Shown: one piece after another, positions 1 through 64,000 of the stretch
How the letters are laid out: the number at the start of each line of letters is the position of its first letter
Numbering within the stretch: position 1 is the stretch's first letter
Assembly (NCBI GenBank): GCA_013043165.1
Contig: JABDOQ010000037.1
Location: 1 to 64,000, forward strand
Length of the DNA: 64,000 nucleotides
Origin: Woeseiaceae bacterium
Lineage (GTDB): Bacteria; Pseudomonadota; Gammaproteobacteria; Steroidobacterales; Woeseiaceae
Reading direction: 5' to 3'
Notes under the pieces: model-generated
The model's database searches: none
What the model was told of the DNA's origin: nothing
The model's input: only the letters and a program-made list of their open reading frames with translations
Made by a program: the position numbers and the translations under genes

Positions 1-104
1 ACTGCTGACAGCTGGTCCAGACGATTGTCGGAACAGGCAGATACGACCAGCAATGCGGCCAATGACGCTGCGAGACGCAGCGAAGCTTGCGAACGAAACT
101 TCAT
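1..104 (-). CDS. N-terminus of a lipoprotein (cut by window edge)
   Basis: Only the first 34 codons are inside the window. The ATG at 104-102 follows a strong AGGGGG ribosome-binding site by six bases. The peptide begins with a basic n-region (MKFRSQ), then a hydrophobic stretch and the lipobox VVSAC, so it should be a signal-peptidase-II-processed lipoprotein with the modified Cys at residue 24. No catalytic domain is visible. Its promoter carries the same LacI-type palindrome as the GH3/GPH promoter, so by inference it belongs to the same glucan regulon and may be a secreted or surface glycan-binding or hydrolase protein. It is too short to reach a translated length cutoff. Confidence 0.7.
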   Translation of the reverse strand, partial: MKFRSQASLRLAASLAALLVVSACSDNRLDQLSA

Positions 105-187
105 CGATAACCCCCTGGAAACACGGAACGTGGCAGATCGCCGCAGCGTTTTGCCCTCTTATTCTTAGATGCTATGAAAACAGACAA

Positions 188-201
188 TGACAGCGTTGTC
201 A
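188..201. promoter_or_regulatory. LacI-family operator, copy 1
   Basis: TGACAGCGTTGTCA is a 14-bp palindrome with one mismatch. It matches 13 of 14 bases of the operator at 8467-8480. Read on the minus strand it overlaps a TTGACA -35 box with TTTCAT 17 bases downstream, upstream of the lipoprotein gene at 104. A repressor bound here would block RNA polymerase. Confidence 0.75.
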
Positions 202-255
202 ATTCTTACATAACGGGGGGCAAAGGGATCTGAGCTTTTGTTACATTTTGAAACA

Positions 256-286
256 GTTGGGACGCGGCATTATGCCGCGTCCCAAC
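256..286 (-). terminator. Strong hairpin after the first small paralog
   Basis: A perfect 14-bp stem (GTTGGGACGCGGCA with its complement) encloses a 3-base loop, 26 bases after the stop of the gene at 312. The run that follows on the minus strand is only weakly T-rich; on the plus strand a short T run follows. It is probably a terminator separating the small-paralog unit from the lipoprotein promoter. Confidence 0.65.
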
Positions 287-311
287 GAAATTCTTTTTAT
301 GGATTAGGGCC

Positions 312-536
312 TTATGCGGCCTGACGGCGAGCGCGTAGCCAGAAGCGCCCCCAGGAAAATCGGATCCCTTGGCCGGTGTCCGGCTGATCTTCTTGGGCCT
401 GTCTCTGTCGCTCATCCCGAATCTTGTTGATCCGGTCGTCGGCAATGGCTGGCGCGATGACAAACGAGGATTTCGCCGCCATGCCGCCCAGGCTTAAGGT
501 GAAAGCATCGCGTCCTGGTTTGGCTTTCTCAAACAT
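312..536 (-). CDS. Small 74-residue protein, paralog A (unknown family)
   Basis: The ATG at 536 follows a GGAG box by seven bases; a longer in-frame reading (to 632) lacks a ribosome-binding site and starts with TTG. The product is 74 residues, with no signal peptide or membrane segment. It is a paralog of the gene at 983-1207: residues 1-54 are identical at 45 of 54 positions (shared core FVIAPAIADDRINKIRDER), the last five codons are also similar, but residues 55-69 are unrelated and aromatic-rich here (FSWGRFWL). The conserved start, variable segment and conserved tail resemble a precursor peptide with a variable core, but no maturation enzyme is recognised nearby apart from a JmjC-like cupin. 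I do not recognise the family. Confidence 0.7.
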   Translation of the reverse strand: MFEKAKPGRDAFTLSLGGMAAKSSFVIAPAIADDRINKIRDERQRQAQEDQPDTGQGIRFSWGRFWLRARRQAA

Positions 537-600
537 GGTCATTCTCCAGAGGGTATTGATGTACTGCAGTTTGTCGGGCCGCATGTACCGGGCCGACGCG

Positions 601-670
601 CAAACAATATAGATGCGGTGGCAAGGCCACAAACGGGAAAATCTCAGCTCTGAGCTGAGAAAAATTCAAT
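601..670 (-). promoter_or_regulatory. Promoter and palindrome of paralog A (duplicated in paralog B)
   Basis: A perfect 19-base palindrome at 642-660 (TCTCAGCTCTGAGCTGAGA) lies upstream of a TTGTGG -35-like box and a TATTGT -10-like box 17 bases apart (minus strand). About 70 bases here align with the region 1271-1340 upstream of paralog B. The palindrome position, upstream of -35, fits an activator such as the neighbouring LysR protein; that link is inference. Confidence 0.6.
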
Positions 671-775
671 GGGAGTCGGTGTAATTCTGAGACATCCGTT
701 CGCTTTGACTCGCGGCGGACATGCTAACGAAGGGCCACGGCCCGGGCGTCCCGAAGACGGATACTGGAATCGCGG

Positions 776-961
776 TCAGGCGCGTTGACTCGCCAGATAT
801 CGAGCGAACTCATTAGGTTGGTAGTTGAGTTCCGCGATCGCCCGATCGACACGTTCTTTCGTCGCGGCGCGTACATGCGGCTCTCCGTTCACCACGCGCG
901 ACACGGTCTTGATCGAGACTCCAGCGAGATCGGCAACGTCGAATACAGTGGCATTTGGCAT
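776..961 (-). pseudogene. LacI-family regulator reduced to its DNA-binding domain
   Basis: The 61-residue product contains a full LacI-type helix-turn-helix (VFDVADLAGVSIKTVSRVVN, residues 6-25) and the hinge helix region (NEFARYLASQ), then stops. LacI-family repressors are normally about 330-350 residues with a periplasmic-binding-protein-like sensor domain; none is found in any frame in the 240 bases before the next gene. The gene begins 21 bases after paralog B on the same strand. It is either a truncated remnant of the repressor of this glucan locus or a functional stand-alone DNA-binding domain. I list it as a pseudogene because of the missing domain, but the reading frame up to the stop is clean. 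Confidence 0.7.
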
Positions 962-982
962 GTGTGTTGGCCTCGCCGGACC

Positions 983-1207
983 TTACGCGGCCCGACAGCG
1001 CCCCGGTGCGAAGTAGTACGCGAGCACGTTCTCGATCTCGCGAGCCGTGTCCGGCTGGTCTTCCTGGCTTCGGCCAAGCCGCTCGTCTCGAATCTTGTTG
1101 ATTCGATCGTCGGCGATGGCCGGCGCGATGACAAACGAGGATTTCGCTGTCATTCCGCCCAGGCTAAAGGCGAAAGCATCTCGTGCTGGTTTGGCTTTAT
1201 TAAACAT
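983..1207 (-). CDS. Small 74-residue protein, paralog B (unknown family)
   Basis: The ATG at 1207 is preceded by AAGGAG with eight-base spacing, a better ribosome-binding site than most in the window. It encodes 74 residues, the same length as paralog A at 312-536, with 45 of 54 identical residues at the N-terminus and a divergent segment at residues 55-69 (here LAYYFAP). It lies between the LysR gene and the LacI remnant, all on the minus strand, and has its own promoter copy. No signal peptide, transmembrane segment or known motif is visible. The function is unknown; the preserved reading frame and duplicated promoter argue that it is expressed. Confidence 0.75.
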   Translation of the reverse strand: MFNKAKPARDAFAFSLGGMTAKSSFVIAPAIADDRINKIRDERLGRSQEDQPDTAREIENVLAYYFAPGRCRAA

Positions 1208-1270
1208 GGTCGGTTCTCCTTAACGAACTATGTTTCACGGTTGCCGAGCCGGTTTTGCCCGCTCGACGGT

Positions 1271-1340
1271 GTAAACAATAGGGATTCAGGGAAAAGACCA
1301 CAAACGAAAAGAATTCAGGCCTGAGTTGAGAAAAACTCAA
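1271..1340 (-). promoter_or_regulatory. Promoter and imperfect palindrome of paralog B
   Basis: This is the second copy of the promoter described at 601-670. The palindrome at 1313-1331 matches 14 of 19 bases of the paralog A copy, and TTGTGG and TATTGT boxes are again 17 bases apart. The element runs up to and over the stop codon of the LysR gene. Confidence 0.55.
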
Positions 1341-2230
1341 GTGGAATCAGCGAAGTTCCTGACTATCCAGTCTCGCAGCAGAACAACGCTCTCATCGTCG
1401 GCCCGGTCCTCCGTGCAGACCAGGTAGTAGCTGACGTCGGCGACGTACTCCTTCTTGAACAGCCGCACAATGCTGCCCTCTTTGAACCACAGATCGCCGA
1501 TCGGCACCGGGACCAGTGCTGCCCCGATGCCGCGCTGCGCCGCTCGCACGATCGCAATCATCGAATCCAGGCGGGTGACCTTGCTGTTCTCGGGAAGCTC
1601 TACACCCGCTGCGTCCGCCCAATGCGTCCAGGCTTTCGGGCGAGTTTCATGCACGATGATCGGGAAGTCGCTCACAATCTTCTTCTTCTTCACCACCATC
1701 GCTTTCTTGAATTCCGGCGAACCGGCCGGCACCATGCGCAGCGGGAAAAGCAGGTTCGACGGCATGTTTGCCGGAGGCGCCCGAAAAAGCCGGATCGACA
1801 GATCGGCATCGGAAGGGTGCTTCTCCGAGGACTCGTCGCTCGTGCCCACCTGGATGTCAATCTCCGGGTGTTCGGCCGTAAATTCGCTGAGTCGCGGCAC
1901 GAAATACTCGCTCGCAAAGAACGGCTGCACGGAAATGCGAATGGAGCTCTTCACGGCGCCTTTCTTGTACTTCGCAACGACCGTGTTCAGTTGCTCGATC
2001 AGGGGACTGGCCTCTTCGTAAAGCAAGCTACCGATTTCCGTTAGGCTTATGTCGCGGCCTGTACGATCAAACAGCTGCTCACCCAGTTCCTCTTCGAGGC
2101 TCTTGATCTGGTGGCTGACGGCCGATGCCGTGATGAAAAGCTCTTCGCTGGCCGTGCGAAAACTCTCATAGCGCGCCGCGACGCAGAATGTTCGCAATCC
2201 GCGCAGGGACATTTTCTGTTTACTGATCAT
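1337..2230 (-). CDS. LysR-family transcriptional regulator (GcvA-like)
   Basis: The N-terminus has the LysR helix-turn-helix (LRTFCVAARYESFRTASEEL and SAVSHQIKSLEEELGEQLFD), followed by a LysR substrate-binding domain, about 297 residues in all. The helix-turn-helix resembles the GcvA/AmpR branch. An upstream extension to 2305 would start with TTG and overlap the JmjC gene, so ATG 2230 is chosen; ATG 2212 is also possible. It sits 47 bases after the JmjC gene and directly upstream of the two small paralogs, whose promoters carry a palindrome where an LTTR activator would bind. Regulation of those paralogs is inference; the inducer is unknown. Confidence 0.85.
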   Translation of the reverse strand: MISKQKMSLRGLRTFCVAARYESFRTASEELFITASAVSHQIKSLEEELGEQLFDRTGRDISLTEIGSLLYEEASPLIEQLNTVVAKYKKGAVKSSIRISVQPFFASEYFVPRLSEFTAEHPEIDIQVGTSDESSEKHPSDADLSIRLFRAPPANMPSNLLFPLRMVPAGSPEFKKAMVVKKKKIVSDFPIIVHETRPKAWTHWADAAGVELPENSKVTRLDSMIAIVRAAQRGIGAALVPVPIGDLWFKEGSIVRLFKKEYVADVSYYLVCTEDRADDESVVLLRDWIVRNFADST

Positions 2231-2277
2231 TTTCGAATGCGGATTCTTCAGGTAGTGACTGGATGCGCGAGAACGAA

Positions 2278-3291
2278 CTACTGTAACAGCTGCTGCGACA
2301 ACCAAGCCTTCAGCTGCTTGCGTTTTTCTGGTGTAAGGGAACCCAGCACATCCTCAATATCGTTGGGCAAGTGTGCTGCCGGGTCGCTATCGGTTTGAAA
2401 GACAAAATAATCGAAGAAATCCCGCCATATCTGTCGTTGATCTGCAGGCAGCTTCGAAATTGAAAGCATGCTAGTGAGCAGGCTGTGAAACGGCGAATCT
2501 GCAGCCGTTTTCGCGTCATTCCACCAGTAATTTACAAGCACGTTGAGGTTGCCAAGCGACTCTACCGAGTGCCACCAGAGAATAGGGATGTATAAGGCAT
2601 CGCCCGGTTCAAGGTCCGCTTTTTGGCAGACTTCCAACGCGCGCTTGAAACGCGGATAACGGGACATGTCGGGTTGCCGCAAATCGACCATGCTAATCGG
2701 GGAGCCTCCGGGCGTCGCCAGCAGCGGTCCAATGTAGAGATTGGCAACCTGTTCCGGAGGGAACAGCGTAAAACGCCTGCGACCGGCGACGACGCAAGCG
2801 ATGTTGCTGTAGATATCGTAATGCGTCGCAATCGTCGATCTGTTACCCAACCACATCCGTGGCGCTAGCGTTGGATCGATCAGGGGAAGGACGTTTTCTT
2901 TTTCAAAACCGGGCAAGACATCAAGCACCGGAATAGCCTGCATTGCGATAGCCGGAGAATCCGGCCTATCAATCAGTGCAGCCAGATTATCGAGTGCGGT
3001 GCTGACCGTTACGAGCTTGCGTTCGAAATTAAAACCCTGAAGGTCATCGCGATAGAAGAACCGGCCTTTTATCGAAGGAGCACCGACGGTCGCATTAGCC
3101 GCCTTTTCGCTGTCAAATTGCTTGATGTAGCGGCAGATATGCGCCGGTGACTTTAGGCCCTCTTCGACCGCGGGCCATTTTCCTACCAACGACTTCAACA
3201 CTGCCGGCTGATCGCCAGGAACTATTTCGTTTTGAAAGGTCTCGAGATCAACATTTTGCCATTCCCGGATGCTGCGAACAGATTTCGCCAT
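2278..3291 (-). CDS. JmjC-like cupin (Cupin_8) protein
   Basis: The 337-residue protein has the fold signature of JmjC/Cupin_8 Fe(II)/2-oxoglutarate oxygenases: an HxD pair (H157, D159 in THYDIYSN), and the distal His241 in the GDALYIPILWWHSV strand. Family members hydroxylate proteins or small substrates. Genes of this type are common in TonB-receptor-linked polysaccharide loci of gammaproteobacteria and alphaproteobacteria, usually without a proven role. It follows the GH17 gene by 107 bases on the same strand and precedes the LysR gene. The two small paralogs close by are possible substrates, which is speculation. Confidence 0.8.
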   Translation of the reverse strand: MAKSVRSIREWQNVDLETFQNEIVPGDQPAVLKSLVGKWPAVEEGLKSPAHICRYIKQFDSEKAANATVGAPSIKGRFFYRDDLQGFNFERKLVTVSTALDNLAALIDRPDSPAIAMQAIPVLDVLPGFEKENVLPLIDPTLAPRMWLGNRSTIATHYDIYSNIACVVAGRRRFTLFPPEQVANLYIGPLLATPGGSPISMVDLRQPDMSRYPRFKRALEVCQKADLEPGDALYIPILWWHSVESLGNLNVLVNYWWNDAKTAADSPFHSLLTSMLSISKLPADQRQIWRDFFDYFVFQTDSDPAAHLPNDIEDVLGSLTPEKRKQLKAWLSQQLLQ

Positions 3292-3398
3292 GCGAACGTG
3301 CCCCTATCCCGACTCTGGCCAATACTCAAGCCGATGGAGAATCGTGGCCGGAGAATATCTTGGCTGCGCTTCGGATCGTATTTGCATTGCTGAATTAA

Positions 3399-4466
3399 TC
3401 ATCTGTCGCGTGCCGCCGCTAAATACCTGATCACCTGCTTCGGTGTTCGGTCAACATTGAATATGCCCCAGTGTTTCTCCGCACCCAACGGATTGTCCGG
3501 ATTGCCCTTCCAGGGCTCGTCAAACGCTTCGAAGAAGAACACGGTCGTATTTGTATCGGTCGCCCATGCCTTTAATTCGCGATAGTAGCGCGCCTGCTTG
3601 GCTTCGCTGGCGCGTTCGCCAAACTCGATGGCAACGCTTGCCCAGCCAGCTTCCAGTATGGCGACCGGTTTACCCGGCAGCGCCGTATGCACGCCTTGCA
3701 TATTTTCAATCGTGTACGGCAATGCTTCGTCGATCGTCTTTTCTTCCCAGGCCGGATACGTATGGATGCCGAGGAAATCGAGTTCTGCCGCAAGCGGCGC
3801 GCCGTCCTGTATCCACCACTCGTAGTTATCCGCGACCGTAACGGGCTGATCGATTGCCGCTTTTACCTGGCGAACGTAGGCGATGACTTGATCGAGCGGC
3901 ACCATGTGGTCGTTCCATTCGACCAGCGCTTCGTTGCCGACGTTGACCGCGACGACGATGTCCTGGTATCGCCTCGCGAGCTCGATACCTTTTTGCACTT
4001 CCGCGACGTTCTCGAGGGTATTCTCGGCGAGCTTCTCATCCGGGATCGGTTCATCGAGCCAGGGACAGCCCTCGTGATTGCTGAACTCCGCATCGAGCCA
4101 GATGCCGAGCAGTACCTTTATTGGGAGCTGATGTTCTTCGATGAGCTCGAGCGTCGTTTGCGTATTCTCTTTGGAGTCGTACAGACGAATCAGCTTGAAG
4201 CCGTGCGCCACCAGGATCTCGAGGTCTTCGAGAATCTCGTCGTTGCTTGGGTTCACGGCACCATCGCCGCGGTCGGGATGCTGGCCTTCCCGGAATCCCG
4301 AATATGCGACGGCCATGACCTCGCCGGCAAGCAGAGCGTCGGGCGCCTGGTTGACTGTCTGTGCGATTTTCGGCGCCGGCGCATGGTCGGGCGCTTTGGC
4401 GCATCCGGCAATTGCGAAAACGACGACGGCCAGTAGGAACATGGCCAATAGATTGAGCAATTTCAT
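3399..4466 (-). CDS. GH17 beta-1,3-glucanase-like lipoprotein
   Basis: A signal peptide ends in the lipobox AIAGC, placing Cys22 as the lipidated residue. The mature part is a glycoside hydrolase family 17 TIM barrel with the acid/base in VAVNVGNEALVEW (E179) and the nucleophile in VAILEAGWAS (E272). Bacterial GH17 enzymes cleave beta-1,3-glucan such as laminarin, often as exo- or endo-glucanases on the cell surface or in the periplasm. The gene starts one base after the sugar-porter stop, so the two are translationally coupled. With the GH3 enzyme upstream this makes a short pathway from beta-1,3-glucan oligosaccharides to glucose. The exact linkage preference cannot be read from sequence. 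Confidence 0.87.
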   Translation of the reverse strand: MKLLNLLAMFLLAVVVFAIAGCAKAPDHAPAPKIAQTVNQAPDALLAGEVMAVAYSGFREGQHPDRGDGAVNPSNDEILEDLEILVAHGFKLIRLYDSKENTQTTLELIEEHQLPIKVLLGIWLDAEFSNHEGCPWLDEPIPDEKLAENTLENVAEVQKGIELARRYQDIVVAVNVGNEALVEWNDHMVPLDQVIAYVRQVKAAIDQPVTVADNYEWWIQDGAPLAAELDFLGIHTYPAWEEKTIDEALPYTIENMQGVHTALPGKPVAILEAGWASVAIEFGERASEAKQARYYRELKAWATDTNTTVFFFEAFDEPWKGNPDNPLGAEKHWGIFNVDRTPKQVIRYLAAARDR

Positions 4467-4467
4467 A

Positions 4468-6030
4468 TCAGCTTCTCACGAGTATTGTTTCAAGTTCTTC
4501 GAGCGTGCGGCCCTTGGTCTCCGGAAGGATACGCATGATTACGACCAGGCCGACCACGGCGAAAAGGCCATAGATCAGGAATGTCCCCGAGTTGCCGAGG
4601 TTTTCCAATTCCCAGGGAAAAACGAGCTGCACACCGAAGCTGACGGCCGAATTGATGAGGCCGGCAAACGATATCGCCAAACCGCGCAGTTGATTCGGGA
4701 ATAGCTCCGAGAACAGCACCCACATGACCGGCCCCAGCGAAATGGCGAAACTCGCTACAAATCCGAGGATGCCGAAGAGAATCAGCGTTGGATTCATGTC
4801 GATCGCGGCGCTGACGAGACTCGACTCGTGCTGCTTGAAGCTGTCTGCGCCGATGGCGGCCGAGACAGCCCGCCTGAATGCAACGTCGCTGTCGTAGCTG
4901 ACATCTTGCAATTGCGAGATGCTGTCGCGATCAACCAATGCAGGCAGTGAATCGATCGACTCCGCTGTCAGCGTATAAGTCGCCGAACCGAAGCCGTAAG
5001 ACAATGTGAACATGCAGACCGCGATACCGGTCAGTCCGAAGCTGAGCAGCGGGCGGCGACCGAGCTTGTCGATAAGGGCCATCGCAGCAATGGTAAAAAC
5101 GAGATTCACGATGCCGACCAGAATTGCCTGCATGAACGAAGCATCGGTGCCTATACCGGACTGCTCGAAAATCATCGGCGCGTAAAAGAACACCGAGTTG
5201 ATGCCGGTAATCTGCTGCAGGATCGCAACCGAAATACCAATGGTCAGAACGAGTTTCATCGCGGGCTGAAACAGCTGCCGTATTGAACTGCCTTGTTGCT
5301 CGGCCTCGGCGCTCAGGCTGGCGTGCACGACGGCCAGATCGGCTTTTGCCTGCTCGGGACCGCCCACTTTCTCGAATACCTGCAGCGCCTCCTCGTCCCT
5401 GCCGTGCATTGCCAGCCACCGCGGACTTTCGGGCACGATCAGCAGCGCGAAAAAATACAGAACTGCCGGCAGGGTCTCGACGCCGAGCATCCAGCGCCAG
5501 TTCCACTCGGCAAAACGCAGGGACTCCACCCAGGCGATGTCCGATTGACCGAGCATCAGTATCAGGTAGTTGCTGAAAAAAGCGACCGAGATGCCGATCA
5601 CGATATTCAGCTGGTTAAACGAAACCATGCGGCCCCGAATTTCGGCGGGTGCGATCTCGGCGATGTACATCGGCGCAATGATCAGCGCTGCACCGACACC
5701 GAAACCGCCGATCATGCGTGCAATTACAAGAAACAGGAAACTCGGCGCGACGGCAGACGCAACCGCCGAAACGGCGAACAACGCAGCGGCGAGCTTGAGT
5801 ACAGGGCGACGGCCCAGGCGGTCGCTCAGCGGCCCCGCCACCATCATGGCAATCGTTGCCGTCAGCGTCAGCGATGCAACCGACCAGCCCAGCTGAATCT
5901 TGCTCAACTGAAACTCGGTTTCTATGAAACCGACGACGCCCGAGATCACGGAAGCGTCAAACCCCATGAGAAATCCGCCGAGTGCGACAATGAGGGCGAC
6001 CGTTACAGTGAATCGCGTACTTTTCTGCAT
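4468..6030 (-). CDS. MFS sugar porter (SP family, XylE/GalP-like)
   Basis: The 520-residue protein has the SP-family signatures: GxLSDRLGRRP in the loop after helix 2, PESPRWL after helix 6, QITGINSVFFYAP in helix 7, DKLGRRPLL before helix 9 and PETKGRTLEELE at the C-terminus. It should import a hexose, probably glucose released by the GH3 and GH17 enzymes, by proton symport across the inner membrane. One oddity is a hydrophilic insertion of about 60 residues (about 350-411) between helices 9 and 10, predicted periplasmic, absent from XylE. It lies 17 bases after the GH3 gene in the same operon. Confidence 0.88.
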   Translation of the reverse strand: MQKSTRFTVTVALIVALGGFLMGFDASVISGVVGFIETEFQLSKIQLGWSVASLTLTATIAMMVAGPLSDRLGRRPVLKLAAALFAVSAVASAVAPSFLFLVIARMIGGFGVGAALIIAPMYIAEIAPAEIRGRMVSFNQLNIVIGISVAFFSNYLILMLGQSDIAWVESLRFAEWNWRWMLGVETLPAVLYFFALLIVPESPRWLAMHGRDEEALQVFEKVGGPEQAKADLAVVHASLSAEAEQQGSSIRQLFQPAMKLVLTIGISVAILQQITGINSVFFYAPMIFEQSGIGTDASFMQAILVGIVNLVFTIAAMALIDKLGRRPLLSFGLTGIAVCMFTLSYGFGSATYTLTAESIDSLPALVDRDSISQLQDVSYDSDVAFRRAVSAAIGADSFKQHESSLVSAAIDMNPTLILFGILGFVASFAISLGPVMWVLFSELFPNQLRGLAISFAGLINSAVSFGVQLVFPWELENLGNSGTFLIYGLFAVVGLVVIMRILPETKGRTLEELETILVRS

Positions 6031-6047
6031 ACCTGTTGTCCCCGGAA

Positions 6048-8366
6048 TCAGTCGCCGTCGATGATGCGGAATTCAGTTCGAAGCTGGGTTTCCGAACTGC
6101 CGCCAATCCAGGCATGGAATTTGCCAGGCTCGTTTATTAACTTCATGTCACGCCCGAAAAATGCCAGGTCGCTGGTATGCAGTTCAAAATTGACCGTCAC
6201 CGTTTGTCCGGATTCCAGGCGCAGACGACGAAAGCCTTTGAGTTCTTTGACAGGTCTGGTGACATTCGCCACCAGATCGCGAACATAGAGTTGCACAACC
6301 TCCTCGGCGTCAAAGTCACCAACGTTTGTTAGCTCTGCGCTGACGGTCAGCGTGTCACCAAGACCAACCTCCTCTGCGCTTGTGCGGATATCCTGGTAAT
6401 CGAACTCCGTATAGGACAGACCGTAGCCAAACGGGAACAGAGGTGTAAACCCGGCGTCGAGATGATAGGCCGTCATTCCCGTCGACAGTTGCGGCGCGTG
6501 CGCATCGATATCGTCAATAAGCACGACCGTTTCCGGCGACGGCGGCTTACCCGTGTTCTTCTGGCTATAGTAAATCGGAATCTGGCCAACCATGCGCGGA
6601 AAAGTCACGGGAAGCTTGCCGGAAGGTGATTCAACGCCAAACAAAAGCTCGGCAATCGCCGGCCCGCCCATGGTTCCCGGATGCCAGGCAAACAAGATCG
6701 CGTCGACATCATCAATGATATTGGTCAACGTTAGCGGCCTCCCCGCCTGGATAATCGCAATAACCGGCTTGCCGGCTGCTTTCACGCGTCGCACCAGCTC
6801 TGCCTGGTCGCCCGGCAAGTTAATATCCGCGCGCGAGTGCGCCTCGCCCGACAAGATCGATTCCTCGCCCAGGAAAAGTAGAACGACATCCGAGTCACGC
6901 GCTATCTCTTCGGCCTCGTCGAACGCCTCGCTGGCCCTGCTGCGAGAATTGTCCATTGCTCGCAAATAGCGAACGTCGACCTCATGTCCGACCAGGCTGT
7001 GAATCGCATGCATCGGCGTGATGCTAAGCTCGCGGTCACCGTCGAAGATCCAGGTGCCCAGTTGTTCGTACGGTGCATCGGCTAGCGGTCCGATCACTGC
7101 CACTGATTTCAGCTTGTTTGCCGACAACGGCAGCACGCCATGGTCGTTCTTCAGCAACACGGCGCTCTGCAATGCCGCTTGCCTCGCTGTATCAAGCGCA
7201 TGCTCGTTCGCTATCGGAGGCAAAGCCCTTGGGTCTGTATACGGTTTTTCGAACAGCCCGAGACGGAATTTGGCGCGCAGGATATTGGCAACCATCGCAT
7301 CGATCGTCGCGACATCGATACGTCCCTCGTCAATCAAAGACTCGAGGTGCTGGACATAGGACTGACCGGCCATTTCCATGTCGACTCCAGCCGTCACGGC
7401 CTGGTAAACCGATTCCCTGTCGTCCTCGGTCAGGCCGTGAATCGCAAGCTGACGGACCGAGTCCCAGTCGCTGACGACGAAACCTGTGAAATCCCATTCA
7501 TCGCGCAAAACGTCGCGCAGCAGGAATTCATTTCCGGTCGCCGGCACACCATCGAGGTCGCTGAACGCCGCCATCAGTGAAACAACGCCTGTGTCAACCG
7601 CGGCTTTGAACGGTGGCAAATGCACGTTGCGTAACTCGTTCTCGGGGATATTGACGGTTGCGTAGTCGCGGCCGCTTTCCGACGCGCCGTAGCCGGCGAA
7701 GTGCTTGGCGGTAGCGGCTATGGTGCCTGCATCGGTGAGATCGTCTCCCTGAAATCCCTCGACCATTGCCACCGCGAGCTGACTGGCGAGATAAGGATCC
7801 TCGCCAAGACTTTCGGCAATACGCCCCCAGCGCGGATCGCGCGATATGTCGATCATTGGCGCAAAGGTCCAGTTGATACCGGCCGTTGCGGCTTCACGTG
7901 CGGCAACCCGCGCGCCTTCGCGGACAATATCCGGGTTCCAGGTTGCCGCTTGTCCCAATGGAATAGGCATTACGGTCTTGAACCCATGGATGACATCACG
8001 CCCGACCAGAAGCGGTATGCCGAGCCGGCTCTCCTGCACGGCGATCCGCTGCAGTTCATTGACGGTATCTACATCGACCTGGTTGAGAACCGAACCAACG
8101 CGCCCGGCCTCTATCGCTTCACGAAGATGATGCGGCATGTCCTCATCGGAGGCATTGACCTGGTTCATCTGGCCGATCTTCTCTGCAAGCGTCATCTCCG
8201 CAAGCAACGCTTGCACGCGTCGCTCGATCGACGCTGCATCATTTTTCGGGTTTGCGAAAGAGGCGGTCATAATTGTCATCAACGGCAGACCACAGAGCGT
8301 AGCCAACGTAGAGCCATTTGTAGAACCAGGACATTGGCGTAGGATTGTTCTTGTTGGCAGCATCAT
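6048..8366 (-). CDS. GH3 beta-glucosidase (BglX-like), exported
   Basis: The protein shows the GH3 N-terminal barrel (KIGQMNQVNAS, TAKHFAGYGA, GFVVSDWDSV with the nucleophile Asp at about residue 300), the alpha/beta sandwich C-domain and a fibronectin-III-like end. About 770 residues matches BglX. The TTG at 8375 is not needed: ATG 8366 or 8363 is in frame. A likely signal peptide ends at ASFA, about 35 residues in, so it would work in the periplasm on beta-glucosides. It is the first gene of the leftward operon and is transcribed divergently from the GPH transporter across a LacI-type operator. Confidence 0.9.
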   Translation of the reverse strand: MMLPTRTILRQCPGSTNGSTLATLCGLPLMTIMTASFANPKNDAASIERRVQALLAEMTLAEKIGQMNQVNASDEDMPHHLREAIEAGRVGSVLNQVDVDTVNELQRIAVQESRLGIPLLVGRDVIHGFKTVMPIPLGQAATWNPDIVREGARVAAREAATAGINWTFAPMIDISRDPRWGRIAESLGEDPYLASQLAVAMVEGFQGDDLTDAGTIAATAKHFAGYGASESGRDYATVNIPENELRNVHLPPFKAAVDTGVVSLMAAFSDLDGVPATGNEFLLRDVLRDEWDFTGFVVSDWDSVRQLAIHGLTEDDRESVYQAVTAGVDMEMAGQSYVQHLESLIDEGRIDVATIDAMVANILRAKFRLGLFEKPYTDPRALPPIANEHALDTARQAALQSAVLLKNDHGVLPLSANKLKSVAVIGPLADAPYEQLGTWIFDGDRELSITPMHAIHSLVGHEVDVRYLRAMDNSRSRASEAFDEAEEIARDSDVVLLFLGEESILSGEAHSRADINLPGDQAELVRRVKAAGKPVIAIIQAGRPLTLTNIIDDVDAILFAWHPGTMGGPAIAELLFGVESPSGKLPVTFPRMVGQIPIYYSQKNTGKPPSPETVVLIDDIDAHAPQLSTGMTAYHLDAGFTPLFPFGYGLSYTEFDYQDIRTSAEEVGLGDTLTVSAELTNVGDFDAEEVVQLYVRDLVANVTRPVKELKGFRRLRLESGQTVTVNFELHTSDLAFFGRDMKLINEPGKFHAWIGGSSETQLRTEFRIIDGD

Positions 8367-8466
8367 CGGGATCAAGATCGCGCGAGCCGCTTATTCTTAA
8401 CCAACCGAGCCTCACAAATCAGTTAACGTTTCGACGCAGTTGTAACGCTAAGTTTGTAACAACATT

Positions 8467-8480
8467 TGACAGCGCTGTCA
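8467..8480. promoter_or_regulatory. LacI-family operator, copy 2, in divergent promoters
   Basis: TGACAGCGCTGTCA is a perfect 14-bp palindrome, extended to 16 bp at 8466-8481. Because of the symmetry both strands carry TTGACA: on the plus strand it is 17 bases from GATTAT (GPH gene), on the minus strand 17 bases from TACAAA (GH3 operon). One bound repressor would therefore cover both -35 boxes. Confidence 0.82.
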
Positions 8481-8541
8481 ATTTGATAGATTATCCGCGG
8501 CTAGATAACCAAGCCGGTTACACTGGGAAAAAGAGCCAATA

Positions 8542-9999
8542 ATGAGCCAAACAACCCACCACCAGACGGCGCCCGCGGACAGAATTCCTTTTGCCCAAAA
8601 GCTAATCTACGGGCTCGGCGCATTCGTCAATAACACCCTCGCAGCCGCAATCGGCGGCATGATTATTGTACTAAATCTCGGCTACGGCATGAGTCCGGCG
8701 CTGGTCGGTCTGCTAGGCGCACTGCCCCGCCTGACCGACGCCATAACCGATCCGTTGATGGGTTATATCTCGGACAACACCAAATCCCGCTGGGGCCGCC
8801 GCCGACCTTATATCTTTGTCGGTGCAATTGCCGTCGGCATACTTTATGCGCTGCTGTGGCAACTGCCGGCCGACAAGAGCGACACATTTTACTTCACCTA
8901 CTTTCTTGTAGGCTCGCTGATTTTTTATCTCGCGTACACGGTATATGCGACGCCCTGGGTCGCGCTCGGTTACGAATTGACGCCCGACTACCACGAGCGC
9001 ACGCGCCTTATGGGCGTGCAGAATTTCATCGGCAATATCGCTTACATGATCTCCCCCTATTTCCTCGCGATCATGTACAGCGAACGCCTGTTCACCGACG
9101 TTAAGGCCGGCGCCGGCAACCTCGCGATCATGATCGGTGTCGTCGTCGTCTTGGTCGGCGTCATGCCCGCGATATTTCTGCGCGAGCGATTTAAAGAAGT
9201 CGCTGCCGCGGAGGTGGACGAGAAAAAAGAGCAGCCCGACGGTGGCATGTTGCACGTCATCAAGGATTTTATCCACGGCTTTGCAACGACGCTCAAGTTC
9301 AAGCCGTTTCTCAAGCTGTGCGCCGCAACGTTCCTGGTCTTCAACGGCTTTATATTAATCGCTTCTTTCCAGTCCTACGTCTTGATCTACTATGTATTCA
9401 GCGGGGATGCCAGCAAAGGTGCGGAACTTGTCGGCCACTCGGGACTGCTGATGGCCGTCGCCGCGCTAGGCGTTATCGCGTTCGTCACCTGGTTGGGCAC
9501 CAAGGTTGGAAAACGAAAGGCGTTCTTTGTTTCTACCGGCATCTCCATGCTCGGCTACGCGCTGAAATGGTTTTGTTACACGCCCGACAACCCATGGCTC
9601 GCGCTGATTCCGGCACCACTAATGGCGTTTGGACTGGCCGGGCTTTTTACCTTGATGCCATCGATGATTGCAGATGTCGTGGATGCCGATGAGCTGAATA
9701 CGCATGAACGGCGTGAAGGCATGTACGGCTCCATATTCTGGTGGGTCGTCAAACTCGGCCAGGCCGTGGCAATTGCAGGCGGCGGCATTCTGCTCACCCT
9801 GACGGGCTTCGACGTGGAACTCGGGGGAAATCAGGCAGCTGCGACCATTACCTACATGCGCATGTTCGATGCGTTTGTGCCCTGTATCGCCTCAGGCGTT
9901 GCCATTTGGGCGATAGCGACATTCTCGATCACCGAGGACAAGGCCTACGAAATCAGGATGGAACTCGAGAAAAGGCGCGGCGGCGCGGCCACCGCCTAA
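8542..9999 (+). CDS. GPH-family MFS transporter (glycoside-pentoside-hexuronide)
   Basis: The 485-residue, twelve-helix protein has the GPH hallmark LTDAITDPLMGYISDNT followed by RWGRRRPYI in the first loop. Members import oligosaccharides or glycosides with cations. It is divergent from the GH3 operon and shares its operator, so its substrate is probably a beta-glucoside or short gluco-oligosaccharide. That a glucose-type porter and a GPH porter both occur suggests uptake of both monomer and oligomer. It converges with the diguanylate cyclase gene. Confidence 0.87.
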   Translation: MSQTTHHQTAPADRIPFAQKLIYGLGAFVNNTLAAAIGGMIIVLNLGYGMSPALVGLLGALPRLTDAITDPLMGYISDNTKSRWGRRRPYIFVGAIAVGILYALLWQLPADKSDTFYFTYFLVGSLIFYLAYTVYATPWVALGYELTPDYHERTRLMGVQNFIGNIAYMISPYFLAIMYSERLFTDVKAGAGNLAIMIGVVVVLVGVMPAIFLRERFKEVAAAEVDEKKEQPDGGMLHVIKDFIHGFATTLKFKPFLKLCAATFLVFNGFILIASFQSYVLIYYVFSGDASKGAELVGHSGLLMAVAALGVIAFVTWLGTKVGKRKAFFVSTGISMLGYALKWFCYTPDNPWLALIPAPLMAFGLAGLFTLMPSMIADVVDADELNTHERREGMYGSIFWWVVKLGQAVAIAGGGILLTLTGFDVELGGNQAAATITYMRMFDAFVPCIASGVAIWAIATFSITEDKAYEIRMELEKRRGGAATA

Positions 10000-10007
10000 C
10001 AAGAACC

Positions 10008-10034
10008 GGGGTCGAACCGAGGTCTATCCTTCTC
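10008..10034. repeat. 27-base direct repeat, left copy
   Basis: GGGGTCGAACCGAGGTCTAT continues to 10034 and is repeated at 11190-11216 with 23 of 27 bases identical; all four differences are transitions. It covers the stop codon of the diguanylate cyclase gene. The two copies bracket that gene. Confidence 0.65.
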
Positions 10035-11082
10035 GTCGAACGCAGTCGCGCCCTGCGCGCTTCGCGGAATATAGCGCCTGGTCGGCTCGCTCTATCAATG
10101 TATCTACGGTGTCGCCATCGCGCGCCTGGGCAACGCCAAGGCTGATGGTGACCTGCAACTTTGTGTCGCGACTGTTTACTGCATCGCTGTTGATGTGCGT
10201 TCTTACGCGCTCGGCGACTTCCTCTCCTTCTGTGATATTAGTGTTGTGCAGTATGAACAGGAATTCCTCACCACCGTAGCGGCAGATTTCATCATCAGCA
10301 CGTGCGCCCGAGAGCATCCTGCCCGCAGCAATTTGCAGAACTTCGTCGCCTACCAGGTGCCCATGAGCATCGTTAATTTCCTTGAAATGGTCGAGGTCGG
10401 CCATGACCACGCATAGCGCTGACTGTTCCGTCCTCGCCAGCTCCAGGGCAGCCCCGAGGCATCGCTTGGAGTAAGAGTGATTGCGAAGATTGGTCAACCA
10501 GTCCGTTATCGCGAGTTCGCGCAGGCGGACAGTCTCATCTCGCTCGCTCTCGAGTGACTTCGTAAGATCGGATTCCCTGTTCGAATAGTAACTCTCAACG
10601 GCGAGCGACATATCGAGTGCCGTGATCCTGAGTATAAATCGGAGTATCTCCGCGAAAGCCGGCCCGTCATTGCGTATCGAGTCCGGAATGTACTCGATCA
10701 ACAGACTCTGCAGGCCCTGGAACGTACACTGGTAGAAACTTTGTGGCACACCGATGCGATGATGTACGGAGCCGATGCGCAAGCGCTCCTCGAAATATTC
10801 GCGCTTTTGAAAATCGATGCCCAGCCCCAAGAGGTATTTTTCCTGGCTGTCCCTCAGACGGGCAGCGCCGGACGCGCCGCCAACGAGACGATTGAAGTCA
10901 TCAATACGCAGCAAGTACGTGTAAAAACGGTCAACGATTGCATCTAGATTCGGGACAATGATGTGATCGTGGAGGATTTGGCCGCAGGCTTCCATACCCT
11001 CCCGATCAAGTTCGATGAGGCGCAATCGATCAGTAATTGTATCCTCGTCGAATTCGCAACTCGCCCACAATGGGTGGTCCAT
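10024..11082 (-). CDS. Globin-coupled diguanylate cyclase (DosC/HemDGC-like)
   Basis: The N-terminal 160 residues form a protoglobin-type sensor; His107 in VHHRIGVP is the likely heme ligand of the HxxIGxP motif. A linker leads to a GGDEF domain from about residue 190 with an intact active site GGEEF (271-274 region) and an intact inhibitory RxxD site (RADD, 261-264) exactly five residues before it. It should sense O2 or another gas and make cyclic di-GMP in the cytoplasm, with product inhibition. It stands alone between the glucan locus and kdsB, flanked by direct repeats, so it may be a mobile or inserted gene. Confidence 0.9.
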   Translation of the reverse strand: MDHPLWASCEFDEDTITDRLRLIELDREGMEACGQILHDHIIVPNLDAIVDRFYTYLLRIDDFNRLVGGASGAARLRDSQEKYLLGLGIDFQKREYFEERLRIGSVHHRIGVPQSFYQCTFQGLQSLLIEYIPDSIRNDGPAFAEILRFILRITALDMSLAVESYYSNRESDLTKSLESERDETVRLRELAITDWLTNLRNHSYSKRCLGAALELARTEQSALCVVMADLDHFKEINDAHGHLVGDEVLQIAAGRMLSGARADDEICRYGGEEFLFILHNTNITEGEEVAERVRTHINSDAVNSRDTKLQVTISLGVAQARDGDTVDTLIERADQALYSAKRAGRDCVRREG

Positions 11083-11189
11083 GCCGTTGCATCCGTTAGC
11101 GGTTCTGCCCCAGAAAAGGGCCTGTATACTTATGCTGCAGCGCTACGAGGAAATCAATTCGGGCTTTTACCTAGGATCGGCCGTCAGCA

Positions 11190-11216
11190 GGGGTCGAACC
11201 GGGGTTTATTTTTCTC
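11190..11216. repeat. 27-base direct repeat, right copy
   Basis: Partner of the repeat at 10008-10034 (23 of 27 identical). It lies four bases downstream of the kdsB stop on the minus strand. Both copies sit at the 3' ends of genes. Confidence 0.65.
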
Positions 11217-11219
11217 AGA

Positions 11220-11966
11220 TCAGGATGAGAAATCCTGTTCGGCACGACGTAAATCCTCTTCGGTATCGACGCCTCTCCCCGGTCTTATCGCAGGCACACC
11301 GACTGCGATCGTCATGTCGAGAGACAGAGCGCGCAGCTGCTCGAGCTGTTCGCAGACTTCAATATCGGAAGGCTCCGCCGCGACAAAGCGCCGCAGTACG
11401 CCACAGCGATAGGCGTAGATGCCATGGTGTTGCAAGGCTGATGCCACTGACAACTCTCTGTTATCGGCTTCGCGGGCGTAGGGAATCGCAGCGCGACTGA
11501 AATAAATTGCATGCTCATGCACGTCGCGAACGACTTTTACGATATTCGGGTCATCGAGATCGTCATCGTTCAACAACGGCGAAGCGAGCGTTGCAATATC
11601 GGCACTCGCATCGTCGAGCAATGCAGCGCACTGATCGATCAGCGTCGCCGGCATTGCCGGTTCATCGCCCTGCAGATTCACGACAATCCGCTGGTCATCC
11701 CAATCGAGTAAGTCGGCGACTTCGGCGATACGCTCTGTGCCGGACCGATGCTGGTTACAGGTCATGCAAACCGTCGCTCCAAAAGCCGCCGCCGCGTCCG
11801 CAATGCGAACGTCATCGGTTGCGATCACGACTTCGGTTGCCGCACTTTCCGAGCCGCGCTCATACACGTGCTGCAGCATTGGCTTACCACCCAGCTCGCG
11901 CAAGGCTTTGCCGGGTAAGCGCGTCGAAGCATAGCGAGCTGGGATAACGACGACGAAATCGGTCAC
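11220..11966 (-). CDS. kdsB: 3-deoxy-manno-octulosonate cytidylyltransferase
   Basis: The 248-residue protein matches the CMP-Kdo synthetase family in length and motifs: VVIPARYASTRLPGKAL at the N-terminus, MLQHVYER, VNLQGDEP for metal binding, and IPYAR and HHGIYAYR further on. It activates Kdo with CTP for attachment to lipid A in the cytoplasm. It overlaps the lpxK stop by four bases (ATGA), so it is the last gene of the exbB-exbD-msbA-lpxK-kdsB unit. kdsA, which makes Kdo-8-phosphate, is far away in the eno cluster. Confidence 0.96.
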   Translation of the reverse strand: MTDFVVVIPARYASTRLPGKALRELGGKPMLQHVYERGSESAATEVVIATDDVRIADAAAAFGATVCMTCNQHRSGTERIAEVADLLDWDDQRIVVNLQGDEPAMPATLIDQCAALLDDASADIATLASPLLNDDDLDDPNIVKVVRDVHEHAIYFSRAAIPYAREADNRELSVASALQHHGIYAYRCGVLRRFVAAEPSDIEVCEQLEQLRALSLDMTIAVGVPAIRPGRGVDTEEDLRRAEQDFSS

Positions 11967-12997
11967 TGTGAGGCCTGCCAGCCGCGCAAGCGGGATTCGA
12001 TTTGTTCGATCATGGGTAGCGCCAAAACGGGATCCATCTGAAATTCCACCGGAACATACCAGAACTTGTCCTTACTACGCCGCCCCAGTTTAACGGCGTC
12101 TTTCTCCGTCATGAAAACCTCGAAGCCATCGCCAAACTCGAGCTCCTTCAAGTCCAGAACCGCATGATCAGCGAATGAATGCTCGATGACCTGTATGCCC
12201 AACGCACGCAACTGCTCGAAAAATCGCGACGGATTACCGATGCCCGCAACAGCGTGAACTGTCGTGCCGGCAAATCGATCGATCGGCCGGGTCAGCGATC
12301 CGTTGACGCGGCAGGCCTCAGTCGCGACCAGTTCAAACTCCACGGCATTCAGCTCGGCCACCGATAGATCGTTGCTCGATCGCATCGCACCATTCACCAG
12401 CAGCTGATCCAGGTCCTCAAGACGCTCCGGCAGTTCCCGCAGCGGTCCGGCCGGCAGCAGGCGGCGATTGCCGAGTCCGCGGGCGCCGTCGATAACGCAA
12501 ATTTCGTAATCGCGGCCGAGGCGGTAATGCTGCAGGCCGTCGTCCGCGATAATGATATCGACACCGTCATCAACCAGCATCGCCGCGGCACGCACGCGAT
12601 TTGCGTCGACGGCAACCGGACAGTCACTACGCCGGGCAAGCAGTACCGGCTCATCGCCGACCAGCTGCGCATCGCTGGCCGCATCGACGCGCATCGGTGA
12701 TTTCGACTTGCTGCCGCCGTAACCGCGGCTAACGATGCCGGGAGAAAAACCGCGCCCGCGAAGTTCGCGCGCAAGCCATATGACGGTTGGTGTCTTACCC
12801 GTGCCTCCGGCCGTAATATTGCCAACTACAATAACCGGGACCGGCACGCGACGGACCTTTAATACACCGCAACGATAAAGAAAGCGCCTGCCCACAGTGA
12901 TAAACCAGTACAGGCCGCTCAGCGGCAACAACAGCCAGCCGGAGCGAGCGCCTTCGTACCAGACGCGATGAATCCATCGGTAGGTCACCGCGCTCAC
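11963..12997 (-). CDS. lpxK: Tetraacyldisaccharide 4'-kinase
   Basis: The 344-residue protein has the LpxK P-loop VGNITAGGTGKTPTVIWLA near residue 58-75 and the family motifs VVSRGYGG, GDEPVLLARR and IIADDGLQHYRL. An N-terminal hydrophobic stretch (WLLLPLSGLYWFIT) anchors it to the inner membrane. It phosphorylates the lipid A disaccharide precursor to lipid IVA. Start and stop overlap msbA and kdsB by four bases each. Confidence 0.96.
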   Translation of the reverse strand: MSAVTYRWIHRVWYEGARSGWLLLPLSGLYWFITVGRRFLYRCGVLKVRRVPVPVIVVGNITAGGTGKTPTVIWLARELRGRGFSPGIVSRGYGGSKSKSPMRVDAASDAQLVGDEPVLLARRSDCPVAVDANRVRAAAMLVDDGVDIIIADDGLQHYRLGRDYEICVIDGARGLGNRRLLPAGPLRELPERLEDLDQLLVNGAMRSSNDLSVAELNAVEFELVATEACRVNGSLTRPIDRFAGTTVHAVAGIGNPSRFFEQLRALGIQVIEHSFADHAVLDLKELEFGDGFEVFMTEKDAVKLGRRSKDKFWYVPVEFQMDPVLALPMIEQIESRLRGWQASQ

Positions 12998-14763
12998 TCG
13001 TCGTTCGACTCGGTATCGAACTGCATGCGATACAGCGCAGCATATTGGCCGTCTTGCGCAACAAGTTCACTGTGTGTTCCGGATTCGATGATGCGACCCG
13101 AGTCAAGAACGACTATGCGGTCGGCTTTTTCAACCGTGGACAAGCGATGTGCGATGACGAGCGTCGTGCGATTTTTCATGAGCACTTCGAGCGCATCCTG
13201 GATGCGCCGCTCGGAATGTGTATCCAGCGACGACGTCGCTTCGTCCAGAACCAGAATTGGCGCATTCTTGAGCAGCGCACGTCCAATCGCGATTCGCTGT
13301 CGCTGGCCGCCCGACAGCAGCACACCACGGTCACCAACCATGGTTTCCAGCTTTTCGGGCAATTCGTTCGCAAAGTCGAGAACGTGCGCCGCCTCGGCAG
13401 CCTGCAATATTTCCTCGTCTGAATGCGATCTGAGTTGGCCATAGGCGAGATTATTTGCGATCGTGTCGTTAAAGAGCACGACGTCCTGAGTGACGAGGCT
13501 GATGCTGTTGCGCAGGCTGGCCAGGGTCAGATCCCTGGTCGAGATTCCGTCGATCAGAATGTCGCCGGAATCGAGCTCATAAAAGCGCGGCAACAGGCTG
13601 GCCAGCGTAGACTTGCCGCTGCCCGAATGTCCCACGATCGCGAGCGTCTCTCCTGCCTTCAGATCGATGTTGATATTTTCAAGAATCGGCCCTTTATCGT
13701 TCGCGTACGAAAAACACACGTCGACGAACTGAACGTCGCCTTTCACACGATCGATCTCGACAGTGCCACTGTCTTCCTCGTCCTGCTCGTCGATTACCAT
13801 GAACAGGCTGTCAGCGCCGGCAACGCCTCGTTGCAGTGTTGCGTTGACGTTCGTGATGCGCCGGACGGGTTGCAGCATCAACATCATTGCCGAGAAGAAA
13901 GCAATGAACTCCCCCGCTGTCAGCGCACCTTTGAGCGATTGCCGTGCGGCCACGAAGATTACGAGTGCGATACCGAAGCCGAAGACAACCTGTGTTACGG
14001 CAACGCCCATCGAACGCACACGAATGAGCTTGAGATTCTGGCTGCGGTTACGACCGTCGGCATCGACAAGCCGAGCAAGCTCGTAGTCATAGCCCCCGAA
14101 CGCCTTGACGACATGGTTACCCCGAATTACCTCGTCCGTCACCTGCGTCACTTCACCGACCGAGGCCTGGATACGATCGCTGTAGCGGCGAAATGCGATG
14201 CCGAGTACTCGTACGATCAATGCAACTATCGGGAAAAGAACGACAACGAAGATGGTCAATACCGGACTGTAGTAAAGCATCACGCAAAATGCAGCGATCA
14301 CCGTAAGAATATCGCGCACGGCAATCGTGACCACACTGGTCACCGACTCCGCCACCATCTCTACGTTGTAAGTCATTCGCGACAACAGGGGGCCCGAGGT
14401 CTGGCTGTCGAAATAACTGGCCGGCAAGGTCAGGAATTTACCGAACACCTGGCGACGCAGATCGCTGATGACCTGCCGCCCTATCCAACCCAAAGACGCT
14501 TCGGTGGCGAAACCGGAGATGCCGCGCAAAATAAAGATCACCATGAATGCATACGGGATCCACTGGACCGTTTCGAGTTGCTTGGCGACCAGCGCCTGAT
14601 CGGTCAGCGGCGCGAGCAGCGCAACGAGTCCGGCTTCGACGACCGCCGTCGTTGCCATGCCGATTACCGCTATGAATCCGATGAGCTTGTGTGGCGTAAC
14701 GTAATGCCAGAGCCGGGCATAGACCACGCGGACTTCAGGATCGATGCGCTTTGTTACGGCCAC
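12994..14763 (-). CDS. msbA: Lipid A flippase ABC transporter MsbA
   Basis: An N-terminal six-helix ABC exporter domain is followed by an ATPase domain with Walker A GHSGSGKST, signature LSGGQRQRIAIGRAL and Walker B ILVLDEATSSLD. The length of 589 residues fits MsbA. The start codon is GTG at 14763, 13 bases after exbD. It flips core-lipid A across the inner membrane. Its position next to lpxK is the standard msbA-lpxK pairing. Confidence 0.93.
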   Translation of the reverse strand: MAVTKRIDPEVRVVYARLWHYVTPHKLIGFIAVIGMATTAVVEAGLVALLAPLTDQALVAKQLETVQWIPYAFMVIFILRGISGFATEASLGWIGRQVISDLRRQVFGKFLTLPASYFDSQTSGPLLSRMTYNVEMVAESVTSVVTIAVRDILTVIAAFCVMLYYSPVLTIFVVVLFPIVALIVRVLGIAFRRYSDRIQASVGEVTQVTDEVIRGNHVVKAFGGYDYELARLVDADGRNRSQNLKLIRVRSMGVAVTQVVFGFGIALVIFVAARQSLKGALTAGEFIAFFSAMMLMLQPVRRITNVNATLQRGVAGADSLFMVIDEQDEEDSGTVEIDRVKGDVQFVDVCFSYANDKGPILENINIDLKAGETLAIVGHSGSGKSTLASLLPRFYELDSGDILIDGISTRDLTLASLRNSISLVTQDVVLFNDTIANNLAYGQLRSHSDEEILQAAEAAHVLDFANELPEKLETMVGDRGVLLSGGQRQRIAIGRALLKNAPILVLDEATSSLDTHSERRIQDALEVLMKNRTTLVIAHRLSTVEKADRIVVLDSGRIIESGTHSELVAQDGQYAALYRMQFDTESNDE

Positions 14764-14776
14764 GACGTCAACTCAG

Positions 14777-15199
14777 TTACTCAACCGGATCATTTACGGT
14801 GGCAATGCTGATTTGCGTAAAACCCAGGCGCCCGGCGACGTCCATTGCGGTCACCACGTGCTGGTGCCTGGCGTTGGCATCGGCACTTATCGTCAACGGC
14901 AGCTTGCTATTGCCGGCCGAAACCTTGCGGAGTGCATTTCGAATGGTCTCCGGGCGGTTGTTGATCAGTTCCCGGCCGTTGATCAGGTAGGTGCCGGTCT
15001 CCGTAATCATGATATCGATCTGATCCGGTGGCTCTTCGACCACAGCCGCGCTATCCGCCTCCGGAAGTCGAATTGAAATTTGCGACTGTTTCACAAAGCT
15101 CGTTGAGACCATGAAGAAAATCAGCAACAGCAGTACGACGTCGATCAACGACGTAAGATTTACTTCGGGCTGCGCGCGTGGCCGCAGGCTGAGTTTCAT
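14777..15199 (-). CDS. exbD: ExbD/TolR-family biopolymer transport protein
   Basis: The 140-residue protein has a short cytoplasmic start, a single membrane segment with the essential Asp20 (LTSLIDVVLLLLIFFMVS) and a periplasmic domain, as in ExbD and TolR. It works with ExbB to couple the proton gradient to a TonB-like partner or to Tol-Pal. The start overlaps the exbB stop by one base (TAATG). In Pseudomonas the same pair sits between comEC and lpxK. No tonB gene is nearby. Confidence 0.9.
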   Translation of the reverse strand: MKLSLRPRAQPEVNLTSLIDVVLLLLIFFMVSTSFVKQSQISIRLPEADSAAVVEEPPDQIDIMITETGTYLINGRELINNRPETIRNALRKVSAGNSKLPLTISADANARHQHVVTAMDVAGRLGFTQISIATVNDPVE

Positions 15200-15831
15200 T
15201 ACTGACCTTGCTCGTTGCGGCGGTGCAATGCTTCCACCAGCTTGATCGCCTCTTTTTCCATATCAACGACCAGCGTATCGACCCTGGTGCGATAGTAGCG
15301 ATAGCCAATCAGGGCAGGAATGGCCACGGTAAGACCAGCCGCCGTGGTAATCAGTGCCTCTGCGATACCGCCGGCCAGCACGGTTGGGTTGCCGACCCCG
15401 TGCGTGGTGATTGCCGTGAATACCTTGACCATACCAATGACCGTACCCAACAAGCCCAGTAGCGGAGTGATCGCCGCCACCGTGCCCAGCGTTTCGAGGT
15501 AGCGTTCAAGTTCATGTACGACATGCCGTCCGGTATCCTCGATGGCGTCTTTGAGCACGGCCCGGTCGCGGTTGCGATTGATCAGTCCTGCCGCCAGGAT
15601 CTGCCCCAGCGCCGAGCCGTGGTGCAAGCTCTGGATTTGCTTCTGATCCAACTGGTCCTTCTTCACCCAGCCCCAGACTTTGCTGGTCAGGTCCTCCGGA
15701 ATCACGCGCTTCTGTTGCAACGTCCAGAATCGCTCGAGAATGATACCCATCGCGAGAATCGCGCAGATGATAATCGGCGCCATCAGGTAGCCGCCGGATT
15801 TTACTATCTCAACCATAGAGACCTGACCCAA
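15199..15831 (-). CDS. exbB: ExbB/TolQ-family proton channel
   Basis: The protein of 210 residues has three membrane segments; the last two (TVAAITPLLGLLGTVIGMV and ALITTAAGLTVAIPALIGY) carry the MotA/TolQ/ExbB signature. It forms the proton-conducting partner of ExbD. An alternative start is Met6. The gene is 66 bases from comEC on the same strand, a spacing large enough for its own promoter. Confidence 0.9.
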   Translation of the reverse strand: MGQVSMVEIVKSGGYLMAPIIICAILAMGIILERFWTLQQKRVIPEDLTSKVWGWVKKDQLDQKQIQSLHHGSALGQILAAGLINRNRDRAVLKDAIEDTGRHVVHELERYLETLGTVAAITPLLGLLGTVIGMVKVFTAITTHGVGNPTVLAGGIAEALITTAAGLTVAIPALIGYRYYRTRVDTLVVDMEKEAIKLVEALHRRNEQGQ

Positions 15832-15897
15832 GGGGGAAAAATGAAATATACAGCGACCGCGCGCAAAATTCCTGCGATACGTGACCCTTTTTGATCG

Positions 15898-18195
15898 CTA
15901 GTCGGTGCTCTCACGCCAGAATCGACGACGTTCGTAGCGGTCGCTCCGCAGGGCCTGCAGCCCACCGGCTCTACACAGGCGCAAACTCACGGCCCCCGCC
16001 GTCGCCGTGCCCAGCACCTCGGCGCCGACAGCCTGCCAACGCAACAGCACTTGCTCTTTGGGGAATCCCCAGCGATTGCCGAATCCCGCCGATACAATGG
16101 CCAGCTGTGGCGACACCGCGTCGACGAATGCCTCGGTCGACGACGTCAGGCTGCCATGGTGGGGCACTACAACGACGTCGACAGCGCTCAGCCCTGCCCT
16201 TGCAATAATTTCGCGCTCAGCCGCTGCCTCGATATCGCCGGTCAGCAGCAGTGCATGCGGTCCGGTTTCGAGCAGTAGAACACAGGACGAATCGTTGCCC
16301 TCGCGTGTTGCCACCGGGTCGGGATGAAGCATGCGAAAACTGACGCCGTCCGCCTGCCAACCTTGTCCTGCCGCGCAGGTCGACGCAGCGAGGTTCGTTT
16401 CGCGCAATGATTCACCGACAATGAGCATTCCGATCTGCGCGTACTCACGAATCGCACGCACGCCCCCGCTGTGGTCGATATCGGCATGCGACACGACCAG
16501 GCGATCGATGCGTGTTATGCGTTTTGACTTGAGAAACGGCACGATGACGTGTTCCGCGACGGCTCCCCCGTCGCGATAAGATGCTCCCGTGTCGAACATG
16601 ACGGTACTCCGCTCAGTCTGTAACACTGTCGCCAGCCCCTGCCCCACGTCGAGCACGTGGACATCGACGCAACCCTTGCCCGGCGGCGCCGGCGACTGCA
16701 GCAGCAGAGCGACGACGCCGAGCAGGGCCAGGCGGCGACCGGGCCAGCGCCTGGGCAGCAGGATCAACAGCGACGGCATGAAGACGACCAGCCAGCCGAA
16801 TCCCTGGATTTCGGCGACCGTGGTATCGGCGAAAGGCAAACGCGCCGCTCGCTCGATCAGCGCCAGCAGCCACTCTACGCTGGTCGCTGCAACTCGCAGC
16901 GCACCCTGCCCGAACATCCCATCGCTGCCGCCGACCGCCAGGCCGGCCAGTGTGAAAGGCACGGTAACGATGCTGAACAATGGCACCGCGACGAGGTTTA
17001 CCGGCAGCGCGAGAAACGCGATGCGATGGAACAGGATTACAGTCAACGGCATCAGCCCGAATAGCAGGAATACCTGCATGGTGAAGAGTTGCTGAACGGT
17101 TTTGCCCGCGCGGCGAAGAAAACGCCCGGTCGCGACGACGTTCTTTCGAATCCGAGCGAGCCACAGCAGTACGACGACGGCCGCGAACGACAAATTGAAT
17201 CCGGGTGTCATAGTCGAAACCGGGTCCAGGATGAAGATGCCAAGCGCTGCAACTGCGATGGCAGCAAACGGATCAATGTTTCGGCGACGCGCAATCGCAC
17301 AGGCCGCAACCAGGAGCATGAGCGATGCACGCTGGGCAGGCACACCCAAACCGGAAACGCCGGCATACGCAGCGGCAACAACGACGCCGACCACTATCGC
17401 CAGGACTTGCGCGCTTCGTGTTATTCGCAGCAAGCCCAGCAGGGTTCTGGCAAAAACAAACGCCACCGTCGCGGCCAGGCCGATATGCAAACCCGAGATT
17501 GCCATAAGATGGCTCGTACCCGTTACAGCGTAGTCATGCCACTGTGTGCGCGAGATTCGATGCCGGGCGCCAACACCAACGGCTGCGAGCACGGCTGCTG
17601 CGTCCGCTGATCCAGCCGCGCGGTCTGCGCGAGCGAGAAACTCGCGTCGATAAGAATCGATGGCGCTTTCGCTATCGGTCTGTAGCCGTCGATTGCGTTT
17701 GCCGTTCACCACATAGCCGGTCGCCTGGATTTTTTGCCGAAACAACCAGGCTTCGACATCGAATACGCCCGGGTTACTGAGGCCGCGAGGCCGACGGAGA
17801 CGCAGCTCGAATTGCCAGACGTCGCCGATAGCCGGCTCGAGCGGGGGCTCATACCAACTCACCCTGGTACGGGCTGGTATCCGGTGGTCGTCGAGCGGCG
17901 CGACCAGCATCACGACGGCACTGCCCGTCGTTTTCGGAAAGTCGACAATCCGCACCTGGGTCAGCATGCTGTCGTTTGCTAACCGGACCTCAAGCCGGCC
18001 ATCGACGATCTCCTGACCCGACTGCATGAACAATGCGAACCCGAGGCACAGGAACGCCGGATAGCGGCTACGGCGGCCGGCAACGGCCAGGATCGATGCA
18101 ACTAATAACAGCTTGCAGAGGTCGGAGCTTAGCGGCAACCTGCTAAGCTGCGCCGCATAGCCACCTGCAATCATCAGGAGGCAGGCCCTGATCAT
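15898..18195 (-). CDS. comEC: DNA-internalisation competence protein ComEC/Rec2
   Basis: The 765-residue protein has the three expected parts: an N-terminal soluble DUF4131 region, a central Competence domain with many membrane helices and the typical THLMAISGLHIGL motif, and a C-terminal metallo-beta-lactamase domain with the metal motif SHADIDHSGG and later VVPHHGS. It transports single-stranded DNA across the inner membrane in natural transformation. Its place upstream of exbB, msbA and lpxK is shared with pseudomonads. Whether the organism is competent depends on type IV pilus genes not in this window. Confidence 0.94.
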   Translation of the reverse strand: MIRACLLMIAGGYAAQLSRLPLSSDLCKLLLVASILAVAGRRSRYPAFLCLGFALFMQSGQEIVDGRLEVRLANDSMLTQVRIVDFPKTTGSAVVMLVAPLDDHRIPARTRVSWYEPPLEPAIGDVWQFELRLRRPRGLSNPGVFDVEAWLFRQKIQATGYVVNGKRNRRLQTDSESAIDSYRREFLARADRAAGSADAAAVLAAVGVGARHRISRTQWHDYAVTGTSHLMAISGLHIGLAATVAFVFARTLLGLLRITRSAQVLAIVVGVVVAAAYAGVSGLGVPAQRASLMLLVAACAIARRRNIDPFAAIAVAALGIFILDPVSTMTPGFNLSFAAVVVLLWLARIRKNVVATGRFLRRAGKTVQQLFTMQVFLLFGLMPLTVILFHRIAFLALPVNLVAVPLFSIVTVPFTLAGLAVGGSDGMFGQGALRVAATSVEWLLALIERAARLPFADTTVAEIQGFGWLVVFMPSLLILLPRRWPGRRLALLGVVALLLQSPAPPGKGCVDVHVLDVGQGLATVLQTERSTVMFDTGASYRDGGAVAEHVIVPFLKSKRITRIDRLVVSHADIDHSGGVRAIREYAQIGMLIVGESLRETNLAASTCAAGQGWQADGVSFRMLHPDPVATREGNDSSCVLLLETGPHALLLTGDIEAAAEREIIARAGLSAVDVVVVPHHGSLTSSTEAFVDAVSPQLAIVSAGFGNRWGFPKEQVLLRWQAVGAEVLGTATAGAVSLRLCRAGGLQALRSDRYERRRFWRESTD

Positions 18196-18248
18196 GAACG
18201 CTTGATGTCATTTATCGGCACTCACCATGGAAACCGGATCGCCACCCG

Positions 18249-18779
18249 ATGCCAAGACGCTTTTTTCGGAAATTTGCCTTCAAACGCCATCACATGAGCA
18301 AGCAGTGGTTCATGTCGCCGTTTCAGCACCTGCTGCACGACCACCGGCTATGGGGGATTCGCCGCCGTTGGGTCGTGCCGGCGTTCGCACTCGGACTGTT
18401 CGTCGCGTTTCTGCCGTTTCCCGGACACATGCTGATCGGCGCACTGGGGGCACTGGCCCTGCGCGTCAATATCCCCGTCGCGGCGGTGTCGACCTGGGCC
18501 AGCAACCCGCTCACCATCGGGCCGATGTACTACTTCGCCTATATCCTCGGCGTCAATATCCTGAATACGCCACCGCAGCCATTCGAAATGGCGCTATCGC
18601 TCGACTGGTTGACGCATACGTTTGTGAACATCTGGCAGCCGATGCTGTTGGGAAGTGTGCTGCTGGGAAGTATCGCGGCACTCGTCGGCTATGTCGTGCT
18701 GGACCTGCTCTGGCGGCTTTCGCTGGGCAATTACAAGGCACGCAAACAAAGCCTGCGACGCGATAACAAGTCAGACTGA
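18249..18779 (+). CDS. DUF2062 membrane protein
   Basis: The 176-residue protein has two or three hydrophobic segments (ALGLFVAFLPFPGHMLIGAL, a helix around ASNPLTIGPMYYFAYILG, and MLLGSVLLGSIAALVGYVV) and the conserved NPLTIGPMYYFAY stretch of DUF2062. Proteins of this family occur beside comEC and lolCDE in pseudomonads; the function is unknown. It is divergent from comEC (53 bases) and converges with lolD, overlapping its stop by nine bases. Confidence 0.88.
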   Translation: MPRRFFRKFAFKRHHMSKQWFMSPFQHLLHDHRLWGIRRRWVVPAFALGLFVAFLPFPGHMLIGALGALALRVNIPVAAVSTWASNPLTIGPMYYFAYILGVNILNTPPQPFEMALSLDWLTHTFVNIWQPMLLGSVLLGSIAALVGYVVLDLLWRLSLGNYKARKQSLRRDNKSD

Positions 18780-19475
18780 CTCGCGCAGCACCCCATCTTC
18801 GAGCACCACAATTCGATCCATGCGTTTCGCAATCGAATGATCGTGCGTAACGATAACGAGACTGGTCTGCAGCTCCTCGTTGAGCTCCAGCATCAGCTTC
18901 AGGACGTGCTCGCCATTGCCCGAGTCCAGGTTGCCTGTCGGCTCATCCGCTAACACGAGCTGCGGCCGGGTAATTAACGCGCGCGCAACCGCGGCACGCT
19001 GACGTTCGCCGCCCGACAGCTCGCCCGGCTTGTGTGTAAGGCGTTCGCCCAGACCGACTCGCCCCAGTAATTCGCCGGCTTGCTGCAACGCCGAAGTTTT
19101 CGCGACGCGCCGAATCAGGAGTGGCATTGCAACGTTCTCCGCCGCCGTGAACTCCGGCAGCAGATGGTGAAACTGATAAACGAACCCGATGCAGCGATTG
19201 CGCAGGTCGCCTTTAGTTGCCTCGTCATTGCCCTGCATACGCTCACCGTTGACCAGTATTTCGCCCTCTGTCGGCTCGTCAAGTCCGCCCATGATCTGCA
19301 GCAGGGTCGTCTTGCCAGAGCCCGAGGCACCGATGATGGCCACGCGCTCGGCGGGCTGCACCGTGAGGTTTACGCGGCTCAGCACTTCCAGCGTAGACGT
19401 ACCCTCGCGGAAACGTCGCACCACGTTGCGACATTCGAGGACCGCATGGCCGCGGCCGGTCATTGGTTCAGTCAT
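18771..19475 (-). CDS. lolD: Lipoprotein-releasing system ATPase
   Basis: The 234-residue ABC ATPase has Walker A GASGSGKTTLLQIMGGLD, the LolD/MacB-type signature LSGGERQRAAVARAL and Walker B LVLADEPTGNLD. It powers release of outer-membrane lipoproteins to LolA. It overlaps lolE by eight bases and is the last gene of a lolC-lolE-lolD operon. Confidence 0.95.
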   Translation of the reverse strand: MTEPMTGRGHAVLECRNVVRRFREGTSTLEVLSRVNLTVQPAERVAIIGASGSGKTTLLQIMGGLDEPTEGEILVNGERMQGNDEATKGDLRNRCIGFVYQFHHLLPEFTAAENVAMPLLIRRVAKTSALQQAGELLGRVGLGERLTHKPGELSGGERQRAAVARALITRPQLVLADEPTGNLDSGNGEHVLKLMLELNEELQTSLVIVTHDHSIAKRMDRIVVLEDGVLRESV

Positions 19476-20715
19476 ATCTCAAAGCCTCCGCCGGAGCCGT
19501 CTTGGCGGCAACCCAGGCCGGATAGAGGGTGGAAATCAGTGCGAGCACGAGCGCCATAATGGCGATTCTCCATACGTCGCCGTAGCGCAATTCTGAAGGA
19601 AGATCGCTGATGAAATACACGTCGGCAGCAAGAAACTTGATGCCGAATGCGGATTCGAAAAATCCGACGATTGATTCCAGGTTCAACGCCAGAAGTATGC
19701 CGAGTGCGACGCCGGCCAGGGTACCGACAACGCCCACGATAGTCCCCTGCGTGATAAAGATCCGCAGTACGCTCGACGGCCTTGCACCGATAGTACGCAG
19801 AATTGCGATGTCTGCCTGCTTGTCTTTAACGACCATGACGAGCGTCGAAACAATATTGAAAGCCGCGACGGCGATGACCATCAGGAGAATCACGAACAGT
19901 ATGGATTTCGTAATCTGAATGGAGCGGAAGAAATTGACGTGGCGGCGGGTCCAGTCACTCACGAGTACGAGCTCCCCGTGTGCAAGCGCTACCTCACGCA
20001 CGATCGCCGGTGCATCATAGATCTCGGTCACCGCCAGTCGCACGCCGGTTACGGTGCCCTTCTTGCGATACAACTTCTGCGCATCATTGATATTTATAAA
20101 TGCCAGGCGCCGATCGAATTCATACATACCAACACGATACAGACCACTGACCGTAAAGCGCTTTGTTCTCGGAATGACTCCGGCCGGCGTCACCCTGCCC
20201 TGTGCCAGCGTCACGGTAACTTTGTCGCCTATGTCCGCCTGCAGCGCATTCGCGAGCTCGACGCCGAGCAGAATGTTGAATGTCCCCGGCGCCAGGTCGT
20301 CCAGACGTCCTGCCTGCATCACGCCCCCGACACCGGATACCGCGTCCTCGAGCCGCGGCTCTATGCCGCGCAGCTCGGCCCCGCTGAGTTCGTTTTTGAA
20401 CACCAGCAATGCCTGGCCATCGACATAGGGGGCCACCGCTCGAACCCGCGAATTTTTCCGCGCGGTTTCGATCAGCGCGGTTGAGCTCGCAAGCTCCCCG
20501 TCAACGTTCTCTATGCTGGCATGCGCCGTCATTGCCAACAGCCTGTCTTTGAGCTCGCGCTCGAATCCGTTCACGACCGACATCACGACGATCAACACCG
20601 TGACGGCGATTGCAATGCCGAGCATCGAAATAGCCGAGATCATCGAGACAAACTTGTTACTGCTGCGCGAACGCACGTAACGGCCACCAATCCATGTTTC
20701 GAAACGTCCGCCCAT
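19468..20715 (-). CDS. lolE: Lipoprotein-releasing system permease LolE (LolC/E family)
   Basis: The 415-residue protein has one N-terminal membrane segment (FVSMISAISMLGIAIAVTVLIVVM), a large periplasmic domain and three C-terminal helices, the LolC/LolE topology. A longer reading to 20838 starts inside lolC without reason; ATG 20715, five bases after the lolC stop, is chosen. It forms the heteromeric permease with LolC for lipoproteins destined for the outer membrane. Which of the two paralogs is C or E is decided only by gene order. Confidence 0.88.
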   Translation of the reverse strand: MGGRFETWIGGRYVRSRSSNKFVSMISAISMLGIAIAVTVLIVVMSVVNGFERELKDRLLAMTAHASIENVDGELASSTALIETARKNSRVRAVAPYVDGQALLVFKNELSGAELRGIEPRLEDAVSGVGGVMQAGRLDDLAPGTFNILLGVELANALQADIGDKVTVTLAQGRVTPAGVIPRTKRFTVSGLYRVGMYEFDRRLAFININDAQKLYRKKGTVTGVRLAVTEIYDAPAIVREVALAHGELVLVSDWTRRHVNFFRSIQITKSILFVILLMVIAVAAFNIVSTLVMVVKDKQADIAILRTIGARPSSVLRIFITQGTIVGVVGTLAGVALGILLALNLESIVGFFESAFGIKFLAADVYFISDLPSELRYGDVWRIAIMALVLALISTLYPAWVAAKTAPAEALRYD

Positions 20716-20720
20716 TAGAC

Positions 20721-21965
20721 CTATTCGTACCGTAGCGCCGCGGCCGGATTGACCAGCGCCGCACGTCGTGCCGGATACAGCGTAGCCAGCGACGTGAGGA
20801 CGAACGCCGATACCGAGATTACCGCTACGTCCTGCCATTCGAGTTCGGAGGGTATGCGTGTCACGTAATAGACGTCACCAGGCATGATCTGGAAACCCAG
20901 GGACTGCTCGAGAAACGGCACGATGACCGGCACATAGAGCGCAAGCACGATGCCGAGGAGAACGCCGATCAGGACACCGCTCCAGCCGATCACGGCACCC
21001 TGTACAAAAAAGACGCGCACGACACCATTTGGACCCATGCCCAAAGTACGCAGCACCGCAATGTCGGTCGTTTTGTCGGTGACGACCATGACAAGGCTTG
21101 CCACGATATTGAACGCTGCGACACCGATGATCAAAGATAGTATGAGTGACATCATCATCTTTTCGATGCGTATTGCCCGAAAGTAACTGCCGTTTTCAAT
21201 CGTCCAGTCGCTGCTGCGCACCGTGTCGCCAAGTCGTGCCTGCAACGCTCGCGAAATAGCCGGGGCCTGCATGACATCGTCAGCTCGGAAGCGAACCGCA
21301 CTGACAGCCGTGCCCAGGTCCTGAATCGCCGCCGCATCATTGATATGAACGAGGGCAAGGACGGCGTCGTGATCCTGCAGGCCTGCTTCGAAGATGCCAC
21401 GCAAAACGTAGCGCTCGAGAACGGGCTCCAGTGTTCCATCACCGACAGGACGCGGAATCAGCAGCACAACTCCATCGCCAATTCGAGCGCCCAGATCATA
21501 GGCCAGGATTCGCCCCAGGATGATGCCGCGGCTGCCCGCCTGCAGGGCATCGAGATCGCCTTCGACCATGTTGATCATTGCGCCCGACAGCGGCTTTTCG
21601 TAAAGCGGATCGATGCCGTGCACGAGGACCGCATACAGTTCGAGGCCGGATTGGATCATGCCTTCCATCTGTACGATCGGTGCCGCCGCCGCGACGCCGG
21701 GTTCCGCGCCGACCTCATCGACGAGCGTCCGCCAGTTTTCGGTATTGCCGTTGGCCCCGCTGACGGAACCGTGGGCGGACATGCTGAGCAGTCGGCCGCG
21801 CAGCTCGCCCTCGAAGCCGTTCATGACCGACAGTATTACAATGAGCGCCGCGACGCCCAGCGCGATCCCGAGGAGGGATATCAACGTGATAAAGGATACG
21901 AATCGGGTGCGCCGCTTGGCCCTGAGGTAGCGCAGCCCGACGAATAGTTCGACAGGGTTGATCAT
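20721..21965 (-). CDS. lolC: Lipoprotein-releasing system permease LolC (LolC/E family)
   Basis: The 414-residue permease is a paralog of the next gene, with a start like VELFVGLRYLRAKRRTRFVSFIT, the N-terminal helix, the periplasmic domain and helices around IMMSLILSLIIGVAAFNIVASL and at the end. It is first in the operon, with a 227-base gap to the divergent BamE-like gene that should contain its promoter. Confidence 0.9.
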   Translation of the reverse strand: MINPVELFVGLRYLRAKRRTRFVSFITLISLLGIALGVAALIVILSVMNGFEGELRGRLLSMSAHGSVSGANGNTENWRTLVDEVGAEPGVAAAAPIVQMEGMIQSGLELYAVLVHGIDPLYEKPLSGAMINMVEGDLDALQAGSRGIILGRILAYDLGARIGDGVVLLIPRPVGDGTLEPVLERYVLRGIFEAGLQDHDAVLALVHINDAAAIQDLGTAVSAVRFRADDVMQAPAISRALQARLGDTVRSSDWTIENGSYFRAIRIEKMMMSLILSLIIGVAAFNIVASLVMVVTDKTTDIAVLRTLGMGPNGVVRVFFVQGAVIGWSGVLIGVLLGIVLALYVPVIVPFLEQSLGFQIMPGDVYYVTRIPSELEWQDVAVISVSAFVLTSLATLYPARRAALVNPAAALRYE

Positions 21966-22155
21966 CGGCTCGGATTAAACCACATTCTTGGCGCGGCGAC
22001 TTTGCGTTTCAGCGCCGCTGTCCCGCCCCACAAGTTCGTCTGGCATCGGAGCCTCTGGAACCGGACGCCGGTGGTTTGTGACACAGTTCGCATATACCGG
22101 GCCCGGACCCGTGTAAAAACCTTATAGATCAATTGTTTTTTGGTCCGGCGAGCAG

Positions 22156-22164
22156 TGCTATAGT
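22156..22164 (+). promoter_or_regulatory. Extended -10 promoter of the BamE-like gene
   Basis: TGCTATAGT is an extended -10 box 29 bases before the ATG. A T-rich stretch at 22134-22141 sits where a weak -35 would be. The gap between lolC and this gene (21966-22192) shows nothing else I can identify. Confidence 0.5.
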
Positions 22165-22192
22165 CTCCGGATCGCCCCCGGGAGAACGACCT

Positions 22193-22468
22193 ATGACCAA
22201 ACTGCGCACCGCTACACTGATCGCCCTGGCCCTGGCCCTGTTCGGCACAGCACAGGCTGACACGCTGAAGATGGACGGGATGTCTGCCGGGTCCGGTGAT
22301 GCACGCCCGACTCGTGGCATGACGCAGGCGAGGGTCGAGTCGAAGTACGGCAGCCCTGTTTCGATGCGGGCACCGGTCGGCGATCCGCCGATTACGCGCT
22401 GGGAATACAAGGATTTCGTCGTATTCTTCGAATACGACCGCGTAATCCACGCCGTCGTCAAGCACTAA
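22193..22468 (+). CDS. Small exported protein with BamE/SmpA-like motif
   Basis: The ATG at 22193 follows GGGAGA by six bases; an upstream in-frame start at 22133 adds a non-conserved stretch. The 91-residue product has a signal peptide (TLIALALALFGTAQA) and a mature domain of about 68 residues with GMTQARVESKYGSP and WEYKDFVVFFEYDRVIHAVV, reminiscent of the BamE/SmpA/OmlA fold (GMTxxxVxxxxGxP...WxY...F). There is no lipobox. It is monocistronic, ended by the terminator at 22492. The role is unknown; envelope assembly is a guess from the fold. Confidence 0.7.
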   Translation: MTKLRTATLIALALALFGTAQADTLKMDGMSAGSGDARPTRGMTQARVESKYGSPVSMRAPVGDPPITRWEYKDFVVFFEYDRVIHAVVKH

Positions 22469-22491
22469 GACGCAACACCCCCTTTATTGAC

Positions 22492-22522
22492 AAGCCCGGG
22501 CCGGAAACGACCCGGGCTTTTT
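22492..22522 (+). terminator. Rho-independent terminator
   Basis: AAGCCCGGG and CCCGGGCTT form a nine-bp stem around a ten-base loop, followed by TTT. It lies 23 bases after the stop of the BamE-like gene. Confidence 0.9.
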
Positions 22523-22583
22523 CGTGTCCAATTGAGGCGGACGCTTCCGGCGACCTCTGTGTAATAATCGCGTCCCCCGTTTT

Positions 22584-25500
22584 TTGGACCATCAAAGCGA
22601 CGACCTTGGGCTGGCGAGCAGACCGTTGAGTACATCATTCCTTATTCCGACGCCAACCGCTGTGCCTGTGGCCGGCTCGGCCAACGCCTGGGGGCGCCTG
22701 ATCGGCGCGAGTGCCGCGCTGGCAGCGGCCGAGCTCGCTCAGAATATCGATCGGCCGATTCTGATGCTGGCCGAGGATCCGCGGCACGCCGATCAGCTCG
22801 AAGCAGAAATCCGTTTTTTCGCCGGCCGAGATTTGCCCATTCTGCATTTCGTCGAGTGGGAGACGCTGCCCTGGGACAGCTTCTCGCCGCACCAGGACAT
22901 CATTTCGCAGCGTCTGAGCGTGCTTGCCGCGTTGCCGAAGCTGCGCAAAGGCATCGTCATCGCGGCAGCCAGCGTGCTGCAACAGCGACTCCCTCCGCTC
23001 GACTATGTAGCGGCCCGCTCGCTGTCTTTGTCGGCAGGGCAAACTCTGCATCGCGAGAAATTCACCGACGCCCTGGTCGCTGCCGGTTACTTTCGGGTGC
23101 CCCAGGTGTCGGAGCACGGTGAGTTTGCCGTCCGTGGCTCGCTGATCGATATTTTTCCGATGGGGACCAATACACCGGTGCGCATTGATTTCTTTGACGA
23201 TGAGATCGAATCGCTGCGCTACTTTTCGGAAGTCACGCAGCTGTCCGGCGAAACGGTGGGCAGCATCAATATCCTGCCGGCCCGCGAAGTACCGCTCGAC
23301 GCGGACGCCATTCGCGGTTTTCGCGATCGCTACCGCGAGCGCTTCGAGGGCCAGCCCGGAAAATCACGCGTCTATCGGGACATTTCGGATGGCATCGCGC
23401 ATGGCGGCATCGAGTATTACCTGCCGCTTTTCTTTGCCAGCACCGCGACGTTGATGGACTACGTCCCTAACGATTGCGTGATTCTGGCACCGACTGCGCT
23501 GGACTCGCTCCTGCAGCAGTTCTGGCTGGAGGCCGGCGAACGATTCGAGCTTTGCAGCCTGGACCCGGAAAGGCCGATTCTCAGCATCGGTGAGACCTTC
23601 CTGGCACCGGAATCCGTGCCGCAGCGGCTTAAGCAATTTGCACACATAGGCTACTCTGCGCAATCGCTCGCCGACGGGCGCGGTACCCTCAATTTCGACA
23701 CCCGTCTGCCGCCGGCCATGAAGATCGAAGCCCGCTACGAAGATGCCGCGGGCTCGTTGATGCAGTTCCTGCAGACTTTCGATGGCCGCGTCCTGTTTTC
23801 GACCGACTCACCGGGCCGCCGTGAGCAGCTGCTGGACCTGCTGGCCGGGCGCGGCCTCGACCTGGCACGTGTCGGCGACTGGCAGGCCTTTACCGCACTC
23901 GGGCAGCGCATCGGCGTAACCGTAGCGCCGATCGACAGTGGCGTCCTGCTGCCTGGCGCTAAAGTTGCCGTCATCAGTGAACAGCAGTTATTCGGCGAAC
24001 GCACCAGGACGCGCCGGCGCAAACGACAGGGCGACCGGGACCCGGAAACCATCATTCGGCAGCTCAACGATCTCGAGCCGGGGTCCCCTGTCGTGCACGA
24101 GGAATATGGCGTGGGCCGATACCTCGGCCTGGTTACCCTGGAGGTCGGCGGGATCACGGCAGAATTCCTGCATCTCGAATACGCCGACGGCGACAAGCTG
24201 TACGTTCCGGTGCATGCCCTCGACCTGATTTCCCGCTATACGGGTGCCTCGCCTGACAATGCACCACTGCACAGGCTCGGCAGCGACCAATGGGAGAAAG
24301 CCAGGCGCCGCGCGATCAAGAAGATTCGCGACGTCGCAGCCGAACTGCTCGATGTCTATGCGCGACGCGCGGCGCGACCCGGCTTCAGCTTTCACTGGCC
24401 TGAAACCGAGTACCGCACATTCGAGTCAGGTTTTCCTTTCGAACTCACAGAAGACCAGGCCGATACGATAGACGATGTACTCGAGGACCTGGCATCCGAC
24501 CAGGCCATGGACCGCGTCGTTTGCGGCGATGTTGGTTTCGGCAAGACGGAAGTAGCGCTGCGGGCAACCTTTGCCGCCATACACGGTGGCAAGCAGGTCG
24601 CCGTACTCGTGCCAACCACGCTGCTCGCACAACAGCACGGACAAACATTCAGAGACCGGTTTGCCGACTGGCCGATCCGCGTCGAGGTACTGTCGCGATT
24701 TCAGTCAGCCAAGCAGGTCAAGGATATCGTCGCAGGCCTTCAATCGGGTACCGTCGATGTCGTGATTGGTACGCATCGTCTACTGCAGCACACAAAAGAT
24801 TTTCGCGATGTCGGCCTGGTAATCGTCGACGAGGAACACCGCTTCGGCGTGCGTCACAAGGAAGCCATCAAGTCCCTGCGCAGTGACGTCGACATACTAA
24901 CGCTGACCGCGACGCCGATTCCGCGAACACTCAATATGGCGCTTGGTGGCTTGCGCGAAATGTCGCTCATCACGACGCCACCGGCGGAACGTCTTGCCGT
25001 AAAGACCTTTGTCTCGGAGTGGAACGAGGTCATCATCCGCGAAGCCTGTCTGCGCGAAATCAAACGCGGCGGCCAGGTCTATTTCATTCACAACCGCGTC
25101 GAAGACATTGGCCGTATTGCGGAGCGGATTAAAAAACTGGTGCCTGAAGCCAGTATTCGCATCGGCCACGGGCAAATGCCGGAACGTGAACTCGAGCAGG
25201 TCATGATCGACTTCTATCACCGGCGCTTCAACGTGCTGCTGTGCACAACGATCGTCGAGAGCGGCATCGACGTGCCGACCGCTAATACCATAATAATCAA
25301 TCGAGCCGATCGTTTCGGCCTTGCGCAACTGCATCAGCTGCGCGGACGCGTCGGACGTTCGCATCACCGCGCGTACGCCTACCTGATGGCCCCACCCAGG
25401 GCCGTCATGACCGCGGACGCGATCAAGCGCCTGGAGGCCATCGATTCACTGGAGGACCTGGGATCCGGATTCACGTTGGCCACGCACGATCTCGAAATTC

Positions 25501-26084
25501 GCGGCGCCGGCGAACTGCTGGGCGACACGCAAAGCGGGCAGATTCAGGAAATCGGCTTCTCGCTGTATACGGAACTTCTGGGTCGCGCCGTCGACTCGCT
25601 GCGATCAGGCAAGGAACCGGACCTGGAAGCACCTTTGCACGCCGGCGTCGATATTAACCTCCACATCCCCGCCCTGTTGCCGGACGACTATGTCCCCGAC
25701 GTTCACCTGCGCCTGATACTGTACAAACGAATATCGGCCACGGAGTCGGCCGCCGAGCTGCGTGAGCTGCAGGTGGAGCTCATCGATCGCTTCGGCTTGC
25801 TCCCCGACAGTGCCAGGAACCTGCTGCGAATCGCCGCGATCAAGAAATCGGCGGCGGCGCTCGGCATTGAGAAAATCGATGCAGCTGACCGCGGTGGCTA
25901 CCTCGTATTCGGCTCGGAAAGCCATATTGACCCTGTCGCGCTCGTGCAATTAGTGCAAAATGACAGCCGCAAATACCGTTTGCAGGGATCACACCGGCTG
26001 CAGATTCGGGACGATCTGTCAGACCTTGAAAAGCGGTTTGAGACAATTGAGAACCTGATGCGGGATCTCGCGGTCAAAGGCTAG
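22584..26084 (+). CDS. mfd: Transcription-repair coupling factor
   Basis: The protein of about 1,160 residues has the UvrB-like N-domain, the RNA-polymerase-interacting domain (GSPVVHEEYGVGRYLGLV, about 497-514), a superfamily-2 motor with Walker A GDVGFGKTEVALRA near residue 650 and DEEHRFG near 750, and the C-terminal TRCF domain. It removes stalled RNA polymerase from lesions and recruits UvrA. There is no ATG: the start is TTG 22584 or, better placed after GGCGAG and matching the family N-terminus, TTG 22626. It precedes the CsiV gene by 12 bases. Confidence 0.95.
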   Translation: MDHQSDDLGLASRPLSTSFLIPTPTAVPVAGSANAWGRLIGASAALAAAELAQNIDRPILMLAEDPRHADQLEAEIRFFAGRDLPILHFVEWETLPWDSFSPHQDIISQRLSVLAALPKLRKGIVIAAASVLQQRLPPLDYVAARSLSLSAGQTLHREKFTDALVAAGYFRVPQVSEHGEFAVRGSLIDIFPMGTNTPVRIDFFDDEIESLRYFSEVTQLSGETVGSINILPAREVPLDADAIRGFRDRYRERFEGQPGKSRVYRDISDGIAHGGIEYYLPLFFASTATLMDYVPNDCVILAPTALDSLLQQFWLEAGERFELCSLDPERPILSIGETFLAPESVPQRLKQFAHIGYSAQSLADGRGTLNFDTRLPPAMKIEARYEDAAGSLMQFLQTFDGRVLFSTDSPGRREQLLDLLAGRGLDLARVGDWQAFTALGQRIGVTVAPIDSGVLLPGAKVAVISEQQLFGERTRTRRRKRQGDRDPETIIRQLNDLEPGSPVVHEEYGVGRYLGLVTLEVGGITAEFLHLEYADGDKLYVPVHALDLISRYTGASPDNAPLHRLGSDQWEKARRRAIKKIRDVAAELLDVYARRAARPGFSFHWPETEYRTFESGFPFELTEDQADTIDDVLEDLASDQAMDRVVCGDVGFGKTEVALRATFAAIHGGKQVAVLVPTTLLAQQHGQTFRDRFADWPIRVEVLSRFQSAKQVKDIVAGLQSGTVDVVIGTHRLLQHTKDFRDVGLVIVDEEHRFGVRHKEAIKSLRSDVDILTLTATPIPRTLNMALGGLREMSLITTPPAERLAVKTFVSEWNEVIIREACLREIKRGGQVYFIHNRVEDIGRIAERIKKLVPEASIRIGHGQMPERELEQVMIDFYHRRFNVLLCTTIVESGIDVPTANTIIINRADRFGLAQLHQLRGRVGRSHHRAYAYLMAPPRAVMTADAIKRLEAIDSLEDLGSGFTLATHDLEIRGAGELLGDTQSGQIQEIGFSLYTELLGRAVDSLRSGKEPDLEAPLHAGVDINLHIPALLPDDYVPDVHLRLILYKRISATESAAELRELQVELIDRFGLLPDSARNLLRIAAIKKSAAALGIEKIDAADRGGYLVFGSESHIDPVALVQLVQNDSRKYRLQGSHRLQIRDDLSDLEKRFETIENLMRDLAVKG

Positions 26085-26096
26085 GGATAATTACGA

Positions 26097-26876
26097 ATGA
26101 TGCTTTTTATGAAAACAGCAGCGATGATCGGCCTTGTGTTCCTGCCCTTCGTGGCAGCGCAGTCGCAGGATGATATTGCCGGAGAAGAGCAGGAAATCCG
26201 ACGCTACGCGGTCGAAGTGATCATTTTCAAGTACGCCCAGGAAGTTGCTCCCGGTAGCGAGATTTTCCCGGCCGACGAGCCGATCCTCGAAGATCCCGGT
26301 CAAGAGGATGATTCGTCGCTATTCGGGGACGAGCCGCTCGAAGAAATCCCGCGGCGATTCCACGATATCGAATTAACGCGGCTGACCGAATCCGAGTACA
26401 CGATGAATGAAACCATGGACCGGTTGGAACGCCTCGACGTATACGATCCCGTCATGCACTTCGGCTGGAGTCAGGCCACTTGGCCCGAGGAATACACCCG
26501 CCCCATCGAAATCGGTTCGATGGGCCGACTGCCTGAAGGGCTCAGCGGCACCCTCAAGCTGTACCTGAGCCGTTTCTTACATCTCGTGGTTGACCTGCAG
26601 CTCGATGCACCCGAGTCGGCCAACCGGCTGTCCGGCCGCAACGATGCCATGTCAGGCTACGGCGACTCCGGTACGTTCACTTCGTCGGCAGAATTCGAAG
26701 GCGCCCGCCCGATTCGCTACCGCATCAACGAAGACCGCATATTTCGATCCGGCGAGCTGCGATACTTCGATCATCCGAAGTTCGGCATGCTGGCCAAGGT
26801 CACCCGCGTTGAAGAAGAAGAGCCGGAACCAGCCGAGCCGGATGATACCGAATTACTCGGATATCCCCCCGATTAG
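26097..26876 (+). CDS. CsiV-family periplasmic protein
   Basis: The 259-residue protein starts with a signal peptide (MKTAAMIGLVFLPFVAAQS) and then the CsiV-type start YAVEVIIFKYAQE, with an acidic middle and a C-terminal part including LSRFLHLVVDLQL and RYFDHPKFGMLAKVTRVE. CsiV of Shewanella was described as a peptidoglycan-binding septation factor. In many gammaproteobacteria this gene follows mfd, as here. Its 3' end overlaps the convergent GGDEF gene by 24 bases. Confidence 0.82.
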   Translation: MMLFMKTAAMIGLVFLPFVAAQSQDDIAGEEQEIRRYAVEVIIFKYAQEVAPGSEIFPADEPILEDPGQEDDSSLFGDEPLEEIPRRFHDIELTRLTESEYTMNETMDRLERLDVYDPVMHFGWSQATWPEEYTRPIEIGSMGRLPEGLSGTLKLYLSRFLHLVVDLQLDAPESANRLSGRNDAMSGYGDSGTFTSSAEFEGARPIRYRINEDRIFRSGELRYFDHPKFGMLAKVTRVEEEEPEPAEPDDTELLGYPPD

Positions 26877-27737
26877 GTGATTCAGGAAGTCGTTCGCGTC
26901 GCGCTGCTCGTTTGCAGCATCGGCGACCGTCACATCGAAGGAGACGGTTACGAACTTCGACACGCCGGAGCGTGGATGATGCAAGCCGAGTTCGCGAACG
27001 GCCGCAGATATGCGGCTCGCAAATTCGCGCACACCCTGTTCGTCGGACGCGTGTGACAAAACGACAAATCGGGCGCCGCCGGGCCTCGCCACAACGTCAC
27101 TGGCACGCCGCAAACAGCGTCGAATCGCCTGACCTGCACGGCGCAGGCAGGAGTCCGCAGCGTGACGCCCGAAGACCTCGACGTATGCATCGAACTCATC
27201 GAGCGTGAATACGACAAGCGACAGCTGGCTTTTTTCTCGCCCCGCAACTGCCCAGTCATGTTCGAAGACCTCCTGGAATGCCCGGCTATTCAGGAGGCCG
27301 GTGACCGGGTCGTCACGCGACAAATCACGGATGCGGCGCTTGGCTTTGAGCAAAGCATGATGCATTTCGGCACTTTCCGGCGTGCCGGCACCGGCTCCAC
27401 TTCGCCAGTGAGCCGAATAGAACCGTGCTGAGTCCTCCTTCGGCAGCAGCAATGGCTTGAGCACCAACAGATACTCGCGACTGTTGAACTCGACGGGGAA
27501 ACTCGTCTCCTCCTGCGATCGCAGCGATTCGCTCACTTCCATGGCGATATCGCGCCCGGCCAGTTTCTCAACAACGTCGGCGAATGGTTGTTTCAGAACA
27601 TCCTCACCACCGATATTCTCGAACGCCGGGTTCGCGAGCACGACGGGCCAGTCGGGCTGATCGATATGAACGACGACCAGAGGTTCCGTCGTGGCAGCAA
27701 TAACCTGCTCGAGAATGCGCCGATTGACCTGCGTCAT
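26853..27737 (-). CDS. PAS-GGDEF protein with degenerate active site
   Basis: The 294-residue protein has an N-terminal PAS-like sensor (about 1-100) and a GGDEF domain from about residue 138 (DDPVTGLLNSRAF). The catalytic loop is GGARF (220-224) instead of GG[D/E]EF, so cyclase activity is unlikely. The inhibitory-site motif RxxD is kept (RASD, 211-214) at the right five-residue distance, so it could bind cyclic di-GMP as a receptor. It is last in the long leftward run, 171 bases after nagZ; that gap shows nothing else I can identify. Confidence 0.85.
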   Translation of the reverse strand: MTQVNRRILEQVIAATTEPLVVVHIDQPDWPVVLANPAFENIGGEDVLKQPFADVVEKLAGRDIAMEVSESLRSQEETSFPVEFNSREYLLVLKPLLLPKEDSARFYSAHWRSGAGAGTPESAEMHHALLKAKRRIRDLSRDDPVTGLLNSRAFQEVFEHDWAVAGREKSQLSLVVFTLDEFDAYVEVFGRHAADSCLRRAGQAIRRCLRRASDVVARPGGARFVVLSHASDEQGVREFASRISAAVRELGLHHPRSGVSKFVTVSFDVTVADAANEQRDANDFLNHLIGGISE

Positions 27738-27908
27738 TGATACATCATCATGCGAAACTGAAGAATTGTCGCAGCAAACTCATGGCCTGCGTCCTGGCCG
27801 ACAGCGTACTCGATTCGACGTCCTCGTGTATCGGGTCGCCGCGAGCGACTCGAAGCGGCTGCCGAAGGTCACTGCGAATGCCGAAGTCGTTGTCATTGCA
27901 TTCCCGGC

Positions 27909-28955
27909 TCATGCGTCCAGATGCAGTTCGGGACGTTCGCTCCAGCGCGCGAACTGCTCATTGATCGAACGCCATTCGTCGCTGGCAAGCAGGGTCTGGC
28001 GCAAAAGGTGGCCCGTACCATGCAATCGCGCCAGCCGCACCAGCGACAGGGGATTCGAATATTCGCCGAGCGCATCCACGGCATGATGCGCGGCGTCGCG
28101 GTCGTTGCACACGAGGACCATGTCGCAACCCGCATCGAGTGCCAGCCGAGCCCGTTTTGCCATGGAGCCATAGTCACGTGTCGCCTTCATGCTGAGATCA
28201 TCACAGAATACCGCACCACCAAAGCCGAGCCGGGAACGCAGTTCACGTTGTATCCAGTATTCGGAAAATCCGGCCGGCAATGCGTCCATTTTTTCGTAAA
28301 TGATATGCGCGAGCATGACTCCCGCCAGCGCCCCGTTGCTGATCAGCCTTTCATACGGCCGCATATCGTCAAGTATCAGCCCGTACTCACGGCGATCGAT
28401 GGGTAATTTCTGGTGAGAATCGGCCAGCACAGCGCCATGACCCGGAAAATGCTTGCCGACAGCCGCCATGCCTGCACTTCGCAGACCACGGGCAAACGCA
28501 CCGGCAAGTTCGCCGATCGCGTCAGGTTTGCTGTGAAAAGCACGATTACCGATGATCTCGCTGACACCCCAGTCGAGATCGAGGCAGGGCGCGAAACACA
28601 GGTCGATGCCGACGGCCCGAAGCTCTGACCCGATCATCCAGCCGGCTCCGCGCGCGGCGCGCAGGCCAGACTCCGGGTCCCGGTCAAATTCACGCCCAAT
28701 TCGCCGCATCGGCGGGATCGCCGTAAATCCGTCCCGGAAGCGCTGCACGCGCCCACCTTCATGATCGACAGCGACCAGCAATGGCGGACTGCGCAGGGCA
28801 CGGATGTTGTCGACAAGATCGGCAATCTGTTCCGGGGATTCGAAATTGCGTGTAAACAGGATCACACCCCCAACCGCAGGCTCCCTCAGGAGATCGCGGT
28901 CGGCCGGACTCAGGTGAAGTCCGTCGATGTCCAGCATCACGGGCCCTAATGACAT
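27909..28955 (-). CDS. nagZ: Beta-N-acetylhexosaminidase (peptidoglycan recycling)
   Basis: This GH3-family protein has the NagZ motifs: AVDHEGGRVQRFRDGFT, KHFPGHGAVLADSH with the acid/base His, and CDDLSMKA with the nucleophile Asp. It cleaves GlcNAc from anhydromuropeptides in the cytoplasm. ATG 28955 follows GAGG by eight bases and gives 348 residues; a GTG at 28982 would overlap rlmD. It follows rlmD by 23 bases. Confidence 0.94.
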   Translation of the reverse strand: MSLGPVMLDIDGLHLSPADRDLLREPAVGGVILFTRNFESPEQIADLVDNIRALRSPPLLVAVDHEGGRVQRFRDGFTAIPPMRRIGREFDRDPESGLRAARGAGWMIGSELRAVGIDLCFAPCLDLDWGVSEIIGNRAFHSKPDAIGELAGAFARGLRSAGMAAVGKHFPGHGAVLADSHQKLPIDRREYGLILDDMRPYERLISNGALAGVMLAHIIYEKMDALPAGFSEYWIQRELRSRLGFGGAVFCDDLSMKATRDYGSMAKRARLALDAGCDMVLVCNDRDAAHHAVDALGEYSNPLSLVRLARLHGTGHLLRQTLLASDEWRSINEQFARWSERPELHLDA

Positions 28956-28978
28956 CCGCTGTGCCTCGCAGGTGAAAT

Positions 28979-30298
28979 TCACGCTTTCGTAAATACAGCG
29001 ATAGATTCTACATGGGCTGTATGCGGGAACATATCGATGATGCCCGCCGATTCGAGTTTGTAGCCCTGCTCGTGGACCAGGGTGCCAGCATCGCGCGCCA
29101 GCGTGCCGGGGTGGCAGGATACGTAAACTATCCGGGTCGGCTTGAACAGCTGCATGCGTGTGACGACCTCGGCGGCACCGCTGCGCGCGGGATCCAGCAG
29201 CAGGCGGTCACAGCCCGCTTTGATCCAGCTTTCGGTACCGTCTATTTTGCCGAGATCGGCGACACGAAACTCAACGTTGGAAATATTGTTGCGCCGCGCG
29301 TTCTCAGCCGCGCGGGCGACAAGGCTCGCCTCGCCTTCAACGCCCAGTACCGCGCCGGCCTGTCGGGCGAGCGGCAAGGAGAAGTTACCGATGCCGCAGT
29401 ACAGGTCCAGCACGCGATCGTCGGCGCCGGCTTGCAGCTGTTCAATCGCGAAATGCACCATGCGCTGATTGATGTCGCTGTTGACCTGTACGAAATCGGT
29501 GGGTTCGAACGCAATTTCAAGCCCGAACTCGGCCAGCGTGTAGCACAGCGGTCCATCGATGGAAGGCGGGTATAACAGCGTTACCGAATCCAGACCACGG
29601 GGCTGCAGGTAAATACGCAGCTGATTTTCTGTACCGAACGCTGTCAGCGCCGCCTTGTCTTCATCAGTCGGCGGATCGAGTACCCGAAAAACCAGCGCGA
29701 TGTCATTGTCTGCAATGGCAACTTCGATCTGCGGCAGGCGCGCACGAATGGATAATTGTCCGATGAGCTCGCTCAGAGCGTCGATCATGTCGTCGACAGG
29801 TTTGGCCAGTACTTCGCAGCGATGCATATCCGTGATAAATGGCGCGTGCCGCTCGCGGAAACCGACCAAAGTGCGACCCTTCGCCGGAACATGTTTGACT
29901 GCCAGCCGCGCCCGCCGACGATAGTGCCACTCCGGCCCCGTCATCGGCTGCAACCACGCTTCGGGCTCCACCCGGCCGATGCGCTCGAGATTGTCTTTCA
30001 GCGTGCCCGATTTGATCGTACGCTGATGCGCCGGCGTCACGTGTTGCAGCGAGCAGCCGCCGCAGCGGCCGAACGCGTCACATCGTGCATCGATGCGGTC
30101 CGGCGATGCTTCGATGACGTCGAGCAGCTCGGCCTCGTCGAAGTTCCTGCGCGACTTGCGACGAATGAACTGCACCGTTTCGCCACTCAGTGCGCCGGCA
30201 ACAAATGTTTTTTTACCGTCCACATCGGCGATGCCACGTCCATCATGCGTTACGGCATTTATTGATGCCGTTTCCGGCTCACGGCGTCGCCTGGCCAT
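28979..30298 (-). CDS. rlmD: 23S rRNA (uracil-1939-C5)-methyltransferase
   Basis: The 439-residue protein has an N-terminal TRAM domain, the iron-sulfur Cys cluster CDAFGRCGGC, a Rossmann methyltransferase domain (VLDLYCGIGNFSLPLA) and the catalytic Cys in VYVSCHPGTLARD. These distinguish RlmD from the related TrmA, which lacks the cluster. It acts on 23S rRNA. Confidence 0.94.
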   Translation of the reverse strand: MARRRREPETASINAVTHDGRGIADVDGKKTFVAGALSGETVQFIRRKSRRNFDEAELLDVIEASPDRIDARCDAFGRCGGCSLQHVTPAHQRTIKSGTLKDNLERIGRVEPEAWLQPMTGPEWHYRRRARLAVKHVPAKGRTLVGFRERHAPFITDMHRCEVLAKPVDDMIDALSELIGQLSIRARLPQIEVAIADNDIALVFRVLDPPTDEDKAALTAFGTENQLRIYLQPRGLDSVTLLYPPSIDGPLCYTLAEFGLEIAFEPTDFVQVNSDINQRMVHFAIEQLQAGADDRVLDLYCGIGNFSLPLARQAGAVLGVEGEASLVARAAENARRNNISNVEFRVADLGKIDGTESWIKAGCDRLLLDPARSGAAEVVTRMQLFKPTRIVYVSCHPGTLARDAGTLVHEQGYKLESAGIIDMFPHTAHVESIAVFTKA

Positions 30299-30306
30299 TG
30301 GATGAA

Positions 30307-31077
30307 TTATGCGGCCCAGGCCGCAAGAAACTCATTCAAATGTTCATGGTCCATCTTCTCGAGCGTGGATCGCACCAGCGCATACTCGCGCTGCAGATCC
30401 TTCTCATCGAGATTGCCACGCATGAATTCGAATCGCAGGTAGACGAGCCAGGTGTTGAGGACATCAGTTTCACAGTAGTCGCGGATTTCCTTGATGCCGC
30501 CATCCTGGAACTTGTCCCAGACCTTGTCGCCGCTCATTCCGAGCTTCCCCGGAAAACCGAGCATGACTGCCATCTGGTCGAGGCTGGCGCGTCCCCGGGG
30601 TTGAAACCCCGCCAGTACGTCCATCAGGTCGACATGGCGCCAGTGAAACCGGCTGAGGTAGTTGTTCCACTTGAAGTCCCGGTCACCGTCGCCCAATTCC
30701 CAGTAACGTGGCGCCTGGATCCTGTTCTTCAGTGCGCGGTAGTGCAGCACGGGGAGATCGAAGCCGCCGCCGTTCCACGATACGAGATCCGGCGTGTAAC
30801 GTTCGATGCCATCGAAGAAGCGCTGCACAATCTCCGCTTCGTCAGACGCTTCGTCGCCGAGACTCCAGACCTTGAACGTGTCCTTGGTCCGAAAAGTAAC
30901 GGAGATAGCTACGATGCGGTGCTGGTGCAGCGGCAAAAAATCGGTACCGACCGCCTGCTGTTGTTTGAACATCATCGCTTTGCCGATGTCGTCATCAGAA
31001 AGGCCGTCGAGGTCCCAAAAGCGGCGTCCGAATTCGACGTCCGGAACCGTTTCTATGTCAAAAGAGAAACAATGCAT
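30307..31077 (-). CDS. Predicted 3'-5' exonuclease of the PolB-like type
   Basis: The 256-residue protein has an RNase-H-fold DEDD exonuclease pattern: FDIETVPD at the N-terminus (DxE), VSWNGGGFDLPVLHYRA (ExoII) and RDYCETDVLNTWLVYLR (ExoIII). It matches the family of stand-alone exonucleases related to the proofreading domain of DNA polymerase B (PF10108). The substrate is unknown. It is seven bases from acpS and eight from rlmD, so it belongs to the same operon. Confidence 0.86.
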   Translation of the reverse strand: MHCFSFDIETVPDVEFGRRFWDLDGLSDDDIGKAMMFKQQQAVGTDFLPLHQHRIVAISVTFRTKDTFKVWSLGDEASDEAEIVQRFFDGIERYTPDLVSWNGGGFDLPVLHYRALKNRIQAPRYWELGDGDRDFKWNNYLSRFHWRHVDLMDVLAGFQPRGRASLDQMAVMLGFPGKLGMSGDKVWDKFQDGGIKEIRDYCETDVLNTWLVYLRFEFMRGNLDEKDLQREYALVRSTLEKMDHEHLNEFLAAWAA

Positions 31078-31083
31078 CGCGTG

Positions 31084-31479
31084 TTACAACCTATTTTCGG
31101 TCGCGGTTTCGACAACCGCAAAAGCGAGGACGAGGCCACCGTCATCGGACAGGCTGACATGACCGTCACCGACACCAAGCCTGTCGCAAACCCTCCTGCC
31201 CCGTTCTGACCAGATGACGAGCGGACGGCCCCAATCATTATTCAGTATGCCGACATCGCGTAACCATACGCCATGCGCGAAGCCGGTTCCCATGGCTTTG
31301 ACCGTCGCTTCCTTGCCCGCAAAGCGCATGGCCAGAAACCGCACGGGCTGCTTGCTGCGGCGAAACAACACGAGCTCCTCATCCATCAGAATGCGGCGCA
31401 CAAAATGCTCGCCGAAGCGGTCGAAGGTGGCCTGGATGCGGCATAGCTCGACGATGTCGGTGCCTACGCCGAAGATCAC
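31084..31479 (-). CDS. acpS: Holo-[acyl-carrier-protein] synthase
   Basis: The 131-residue protein has the two AcpS motifs: GVGTDIVELCRI at the N-terminus and RFAGKEATVKAMGTG, both with magnesium ligands. It transfers 4'-phosphopantetheine from CoA to ACP. It follows pdxJ by seven bases, the conserved pdxJ-acpS pair. Confidence 0.95.
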   Translation of the reverse strand: MIFGVGTDIVELCRIQATFDRFGEHFVRRILMDEELVLFRRSKQPVRFLAMRFAGKEATVKAMGTGFAHGVWLRDVGILNNDWGRPLVIWSERGRRVCDRLGVGDGHVSLSDDGGLVLAFAVVETATENRL

Positions 31480-31486
31480 GGCCCGA

Positions 31487-32245
31487 TCACCCGTCTCGCG
31501 CCTCGAGCATTACGCGTTTCATCTCGGCAACAGCCATTCCGAGACCATCAAACACGGCGCGGGCGATAATCGAGTGGCCGATATTGAGCTCGACGATCTG
31601 CTCAATGCCCGCAATCGCTGCCACGTTCTTGTAGTGCAGTCCGTGCCCGGCGTTGATGACCAGCCCCTGGCTTTCGCCGTAACGAGCCGCCTCCTCGATG
31701 CGCTGCAGCTCTGCCTGCTGCTCATCACCCTCGGCGTCTGCATATCGCCCGGTATGAAGCTCAACCACGGGCGCACCAACCGCGACGGCCGCATCGAGCT
31801 GCTCGATGTCAGGATCTATGAATAGCGAGACGCGAATGTTGTTCTCCGCTAGCCGGGCACACGCGTCGCGGATCCTGCCCTGCTGGCCCGTTACGTCCAG
31901 GCCGCCTTCCGTAGTGAGTTCTTCGCGCTTTTCCGGTACGAGACAGCAATCGGATGGCCGCACGCGCGCCGCGATGCCAAGCATCTCGTCCGTGACCGCC
32001 ATTTCGAGATTCATGTGCGTGCGCATGACAGCCTTGATGGCGTCGAGATCGCTGTCCTGGATATGGCGGCGATCTTCCCGCAGGTGCACCGTAATGCTAT
32101 CGGCGCCCGAATGCTCCGCAACATAGGCGGCCTCGGCGGGACGCGGGTACGGGGTACCGCGCGCCTGACGCAATGTCGCGACATGATCAATATTAACGCC
32201 AAGAAAAATAGCTTTCGATTTAACCACTTTCGGGTTTCCGTTCAT
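31487..32245 (-). CDS. pdxJ: Pyridoxine 5'-phosphate synthase
   Basis: The protein has the PdxJ signatures [17 protein letters not shown] and [17 protein letters not shown] and a C-terminal [11 protein letters not shown]. It condenses 1-deoxyxylulose 5-phosphate with 3-amino-2-oxopropyl phosphate to make pyridoxine 5'-phosphate. ATG 32245 overlaps recO by 26 bases; a GTG at 32227 would also start before the conserved region, and a TTG at 32257 has no support. Confidence 0.94.
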
Positions 32246-32978
32246 TGGGTGGCGCAATTCTACCGCGATGCAACTCCATCAGCACCTTGCGGCTTTTCAG
32301 CTCTTTACCGCCGAGGTGATGCGCGATCACCTCACGCAACAGGCGGTTGGCAGCGCGCAGCACAACGGGATCGTCAAACTCCTGCGCCTGGATCGACCTG
32401 AGAGTGGCACCAGGAAACACGAGCCGCCCCTCGGCCCGGTCGACCGCCACCGGTCCCTGCTCCACTCGGTAGTCGTACACCTGATCGGGATCCAGGTCCT
32501 GCTGCGTACCAGACTCGTGGTCAACATTAATGGCGTATCCGAGCAGACTGAGCAACTCGAGCTCGAATGATCGCAGGGAGACCGCAATATTCGATGTTGA
32601 CCCCAGGACCGAAATGACCTGCCTGTAAAGTTCATAGATTTCCGGCTGCGGGTCATGGCGATGCAGGAAATTCATTAGCAACTCGTTGACGTAAAAGGCC
32701 GACAGCATTGCATCGCCGCGCAAGCCCAGCGGCGCTCCGGCGGCTTCGGCCCCGGTCAATGTGCCCAGGTCGGATCGCGCCACCCAGGACAATTTGAGCG
32801 GCAAAAACGGCCGCAGCAAACCTGCCAGGCGTGATTTCGAGCCCCGGCTGCCGCGCGCGACAAGCGAAATCTTGCCGTTGTCACGCGTTACGATATCGAG
32901 AATCTGGCTGGAGTCCCGGAACGGCCGGTGATGCAATATGTAGGCCGGCTGCTGTTGAACACGCCTCGGCGCCGTCAT
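32220..32978 (-). CDS. recO: DNA repair protein RecO
   Basis: The 252-residue protein has the RecO N-terminal OB fold ([24 protein letters not shown]) and the helical C-domain, without an obvious zinc-binding Cys set. RecO loads RecA onto SSB-coated gaps with RecR. It is in the conserved rnc-era-recO-pdxJ-acpS order and follows era by 15 bases. Confidence 0.94.
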
Positions 32979-32993
32979 AACGCTGCAGGAAAG

Positions 32994-33887
32994 CTACGGC
33001 GCATCGTAGCCAAGACTGAGCAGGTCCTTTTCATTGTCTGCCCAGTTGGTCTTCACTTTGACCCAGAGTTCCAGGTGAACGGGGCAATGCAGCTGCTCCT
33101 TTAATTCCAGTCGCGCCGCACGCCCGACTTTCTTCAGGACACCGCCGTTCTTGCCGACAACGATACCTTTTTGACTGTCTCGTTCCACCCAGATAACAGC
33201 GTGGATGGTGACGCCGCTTTGCTCTGTAAGATAACGCTCGACCTGCACCGTCAATCCGTACGGCAGTTCCTGGTGCAGCAACAGCGTCAACTTCTCGCGT
33301 ATGATTTCAGCCGCATGGAATTCGGCGCTTCGATCTGTATGCATGTGCTCGGGAAACAACGGCGGAGATTCGGGAAGGTAGTGCGGAATCATCGCCATGA
33401 GCCTGTCCAGGTTGTCGTGTTTATGCGCCGAGATTGGCACAACTTCGGCAAAATCGTAGCGCTCTGACATCACGCGCAGAGTGTCAAAAAGCTTCTCTTT
33501 GGGGTGAACCGTGTCAACCTTGTTGAGCAAGGCAACAACGGGCGCGCGGCAGGCTTTCAGTCGTTTCAGTACGTCTTCGTCCTCGGTTGTCCAGCGGCTT
33601 GCGTCGCTGACGAACAGCACCAGGTCAGCGTCGGCGAGTGCGTTTGTGGCAGTGCGATTCATGAGGCGGTTCATCGCCTTGCCCGCATTACGATGCAGCC
33701 CGGGCGTATCGACGAAAATAATCTGGGCATCAGCCGTCGTATGCACGGCCAGGATGCGGTGCCGCGTTGTTTGCGGCTTCGCGGTGACTATGCTGATTTT
33801 ACGACCCATGACCGCATTGATCAGCGTTGATTTGCCCACGTTCGGGCGACCAATAACGGCCACCATGCCGCAATGAAAAGCGCTCAC
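32994..33887 (-). CDS. era: GTPase Era
   Basis: The 297-residue protein has the G1 motif GRPNVGKSTLINAVMG, G3 DTPGLHRNAGKAMN, G4 NKVD and a C-terminal KH domain around GIVVGKNGGVLKKVG. It binds the 3' end of 16S rRNA in small-subunit assembly. It overlaps the rnc stop by four bases. Confidence 0.97.
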   Translation of the reverse strand: MSAFHCGMVAVIGRPNVGKSTLINAVMGRKISIVTAKPQTTRHRILAVHTTADAQIIFVDTPGLHRNAGKAMNRLMNRTATNALADADLVLFVSDASRWTTEDEDVLKRLKACRAPVVALLNKVDTVHPKEKLFDTLRVMSERYDFAEVVPISAHKHDNLDRLMAMIPHYLPESPPLFPEHMHTDRSAEFHAAEIIREKLTLLLHQELPYGLTVQVERYLTEQSGVTIHAVIWVERDSQKGIVVGKNGGVLKKVGRAARLELKEQLHCPVHLELWVKVKTNWADNEKDLLSLGYDAP

Positions 33888-34567
33888 TTCTGATTCTCGA
33901 GCAGTATCGCCAACATCTCGGCCGCCGCCTTTTGTTCCGCCTTGCGACGCGTGGTTGACGTACCGTGGGTCACACTGGACGTGTTATTGACGCTGCAGCT
34001 GACCTCGAACTTCTGCCTGTGGGCTTTGCCTGATACGCTGACAAGCTCGTACTCGGGCAGGCCGCTGCCGCGGCCCTGCAGCCACTCCTGTAAACGGGTC
34101 TTCGAATCGCGCAATGCATCAGCCTCGGGAAGGTCATCCAGTCGCTGCGCGAACATGCGCTCTATAATTTCAGTTGCGGCCTCAATGCCGCTGTCAAGAT
34201 AGATGGCGCCAACTAAAGATTCCAGCGCATCGGCGAGTATCGACTCGCGACGATGGCCACCGGTCTTTTTTTCGCCGCTGCCGAGAATCAGGTAGTCGCC
34301 GACGCCGAGTTCGGCTGCAAGCGCCGCAAGCGTCTTTTCCTTGACAAGTGACGACCGTAGTCTGCTGAGGTCACCTTCCGACGCCTCCGGGCGCGCCCGG
34401 TAAACCGCATCAGAAATAAGCAAATCCAGTACTGCATCACCGAGAAACTCCAGCCGTTCGTTGTTACGACCGGTTGCGCTTCTGTGCGTCAATGCCTGTG
34501 TCAACAGGTCGGCATCTTCAAACCGATAGTGCAGCGTCTTGTAGAGCCAGTTTTCGGCCTTGTCCAA
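33884..34567 (-). CDS. rnc: Ribonuclease III
   Basis: The 227-residue protein has the RNase III signature NERLEFLGDAVLDLLISD, a second catalytic region ESLVGAIYLD, and a C-terminal double-stranded RNA-binding domain (LQEWLQGRGSGLPEYELV). It processes rRNA precursors. Confidence 0.97.
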   Translation of the reverse strand: MDKAENWLYKTLHYRFEDADLLTQALTHRSATGRNNERLEFLGDAVLDLLISDAVYRARPEASEGDLSRLRSSLVKEKTLAALAAELGVGDYLILGSGEKKTGGHRRESILADALESLVGAIYLDSGIEAATEIIERMFAQRLDDLPEADALRDSKTRLQEWLQGRGSGLPEYELVSVSGKAHRQKFEVSCSVNNTSSVTHGTSTTRRKAEQKAAAEMLAILLENQK

Positions 34568-34615
34568 TGTCTTCGCTCTCGTGCACGGTCCCGCACTGTA
34601 GTCGGCCGCCGATTT

Positions 34616-35011
34616 TTATTTGCGGATGACCACCCGTCGATCGAAATCGACGACGAACGAGATATTTCCGATAAAGGGCGCCTTGTGTGAATAAACGGCT
34701 GCAACCTCAAAGCCGCCGTCAACCGCCTTGACCGAAACTTCCTTCGATTGAATAACCGCCACACTCTCAATATCAAAGCGGCGTGCGATCGACTGGCGAA
34801 TTGCCGCTCGCGTTGGTTTGGTGCTATCGAATTCTTCGTAAACACCGGAGACGATGCTCGCAACTTTCATGTAATTCAAATAGACCGGGGTCAATCGAAT
34901 CGCCGCGAATGCAAACAGGCCGATGAAGGCAACGAGTATGGCCACTCCGAGCGTCGTCATGCCCGCCTGCCGGCGCATGGGACGCATTTGTTCCAGGGGC
35001 TTGAGGTACAT
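34616..35011 (-). CDS. DUF4845 membrane protein
   Basis: The ATG at 35011 follows GGAGAG by six bases, giving 131 residues; earlier in-frame ATGs lack a site. One membrane segment (LGVAILVAFIGLFAFAAIRL) is followed by a periplasmic domain with YLNYMKVASIV. DUF4845 proteins occur between lepB and rnc in Pseudomonas and relatives; the function is unknown. It lies 48 bases before rnc in transcription order. Confidence 0.85.
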   Translation of the reverse strand: MYLKPLEQMRPMRRQAGMTTLGVAILVAFIGLFAFAAIRLTPVYLNYMKVASIVSGVYEEFDSTKPTRAAIRQSIARRFDIESVAVIQSKEVSVKAVDGGFEVAAVYSHKAPFIGNISFVVDFDRRVVIRK

Positions 35012-35104
35012 ACCGGTCTCTCCGTTCATTTCTGGTTGCAACCTATATCAGTCACGGGCCAGCGTAGCGCCATATTATCGGCGAAATCAGTGACTGGCAC
35101 CACA

Positions 35105-35863
35105 TTATTGGATTTTCATGCCGATTCGGTTCCAATCAGGGGCATTCCAGGGGACGAAATGCATCCAGACGCGAACCGCCTCGCCAACCAGGAATTTCTC
35201 CGGAATAGCGCCGATAAAGCGGCTGTCGCGGCTGCGGTCACGGTTGTCACCCATGACGAAATAATGCCCCGCCGGCACCCGATAGGTTCCGTCACGCGTC
35301 GAAAATTGCGGATTGCTTACAAGAATATCGTGCACGCGACCATCCAGATCCTCGATGAATACGGGCGCCTCATACGTGGCATTCGGATCCTGTTTCAAGT
35401 CCACGGCCTCGCCATTAATGATCAAACGCTGCCGCTCGTAGACGATCTCGTCGCCGGGCAACCCGACGACACGCTTGATATAGTTGATACTCGGATCCGA
35501 CGGCAGTCGGAATACGACAACGTCACCGCGCTGCGGGCTACCCGTCTCTATGATCTTAGTCTCCGTGACCGGCAGGCGTAATCCGTACGCGAATTTTTGC
35601 ACAAAAATGAAATCACCTTCGAGCAAGGTCGGCATCATCGAGCCTGACGGAATTCGAAACGGTTCAAAAATAAATGACCGGATGATGAGCACAAACAGAA
35701 GTACAGGAAAGAACGAGCGCGCATACTCGACGAGTGTGCCTAATGGTCCCGGCGCCTGACGGCTGTCACTTTGCGTCGTTTTCCAGAAAACCTTATCCAG
35801 GGCGACGATTGCCCCTGAAATCAGGGTCAATGCAGTAAGGATCAGTGCGAGATTAATAATCAA
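35105..35863 (-). CDS. lepB: Signal peptidase I
   Basis: The 252-residue protein has two N-terminal membrane segments and the catalytic Ser75 in RIPSGSMMPTL and Lys130 in INYIKRVVGLPGD, plus the box E region GHYFVMGDNRDRSRDSR. It cleaves signal peptides in the periplasm. It is nine bases after lepA. Confidence 0.97.
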   Translation of the reverse strand: MIINLALILTALTLISGAIVALDKVFWKTTQSDSRQAPGPLGTLVEYARSFFPVLLFVLIIRSFIFEPFRIPSGSMMPTLLEGDFIFVQKFAYGLRLPVTETKIIETGSPQRGDVVVFRLPSDPSINYIKRVVGLPGDEIVYERQRLIINGEAVDLKQDPNATYEAPVFIEDLDGRVHDILVSNPQFSTRDGTYRVPAGHYFVMGDNRDRSRDSRFIGAIPEKFLVGEAVRVWMHFVPWNAPDWNRIGMKIQ

Positions 35864-35872
35864 TTTGTTTCC

Positions 35873-37663
35873 TCACTTGTCAACTCGTAGTACGGCAAGA
35901 AAAGCTTCCTGCGGAATCTCAACAGAACCCACCTGCTTCATGCGCTTCTTGCCCGCTTTTTGTTTCTCCAGGAGCTTGCGTTTCCGCGAAACATCGCCTC
36001 CATAACATTTGGCGGTTACGTTCTTGCGCAGCGCCTTGACTGTACTTCGCGCAATAACCTGGTTACCGATCGCGGCCTGGATAGCCACATCGAACATCTG
36101 TCGTGGAATCAGCTCCCTCATTTTTTCCACAAGCTCTCGACCCCGTTGTTTCACATGTTCGCGATGAACAATGGCAGATAGTGCATCGACGCGTTCCTTG
36201 TTAATCAGTACGTCCAGGCGCACCAGCTCCGCCGGTGCAAAACGCTCAAAATGATAGTCGAACGACGCAAATCCACGGCTGACAGATTTCAGGCGATCAA
36301 AGAAATCCAGCACCACTTCGGCCAATGGCATTTCGTAATGGATCGAAACCTGCCCGCCAAGATAGCGCATTTCCTTTTGCACACCGCGTTTATCGATACA
36401 GAGCTTGATGACCGCGCCAACAAATTTCTCGGGTACCAGAATATTCGCCGTGATGATGGGCTCTCGCAATTCGGAAATCTCGTTGATCGGCGGTAGCTTC
36501 GACGGATTGTCAACGAGCAAAATATCGCCGTCCGTGTTGACCACCTCGAATATAACCGTCGGTGCCGTGGTAATCAGCTCGAGATCGTATTCGCGTTCGA
36601 GGCGCTCCTGCACGATTTCCATATGCAGCATGCCGAGGAAGCCGCAGCGGAATCCGAAACCGAGAGCTGCCGAAGTTTCTGGCTCGAAATGCAGCGCGGC
36701 ATCATTCAGGCGCAACTTTTGCAACGCTTCGCGAAACGCCTCGTAGTCATCGGAACTGATCGGGAACAGGCCCGCAAAAACGCGCGGCTGAACCTGCTTG
36801 AACCCTGGCAGCGGCTCTTCACAGGGTCTGTGCGTTGCGGTCAAGGTGTCGCCGACCGGCGCGCCGTAAATATCCTTGATTCCCGCGATGACGTATCCGA
36901 CCTCGCCGGTACCCAGTTCAGCACGATCGTTCATCTTTGGCGTATACACGCCGACCCGGTCCGCGATGTGCGACGTGCCGGTCGACATCACCGTGATTTT
37001 GCTGCCTTTTGCGAGACTGCCATTCACTACCCTGACGAGCGACACGACACCGACATAATTGTCGAACCAGGAATCTATGATCAGTGCCTGCAGGGCGCCA
37101 TCCGGGTCTCCTTGCGGGGGCGGAATGACATCCACAATCTGGTTCATCAGCTCGGCGACGCCGAATCCCGTTTTAGCGCTGACGTGCACCGCATGCTGAG
37201 CATCGATGCCTATAATATCCTCGATCTCAGCCACGACCTTATCCGGGTCTGCCGCCGGCAAATCGATCTTGTTCAGAACCGGCAATACTTCGAGGCCCAG
37301 GTCTATGGCCGTGATGCAGTTGGCAACGCTTTGCGCCTCTACGCCCTGCGCGGCATCAACGACCAGCAGCGCACCTTCACATGCCGCCAGCGACCGCGAT
37401 ACCTCGTAGGAAAAATCGACATGCCCGGGCGTATCGATAAAGTTGAGCTGGTATTTCACTCCGTCGTCCGCCGTGTAGTAAAGCGAAACGCTTTGCGCTT
37501 TGATCGTAATTCCACGCTCACGCTCGAGATCCATCGAGTCGAGCACCTGTTCGGCCATCTCACGATCAGCAAGGCCGCCGCAGACCTGGATAAACCGGTC
37601 TGCCAGCGTGGACTTGCCGTGATCGATATGGGCAATGATCGAGAAGTTGCGTATATGCTTCAT
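35873..37663 (-). CDS. lepA: Elongation factor 4
   Basis: ATG 37663 gives 596 residues, matching LepA; the reading to 37705 adds a non-conserved tail. It has G1 [15 protein letters not shown]3 DTPGHVDF, G4 NKIDLPAAD and the LepA-specific C-terminal domain with [20 protein letters not shown]. It back-translocates stalled ribosomes. Confidence 0.97.
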
Positions 37664-37748
37664 GAAAGACGGGAACCAGGCGCGAGAGGTGCATCCACCA
37701 GGCAAATGCAGCCGCGAATTATACCGATTTCAGGCGTCCTGTTGCGCA

Positions 37749-38003
37749 TCATTCGCTGGCAGCGGCCGGTAGCGCTTTTATAAGGCGGGAAACGGCGCCG
37801 CGATCGAGCGGATATTCGGAGATCAGCCGATCCTCGTACTCTACGACCGGGACGCGGACATCGTATTTAGTCTGCCAGTCCGGGCGCGAATCAATGTCGC
37901 GGACCTCGACAACGAGCGTATTACCAACCAACCCCAGCAGCTCTTCGACAAGCAGATCGCACAGGTGGCAACCCTGGCGGCTGTAGACCTGCAGAGCCGG
38001 CAC
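37749..38003 (-). CDS. Glutaredoxin-like protein (DUF836 type)
   Basis: The 84-residue thioredoxin-fold protein has a CxxC motif, YSRQGCHLCDLLVEEL, then VRVPVVEYEDRLISEYPLD with the cis-Pro region. It matches the short glutaredoxin-like family found near lepA. The start directly follows the rseC stop. It lies where Pseudomonas has mucD between the rse genes and lepA. Confidence 0.85.
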   Translation of the reverse strand: MPALQVYSRQGCHLCDLLVEELLGLVGNTLVVEVRDIDSRPDWQTKYDVRVPVVEYEDRLISEYPLDRGAVSRLIKALPAAASE

Positions 38004-38486
38004 TCAGGGGCCGCCCGGAATATGTTCGGACGATCTTGCTGCAACCGTCAGCCTCTCGACGACAGTCGGCGTGAACTGTCGAAGGCAGCCGTCCTGCTTC
38101 AGGCGCAGACGAGCAACTATGAGGCCCGCCAGGATACCGCCAAGGGCGGCCATCGCGGCATTTAGCTCACCGATGCCCGCAATATAGGCGAACCCGGCGC
38201 CCAGAATTGCGCCGGCAAGGGGCAGGCCATACACAATCATCGAAGCCTGCAGCAGGTTGCTGGGTGCCAGTTCTATGCGCACTTCGTCGCCCTCGCGCAC
38301 CGTGAGGCCAGTGGCAACCAGGGCATCGACACGCCGACTGCCGGAAGTCCGACCCAGCAAGCCGGCACCACAGCCCTTGCCTTCGGCGCACCTGGCGCAG
38401 CTGACAGACGCATCGACCTCGACCAGCGCATAGGGCGCAGGTTCAAAATCCCTGACAGCAATGACTCGGCCACGCGGATTATCCAT
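38004..38486 (-). CDS. rseC: SoxR-reducing/sigma-E regulatory protein RseC (MucC)
   Basis: The 160-residue protein has the RseC/MucC start with the Cys cluster CARCAEGKGCGAGLLG and two membrane segments (MIVYGLPLAGAILGAGFAYIAG and AAMAALGGILAGLIVARL). RseC acts in SoxR reduction or in sigma-E modulation. It follows rseB by 56 bases. Confidence 0.88.
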   Translation of the reverse strand: MDNPRGRVIAVRDFEPAPYALVEVDASVSCARCAEGKGCGAGLLGRTSGSRRVDALVATGLTVREGDEVRIELAPSNLLQASMIVYGLPLAGAILGAGFAYIAGIGELNAAMAALGGILAGLIVARLRLKQDGCLRQFTPTVVERLTVAARSSEHIPGGP

Positions 38487-38542
38487 GCATAAAGTTTAGC
38501 GCAGAATAGCCGCGCACCGCGGGCCCTGCCGACGAAAGCGCC

Positions 38543-39514
38543 TCAACGGGGGCGCATGGACGTTGCGATTTGCTCAACGGTGATCGCAGGAACCTCGCCC
38601 ACGGCCGTCACGTGGTGATCGCCGACAATAGCGCTGAAGGAATTGGACCCGCTGACGCTCGACGGACCCTGTGCGCTGCCCTCGCCCAATTGCGCAATAA
38701 AAACCGACACATTCGCCAGACCATCGCTGTAAAGAATGTGAGTCACGAACGCCTCGCCGCCCGGCATTTTCTCTTCATGCGTCGCAATCACCTTGAATCC
38801 ACGCGGCATGTCTTCACACACCCAGTCGGAATCAACGGAACGCGTAACGTGGTGCGCCGACTGGTTGAACCAGCGATAGTTCTCGGTACTGTAGGACGAC
38901 GCCAGCGAGCTCGCCTGGATTTCCTTATTGAGACTTATTTCGGCGAACATGACCTGCTCGATAGCAGCGCCGTCCTTACCGATTAATTCCGTTTGCAGCG
39001 GAAAGCCTGTCTCCGTATCCAGCCATATTCGGTAGCCATAACGATAGCTATCGTGGGGCCGAATCGCCAACAGCTTGGTTTGCCGGCCCGCTACACGTTC
39101 TTCGCGAACAATTGACACGTCATACTCGTTGCCGAAACGAATTTGGCTGCTCGGTAAGGTGGAGAACAGCGTCGACTGGTCGTCCCACTGTTCAACGAGC
39201 ACAGACTTTCGGTCCGGCAGGATGCAGTGCACTTCGTTGCCGTTACGGATGATCTCAAGACCACTGCCTTCCTGAGAGACGACCTTCTCGCGAATAACGC
39301 CGTCGGCGACCTGGTGGACCACCTTCAGGGCCTCGGCTTCGCTGCCGCGGATGCGAATAACAGTCCCCTCGTAGCTGGTCGACTGCACTGCAGCACCCAT
39401 TCGATGCAGCCACTCTCTCGGTTCATCGGAGTCTGCGAACGCCGGACCGACCAGCAACAGCGAACCGCATATCAGCACAAACTGAGACAGTGACTGTCGC
39501 TGCAGGAACGGCAT
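38543..39514 (-). CDS. rseB: Sigma-E regulatory periplasmic protein RseB (MucB)
   Basis: The 323-residue protein has a signal peptide ending at GPAFA, the MucB/RseB N-terminal LolA-like domain (TSYEGTVIRIRG, IRFGNEYDVSIV) and the smaller C-terminal domain (PRGFKVIATHEEKMPGGEAFVTHILYSDGLANVSVFI). It protects RseA from DegS and senses lipoproteins or LPS. The start shares one base with the rseA stop (TGATG). Confidence 0.93.
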   Translation of the reverse strand: MPFLQRQSLSQFVLICGSLLLVGPAFADSDEPREWLHRMGAAVQSTSYEGTVIRIRGSEAEALKVVHQVADGVIREKVVSQEGSGLEIIRNGNEVHCILPDRKSVLVEQWDDQSTLFSTLPSSQIRFGNEYDVSIVREERVAGRQTKLLAIRPHDSYRYGYRIWLDTETGFPLQTELIGKDGAAIEQVMFAEISLNKEIQASSLASSYSTENYRWFNQSAHHVTRSVDSDWVCEDMPRGFKVIATHEEKMPGGEAFVTHILYSDGLANVSVFIAQLGEGSAQGPSSVSGSNSFSAIVGDHHVTAVGEVPAITVEQIATSMRPR

Positions 39515-40113
39515 CAGCGTTGGACCGGCTTACCGTCGGCTTCGACTGCAGGCGAACTATCTTCATCCTCGGCCGATTGTTCAATCGCGTCTTCGCTCAA
39601 TCGCAAAGTGACGAAACGTGAGTTAATGCCATTTGCACCGTTTTCGGTGGCCGTGGCACCGTGGCTCAGGTAGTACTGGCGAAGCTGGTCATCCATCGGC
39701 CTCGGCACCGTGTAGCCGCTATCGATTTCGACGACGGCCTGATTCGCCATGGCCGGATCGGTTTCATCGACACTCATCGTTTGTTGCAGTCCGAAAATCG
39801 CGACCAGCGCAACCGTCGCCGCGATCGCTGCACCGGCAAGAGGTCGGATCGATTTGGTCGATGGTGTCCCGGCAATCTCGACCGTTTCTGTGAATGGCTT
39901 GTCATCAATGGCGGCAGCAACGCGCTCATGGATACGATCAACACCGGGTACCGAGATTTCGTCGCGGAGGGCTCTGCCGATCGCCAGGTACTCGGCGACC
40001 TTGTGCCTGAGTTCCGCGTCCTGACCCATACGCCGCAGCAGCAGGTCGGCCTCGTTGTCCGGCAGTTCTCCGTCTACAAATGCAGAAATCTGCATTCTTA
40101 TTGCGTCATTCAT
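39514..40113 (-). CDS. rseA: Anti-sigma-E factor RseA (MucA)
   Basis: The 199-residue protein has the RseA N-terminal anti-sigma domain (QISAFVDGELPDNEADLLLRRM), a single membrane segment (LAGAAIAATVALVAIFGL) near residue 93-110 and a periplasmic C-terminal part. It holds sigma-E inactive until DegS and RseP cleave it. It follows rpoE by 30 bases. Confidence 0.92.
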   Translation of the reverse strand: MNDAIRMQISAFVDGELPDNEADLLLRRMGQDAELRHKVAEYLAIGRALRDEISVPGVDRIHERVAAAIDDKPFTETVEIAGTPSTKSIRPLAGAAIAATVALVAIFGLQQTMSVDETDPAMANQAVVEIDSGYTVPRPMDDQLRQYYLSHGATATENGANGINSRFVTLRLSEDAIEQSAEDEDSSPAVEADGKPVQR

Positions 40114-40143
40114 ACTCCACCCGCCCGGGCCTTTCGGCCTTCT

Positions 40144-40719
40144 TTATGGCGTGAGCGATCCGACTTTCTTGCTGATCGCATCACGTGCCCTGAAAATTCT
40201 CGACCGTACAGTGCCAACCGGACACTCCATGGTCTGTGCAATTTCTTCGTAACTCATGCCTTCCAGCTCTCTCAAAATGATCGCTGTGCGCAAATCCTCG
40301 GGTAACGCCGCAATGGCGCGCTCAACCGTTTCCTTCAGTTCGTTGCTGAGCGTAACCGCCTCGGGCGTGTCCGTCTCCTTAAGTTTTGCGTGCAGGTCGT
40401 ATTGGTCCGGGTCCTGCAAATCAAGTTCAACGTTCATTGGCCGTCGCCGCTGTGCCGCGAGGTGATTTTTTGCCGTGTTGACCGCGATGCGGTACATCCA
40501 TGTATAAAAGGCACTGTCACCGCGAAATCGGGGCAGCGCCCGATAAGCCTTGATGAACGCCTCCTGGGTAATGTCCTGCGCCAATTCCGGATCTCGCACA
40601 TATCGCATGACCAAGTTGACTATCTTGTGCTGATATTTCAGCACCAATAAATCAAACGCGCCCTTGTCGCCTCTTTGGACCCGCTTGACGAGCTTTTTGT
40701 CTGACGACTGGTTGGACAT
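40144..40719 (-). CDS. rpoE: RNA polymerase sigma-E factor
   Basis: The 191-residue ECF sigma factor has region 2 (DLLVLKYQHKIVNLVMRYV, DITQEAFIKAYRALPRFRG) and region 4 (LPEDLRTAIILRELEGMSYEEIAQ) of the RpoE/AlgU class. It directs the envelope stress response. Its ATG directly follows the TGA of a 30-codon upstream ORF, so translation is probably coupled to that leader. Confidence 0.96.
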   Translation of the reverse strand: MSNQSSDKKLVKRVQRGDKGAFDLLVLKYQHKIVNLVMRYVRDPELAQDITQEAFIKAYRALPRFRGDSAFYTWMYRIAVNTAKNHLAAQRRRPMNVELDLQDPDQYDLHAKLKETDTPEAVTLSNELKETVERAIAALPEDLRTAIILRELEGMSYEEIAQTMECPVGTVRSRIFRARDAISKKVGSLTP

Positions 40720-40812
40720 TCAGGCGCGCCCGCCAAAATGCCCGCGCAGCCGGTCGACTTCGGGATAGACCGGCCGCAGTTCAATTAGTTCTCGGATATC
40801 TGCCTTATTCAT
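40720..40812 (-). CDS. Short leader ORF coupled to rpoE (RseD-like position)
   Basis: A 30-codon ORF runs from ATG 40812 and ends with TGA at 40720-40722, immediately adjacent to the rpoE ATG (TGAATG). The peptide begins MNKADIRELIELRPV and is charged, with no signal sequence. In E. coli, rseD is a short ORF overlapping rpoE that couples translation and is a target of CsrA; this ORF has the same position but I cannot claim homology. No strong ribosome-binding site is seen upstream. It is below the usual annotation length. Confidence 0.6.
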   Translation of the reverse strand: MNKADIRELIELRPVYPEVDRLRGHFGGRA

Positions 40813-40909
40813 CTTGGTTCTGTGACACCGTTCCCGATACGGTCGGCAGATCGCACCTCATGCCTCACTAGTCTGGTGTTTTCCTGGTGCTGTTGCCATG
40901 TTAGCAGCT

Positions 40910-41350
40910 TCACGGGGTCCCTCCAATGTGCCGCCAGATCACCTGCAAACGGCGCCAGTCGTTGCTCTCCCGGCAGCGGCCGCGAACCAACTCGGCGAAC
41001 TGGCGCCCCTCGTTCGTTTCGAAGAGTATCCAGCCAACGTGTCGCAGCACGGCGCTGCCTGGCAGCAGTCGGGCCGGCTGCCAGACGCCATCGGGATCGA
41101 GCAGCACAATGTCACCGTCGACGGCGATGCGCAGGCCACGGCAATAGGAAAATCCCCGGCCCGCTACAACGAGTTCCCGGGCGCAAACGAAGAGCCAGCC
41201 GGCGGAAGCCGCGATCAATACGGCCGCGGGCAGCGGCAGGGTGAGAATCACCGCGACGCCGAGCAAGGCAAAAACCGCGCCCGAAGCAAGCACCAGTCGG
41301 CGAAGCGGCGTGTCAGGACGGAGTTCGGCTGAGTATCTGCTTGATGACAT
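40910..41350 (-). CDS. ygfX: YgfX (CptA)-like membrane protein
   Basis: The 146-residue protein has two membrane segments (LVLASGAVFALLGVAVILTL and LPAAVLIAASAGWLFV) and a soluble C-terminal part, as in YgfX. It overlaps sdhE by 38 bases, the same arrangement as sdhE-ygfX in E. coli, where YgfX was described as a membrane partner of SdhE or a toxin-like protein. It lies 97 bases before the rpoE leader ORF; that gap should hold the rpoE promoter, but I see no convincing box. Confidence 0.75.
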   Translation of the reverse strand: MSSSRYSAELRPDTPLRRLVLASGAVFALLGVAVILTLPLPAAVLIAASAGWLFVCARELVVAGRGFSYCRGLRIAVDGDIVLLDPDGVWQPARLLPGSAVLRHVGWILFETNEGRQFAELVRGRCRESNDWRRLQVIWRHIGGTP

Positions 41351-41555
41351 TCGCGATCGGCTCCGCTGCTGGTATCTGGCGTTGCAACAGGTAACCGTTC
41401 AGTTCGGGGTCCGCAAGCGCCAAAACGGCCTGAAATGCGGTTTTTTCGTCCTCACCCGCCAGCGGATAGCGTTCCTCGAGGTACCTGAGCAGGAGTTCGT
41501 CGAGTTCACGCATTCCGCGGCGGCATTGCCATCTGAGTCTGGATTCTTCGCTCAT
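41313..41555 (-). CDS. sdhE: Succinate dehydrogenase flavinylation factor SdhE
   Basis: ATG 41555 gives 80 residues; the reading to 41606 extends into the REP-like repeats. The SdhE/SDHAF2 motif RRGMRELDELL is intact, with the conserved RGxxE. It attaches FAD covalently to SdhA. It lies 81 bases after sdhB, separated by a repeat pair. Confidence 0.93.
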   Translation of the reverse strand: MSEESRLRWQCRRGMRELDELLLRYLEERYPLAGEDEKTAFQAVLALADPELNGYLLQRQIPAAEPIANVIKQILSRTPS

Positions 41556-41570
41556 TGGCCCGAGTCTCTC

Positions 41571-41634
41571 AGGAGCGCGCCACAGCGCGCGACAATGACG
41601 ATGCATGAATAGCGCGCCGGGGCGCGCTCCTACA
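41571..41634. repeat. REP-like inverted repeat pair
   Basis: AGGAGCGCGCCACAGCGCGC at 41571 and the inverted CGCGCCGGGGCGCGCTCCTA at 41613 face each other across 20 bases. Each unit has an internal hairpin and the TAGGAGCGC edge of REP elements. They lie between the stop of sdhB and the start of sdhE and may stabilise or attenuate the sdh transcript. Confidence 0.75.
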
Positions 41635-41636
41635 TC

Positions 41637-42425
41637 CTAATATTTTCGCTCCGCGAGCATCTTCTTGGTTTCGGCGATGGCTTTTGCGGGATTGAGGTCT
41701 TTGGGACAGGTCTGCGTACAGTTCATGATGGTGTGGCAGCGGTACAGGCGGAACGGATCCTCGAGTTCATCGAGCCGTTCGCCCGTGGCATCATCGCGGC
41801 TGTCGACGAGCCATCGGTACGCCGCGAGCAAGGCGGCGGGGCCCAGGTAGCGATCGCTATTCCACCAGTAGCTCGGACAACTCGTCGAGCAGCACGCACA
41901 CAGGATACAGGCCGCCGGCTCATCAATAAGCTCCTGGTCTTCTTTGCTCTGCAAACGTTCCTGGTCCGGAGGCGGCGGCGTTCGGGATTGCAGCCACGGC
42001 TTGATCGATGCGTATTGTGCGTAGAAGTTTGTGAGATCGCCGACGAGGTCTTTGACGACCGGCAGGTGCGGCAGTGGATATATCTTGACGTCGCCCTTCA
42101 CGCTTTCGATTGAACGCGTGCAGGCCAGCGTGTTTCCACCATCTATGTTCATCGCGCAGGAACCACAGATGCCCTCCCTGCAGGAACGACGAAAGGTCAG
42201 CGTTGGGTCGATCTCGTTCTTGATCTTGATGAGCGCATCAAGAACCATCGGCCCGCAGCTGTCGAGATCCACTTCGTAGGTATCCAGGCGCGGGTTGTCG
42301 CCAGTTCCCGGGTCGTAACGATAGACGGCGAAACGACGAACATTGGCGGCACCGTTCGCGGCCCCAAAATGTTTGCCCTTCTTGATGCGGGAGTTCCGGG
42401 GGAGTCTGAATTCAGCCACAGTCAA
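41637..42425 (-). CDS. sdhB: Succinate dehydrogenase iron-sulfur subunit
   Basis: The 262-residue protein has the 2Fe-2S motif [15 protein letters not shown] and the 4Fe-4S/3Fe-4S Cys sets [12 protein letters not shown] and [18 protein letters not shown]. It passes electrons from SdhA to ubiquinone. It is 14 bases from sdhA. Confidence 0.97.
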
Positions 42426-42439
42426 TCGTCCATGCGAGA

Positions 42440-44224
42440 TTAATAGACACGTGCTTTTGGTTCGACATAGTCGACCTCGTCAGTCAGGGTCTTTTCATGT
42501 ACCGGCCGATAGTCAAAGCTGACCTTGCCACGCTCGTCGACCCAGACCAACGTATGTTTCATCCAGTTTTCGTCGTCACGATCCGGATAGTCTTCGCGTG
42601 CATGAGCTCCGCGACTTTCCAACCTGTTCGCCGCCGACTCAATGGTCGCCGTTGCATTAAGCAACAGGTTTTCGAGCTCCATGGTTTCGACGAGATCCGT
42701 ATTCCAGACCAGGGAGCGGTCCGTCACCGCAACATCGTCAAAACTCGAAAATGTTTTGCGCAACAGATCAACACCGTCATCCAGCACCTCACCGGTTCGG
42801 AATACGGCGGCGTGGCCCTGCATGACCTTTTGCATTTCCAGCCGGATTTCGGAAGTCGACCGGGCGCCGTTTGCGTTACGCAGCTTATCGATGCGTGCAA
42901 CGCTGTTTTGACCTGCATCGGCAGCAAACGGCTTGTGACGTAAGCCCGGCGTCATTTCATCGGCACAGAAACGAGCGGCGGCACGTCCAAAAACAACCAG
43001 GTCGAGAAGGGAATTGGAGCCGAGACGATTCGCACCATGAACGGATACACAGGCCGCCTCGCCAACAGCCATCAGCCCCTCGACAATCGACTCAGGATCA
43101 CCGTCTTTCAATGTCGTGACCTGGCCATTGAAGTTGGCAGGTATGCCGCCCATGTTGTAGTGCACGGTCGGCAGGACAGGAATGGGTTGCCTGGTTACGT
43201 CAACGCCCGCGAAAATGCGCGCCGATTCGGCAATACCGGGCAAACGTTCTTCGATGACCTCTGGCCCGAGGTGCTCGAGATGCAGATGGATATGATCCTT
43301 TTCCGCACCAACGCCGCGCCCCTCCCTGATTTCTATGGTCATCGAGCGGCTGACGACGTCGCGGGATGCAAGGTCCTTGGCGTTCGGCGCGTAGCGTTCC
43401 ATAAAGCGCTCGCCGTCCGAGTTGGTGAGGTAACCGCCCTCGCCTCGCACACCCTCGGTGATCAGGCAGCCCGCCCCGTAAATGCCTGTGGGATGGAACT
43501 GAACAAATTCCATATCCTGCACCGGCAGACCGGCTCGCAGCACCATGGCATTGCCGTCGCCTGTACAGGTGTGGGCGGAAGTGCAGGAAAAATACGAACG
43601 ACCGTAGCCGCCAGTTGCAAGAATGACCTGGTGCGAACGGAAGCGATGCAGACGGCCTGTGGCGAGGTCGATCGCAACCACGCCGCGGCAGACTCCGTCC
43701 TCCATGATCAGGTCGACGGCGAAGTACTCAATATAAAACTCGGCATCGTGCTTGAGTGACTGCTGGTAGAGCGTGTGCAGCATGGCGTGACCTGTCCGGT
43801 CCGCTGCGGCGCAGGTGCGTTGCGCCGTTCCCTCGCCAAAACGCGTCGTCATACCGCCGAAGGGACGCTGGTAGATTTTGCCATCCTCGGTTCGGGAGAA
43901 CGGTACACCGTAGTGTTCCAGTTCGATGACTGCATTCGGGGCTTCCTTGCACATGTATTCAATGGCGTCCTGGTCACCAAGCCAGTCCGACCCCTTGACC
44001 GTGTCATACATGTGCCAACGCCAGTCGTCCTCGCCCATGTTGCCGAGCGCGGCACTGATGCCGCCTTGTGCCGCGACCGTATGGCTGCGTGTCGGGAAGA
44101 CTTTGCTTATACAGGCCGTAGTAAAGCCGCCTTCCGCCAGCCCGAACGTCGCGCGCAGCCCGGCACCGCCGGCGCCGATCACGACAACGTCATAAGTGTG
44201 ATCTATAAACTCGTAGTCGCTCAT
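42440..44224 (-). CDS. sdhA: Succinate dehydrogenase flavoprotein subunit
   Basis: The 594-residue protein has the N-terminal dinucleotide motif [21 protein letters not shown], the flavinylation His in [18 protein letters not shown], and the active-site region RMxHxR-type segments found in this family. It oxidises succinate to fumarate. It overlaps sdhD by four bases. Confidence 0.97.
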
Positions 44225-44601
44225 GCGTTGAGTCCGATTTTCAGTACGGCAAATACCGCCACCGCGACGAGGGCAACATGCGTGAAGCGGGAAAACAGCA
44301 GCGTGGCCAATTTGAGACCCGGCGAATGGACGTAATCTTCGATCACAACCTGGATTCCCAGGTAGGAGTGATATGCCAGGGTGATCGAAAGCAACAGCAA
44401 CAGGATGCTGTTGATCGGGCGGCCAATAGTCGCGACGGCCTCGGCGTGGCTAAAGCCGGTCATGGTCGCCAGCACAAACGCGAACCAGATGCCGAGAAAT
44501 ACCAAGGCGATGGCTGAGACACGCTGCCCCCACCAGTGCGAGGTGCCGTCTTTCGCCGTACCGCTGCCCAGTACCCGACCGAGTGGAGACCGCAAACTCA
44601 T
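44221..44601 (-). CDS. sdhD: Succinate dehydrogenase membrane anchor subunit SdhD
   Basis: ATG 44601 overlaps the sdhC stop (ATGA) and gives 126 residues with three membrane helices ([53 protein letters not shown]); the reading to 44757 runs through sdhC in another frame. The central [15 protein letters not shown] segment carries the heme and quinone residues of this family. Confidence 0.93.
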
Positions 44602-44975
44602 GACGCCAGCCACCAAAACGCGGCTGTCAGTGCCACCGTTGCAATCAGAACCAGCCAGGACGACAGATTGGCCTGGCTCTTCTCCAGCCCACGCCCGGTG
44701 TCCCAAAGAAGATGGCGTGCGCCGTTCGACAGGTGATAGAAAAACGCGAACGACCACGCGACAAGCAAGAGCTTACCGATTAGCGTGTCCATGACTGACA
44801 TGAATACGGCGTAGGCATCGGGACCCGATGCCGCATCGAATAGCCAGGCGACAAGTACGATAAAGCCGACGGATAGCCCGATTCCGCTAATGCGATGCAG
44901 TATCGACAGGGCCATCGTAATCGGCCAGCGATAAATAGAAATATGGGGCGACAGCGGCCTGTCGTAGTTGCTCAT
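44598..44975 (-). CDS. sdhC: Succinate dehydrogenase cytochrome b556 subunit SdhC
   Basis: The 125-residue protein begins with the family start RPLSPHISIYRWP, then three helices with SILHRISG (quinone site) and a heme-binding His in FFYHLSNGARHLLWD. It follows the SDHAF4-like gene by 62 bases and starts the sdhCDAB genes. Confidence 0.96.
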   Translation of the reverse strand: MSNYDRPLSPHISIYRWPITMALSILHRISGIGLSVGFIVLVAWLFDAASGPDAYAVFMSVMDTLIGKLLLVAWSFAFFYHLSNGARHLLWDTGRGLEKSQANLSSWLVLIATVALTAAFWWLAS

Positions 44976-45037
44976 GCGTTTACTTCTTTCGGTTGTTGGC
45001 GGCCTTTGGGCAGCGGCGTATTATCCTGAAAAGGCGG

Positions 45038-45202
45038 CTAGAAATCGATACAACGGCCCGACTTTTCCCAGTCACCGTATCGGGTCGGATCAAGTCCGCC
45101 GCGACCGCCAATCTCTTTCGGCCGTTTATTATCGACAGACGGGTTATCATCCGCCTTGGCTTGTTCGCTCTTGTCTTCTTTTTTGCGGTTATTGGAGTTC
45201 AT
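45038..45202 (-). CDS. SDHAF4-like succinate dehydrogenase assembly factor (DUF1674)
   Basis: The 54-residue protein ends with KEIGGRGGLDPTRYGDWEKS and GRCIDF, the DUF1674/SDHAF4 signature. SDHAF4 binds flavinylated SdhA in mitochondria and stabilises it until it joins SdhB. ATG 45202 is chosen; a longer reading to 45283 is not conserved and runs over the start of ygfZ. It is the first gene of the sdh cluster and is divergent from ygfZ (49 bases). It is easily missed because it is short. Confidence 0.88.
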   Translation of the reverse strand: MNSNNRKKEDKSEQAKADDNPSVDNKRPKEIGGRGGLDPTRYGDWEKSGRCIDF

Positions 45203-45251
45203 TAAAGGAGTATGCCAGAGCCGCCTCCAGCCTGCAGTAACCGGAAATATT

Positions 45252-45911
45252 ATGATACAAATGCTTTCACTATCGACAATCAATGTCAGCGGCCGGGACG
45301 CTTACGAATTCCTTCAGGGTCAGTTGACGAACGACCTGCGACGCCTCGAGTCGGAAGCCGAGATTCTCTCGGCCTGGTGCAATCCCAAGGGCCGTGTGAT
45401 CTGGTTCGGAACGCTGGGCGCTACTGACTCGGGTTTTGCGCTGTCGGCGCCGGCGGAAACGGCAGACGACATCGTCAAGCAACTGACCCGGTTCCGCTTT
45501 CGGTCCAAGGTCGACTTCGACGTTGTCGCAGACACCGGCACCGTTGACCCGGCGTTCCTGGTGCAGAACGGTTACCCGTTCATAGACCGCGCACAGGCGG
45601 AGAAATTCACGGCGCATATGCTGAATCTCGACCTCCTGGACACAATCAGCTTCGATAAAGGCTGCTATACGGGCCAGGAAGTCATCGCGCGTACGCATTA
45701 CAAAGGCGCGACCAAGCGGCGAACGCTGCGGTTTGCGAGCGAAGCGGCAGTGGCTGCGGGCGACAAGGTGTCGAACGACGGGCGCGACGTCGGGGACGTA
45801 CTCAACGTCGCCGGCACCGATTTGCTGGCCGTCGTCCCGATCGACAAGGCCGACGCGCCGCTCACGGTCAACGGCATCAAACTCAGCCACGTTCCGCTGC
45901 CCTACATGTAG
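45252..45911 (+). CDS. ygfZ: YgfZ/GcvT-type folate-binding protein, short form
   Basis: The protein of 219 residues keeps the YgfZ signature KGCYTGQEVIARTHYKG and the N-terminal FLQGQLTNDLRRLE, LSAWCNPKGRVIWFG. YgfZ supports repair or assembly of iron-sulfur proteins. E. coli YgfZ has about 326 residues, so this one lacks roughly 100, mainly between the N-domain and the KGCYTGQE motif. ATG 45252 follows GGA by six bases. The place beside sdh fits a role in iron-sulfur assembly. Confidence 0.85.
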   Translation: MIQMLSLSTINVSGRDAYEFLQGQLTNDLRRLESEAEILSAWCNPKGRVIWFGTLGATDSGFALSAPAETADDIVKQLTRFRFRSKVDFDVVADTGTVDPAFLVQNGYPFIDRAQAEKFTAHMLNLDLLDTISFDKGCYTGQEVIARTHYKGATKRRTLRFASEAAVAAGDKVSNDGRDVGDVLNVAGTDLLAVVPIDKADAPLTVNGIKLSHVPLPYM

Positions 45912-45928
45912 ACCAACGGCGTCGATCA

Positions 45929-46001
45929 CGGCGAGTGCGACGATGTCTTGCTAGCTCCCGCTTACGCAACGTCGCGTCGCAAGACATCGCCGCACTCGCC
46001 G
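45929..46001. repeat. Long inverted repeat between ygfZ and lysS
   Basis: Two 23-base arms (45929-45951 and 45979-46001) are complementary at 22 of 23 positions around a 27-base spacer. It may be a bidirectional terminator for the convergent genes, although no T run follows, or a small non-autonomous element. Confidence 0.75.
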
Positions 46002-46021
46002 CCGCGGTCCAGTCGTACGTC

Positions 46022-46045
46022 TGTAGGAGCGCCCCCAGGGCGCGA
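46022..46045 (+). repeat. REP-like element
   Basis: TGTAGGAGCGCCCCCAGGGC followed by GCGA has the same edge and hairpin plan as the pair at 41571-41634 and the widespread REP motif of pseudomonads and xanthomonads. The rest of the gap to lysS (46046-46191) is GC-rich with weak hairpins and no gene that I can support. Confidence 0.7.
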
Positions 46046-46191
46046 AGCGATAGCGGCGGTCGCCAGACCGCTTGGAGTGTCGGCCGCGGGCATTGTCCCC
46101 TTTATGGGGAGGCGGCTTCTGCAGGTAAACCCGCAATCGACGCCATCGTCGCCGCCGCGGTTGTGGGGATGATGGGTGGTGGGGCGGAATC

Positions 46192-47694
46192 CTAGTCGAA
46201 GACTTCGGGCCGCATGTGCGGGAACAGCAGCACGTCGCGGATCGAAGGCGAGTCGGTAAGCAGCATGACGAGCCGATCGATACCGACACCGATGCCGGCC
46301 GTCGGCGGCATGCCGTACTCGAGCGCCCGGATGTAGTCGTGATCGAACGCCATGGCCTCGTCGTCACCGGCCTCCCTGTTCTCGGCCTGCGCACGAAAGC
46401 GTGCGGCCTGGGTCTCGGGATCATTGAGTTCCGAGAAACCGTTGGCGATTTCGCGACCGGAAATGAACAATTCGAATCGATCCGTCACGAACGGGTCAGC
46501 ATTATTTTCGCGTGACAGCGGCGATACTTCGGTCGGGTACTGCGTAATGAACGTCGGTTCACGGAGTTTCTCTTCCCCCGTCGCGTCGAATATGTCGGTT
46601 TGCAGCTTGCCGGCGCCGTCGCCGTCCTTGACCGCTATGCCGAGCGTGTTGCAGATGTCCACGAGGTAGTCCCGGTCACGAACGCGCGACATGTCGAATT
46701 CCGGGTTGTAGGCCGCGATCGCTTCTTCGACGGTCATGCGCCTGAACGGCTTGCCGAAATCGTACTCCTCTCCCTGGTACTGAACTTTCGTGGTTCCCAG
46801 GATCGCGTCCGACATGCCATGCAGCATGGCCTCGGTCATATCCATCCAGTCGTTGTAATCAGCGTAAGCACGATACGCTTCCATCATCGTGAACTCGGGA
46901 TTGTGTTGCGTCGACACGCCCTCATTGCGGAAATTTCGGTTGATCTCGTAGACGCGCTCGAAGCCACCCACGATGAGTCGCTTGAGATTCAGCTCCGGTG
47001 CGATACGCAGGTACAGCTCCATATCCAGCGCGTTGTGGTGCGTCGTGAAGGGTCTCGCCAATGCACCGCCCGGCGTCACCTGCATCATCGGTGTTTCCAC
47101 CTCGAGGAAATCCGCCGCCTCGAGAAACGATCGCATATAGCTAATAATCTGTGAGCGCTTGCGGAAAACTTCACGACTGGATTCGTTGATGATGAGATCG
47201 ACGTAGCGCTGGCGGTAGCGTGTTTCCTGGTCAGCCAGACCGTGAAATTTTTCCGGCAGCGGCCGCAGCGATTTGGTCAGTAAGCGAACCGCATCCGCCA
47301 TGACGGTCAGCTCACCGGTCTGAGTCCGGAACAGCTCACCGCTGGCGCCGACAATGTCGCCAACGTCCCATTTCTTGAACGCCTGGTAGACCCCCTCGGG
47401 CAGACGGTCACGTTCGAGACGCAGCTGGATTTGCCCGGTACGATCCTGCAGCTTGACAAAACTCGCCTTGCCCATGACGCGCTTGGCCATCATCCGGCCT
47501 GAGACCGAAACTTCGACGTGCTCTTCGAGCAAAGCCTCGTTATCGTGCGAATCGAACGTCTGGTGCAGCTCCTCAGCCACCGAGTTGCGACGGAAGTCAT
47601 TTGGATAGGCATTGCCCTGCTGACGCAGCGCATCAAGCTTGCCGCGTCGTTCGGCAATTAGCTTGTTCTCGTCCTGTTGCTTTTCGTCACTCAT
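46192..47694 (-). CDS. lysS: Lysyl-tRNA synthetase, class II
   Basis: ATG 47694 gives 500 residues; a reading to 47826 runs into prfB. The N-terminal OB-fold anticodon domain ([20 protein letters not shown]) and class II motifs ([43 protein letters not shown]) are present. It lies 10 bases after prfB, the conserved prfB-lysS pair. Confidence 0.97.
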
Positions 47695-47704
47695 TGCTTC
47701 TCTA

Positions 47705-48800
47705 CTACAGTCCCTGCTTGAGGCTTGCTTCGATGAAGGCATCCAGGCCCCCGTCCAGTACAGCCTGAGTGTTACCGGTTTCGACGCCGGTACGCAAATC
47801 CTTGATGCGGCTTTGATCCAGAACATAGGAGCGAATCTGGCTCCCCCAACCTACATCGGCCTTGCTGTCTTCGAGGACCGATGCCTCTGCACGTCGCTTT
47901 TGCATCTCGAGTTCATACAGCTTCGCTTTGAGCTGGTTCATCGCGGTCGCCTTGTTCTTGTGCTGCGACCGGTCATTCTGGCACTGCACCACAGTATTCG
48001 TGGGCAGGTGCGTAATTCGAACGGCGGATTCGGTTCGGTTGACGTGCTGACCGCCAGCACCACTCGCCCTGTAAACATCAATGCGCAGGTCCGATGGATC
48101 GATTTCGATATCAATGTTGTCGTCGACTTCCGGTGAGACGAACACGGAGGCAAAGGACGTATGCCGGCGGTTGCCCGAATCGAACGGTGACTTGCGCACC
48201 AGCCGGTGCACACCCGTTTCGGTCCGGAGCCAGCCATAGCCGTACTCGCCGACGATGTGAACCGTCGCGCTCTTGATGCCCGCCACTTCGCCCGCAGAGG
48301 CCTCGATCACCTCGGCCTTGAAACCGTGTGCCTCCGACCAGCGCAAGTACATGCGAAGCAGCATTTCGGCCCAGTCCTGCGCTTCGGTGCCACCGGCTCC
48401 CGACTGGATGTCGACATAGGCATTGTTGGCATCCATCTCACCCGCAAACATGCGTCTAAACTCGAGCCCGCCGACCTGTTGTTCGAACGTCTCGAGATCG
48501 TGGACGATTTCATCGACGGTTTCGCTGTCGTCTTCTTCCTCGGCGAGCGCAAGCAATTCCCCGGCTTCCTGCAGCCCCGTCGACAGTTCATCCAGGCTGA
48601 CGACGACCTGCTCGAGCTTTGAGCGTTCCTGGCCGAGGGCCTGCGCACGTTCGGGGTCGTCCCAGACGCCGGGCTGCTCGAGTTCGCGCTGAACTTCGGT
48701 CAATCGTTCCGCCTTGCCCTCGTAGTCAAAGATACCCCCTCAGCGCATCGGTGCGCTCGGCGAGGTCGGTTATCGTCTGTTTGATTTGGCTGGTTTCCAT
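47705..48800 (-). CDS. prfB: Peptide chain release factor 2 with programmed +1 frameshift
   Basis: The gene starts at ATG 48800; codon 25 is TGA (48728-48726) preceded by AGGGGGTATCTT, the classic shift site: internal Shine-Dalgarno AGGGGG, CTT slip codon, TGA C stop. After a +1 shift the frame runs to 47705, giving about 364 residues with the SPFDSG anticodon-like motif and the catalytic GGQ in [16 protein letters not shown]2 recognises UAA and UGA, so the shift autoregulates it. Any reading that starts at 48703 is an artefact. Confidence 0.96.
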
Positions 48801-48831
48801 CGGGGCAGCTCAAGCGGAAAAGGGCGCGATC

Positions 48832-50559
48832 TTAACATGCAGCGCTCGCGTGTAACGGGGCAATTTGCTCAACGACCAGCTGCGGATTTTCCACGCCGCG
48901 AAACTCGTTAACATCAAGCCTGAACGCAAGCTGCACGACTCCCCGGTACGACGGACCCGCCTGGTTAAACGCGATGGCATCAATGACATTTCCACCACCC
49001 GCCGGCCGCACCCGCATCTTCAGGTGATTTTCGCCAACGGTGCGTTGCTCCACGATCGAGAATTCACCGCTCCACAGGGGCTCGGGAAATCCCGAACCCC
49101 AGGGGCCGGCGTCGCGCAGTGAGCGCGCAAACTCGAGATTGAAGGCACCGCCCGGAAGCTGGCCGTCCGTGACGATTGCGCCGCTGAAATCCGCATCCGG
49201 ATAAAGACGCTCCATCTGCCGGGCCGCGAGTTGCCTGAATTCCTCGAGATTGGATTTGGCGATCGACAGCCCGGCCGCCATCGCGTGGCCGCCGAATTTC
49301 TCGATAAGGCCGGGCTTCGCTGCCGACACCGCCTCGAGCAAGTCACGAATATGCACGCCGGGGATCGAGCGCGCAGAGCCCTTGAGGCACTCGTCGTTTT
49401 CACGGGCAAAGGCGATCACCGGCCGATGGCAGCGCTCGCGCACGCGCGCCGCAATCAGCCCGACAATGCCCTGGTGCCAGGACGCTTCGTACACGCAAAC
49501 GCAGCATGGCCAGCGCTGCGAGCCCAATTTGTCGACATAGGCGAAAGCCTGATCACGCATCGTTGATTCGATGTCGCGCCTTTCACTATTGATCTGATCA
49601 AGGATGCGTGCGTGTTCCGATGCGGTTGCAAAACTGTCGGTCAGGAGGCACTCAATGCCGACGGAAATGTCTTCCAGACGACCGGCCGCATTGATCCTTG
49701 GTCCTACGGCAAAACCGAGATCCGTACTGACACAGCGACCGGATTGCCGGCCTGACTGCTTCAGCAACGCATCGATGCCCGGCACCGCGTGCCCACCACG
49801 AATTCGCATCAGTCCCTGTTGCACGAGAACGCGATTATTCTGATCGAGAGGCACAACGTCGGCTACTGTCCCCAGTGCCACGAGGTCCAGGTATTTCGCG
49901 GGTATTCTTGCGGCACCGGACTGCCCCAGCTCGTCCAGCATTCGACCCACCCGGGCCATGAGGTAGAACGCGACTCCGACGCCGGCAAGGTTGCGGCTCG
50001 GAAAGGCACTGTTCTCGAGGTTCGGATTCAGGATAGCCGCAGCGGCAGGCAGTTCATCACCGGGCAAATGATGGTCGGTGATCAGCACCGGGATACCGAG
50101 GGCGTTTGCTTCCTCAACGCCGGCGACACTTGATACGCCGTTGTCTACAGTAATCAACAGCGCAGGCTTTCGCTCCGCCGCGACCCGAACGATTTCCCTC
50201 GACAAGCCGTAACCGTAGTCAAATCGGTTTGGTACGAGATAGCCAACGTCGACAAAACCGAATGCACGCAGGCAACGAATGACCAGGGCCGTGCTCGTGG
50301 CGCCATCGACATCGTAGTCGCCGATAACAATAATTCGCTTGTCACGATTCGCAATGACGAGCTGTGCCGCCTCATCGATGTTTTCCAGCGCTCTGACAGG
50401 CGCCAGCCGTGCAAGGCTGTGGTCGAGTTCCTCTGCCGACCTCAAGCCCCGCATCGCGTAGAGCCTGGCGTGCAAAGGATCAAGTTCACCGAACTTTTCA
50501 ATAGCGGTTTGACTGGGCGGCGATCGGGAAATCACAGGTCTGGGAGAATTCATGACCAT
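48832..50559 (-). CDS. recJ: Single-stranded-DNA exonuclease RecJ
   Basis: The 575-residue protein has the DHH-family motifs GDYDVDGATSTAL, LITVDNGVSS, ITDHHLPGDELPAA and GGHAMAAGLSI and a C-terminal OB-like domain. It degrades 5' single-stranded DNA in recombination and repair. It is 31 bases before prfB and three bases after the next gene. Confidence 0.96.
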   Translation of the reverse strand: MVMNSPRPVISRSPPSQTAIEKFGELDPLHARLYAMRGLRSAEELDHSLARLAPVRALENIDEAAQLVIANRDKRIIVIGDYDVDGATSTALVIRCLRAFGFVDVGYLVPNRFDYGYGLSREIVRVAAERKPALLITVDNGVSSVAGVEEANALGIPVLITDHHLPGDELPAAAAILNPNLENSAFPSRNLAGVGVAFYLMARVGRMLDELGQSGAARIPAKYLDLVALGTVADVVPLDQNNRVLVQQGLMRIRGGHAVPGIDALLKQSGRQSGRCVSTDLGFAVGPRINAAGRLEDISVGIECLLTDSFATASEHARILDQINSERRDIESTMRDQAFAYVDKLGSQRWPCCVCVYEASWHQGIVGLIAARVRERCHRPVIAFARENDECLKGSARSIPGVHIRDLLEAVSAAKPGLIEKFGGHAMAAGLSIAKSNLEEFRQLAARQMERLYPDADFSGAIVTDGQLPGGAFNLEFARSLRDAGPWGSGFPEPLWSGEFSIVEQRTVGENHLKMRVRPAGGGNVIDAIAFNQAGPSYRGVVQLAFRLDVNEFRGVENPQLVVEQIAPLHASAAC

Positions 50560-50562
50560 CGC

Positions 50563-51525
50563 CTAGTCGAGCAGCCTGGAATCAAATCGCCAGAAGCGCA
50601 GCTTGTGCGCTCGACGCACACGGGCGCGGCGTCCGTCCCGGAAAAGAATCACAAGTCGGTTGACGCGCTTTTCGCTCAGCGCCGCGCGCAACTGCCGAAG
50701 GCAATCCTCGAGGAATGCGGGGTCGTCCTGGAATTCCGGCGTGACGGCGACGAAGCCTGCTGCGTCCGCCTGGTTGACACAATCGGAGATGCTGCCGGGC
50801 CAGAGTCCGGCGACGGCGTTGGCGCTGTCCCAGTAGCCAAGCAACAGGGGATCGTCCGAATAAAGCGGCGGTTGCGGTCGGCTTGCACGCTCAGGCGCCA
50901 GACCGCCACCCCATAGCCACAGGCCGTTAACAGGCTGCTGTCCCGCGGCAACACGGCGCTGATTGGCCTCGTGGTCGTGCAGCGACATCTCAATTTCGCT
51001 GAGTAGATTTCGATAGGTCGCCGAGTCGTCTCCCTGCGGCAGGAAATCGGTCGGCACCTTATTATCGACGACATAGGCCGGCACTGACGCCGTCGCGATC
51101 GGCGATCCGCTGCGCAGGTAGCCGCAGGATCCCAGGCGCGCGAACCCGAAACGCTTCTCGCCCGACAGCGTCGTCTGCAGGTGATTAAAGAGCGCTCGCA
51201 AATCGGCCGGTGGCAAGGCGGCGCGTGACAGCGCGTGCAGGCGAAGATGGTCGAGCCGCGGCTCAAGGTAGACCGGGTCGGCGCCTGCAATCCAGACCGT
51301 CGGTCGGTCACCGGTCTGGCCCCACATACGCAGAGCGGCGAGCCCCTCCTGCGGATAGGGAAGGCCCAGCACAGCGACGAGCTGCGCGAGCAGCTCCCCT
51401 TTTTCGGGCTCAAGCTCGAGGTCCGATCGCGCCAGCCATGTCCGCAGCGACTTGTCCCGCAAGCGGCCGCCCGAGACCGGCGGCAACACGGCGACCGCGG
51501 TGGAATTGTCATATGATGCGTTCAC
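50563..51525 (-). CDS. Conserved protein upstream of recJ (phosphoglycerate mutase-like annotation in relatives)
   Basis: The 320-residue protein has PTVWIAGADPVYLEP, LPPADLRALFNHLQTTLS, RLGSCGYLRS and NGLWLWGGG. I recall similar proteins next to recJ in other gammaproteobacteria annotated as cofactor-independent phosphoglycerate mutase-like or COG4255, without experimental support. No metal-site residues of the alkaline-phosphatase fold are obvious, so I do not assign an activity. It is coupled to recJ by a three-base gap and divergent from the Mth938-like gene by 12 bases. Confidence 0.6.
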   Translation of the reverse strand: MNASYDNSTAVAVLPPVSGGRLRDKSLRTWLARSDLELEPEKGELLAQLVAVLGLPYPQEGLAALRMWGQTGDRPTVWIAGADPVYLEPRLDHLRLHALSRAALPPADLRALFNHLQTTLSGEKRFGFARLGSCGYLRSGSPIATASVPAYVVDNKVPTDFLPQGDDSATYRNLLSEIEMSLHDHEANQRRVAAGQQPVNGLWLWGGGLAPERASRPQPPLYSDDPLLLGYWDSANAVAGLWPGSISDCVNQADAAGFVAVTPEFQDDPAFLEDCLRQLRAALSEKRVNRLVILFRDGRRARVRRAHKLRFWRFDSRLLD

Positions 51526-51537
51526 AATGAGGCGTCG

Positions 51538-51939
51538 ATGTTAAGGGATGCAGCCTTGAAATTCACAAGAGATTTGAACCGCGCACTGACCGTTCAAAGC
51601 GTTAGCGAACTGGCCATAACGGTCAACGGAGAAGCTTACGCACGAACCATTGCACTGACGCCTGAGCAGGTCTTCGAGGACTGGGACCCTAAGCCGATCG
51701 CCGACCTCGAAGATACTGATTTCGAAGCGTTGCTCGAGATCGGTCCCGAGATCATCCTGCTCGGAACGGGCCGCAGCAATGTATTCCCGCCGCGCGAGCT
51801 GATGTTTGCTTTCGCCCGGCGTCGCATCGGTCTTGAATGCATGGATACGGCCGCGGCCGCGCGCACGTTCAACGTGCTGACTGCCGAGGGCCGGCAGGTC
51901 GCAGCTGTGCTCTATTTGCAGGGCCCGTCAATCCAGTAG
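51538..51939 (+). CDS. Mth938-like domain protein (DUF498)
   Basis: The 133-residue protein contains the Mth938-like core ([51 protein letters not shown]). The family is related to the mitochondrial assembly factor NDUFAF3, but the bacterial role is unproven. It converges with rpoS and overlaps its stop by 12 bases. Confidence 0.85.
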
Positions 51940-52764
51940 CGAGTCGCCGGATATGCCGTGGCTTTCCATCATTTCCCGGAGGTTCTTCAGCGCGGCCAGC
52001 TGAATCTGGCGAACCCGTTCCCGGGTCACGCCAATTTCGTCGCCGATCTGTTCGAGTGTTGCGCGTCGATAACCGTGCAGACCGAAGCGCCGCTCCACGA
52101 CCGCGCGTTGCTTTTCACCGAGTTCACACACGAGATGTTCAACGATGTCGTGCACGTCGTCTTTCTGCGCGCAGCGTGGTGGCTCCACTTCCCTTGCGGC
52201 ATGCAGGCGATCAACCGGACTGCTACCTTCTTTGTCGGAGCGGCCGGGGCGCAGCACGACGCGTTGGTGCAGCGCCATAAGCCGTTCTACCTCGGCGACG
52301 TCTCGTTCGAGGTACTCGGCGATCTCACTGGCGCTCGGCACACCGTCAAGTTTATCGCGCAGTCGTCGCGCCGCCCGCAGGCAGGAGTTAATGTCCTTGA
52401 TGACGTGGATGGGCAGACGCACGGTATTGGATTGATTCATGATGCCGCGCTCGATTGTCTGCCGAATCCACCACGTGGCATAGGTGGAAAATCGAAAACC
52501 GCGCTCGGGGTCGAATTTTTCGACGGCATGGATGAGTCCGAGATTGCCTTCCTCGATCAGGTCCAGGAACGGCAGCCCGCGGTGCACGTAGCGGCGGGCA
52601 ATCTTCACAACGAGCCGCAGGTTACTCTCAATCATGCGCTTGCGCGCCGACTCATCGCCGCGCTGCGCTCGCCTCGCCAGTGTTTTCTCCTGCTCGGCCG
52701 TGAGCAGCGGCGAGACCCCGATCTCGTCGAGGTATTGGCGCGTTGGATCGAGCAACTGTCCCAC
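51928..52764 (-). CDS. rpoS: Sigma factor RpoS, short N-terminus
   Basis: The start is GTG 52764, eight bases after GGGGTGAG. The 278-residue protein has region 1.2 ([21 protein letters not shown]), 2 ([34 protein letters not shown]), 3 and 4 ([20 protein letters not shown]). E. coli RpoS has 330 residues, so the N-terminal 50 are missing. The nlpD-rpoS pairing supports RpoS. It directs stationary-phase and general stress transcription. Confidence 0.93.
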
Positions 52765-52813
52765 GTCTCACCCCTTGCGTGGAGCGATGCATTCTGAACA
52801 GGTGCCAGTCGAA

Positions 52814-53497
52814 TTATCTCGGCGGCAATTGCTGCCGCGGATCAACCGGCTGGCCATTGCGCCTGATTTCAAAATGCAGTCGCGGCTTGCGTTCCGGCCC
52901 CTCACCCATCGACGCGATTCGCTGGCCCTTATTTATTTGTTCGCCTTCCTTCACCAGCAGCGACGCGTTGTACCCGTAGGCACTCAGGTAAGTGTCGTTA
53001 TGCTTTAAAATAATAAGCTTGCCATAGCCGATCAGTCCATCCCCGGCATAGACAACTCGCCCCGACGCCGCGGCACTAATGGGCTGGCCCATCGTGCCGT
53101 TGATCAGCACGCCGGTACCGGGCCCCGGTTTTGCGCGGAAATCCACGTTTATTCGACCGCTCGTCGGCCATGACCATTCCGGCGCCGGCTGCGCCGGGAT
53201 GTGCGGCAGCGGCCGTGAGTCGCGCTGCGGCGGCGCCCGATTGCCGGCGGTACGGGGCGAGCTCGCGGCGCCGGTCGGTGTCAGGCGTATCACCTGCCCC
53301 GGGTAGATGAGCGAGCCGTCGCCGAGTCGGTTCCAGCGCGCGAGATCCGTCGGATTCTTGTCGTAGCGCCAGGCTATGGAAAACAGCGTTTCACCTCTGC
53401 GTACGATGTGCGTCTGCGGCGTGTCCTGCCATCTCGACGTGCCGCATGACGCGATCATTAAGCAGAGGCAGGCAATAATGACGCGGCGCGATGTCAT
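52814..53497 (-). CDS. nlpD: LysM-M23 lipoprotein NlpD
   Basis: ATG 53497 gives 227 residues with a lipobox (LMIASCG); the reading to 53944 lies inside the yqaA gene in another frame. A LysM domain (HIVRRGETLFSIAWRYDKNP) and an M23-like domain (VDFRAKPGPGTGVLINGTMG, LHFEIRRNGQPVDPR) follow. In E. coli NlpD activates AmiC at the septum. The rpoS promoter may lie inside it, as in E. coli. It overlaps yqaA by four bases. Confidence 0.92.
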   Translation of the reverse strand: MTSRRVIIACLCLMIASCGTSRWQDTPQTHIVRRGETLFSIAWRYDKNPTDLARWNRLGDGSLIYPGQVIRLTPTGAASSPRTAGNRAPPQRDSRPLPHIPAQPAPEWSWPTSGRINVDFRAKPGPGTGVLINGTMGQPISAAASGRVVYAGDGLIGYGKLIILKHNDTYLSAYGYNASLLVKEGEQINKGQRIASMGEGPERKPRLHFEIRRNGQPVDPRQQLPPR

Positions 53498-54081
53498 TGT
53501 CCCCGCATCATTAGCCAGGCAATCACGATACCGGCGAGTGCGACAACGGCCCAGCCGATGCGCTCGATATGCCTGGACAATGAGGCCTCGAAGCGCTGCC
53601 CACCGGCCCGGACCAGCCCGGCAACCAGGAAAAAACGCGCCGCACGACCGACCAGGGAAGCAAAGAAGAAGCCGGGTACGCTCAGGGTGGCGACACCGGC
53701 AGCGATCGTGAAAACCTTGTAGGGAATCGGCGAGAAGCCGGCGACGAAGACGACGAGGACACCGTACTGATCGAACCAGCGCCGGCTCGTTTCGTAGGCC
53801 TCCCAGTAATGCGACTGCCGCAGCCAGGGCTCGATGGCCTCGAACATGCCATAGCCAATGGCGTAACCCGCCAGCCCGCCGAGCACGGAGAAAACGGTCG
53901 CGATGGTTGCGAAACGCACCCAATGATCTCTGTCGGCGAGACACATCGGCGCCAGCATCACGTCGACTGGAATCGGAAAGAACGACGACTCGGCGAAGCT
54001 CATCGCGCCGAGGTAACGCTCCGCATGCGGGTGTCTCGACCAGGCCAGGACCCGCTCATACAAAGGGCCAAACAGCGTCAT
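53494..54081 (-). CDS. yqaA: YqaA-type DedA/VTT-domain membrane protein
   Basis: The 195-residue protein has four to five membrane segments, with the VTT-like ESSFFPIPVDVMLAPMCLA and FSPIPYKVFTIAAGVATLS motifs. DedA-family proteins support lipid carrier recycling and membrane homeostasis; the YqaA branch has no proven role. It sits between pcm and nlpD, as in several gammaproteobacteria. Confidence 0.87.
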   Translation of the reverse strand: MTLFGPLYERVLAWSRHPHAERYLGAMSFAESSFFPIPVDVMLAPMCLADRDHWVRFATIATVFSVLGGLAGYAIGYGMFEAIEPWLRQSHYWEAYETSRRWFDQYGVLVVFVAGFSPIPYKVFTIAAGVATLSVPGFFFASLVGRAARFFLVAGLVRAGGQRFEASLSRHIERIGWAVVALAGIVIAWLMMRGQ

Positions 54082-54153
54082 GTCAGAATCGGTCCCGAAA
54101 TAGTCACAGAATATGCTTGCAATATAACTCTTATCTTATTGATAAGCAGTCTA

Positions 54154-54819
54154 TTATTTTCCCTTAACGAGGGGCACGAAGCTGACCGGTTCAAGCGACA
54201 CCTGTTCGTAGTGGTCATTCTTCTTGGTGACCATCGCGAGGTCCTGGCGGCCCGGCGGGCCCACCGGAATGATCATTCGTCCGTCCGGCGCCAGTTGCTC
54301 GAGCAACTTCCCGGGAATTTCCGAGGCGGCAGCCGCGACGATAATCCCGTCATAAGGGCCGTATTTTCGCCAGCCCTCCCAGCCGTCGCCCGGGCGGAAC
54401 TGTACGTTATAAATATCGAGATCGCGGAGACGCTGCCGGGTCTTTCGCAACAGCTCCGGGATGCGCTCCACCGTATAGATTTTTTTGACGAGCGGCGCCA
54501 GCACGGCCGTTTGGTAGCCGCAGCCCGTGCCGATCTCCAGCACCGTCTCTCCCTGGAAACCGTCCAGCAGTGCTTCGGTCATGCACGCGACGACGTAGGG
54601 CTGGCTGATCGTCTGCCCCAGACCGATGGGCAGCGCCGTGTCCTCATAAGCGCGGCTTGCGAGCGCTTCGTCGACAAACAGGTGTCGCGGCACATTTCGT
54701 ATCTGGTTGAGTACCTGTTCGGATCGTATGCCCTGCTCCCGGAGCCGCTGCACGAGCCGGTCGCGGGTTCGCTTCGAGGTCATGCCAATGCCCTGGATGC
54801 CGCCCTGCGGGTCGATCAT
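54154..54819 (-). CDS. pcm: Protein-L-isoaspartate O-methyltransferase
   Basis: The 221-residue protein has the SAM motif [19 protein letters not shown] and the family start with [26 protein letters not shown]. It repairs L-isoaspartyl residues using SAM. It overlaps surE by four bases, the classic surE-pcm unit; 72 bases separate it from yqaA. Confidence 0.96.
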
Positions 54820-55559
54820 TGTTTCAGCCAGTCGGCGATGACCGGCACAGACTCGTGACGCGTGAGGTCGACCCTCAAGGGTGTCACGGAGGCATATCCC
54901 TGTTCGATCGCATGAAAATCCGTGCCCTCGCCTGCATCCTGCCCATCACCGGCCGGCCCGACCCAGTAAATGGGGCGTCCGTAGGGGTCGCTGTCTTTCA
55001 GAATCTGCTCGGATTTGTGCCGAAAACCGAGCCGGGTTGCCTGTACTCCCTGCAATTTATCGTATGGCCGGTTAGGGACATTGACGTTAAGTACCAGGTC
55101 GGGCGCCAGCCCGGTGCGTTCGATTTTCTGCACGAGCTCGCTGGCCACGCGGGCAGCCGCATCAAAATGCTTCAGGTTCCCGCCTACGAGCGACACCGCG
55201 ATGGTTGGCAAGCCGAGGAAACGTCCTTCCAGCGCGGCTGCGACCGTTCCCGAATAAATGACGTCATCGCCCAGGTTCGCGCCGTGGTTTATTCCCGATA
55301 CGACCAGGTCCGGCTCATGCTCGAGAAAACCCGTCAGGGCCAGGTGCACGCAGTCCGACGGGGTACCGTCCACCTTGTAGCGGTTTTTGGCGATTTCTGT
55401 TACCCGCAACGGTGTGTGCAGGGTCAGCGAACTGCTCGCCGCCGAGCGATTCCGATCCGGCGCCACGACGACCACATCGGCAACCTGCTCGAGGGCGTCA
55501 GTCAGGGCATTGATACCCGTGGCGAGATACCCGTCGTCGTTACTTACGAGGATTTTCAT
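54816..55559 (-). CDS. surE: 5'/3'-nucleotidase SurE
   Basis: The 247-residue protein starts with [16 protein letters not shown], the metal-binding DD pair, followed by [16 protein letters not shown] and the motif [20 protein letters not shown]. It dephosphorylates nucleoside monophosphates. It precedes pcm and is divergent from the Smr gene by 63 bases. Confidence 0.96.
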
Positions 55560-55622
55560 GCTTTATTTTCGACGAGCGCACTCATTTCGGATTGGTAGTT
55601 GGCAACGCGCTCACTATACTCA

Positions 55623-56186
55623 ATGTTCAGCGTACACCATAGCCTCGAAGACCTGACCTTGAACGACGAAGACATCGATGAGTTTCGGCGCGCGATTTCG
55701 GATGCGAAACCGCTGAAGAGCGAACAGCGCATTCCCGAGATGAGACCGAAGCCGAAACCCCGGGCCCGATTCTCGAAAGCGGACGAACGCGAGGTCCTGA
55801 ACGAGAGCCTGCAGGACGATATCGACACGATCGAACACGGCTACGGCGCGGCACTGCGTTTTCACCGGGCCTCGGTCGGGCGGCGCACCATGCGCAAGCT
55901 CGCGCGCGGCGGCTACAGCGTGCAGGACGAAATCGACTTGCACGGCATGACGGTGGATGAAGCGAAACTACGGCTCGCCGACTTCATTGACTACTCGGTG
56001 ATGCGGGGCAATCTCTGCGTCCGCGTTGTGCACGGCAAGGGGCTCGGCTCGGGAGAGCGTGGACCCGTGCTCAAAAATGCCGTGAACCGCTGGCTCAGAA
56101 AATGGGACAGCGTGCTGGCATTTGTATCCACGCGCCAGGTCGACGGCGGCACGGGTGCCATTTACGTATTGCTGCAGCAGGTCTAG
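55623..56186 (+). CDS. Smr-domain nuclease (SmrA/SmrB-like)
   Basis: ATG 55623 gives 187 residues; a TTG at 55599 is not needed. The C-terminal Smr domain has DEIDLHGMTVDEAKLRLADF and RVVHGKGLGSGERGPVLK, with the DxHG and HGxG motifs of active members, and ends in GGTGAIYVLLQ. SmrB of E. coli cuts mRNA at collided ribosomes; SmrA is similar. The assignment between the two is not settled by the sequence. Its stop overlaps truD's by four bases (CTAG). Confidence 0.88.
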   Translation: MFSVHHSLEDLTLNDEDIDEFRRAISDAKPLKSEQRIPEMRPKPKPRARFSKADEREVLNESLQDDIDTIEHGYGAALRFHRASVGRRTMRKLARGGYSVQDEIDLHGMTVDEAKLRLADFIDYSVMRGNLCVRVVHGKGLGSGERGPVLKNAVNRWLRKWDSVLAFVSTRQVDGGTGAIYVLLQQV

Positions 56187-57175
56187 CGCGCCGCATCAGC
56201 AATCGTTGCTATTTCCCGAAGTACCGACGTGGCGAAAGCGCCGCGTCCCAGCGCAAAACAAAGCACCAACGAATCAGCGCCAGTGGACCATTCAAGACCG
56301 ACAACGCGGAGTCGGAGGCTGCGGTGTGCCGGTTTGACCCGCGCGTTCTTGAGCGCTTTGAGCCAGCTGTCATGCCCGGCAGGGACGACCGATGGCGACG
56401 TGCCGTCGCCGCACATGGGACCGGTCGGATGGATATCCATCGCGTTGCAGCGCTGCGTCAGTTCGTCGTCAGGCTGATCCACCGAAAACACGCTGCCGGA
56501 CCCGTCAAGGTTCGCAAAGTCATCGGCAACGAGCCGGTTCCAGGTCTGGTCGCAAACGCGTGCATCGAGGATCTCGTTGAAGATATACGAACGCGCTGTT
56601 GAGATGGCTATGCTGCGCTTGTGCCTCGGCAATCGCTTTCCCTGCGACCAGGCATCCGCCAGCGCGATATTCGACCCTCCTCGGCCGAAGCGCTGCTCAC
56701 CAAAATAATTGGGCACGCCAAGTGCTTTTATGGTCTCGAGGCGTTCGTTAAGCGCGCCGGCATCAGGCAAGACTCCGCGCAATACGATACGAAAGCGATT
56801 TGCCTGGTGTGCACCACGACGGAGTTTCCGATTGTGTCGTTGCTGGTCGAGCACGCGAACACCTTCGACGTCGAGTCGGTCCCAGTCGGCCGCATTCCAG
56901 CGTGGCACGCTGAACCATTGTCGCGTCACCGCGTGCCGATCCTTGAGGCCGGCATAGCCGACGTCGCGGGCCGGAACATCCGCATGAAGAGCCAGCTGCC
57001 GGGAGACCCACTCGGTATTTGCGGCCACCTTCTCGAGATACAGGTAATCGTGCTCGCCATCCGCACTGAAATCAAAGCCGAGTTCTTCGCTTACATCGAA
57101 TTCATCGGCTGTTGTTCGAATGGACGCGGAAAACAGCGGGACCCCGTGCGCACGGGTCCAGTCTGGCAAGGACAT
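56183..57175 (-). CDS. truD: tRNA pseudouridine-13 synthase
   Basis: The 330-residue protein has the TruD catalytic motif VGYAGLKDRHAVTRQWFSVP with the Asp nucleophile and the second signature PNYFGEQRFGRGGSNIALA. It isomerises U13 in tRNA-Glu. It directly follows ftsB with an eight-base gap. Confidence 0.95.
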   Translation of the reverse strand: MSLPDWTRAHGVPLFSASIRTTADEFDVSEELGFDFSADGEHDYLYLEKVAANTEWVSRQLALHADVPARDVGYAGLKDRHAVTRQWFSVPRWNAADWDRLDVEGVRVLDQQRHNRKLRRGAHQANRFRIVLRGVLPDAGALNERLETIKALGVPNYFGEQRFGRGGSNIALADAWSQGKRLPRHKRSIAISTARSYIFNEILDARVCDQTWNRLVADDFANLDGSGSVFSVDQPDDELTQRCNAMDIHPTGPMCGDGTSPSVVPAGHDSWLKALKNARVKPAHRSLRLRVVGLEWSTGADSLVLCFALGRGAFATSVLREIATIADAAR

Positions 57176-57183
57176 CGGGGTTC

Positions 57184-57480
57184 CTAGCGGGGCGTGTCGG
57201 CGACCGGCACGACCTGGTAAAAGGTTTCTCGCTTGCCAATCATGCCGAGATCGGTGCGGGCGCGTTCCTCGGCCGCATCTCGTCCCTTTTTCAGGTTGAT
57301 CACCTCGGCATCCAGGGCGGCGTTTCGAGCGCGCAGAGTCCCGTTGAGCGCACGTTGCTCAGAGACGGCTGCCCGGAGATTCATGGTTTTGCGATAGCCG
57401 TCGTCGGAAAACCACAGCTCGGCCTGAAGACCGAGCCCGGTAACTCCGAGCACTAGCAGTATCGCGCGTTTACGAAACAA
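57184..57480 (-). CDS. ftsB: Cell division protein FtsB
   Basis: The 98-residue protein has one N-terminal membrane segment (AILLVLGVTGLGLQAEL), a coiled coil (VSEQRALNGTLRARNAALDAEV) and RTDLGMIGKRETFYQVV near the end, the FtsB pattern. It joins FtsL and FtsQ at the divisome. It is 33 bases after eno, as usual in gammaproteobacteria. Confidence 0.93.
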   Translation of the reverse strand: MFRKRAILLVLGVTGLGLQAELWFSDDGYRKTMNLRAAVSEQRALNGTLRARNAALDAEVINLKKGRDAAEERARTDLGMIGKRETFYQVVPVADTPR

Positions 57481-57513
57481 ACGACATCCCCAATTCCGTT
57501 CTTCCAGCGCTCT

Positions 57514-61498
<3,985 letters not shown>

Positions 61499-62830
61499 TC
61501 AATGCAACGCCGGGCGATCCGTCCAGCGCACCGCGACACCGGGCTCGCTGACGGCAGCTTTGGCCAGCCAAAGATCGCCGACCGCGACGAGTTCGTCCCC
61601 GGCGTACACCAATGGCAGCCGATCGCGCATCCAGGGCACGATGCCTTCCTGCTGAAGTAGTTTCTTCAGTTTACGCGTATGTGCCTGACCTTCCGGCCGA
61701 AATTCTTCGCCACCCTCGCGAAAACGGACCTGGATTCCTCGCTCCAACAGGCCCTGTGACAGACCCCGCGCCTCGCCCGGAACAAACCGCAGTACGCCCA
61801 GCCCGGTGCCCAGCGGCACCTCGCTACCCGACACCTCGATGGGCTTTGGCAACTCGACCAGCTTTTCCGGCAACAAATACAGCGCATTGCGGTAGCGCCG
61901 TACCGCGGCGCCCGGCCAGCTCACCAGCGGCTGCGCATCTTCGCGCGCGGGCATGACCTCGGTGAGAATCCTTTCAAGCTGAATCATCGTCGGTGTTGGC
62001 AGTCCGAGGCGACGCAGCGCGTGGCGCAAGAGGTTTCGCTGACGGGCATTCGACAGGGCCAGCAGCCTGTCGATCGGCAGGCGCTCGGGGCGGCCGCCCA
62101 GTGACGCAAGATCGATTTCGGCGAGGTCCGACAGCAGCTGCGCTGCCTCACCTGAAACGCTCGCGCTGCGCTGCAGTCGTGCGGCAATGTCCGGCCACCG
62201 CGATCTCAGTCTCGGCAGGACATCGTGGCGCATGAAATTACGATCGAAACGGCGATCCGCGTTGCTCGGATCTTCGACCCAGTCCAGGGCTTCGCGTTCG
62301 GCGTATTCCTTGAGCTCGGCCCGACTCGTTTGCAGCAGCGGACGCGCGAGCCAGCCAGGCCCGAAACGGCGAATTGCGCCGATACCCGCGATCCCCATGG
62401 GCCCGCTGCCGCGTATGAGGTTGAGCAACAGCGTCTCGGCCTGGTCTTCGCGGTGATGTGCGCTGAGCAGCCAGTCACCATAGGCAAGTTCCGCATGCAG
62501 CGCCTCATAGCGCGCGTCGCGTGCCGACGCTTCGGGCCCCTTGCCGGACTCCGGTTGCACGGTAACCGAGCGACTCCGATAATCAACCCGCAGCTCTTCG
62601 GCCACGGCCCTGCAGTGCTCACCCCAGGCGCCCGAATCTTCGTGGAGCCCGTGGTCGACATGAACCGCGACCATCGGGACACCAAGCTCGTCGCGCAGCG
62701 ATGCGAGTACGTGCAACAAGACCGTTGAGTCGAGGCCACCACTGAACGCGATGACGTACCTTGACGGTTTGCCTGCGACCAATTCGAGTTGCCCAAGCTG
62801 CTGCCGCAAAATCCCGGCGTTTAGCGTCAC
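61499..62830 (-). CDS. tilS: tRNA(Ile)-lysidine synthetase
   Basis: The start is GTG 62830, overlapping the accA stop by four bases. The 443-residue protein has the PP-loop [20 protein letters not shown], the second motif [21 protein letters not shown] and a C-terminal TilS domain ([20 protein letters not shown]). It makes lysidine at C34 of tRNA-Ile(CAU). Confidence 0.96.
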
Positions 62831-63786
62831 GCCTCTTTGAACTGACCGAAGCTTGCCAGGCGTCGCTGCCGCTGCTCGAGCAACTGTTCGATCGACAGGC
62901 CGCCAAGCTCCTCGAGGTTTTTCAGGACGGCATTACGAATGACTTCCGCCATCTCCCTGGGATTGCGATGCGCGCCGCCGAGGGGCTCCGGCAATACCTC
63001 ATCGACCAGGCCGAATTCATTCAGGCTCGGCGCTGTGATGCGCATAGCCTCGGCAGCTACCTCGGCCTTGTCTGCACTCTTCCACAGAATGGAAGCACAG
63101 CCTTCGGGCGAAATCACTGAGTAAATGGCGTACTGCAGCATCAGCAGGCGATCGCCGACGCCAATCGCAAGTGCGCCACCCGATCCGCCTTCGCCAATGA
63201 CAATGCAGATGATCGGTGTCCTGAGACCCGCCATGAGGTAGAGGCTTTGCGCGATGGCCTCGCTCTGGCCGCGCTCTTCCGCGCCTATTCCCGGATACGC
63301 GCCAGGTGTGTCGATGAACGTCACGATGGGCATGGAGAACTTCTCCGCCAATCGCATCAGTCGCTGCGCTTTGCGATAGCCCTCGGGTTTTGGCATACCG
63401 TAATTGCGGCGCACGCGTTCCTTGGTATCCCGGCCCTTTTGATGACCGATAATCATCACGGCCGTGCCGTCTATTCTACCGACACCGCCAATGATGGCGT
63501 GATCGTCAGCGTACATCCGGTCGCCATGAAGTTCCTGGAAGTCCGGCGAGATCATCTCGAGGTAGTCCAGCGTATAAGGGCGCGATTCATGCCGTGCGAC
63601 ACGCGCAACCTGCCAGGGACTCAGCTTTGAAAAAATACCCTTGGTCAGCGCCATACTCTTGTCTTTCAGGCGCGCAACTTCTTCGTTGATGTTGATTTCC
63701 GAATCATCACCAACGTAACGCAACTCGTCGATCTTCGCCTCAAGCTCGGCGATCGGTTGCTCAAAATCGAGGAACTTCAAGTCCAT
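62827..63786 (-). CDS. accA: Acetyl-CoA carboxylase carboxyltransferase subunit alpha
   Basis: The 319-residue protein matches AccA in length and has [20 protein letters not shown] at the start, [23 protein letters not shown] and [20 protein letters not shown]. It works with AccD to make malonyl-CoA. It follows dnaE by ten bases and precedes tilS, the conserved dnaE-accA-tilS order. Confidence 0.98.
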
Positions 63787-63796
63787 AAATGTCAGG

Positions 63797-64000
63797 TTAC
63801 ATTATTTCGCGGCCGGGCGCGTACAGCAGGCGGACATTATTATTGCCGAGCAGCTCGGTCAACTTGTCGCGAAGTTCGCGGCTCGGGCGAACGGCCCACT
63901 CGGGGCCAAGTGACAGCCTCGCCGTAGCGCTGTCACCGATATAACGAACAGAAACGTCACAGCTACCCTCGCGAAACGGCAGCAACAAATCATGCAGCCG
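63797..64000 (-). CDS. dnaE: C-terminus of DNA polymerase III alpha subunit (cut by window edge)
   Basis: The last 67 codons of an ORF that continues past the right edge. The end [18 protein letters not shown], with VRLLY following, matches the DnaE C-terminal OB and tau-binding region, and the position before accA supports it. The catalytic PHP and palm domains are outside the window. Confidence 0.88.

Follow-up and report, generated by a model that had tools for sequence, protein, structure and literature searches.

What might two adjacent genes of the same length, whose products share most of their sequence and then part completely, be doing behind a LysR regulator gene? The question is raised by a Woeseiaceae contig of 80.7 kb, of which the first 64 kb were analysed (hereafter the window). 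The original prediction had described a pair of 74-codon genes with good ribosome-binding sites, a conserved N-terminal part, a variable segment and similar last five codons, and had compared this plan with a precursor peptide (leader, variable core, follower), naming paralogs that bind different partners as the alternative. A recount agreed with this description and gave 45 of 54 identical residues between peptides 1 and 2 for positions 1–54, one of 15 for positions 55–69 (Ile58) and three of five for positions 70–74. Both genes carry GGAGAA, 5 and 6 bases 5′ of the ATG. A frameshift origin of the tails was ruled out, the conserved tail being in reading frame in both genes. Structure prediction was uninformative (one AlphaFold2 run with 5 sequences; pLDDT 54.5, pTM 0.15). 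The features discussed below are collected in Table 1.

Table 1. Features of the peptide region and of the surrounding beta-glucan locus (window coordinates).
Feature	Position	Strand	Basis or remark
GH16 glucanase (lipoprotein start)	1..104	-	by synteny and N-terminal likeness; cut by contig end; GH16 in relatives
LacI-type operator TTGACAACGCTGTCA	188..202	-	before GH16
Palindrome after peptide 1, terminator-like, without T run	259..283	-	by eye; similar in some relatives
Peptide 1	312..536	-	74 aa, class B tail (SWGRFWLRARRQAA)
5′ leader hairpin, peptide 1	573..597	-	folding z only -0.59; 21-leader alignment
Conserved box before peptide 1 (putative LysR site)	630..662	-	box comparison and own-genome scan
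Mini-LacI, stand-alone headpiece (HTH and hinge, 61 aa)	776..961	-	PF00356, 4.7e-20; between the two peptides
Peptide 2	983..1207	-	74 aa, class A tail (LAYYFAPGRCRAA); first gene after LysR
5′ leader hairpin, peptide 2	1243..1267	-	folding; 21-leader alignment
Promoter-like TTGTGG-N17-TATTGT of peptide 2	1275..1303	-	by eye; similar arrangement in relatives
Conserved box before peptide 2 (putative LysR site)	1301..1333	-	box comparison and genome scans
LysR regulator, GcvA-like	1337..2230	-	PF00126, PF03466; nearest NCBIfam model GcvA, below cut-off
Cupin_8 (JmjC-like) protein	2278..3291	-	Pfam; no counterpart found in other loci
GH17-like glucanase	3399..4466	-	Pfam match below cut-off; relative in L048 at cut-off
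Sugar porter (MFS)	4468..6030	-	Pfam/NCBIfam match
GH3 beta-glucosidase	6048..8375	-	Pfam/NCBIfam match
LacI-type operator TTGACAGCGCTGTCA(A)	8466..8481	.	between GH3 and MFS_2
MFS_2 sugar transporter, divergent	8542..9999	+	annotated match

Using a profile of 33 members, clear matches were found in 26 of 107 genomes of the same bacterial family; at E <= 0.01 the profile gave 28, and the marginal matches in G067 and G080 (E 0.002-0.003) were taken as chance and excluded. A class-wide draw of 369 genomes, in which no more than 15 candidates per genome were scored and distant members could escape, returned the window's genome, one other of its genus and one weak match. Among the genomes searched, the family has thus been seen only in Woeseiaceae. 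Pfam and NCBIfam gave nothing beyond scattered single-member matches above E 0.03, so that the family has no home there; no match was found in PHROGs for the two window proteins, and the literature searched on neighbours and analogues holds no description of the family, which has no name.

The original prediction had proposed to test whether hypervariable tails are the rule among homologues. When residues 55–74 were aligned, hypervariability turned out not to be general, since the tails are conserved class by class. The 36 peptides comprise the types [YH]FAP (7), GRFW (10), RLW/RAWW...RR.PA (4) and ..WAT (6), and manual sorting of the remainder gave five tails with a Cys near the end and four others. 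The tails of both window peptides have conserved homologues ([YH]FAP type 7/36, GRFW type 10/36), the outcome that the original prediction had named as refuting its reading. The first three types can be aligned by eye, for most members, as R-x-[FW]-x3-[RH]-[RC]-x-[AP]-A. In a sample of 15 of the 36 peptides, whose pairs are short and non-independent, pN was lower than pS in 23/23 within-class pairs for residues 1–40 and again in 23/23 for residues 56 to the end; for residues 41–55, pN rose above pS in one within-class pair. This comparison indicates that the N-terminal part and the tail are both under purifying selection within classes.

How tails are distributed over loci was examined on the LysR tree, where label C was given to the LysR-adjacent peptide of L045. 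All tail labels together required 16 changes against 22.6 in shuffles (0/200 as low) and class D was clustered (3 changes against 5.6), while the class-A label required 6 changes against 6.5 (196/500 shuffles as low). Different tails stand behind sister LysRs in three cases (window/L043, L037/L048 and L046/L080). These label counts indicate that tails are partly inherited and partly exchanged between loci. L037 carries two peptides (A then F), whereas L048 carries F only, behind a promoter that is A-like by eye, which suggests a deletion between tandem copies. The change of tail class between some sister loci probably occurred through loss of such copies, and the overall pattern resembles a birth-and-death process of fixed-tail paralogs more than a hypervariable core.

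The neighbourhood was compared in 24 extended stretches from 22 other genomes. Most members of the family lie between a GcvA-like LysR gene and a GH16 glucanase gene in a beta-1,3-glucan (laminarin) locus, with the usual order GH3 - sugar porter - GH17-like - LysR - peptide(s) - GH16 lipoprotein. Four peptide loci are orphans located away from glucan genes (L040, L042, L044 and L055). The original prediction had overlooked the beta-glucan locus, as well as the conserved promoter and 5′ hairpin that accompany each peptide gene and the fact that the LacI gene encodes the helix-turn-helix (HTH) part only. Its LysR, LacI HTH and cupin/JmjC identifications agree with Pfam. Of the cluster that it drew around the peptides, LysR recurs and a short LacI gene is present in 9/28 loci, but nothing similar to the cupin_8 (JmjC-like) gene was found in the other stretches, so that it lies beside peptides only in the window. 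The sugar-porter gene was found in 11/26 stretches, some contigs being cut. A gene of about 260 codons recurs between sugar porter and GH17 in 4/26 stretches (L035:7048-7833, L034:6183-6965, L054:3908-4432 and L049:3766-4590), with no Pfam match in the three copies scanned. A GH3, GH16 and GH17 laminarin set, common to the window locus, has been reported for benthic Woeseiaceae; in the main text of that paper, LysR, LacI and small protein have no occurrence (PMC12175321). A protoglobin-GGDEF fusion, likely an oxygen-sensing diguanylate cyclase, adjoins the glucan locus (window 10024-11082, minus strand).

Most members are preceded by a conserved box of the form TTTNTCA-N9-TGANNTNTTTNCGTTTG, followed by a -10-like sequence (TATTGT/TAAATT), a hairpin and the ribosome-binding site. 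In the own genome (3.19 Mb, 113 contigs), the box was found exactly twice with up to 3 mismatches, once per peptide, and the reversed pattern once. Across the 107 genomes, up to 2 mismatches gave 51 box sites against 2 control sites. The 32 of these 51 with 0-1 mismatch all precede a peptide, a mini-LacI (the short LacI gene), a TPR-like gene, an RNA candidate or a 44-aa ORF, and 10 further sites with 2 mismatches precede the same kinds of gene or candidate; this site-by-site reading left out nine boxes, seven in other genera, one in G054 and one at G074:C17. Downstream of LysR, the box most often starts three bases past the stop codon, and does so in the window before peptide 2. With up to 4 mismatches, a box lies within 260 bases after 42 of 49 LysR genes, against 0/2000 equally long window segments; for two of the 49 it was the box that led to the gene (40/47 without them), and the count excludes repeated regions as well as L115, whose LysR is cut by the contig end. 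The box was missing at this threshold in 7/49 LysR genes, and both box and peptide are missing in L107/L138 (69% LysR). The peptide of L190 (G079), absent from the profile-search list, was located through the box. From position and co-occurrence, we infer that the LysR protein binds the box. What the comparison shows is a conserved anatomy, with box and promoter at the LysR stop codon and an own copy for each window peptide.

Many leaders contain the hairpin even though its sequence changes. Folding gave a mean z of -1.65 over 36 leaders, with values below -1 in 25/36. In an alignment of 21 leaders, 4/5 stem pairs showed at least one change on both sides, with a covariation term of only -0.03 kcal/mol; because these 21 of the 36 were picked for a visible hairpin, the count leans towards structure. 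At the other end of the unit, a fixed terminator pattern had no match in the window, owing to spacing.

The window LysR contains both the HTH and the substrate domain, and its best subfamily model is GcvA (223 bits, below the cut-off of 288). A sister LysR clade, 50-59% identical to it, has the same box in the same place. There, behind the box, lies the gene of a TPR-like protein (173-186 residues) whose start resembles a signal peptide, as aligned for 18 loci (L142, L143, L144 and L123 among them), and a gene that looks peptidase-like by eye lies upstream in several of them. No support was found for homology between the peptides and the TPR-like proteins of the same slot (hhalign probability 0.6%, 9 columns), and no TPR gene was seen downstream of the LysR paralog of the own genome (L120). 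At L140 and L141, as also at L117 and L118, the box stands 5′ of a C-rich stretch that ends in a hairpin and in which no ORF is shared, a candidate for a small RNA under LysR control. At L189 (G074), a one-mismatch box starting at 1110 (minus strand) precedes an ORF of 44 codons, which has a good ribosome-binding site and is hydrophobic in its C-terminal half.

Residues 3-60 of the mini-LacI align with the lac repressor headpiece (residues 1-62) and match the 62-residue headpieces in PDB. The LacI HTH and hinge are present and the sugar-sensing and dimerisation domain is absent; relative to LacI-family regulators, this is a natural gene for the headpiece alone. Genes of this kind (about 61-72 codons) accompany peptides in nine of the 28 loci. 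Using the sensor half of the own LacI as query, nothing was found beside these nine genes; at L034, the full-length LacI query runs past the HTH at low identity. Among eight copies, pN was below pS in 28/28 pairs. At the orphan loci L042 and L055, the mini-LacI stands between box and peptide; at L040, the peptide stands between box and mini-LacI. By this comparison, mini-LacI is part of the same box-peptide units in a third of loci. It is missing from 19/28 peptide loci, and the peptide must therefore work without it.

At E<=1e-6, the own genome contains two LacI HTHs, that of the mini-LacI and that of one full-length LacI, and both have the recognition helix VSIKTVSRVVN. The LacI-like operator TTGACANCGNTGTCA occurs 5′ of the full-length LacI gene, of GH16 and, in two copies, of a TonB-halogenase operon, and one more copy separates GH3 from the divergent transporter; the reversed pattern had no match in the own genome, and a LacI-like site at C81, with another core and inside an ORF, is probably due to chance. 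A LacI-type operator was found near GH16 in 21/24 glucan loci (not in L041, L043 and L049). The full-length LacI gene (L155, contig C7), behind its own operator, adjoins two genes that are GH17-like by eye, and its product probably acts as principal repressor of the beta-glucan regulon. The two operators before the TonB-halogenase operon suggest that it probably belongs to the same regulon as the glucan locus of the window. This operon (L156, contig C19) reads by eye as TonB receptor - tryptophan halogenase - SapC - cupin_8, its cupin_8 being similar to that of the window.

Several explanations of the peptides have to be weighed against these observations. That they are RiPP precursors, with a conserved leader, a variable core and a short follower matured by an enzyme encoded elsewhere, would account for the leader-like conservation, for tail classes that change between some sister loci and for tails with Trp or Cys. 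The own genome moreover has one gene of the MNIO family (PF05114; C111:69372-70157), a family present in 87/107 genomes of the same bacterial family. However, both tails are conserved within their classes, and no known maturase occurs among the annotated recurring neighbours. YcaO was found in 0/107 genomes (the control matched in 5/14), PqqD was not found in the own genome (0/1), and five peptide carriers (G001, G035, G062, G079 and G087) gave no MNIO match. The precursor reading of the original prediction is thus not supported and we consider it very improbable; it is unlikely rather than dead, because these five carriers are 85-100% complete, one recurring neighbour (4/26 stretches) is without Pfam match and the maturases searched were YcaO, PqqD and MNIO. 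Export, in which the first 30 residues form a weak signal peptide ending at PAIA/DD, would fit the moderately hydrophobic stretch with an AxA-like end seen in many members, some of which come near signal-peptide hydrophobicity (12-residue mean up to 2.46, against 1.88-2.56 in the TPR-like proteins). An extracytoplasmic role is also made possible by the paralogous LysR clade, which drives proteins with signal-peptide-like starts. Against this, Asp10 is nearly invariant among the peptides, PAIA is not kept in every member, and hydropathy analysis places K, R, E or D inside the hydrophobic stretch in 18/36 peptides, which speaks against a signal peptide. Periplasmic or secreted peptides are in our view decidedly unlikely. 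Leaders of the double-glycine or Tat type were rejected by eye, the motifs not being kept across members.

Other explanations keep the product inside the cell. In the SgrR-SgrS/SgrT system, the regulator has as its neighbour a small gene that acts, through its product, on sugar metabolism, and SgrT binds and throttles a glucose transporter. This resembles the window arrangement, although SgrR belongs to a different regulator family from the window LysR and the likeness is at the level of arrangement. By analogy, the peptides might act post-translationally on uptake, throttling a sugar transporter or the TonB machinery: the locus has two sugar MFS transporters, the regulator directly adjoins a small gene with its own leader hairpin, and aromatic/Arg tails could reach the membrane. 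The sugar porter is nevertheless present in less than half of the stretches (11/26, some contigs being cut), and the peptides have no clear membrane segment, so that we rate this as possible but unlikely. The gene might also work mainly as a dual-function or regulatory RNA, a LysR-controlled structured transcript base-pairing with mRNAs, the protein being secondary. The folding of the leaders, the stem pairs changed on both sides in the chosen leaders and the hairpin-ended stretches behind the box at L140 and L141 point in this direction, as does the VtlR regulator, reported to control AbcR sRNAs (PMC7486931). The covariation term is small, however, and it is the protein that is conserved (pN<pS in 23/23 pairs), which leaves an RNA function with a low probability.

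The explanation that we favour, tentatively and at slightly less than an even chance, is that the peptides are small, probably cytosolic regulatory adaptors, the dedicated output of LysR in a beta-1,3-glucan regulon, tuning the glucan genes. They are placed in the cytosol as adaptors because they lack a clear membrane segment and because of the charges in 18/36 of them. LysR is probably the last gene of the GH3 operon, co-transcribed with the glucanase genes, and this operon lies behind a LacI operator; glucan breakdown products would lift LacI, so that LysR is made. LysR would then bind the box and switch on peptide 2 with mini-LacI, as well as peptide 1, during glucan breakdown. The peptides may act through protein-protein contact, in which one partner would be held by the common part of 45 residues and a second by the class-specific tail. 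The alternative of the original prediction, two paralogs binding different partners, is consistent with the observations. Mini-LacI, having the same recognition helix as full-length LacI, would occupy the same operators; without a sensor it cannot answer the inducer, and it may be a competitor of LacI or may close the operators once more, provided that something helps it to dimerise. Peptides and mini-LacI together would tune glucan gene expression in a manner like that of VtlR and DUF1127 proteins. The peptide partner and the sign of the effect are the least certain parts of this explanation. A bolder version, which we regard as rather unlikely, would make the locus a LysR cassette bearing its own output, in which the sensor-less headpiece and a tail-swapping small protein that supplies dimerisation or a partner form a two-piece, inducer-blind override of LacI control of the beta-glucan genes, each tail class redirecting it.

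The nearest known working model for the window LysR is VtlR. VtlR/LsrB of alpha-proteobacteria is, like the window LysR, a LysR regulator with few small targets, both sRNAs and small proteins, and a link to a sugar, fucose (PMC7486931, PMC12595884). VtlR binds three promoters, two belonging to sRNAs and one to a small protein gene (PMC7486931), and has under its control three small proteins of the DUF1127 kind that are connected with the use of fucose (PMC12595884); DUF1127 proteins are reported to be able to act through contact with a sensor kinase (PMC12501420). The two systems differ in several respects. The window peptides are not DUF1127 proteins (0/33 members matched at E<=1), the VtlR box GCAT-N3-TG-N3-T (PMC7486931) and the box described here are different when the two strings are compared by reading, and here the target promoter stands at the LysR stop codon, in a beta-glucan locus with a mini-LacI.

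The small-protein family is real and, as far as the searches go, undescribed, and its regulatory setting is unusually clear. To our knowledge, there are few known cases of small proteins with a regulator of their own. One LysR clade with a constant promoter spot and exchanged genes behind it provides a system for studying output exchange in evolution. The natural gene for a lac headpiece alone, in turn, raises the question of whether the DNA-binding domain of a LacI can function in cells when the part for dimerisation is missing.
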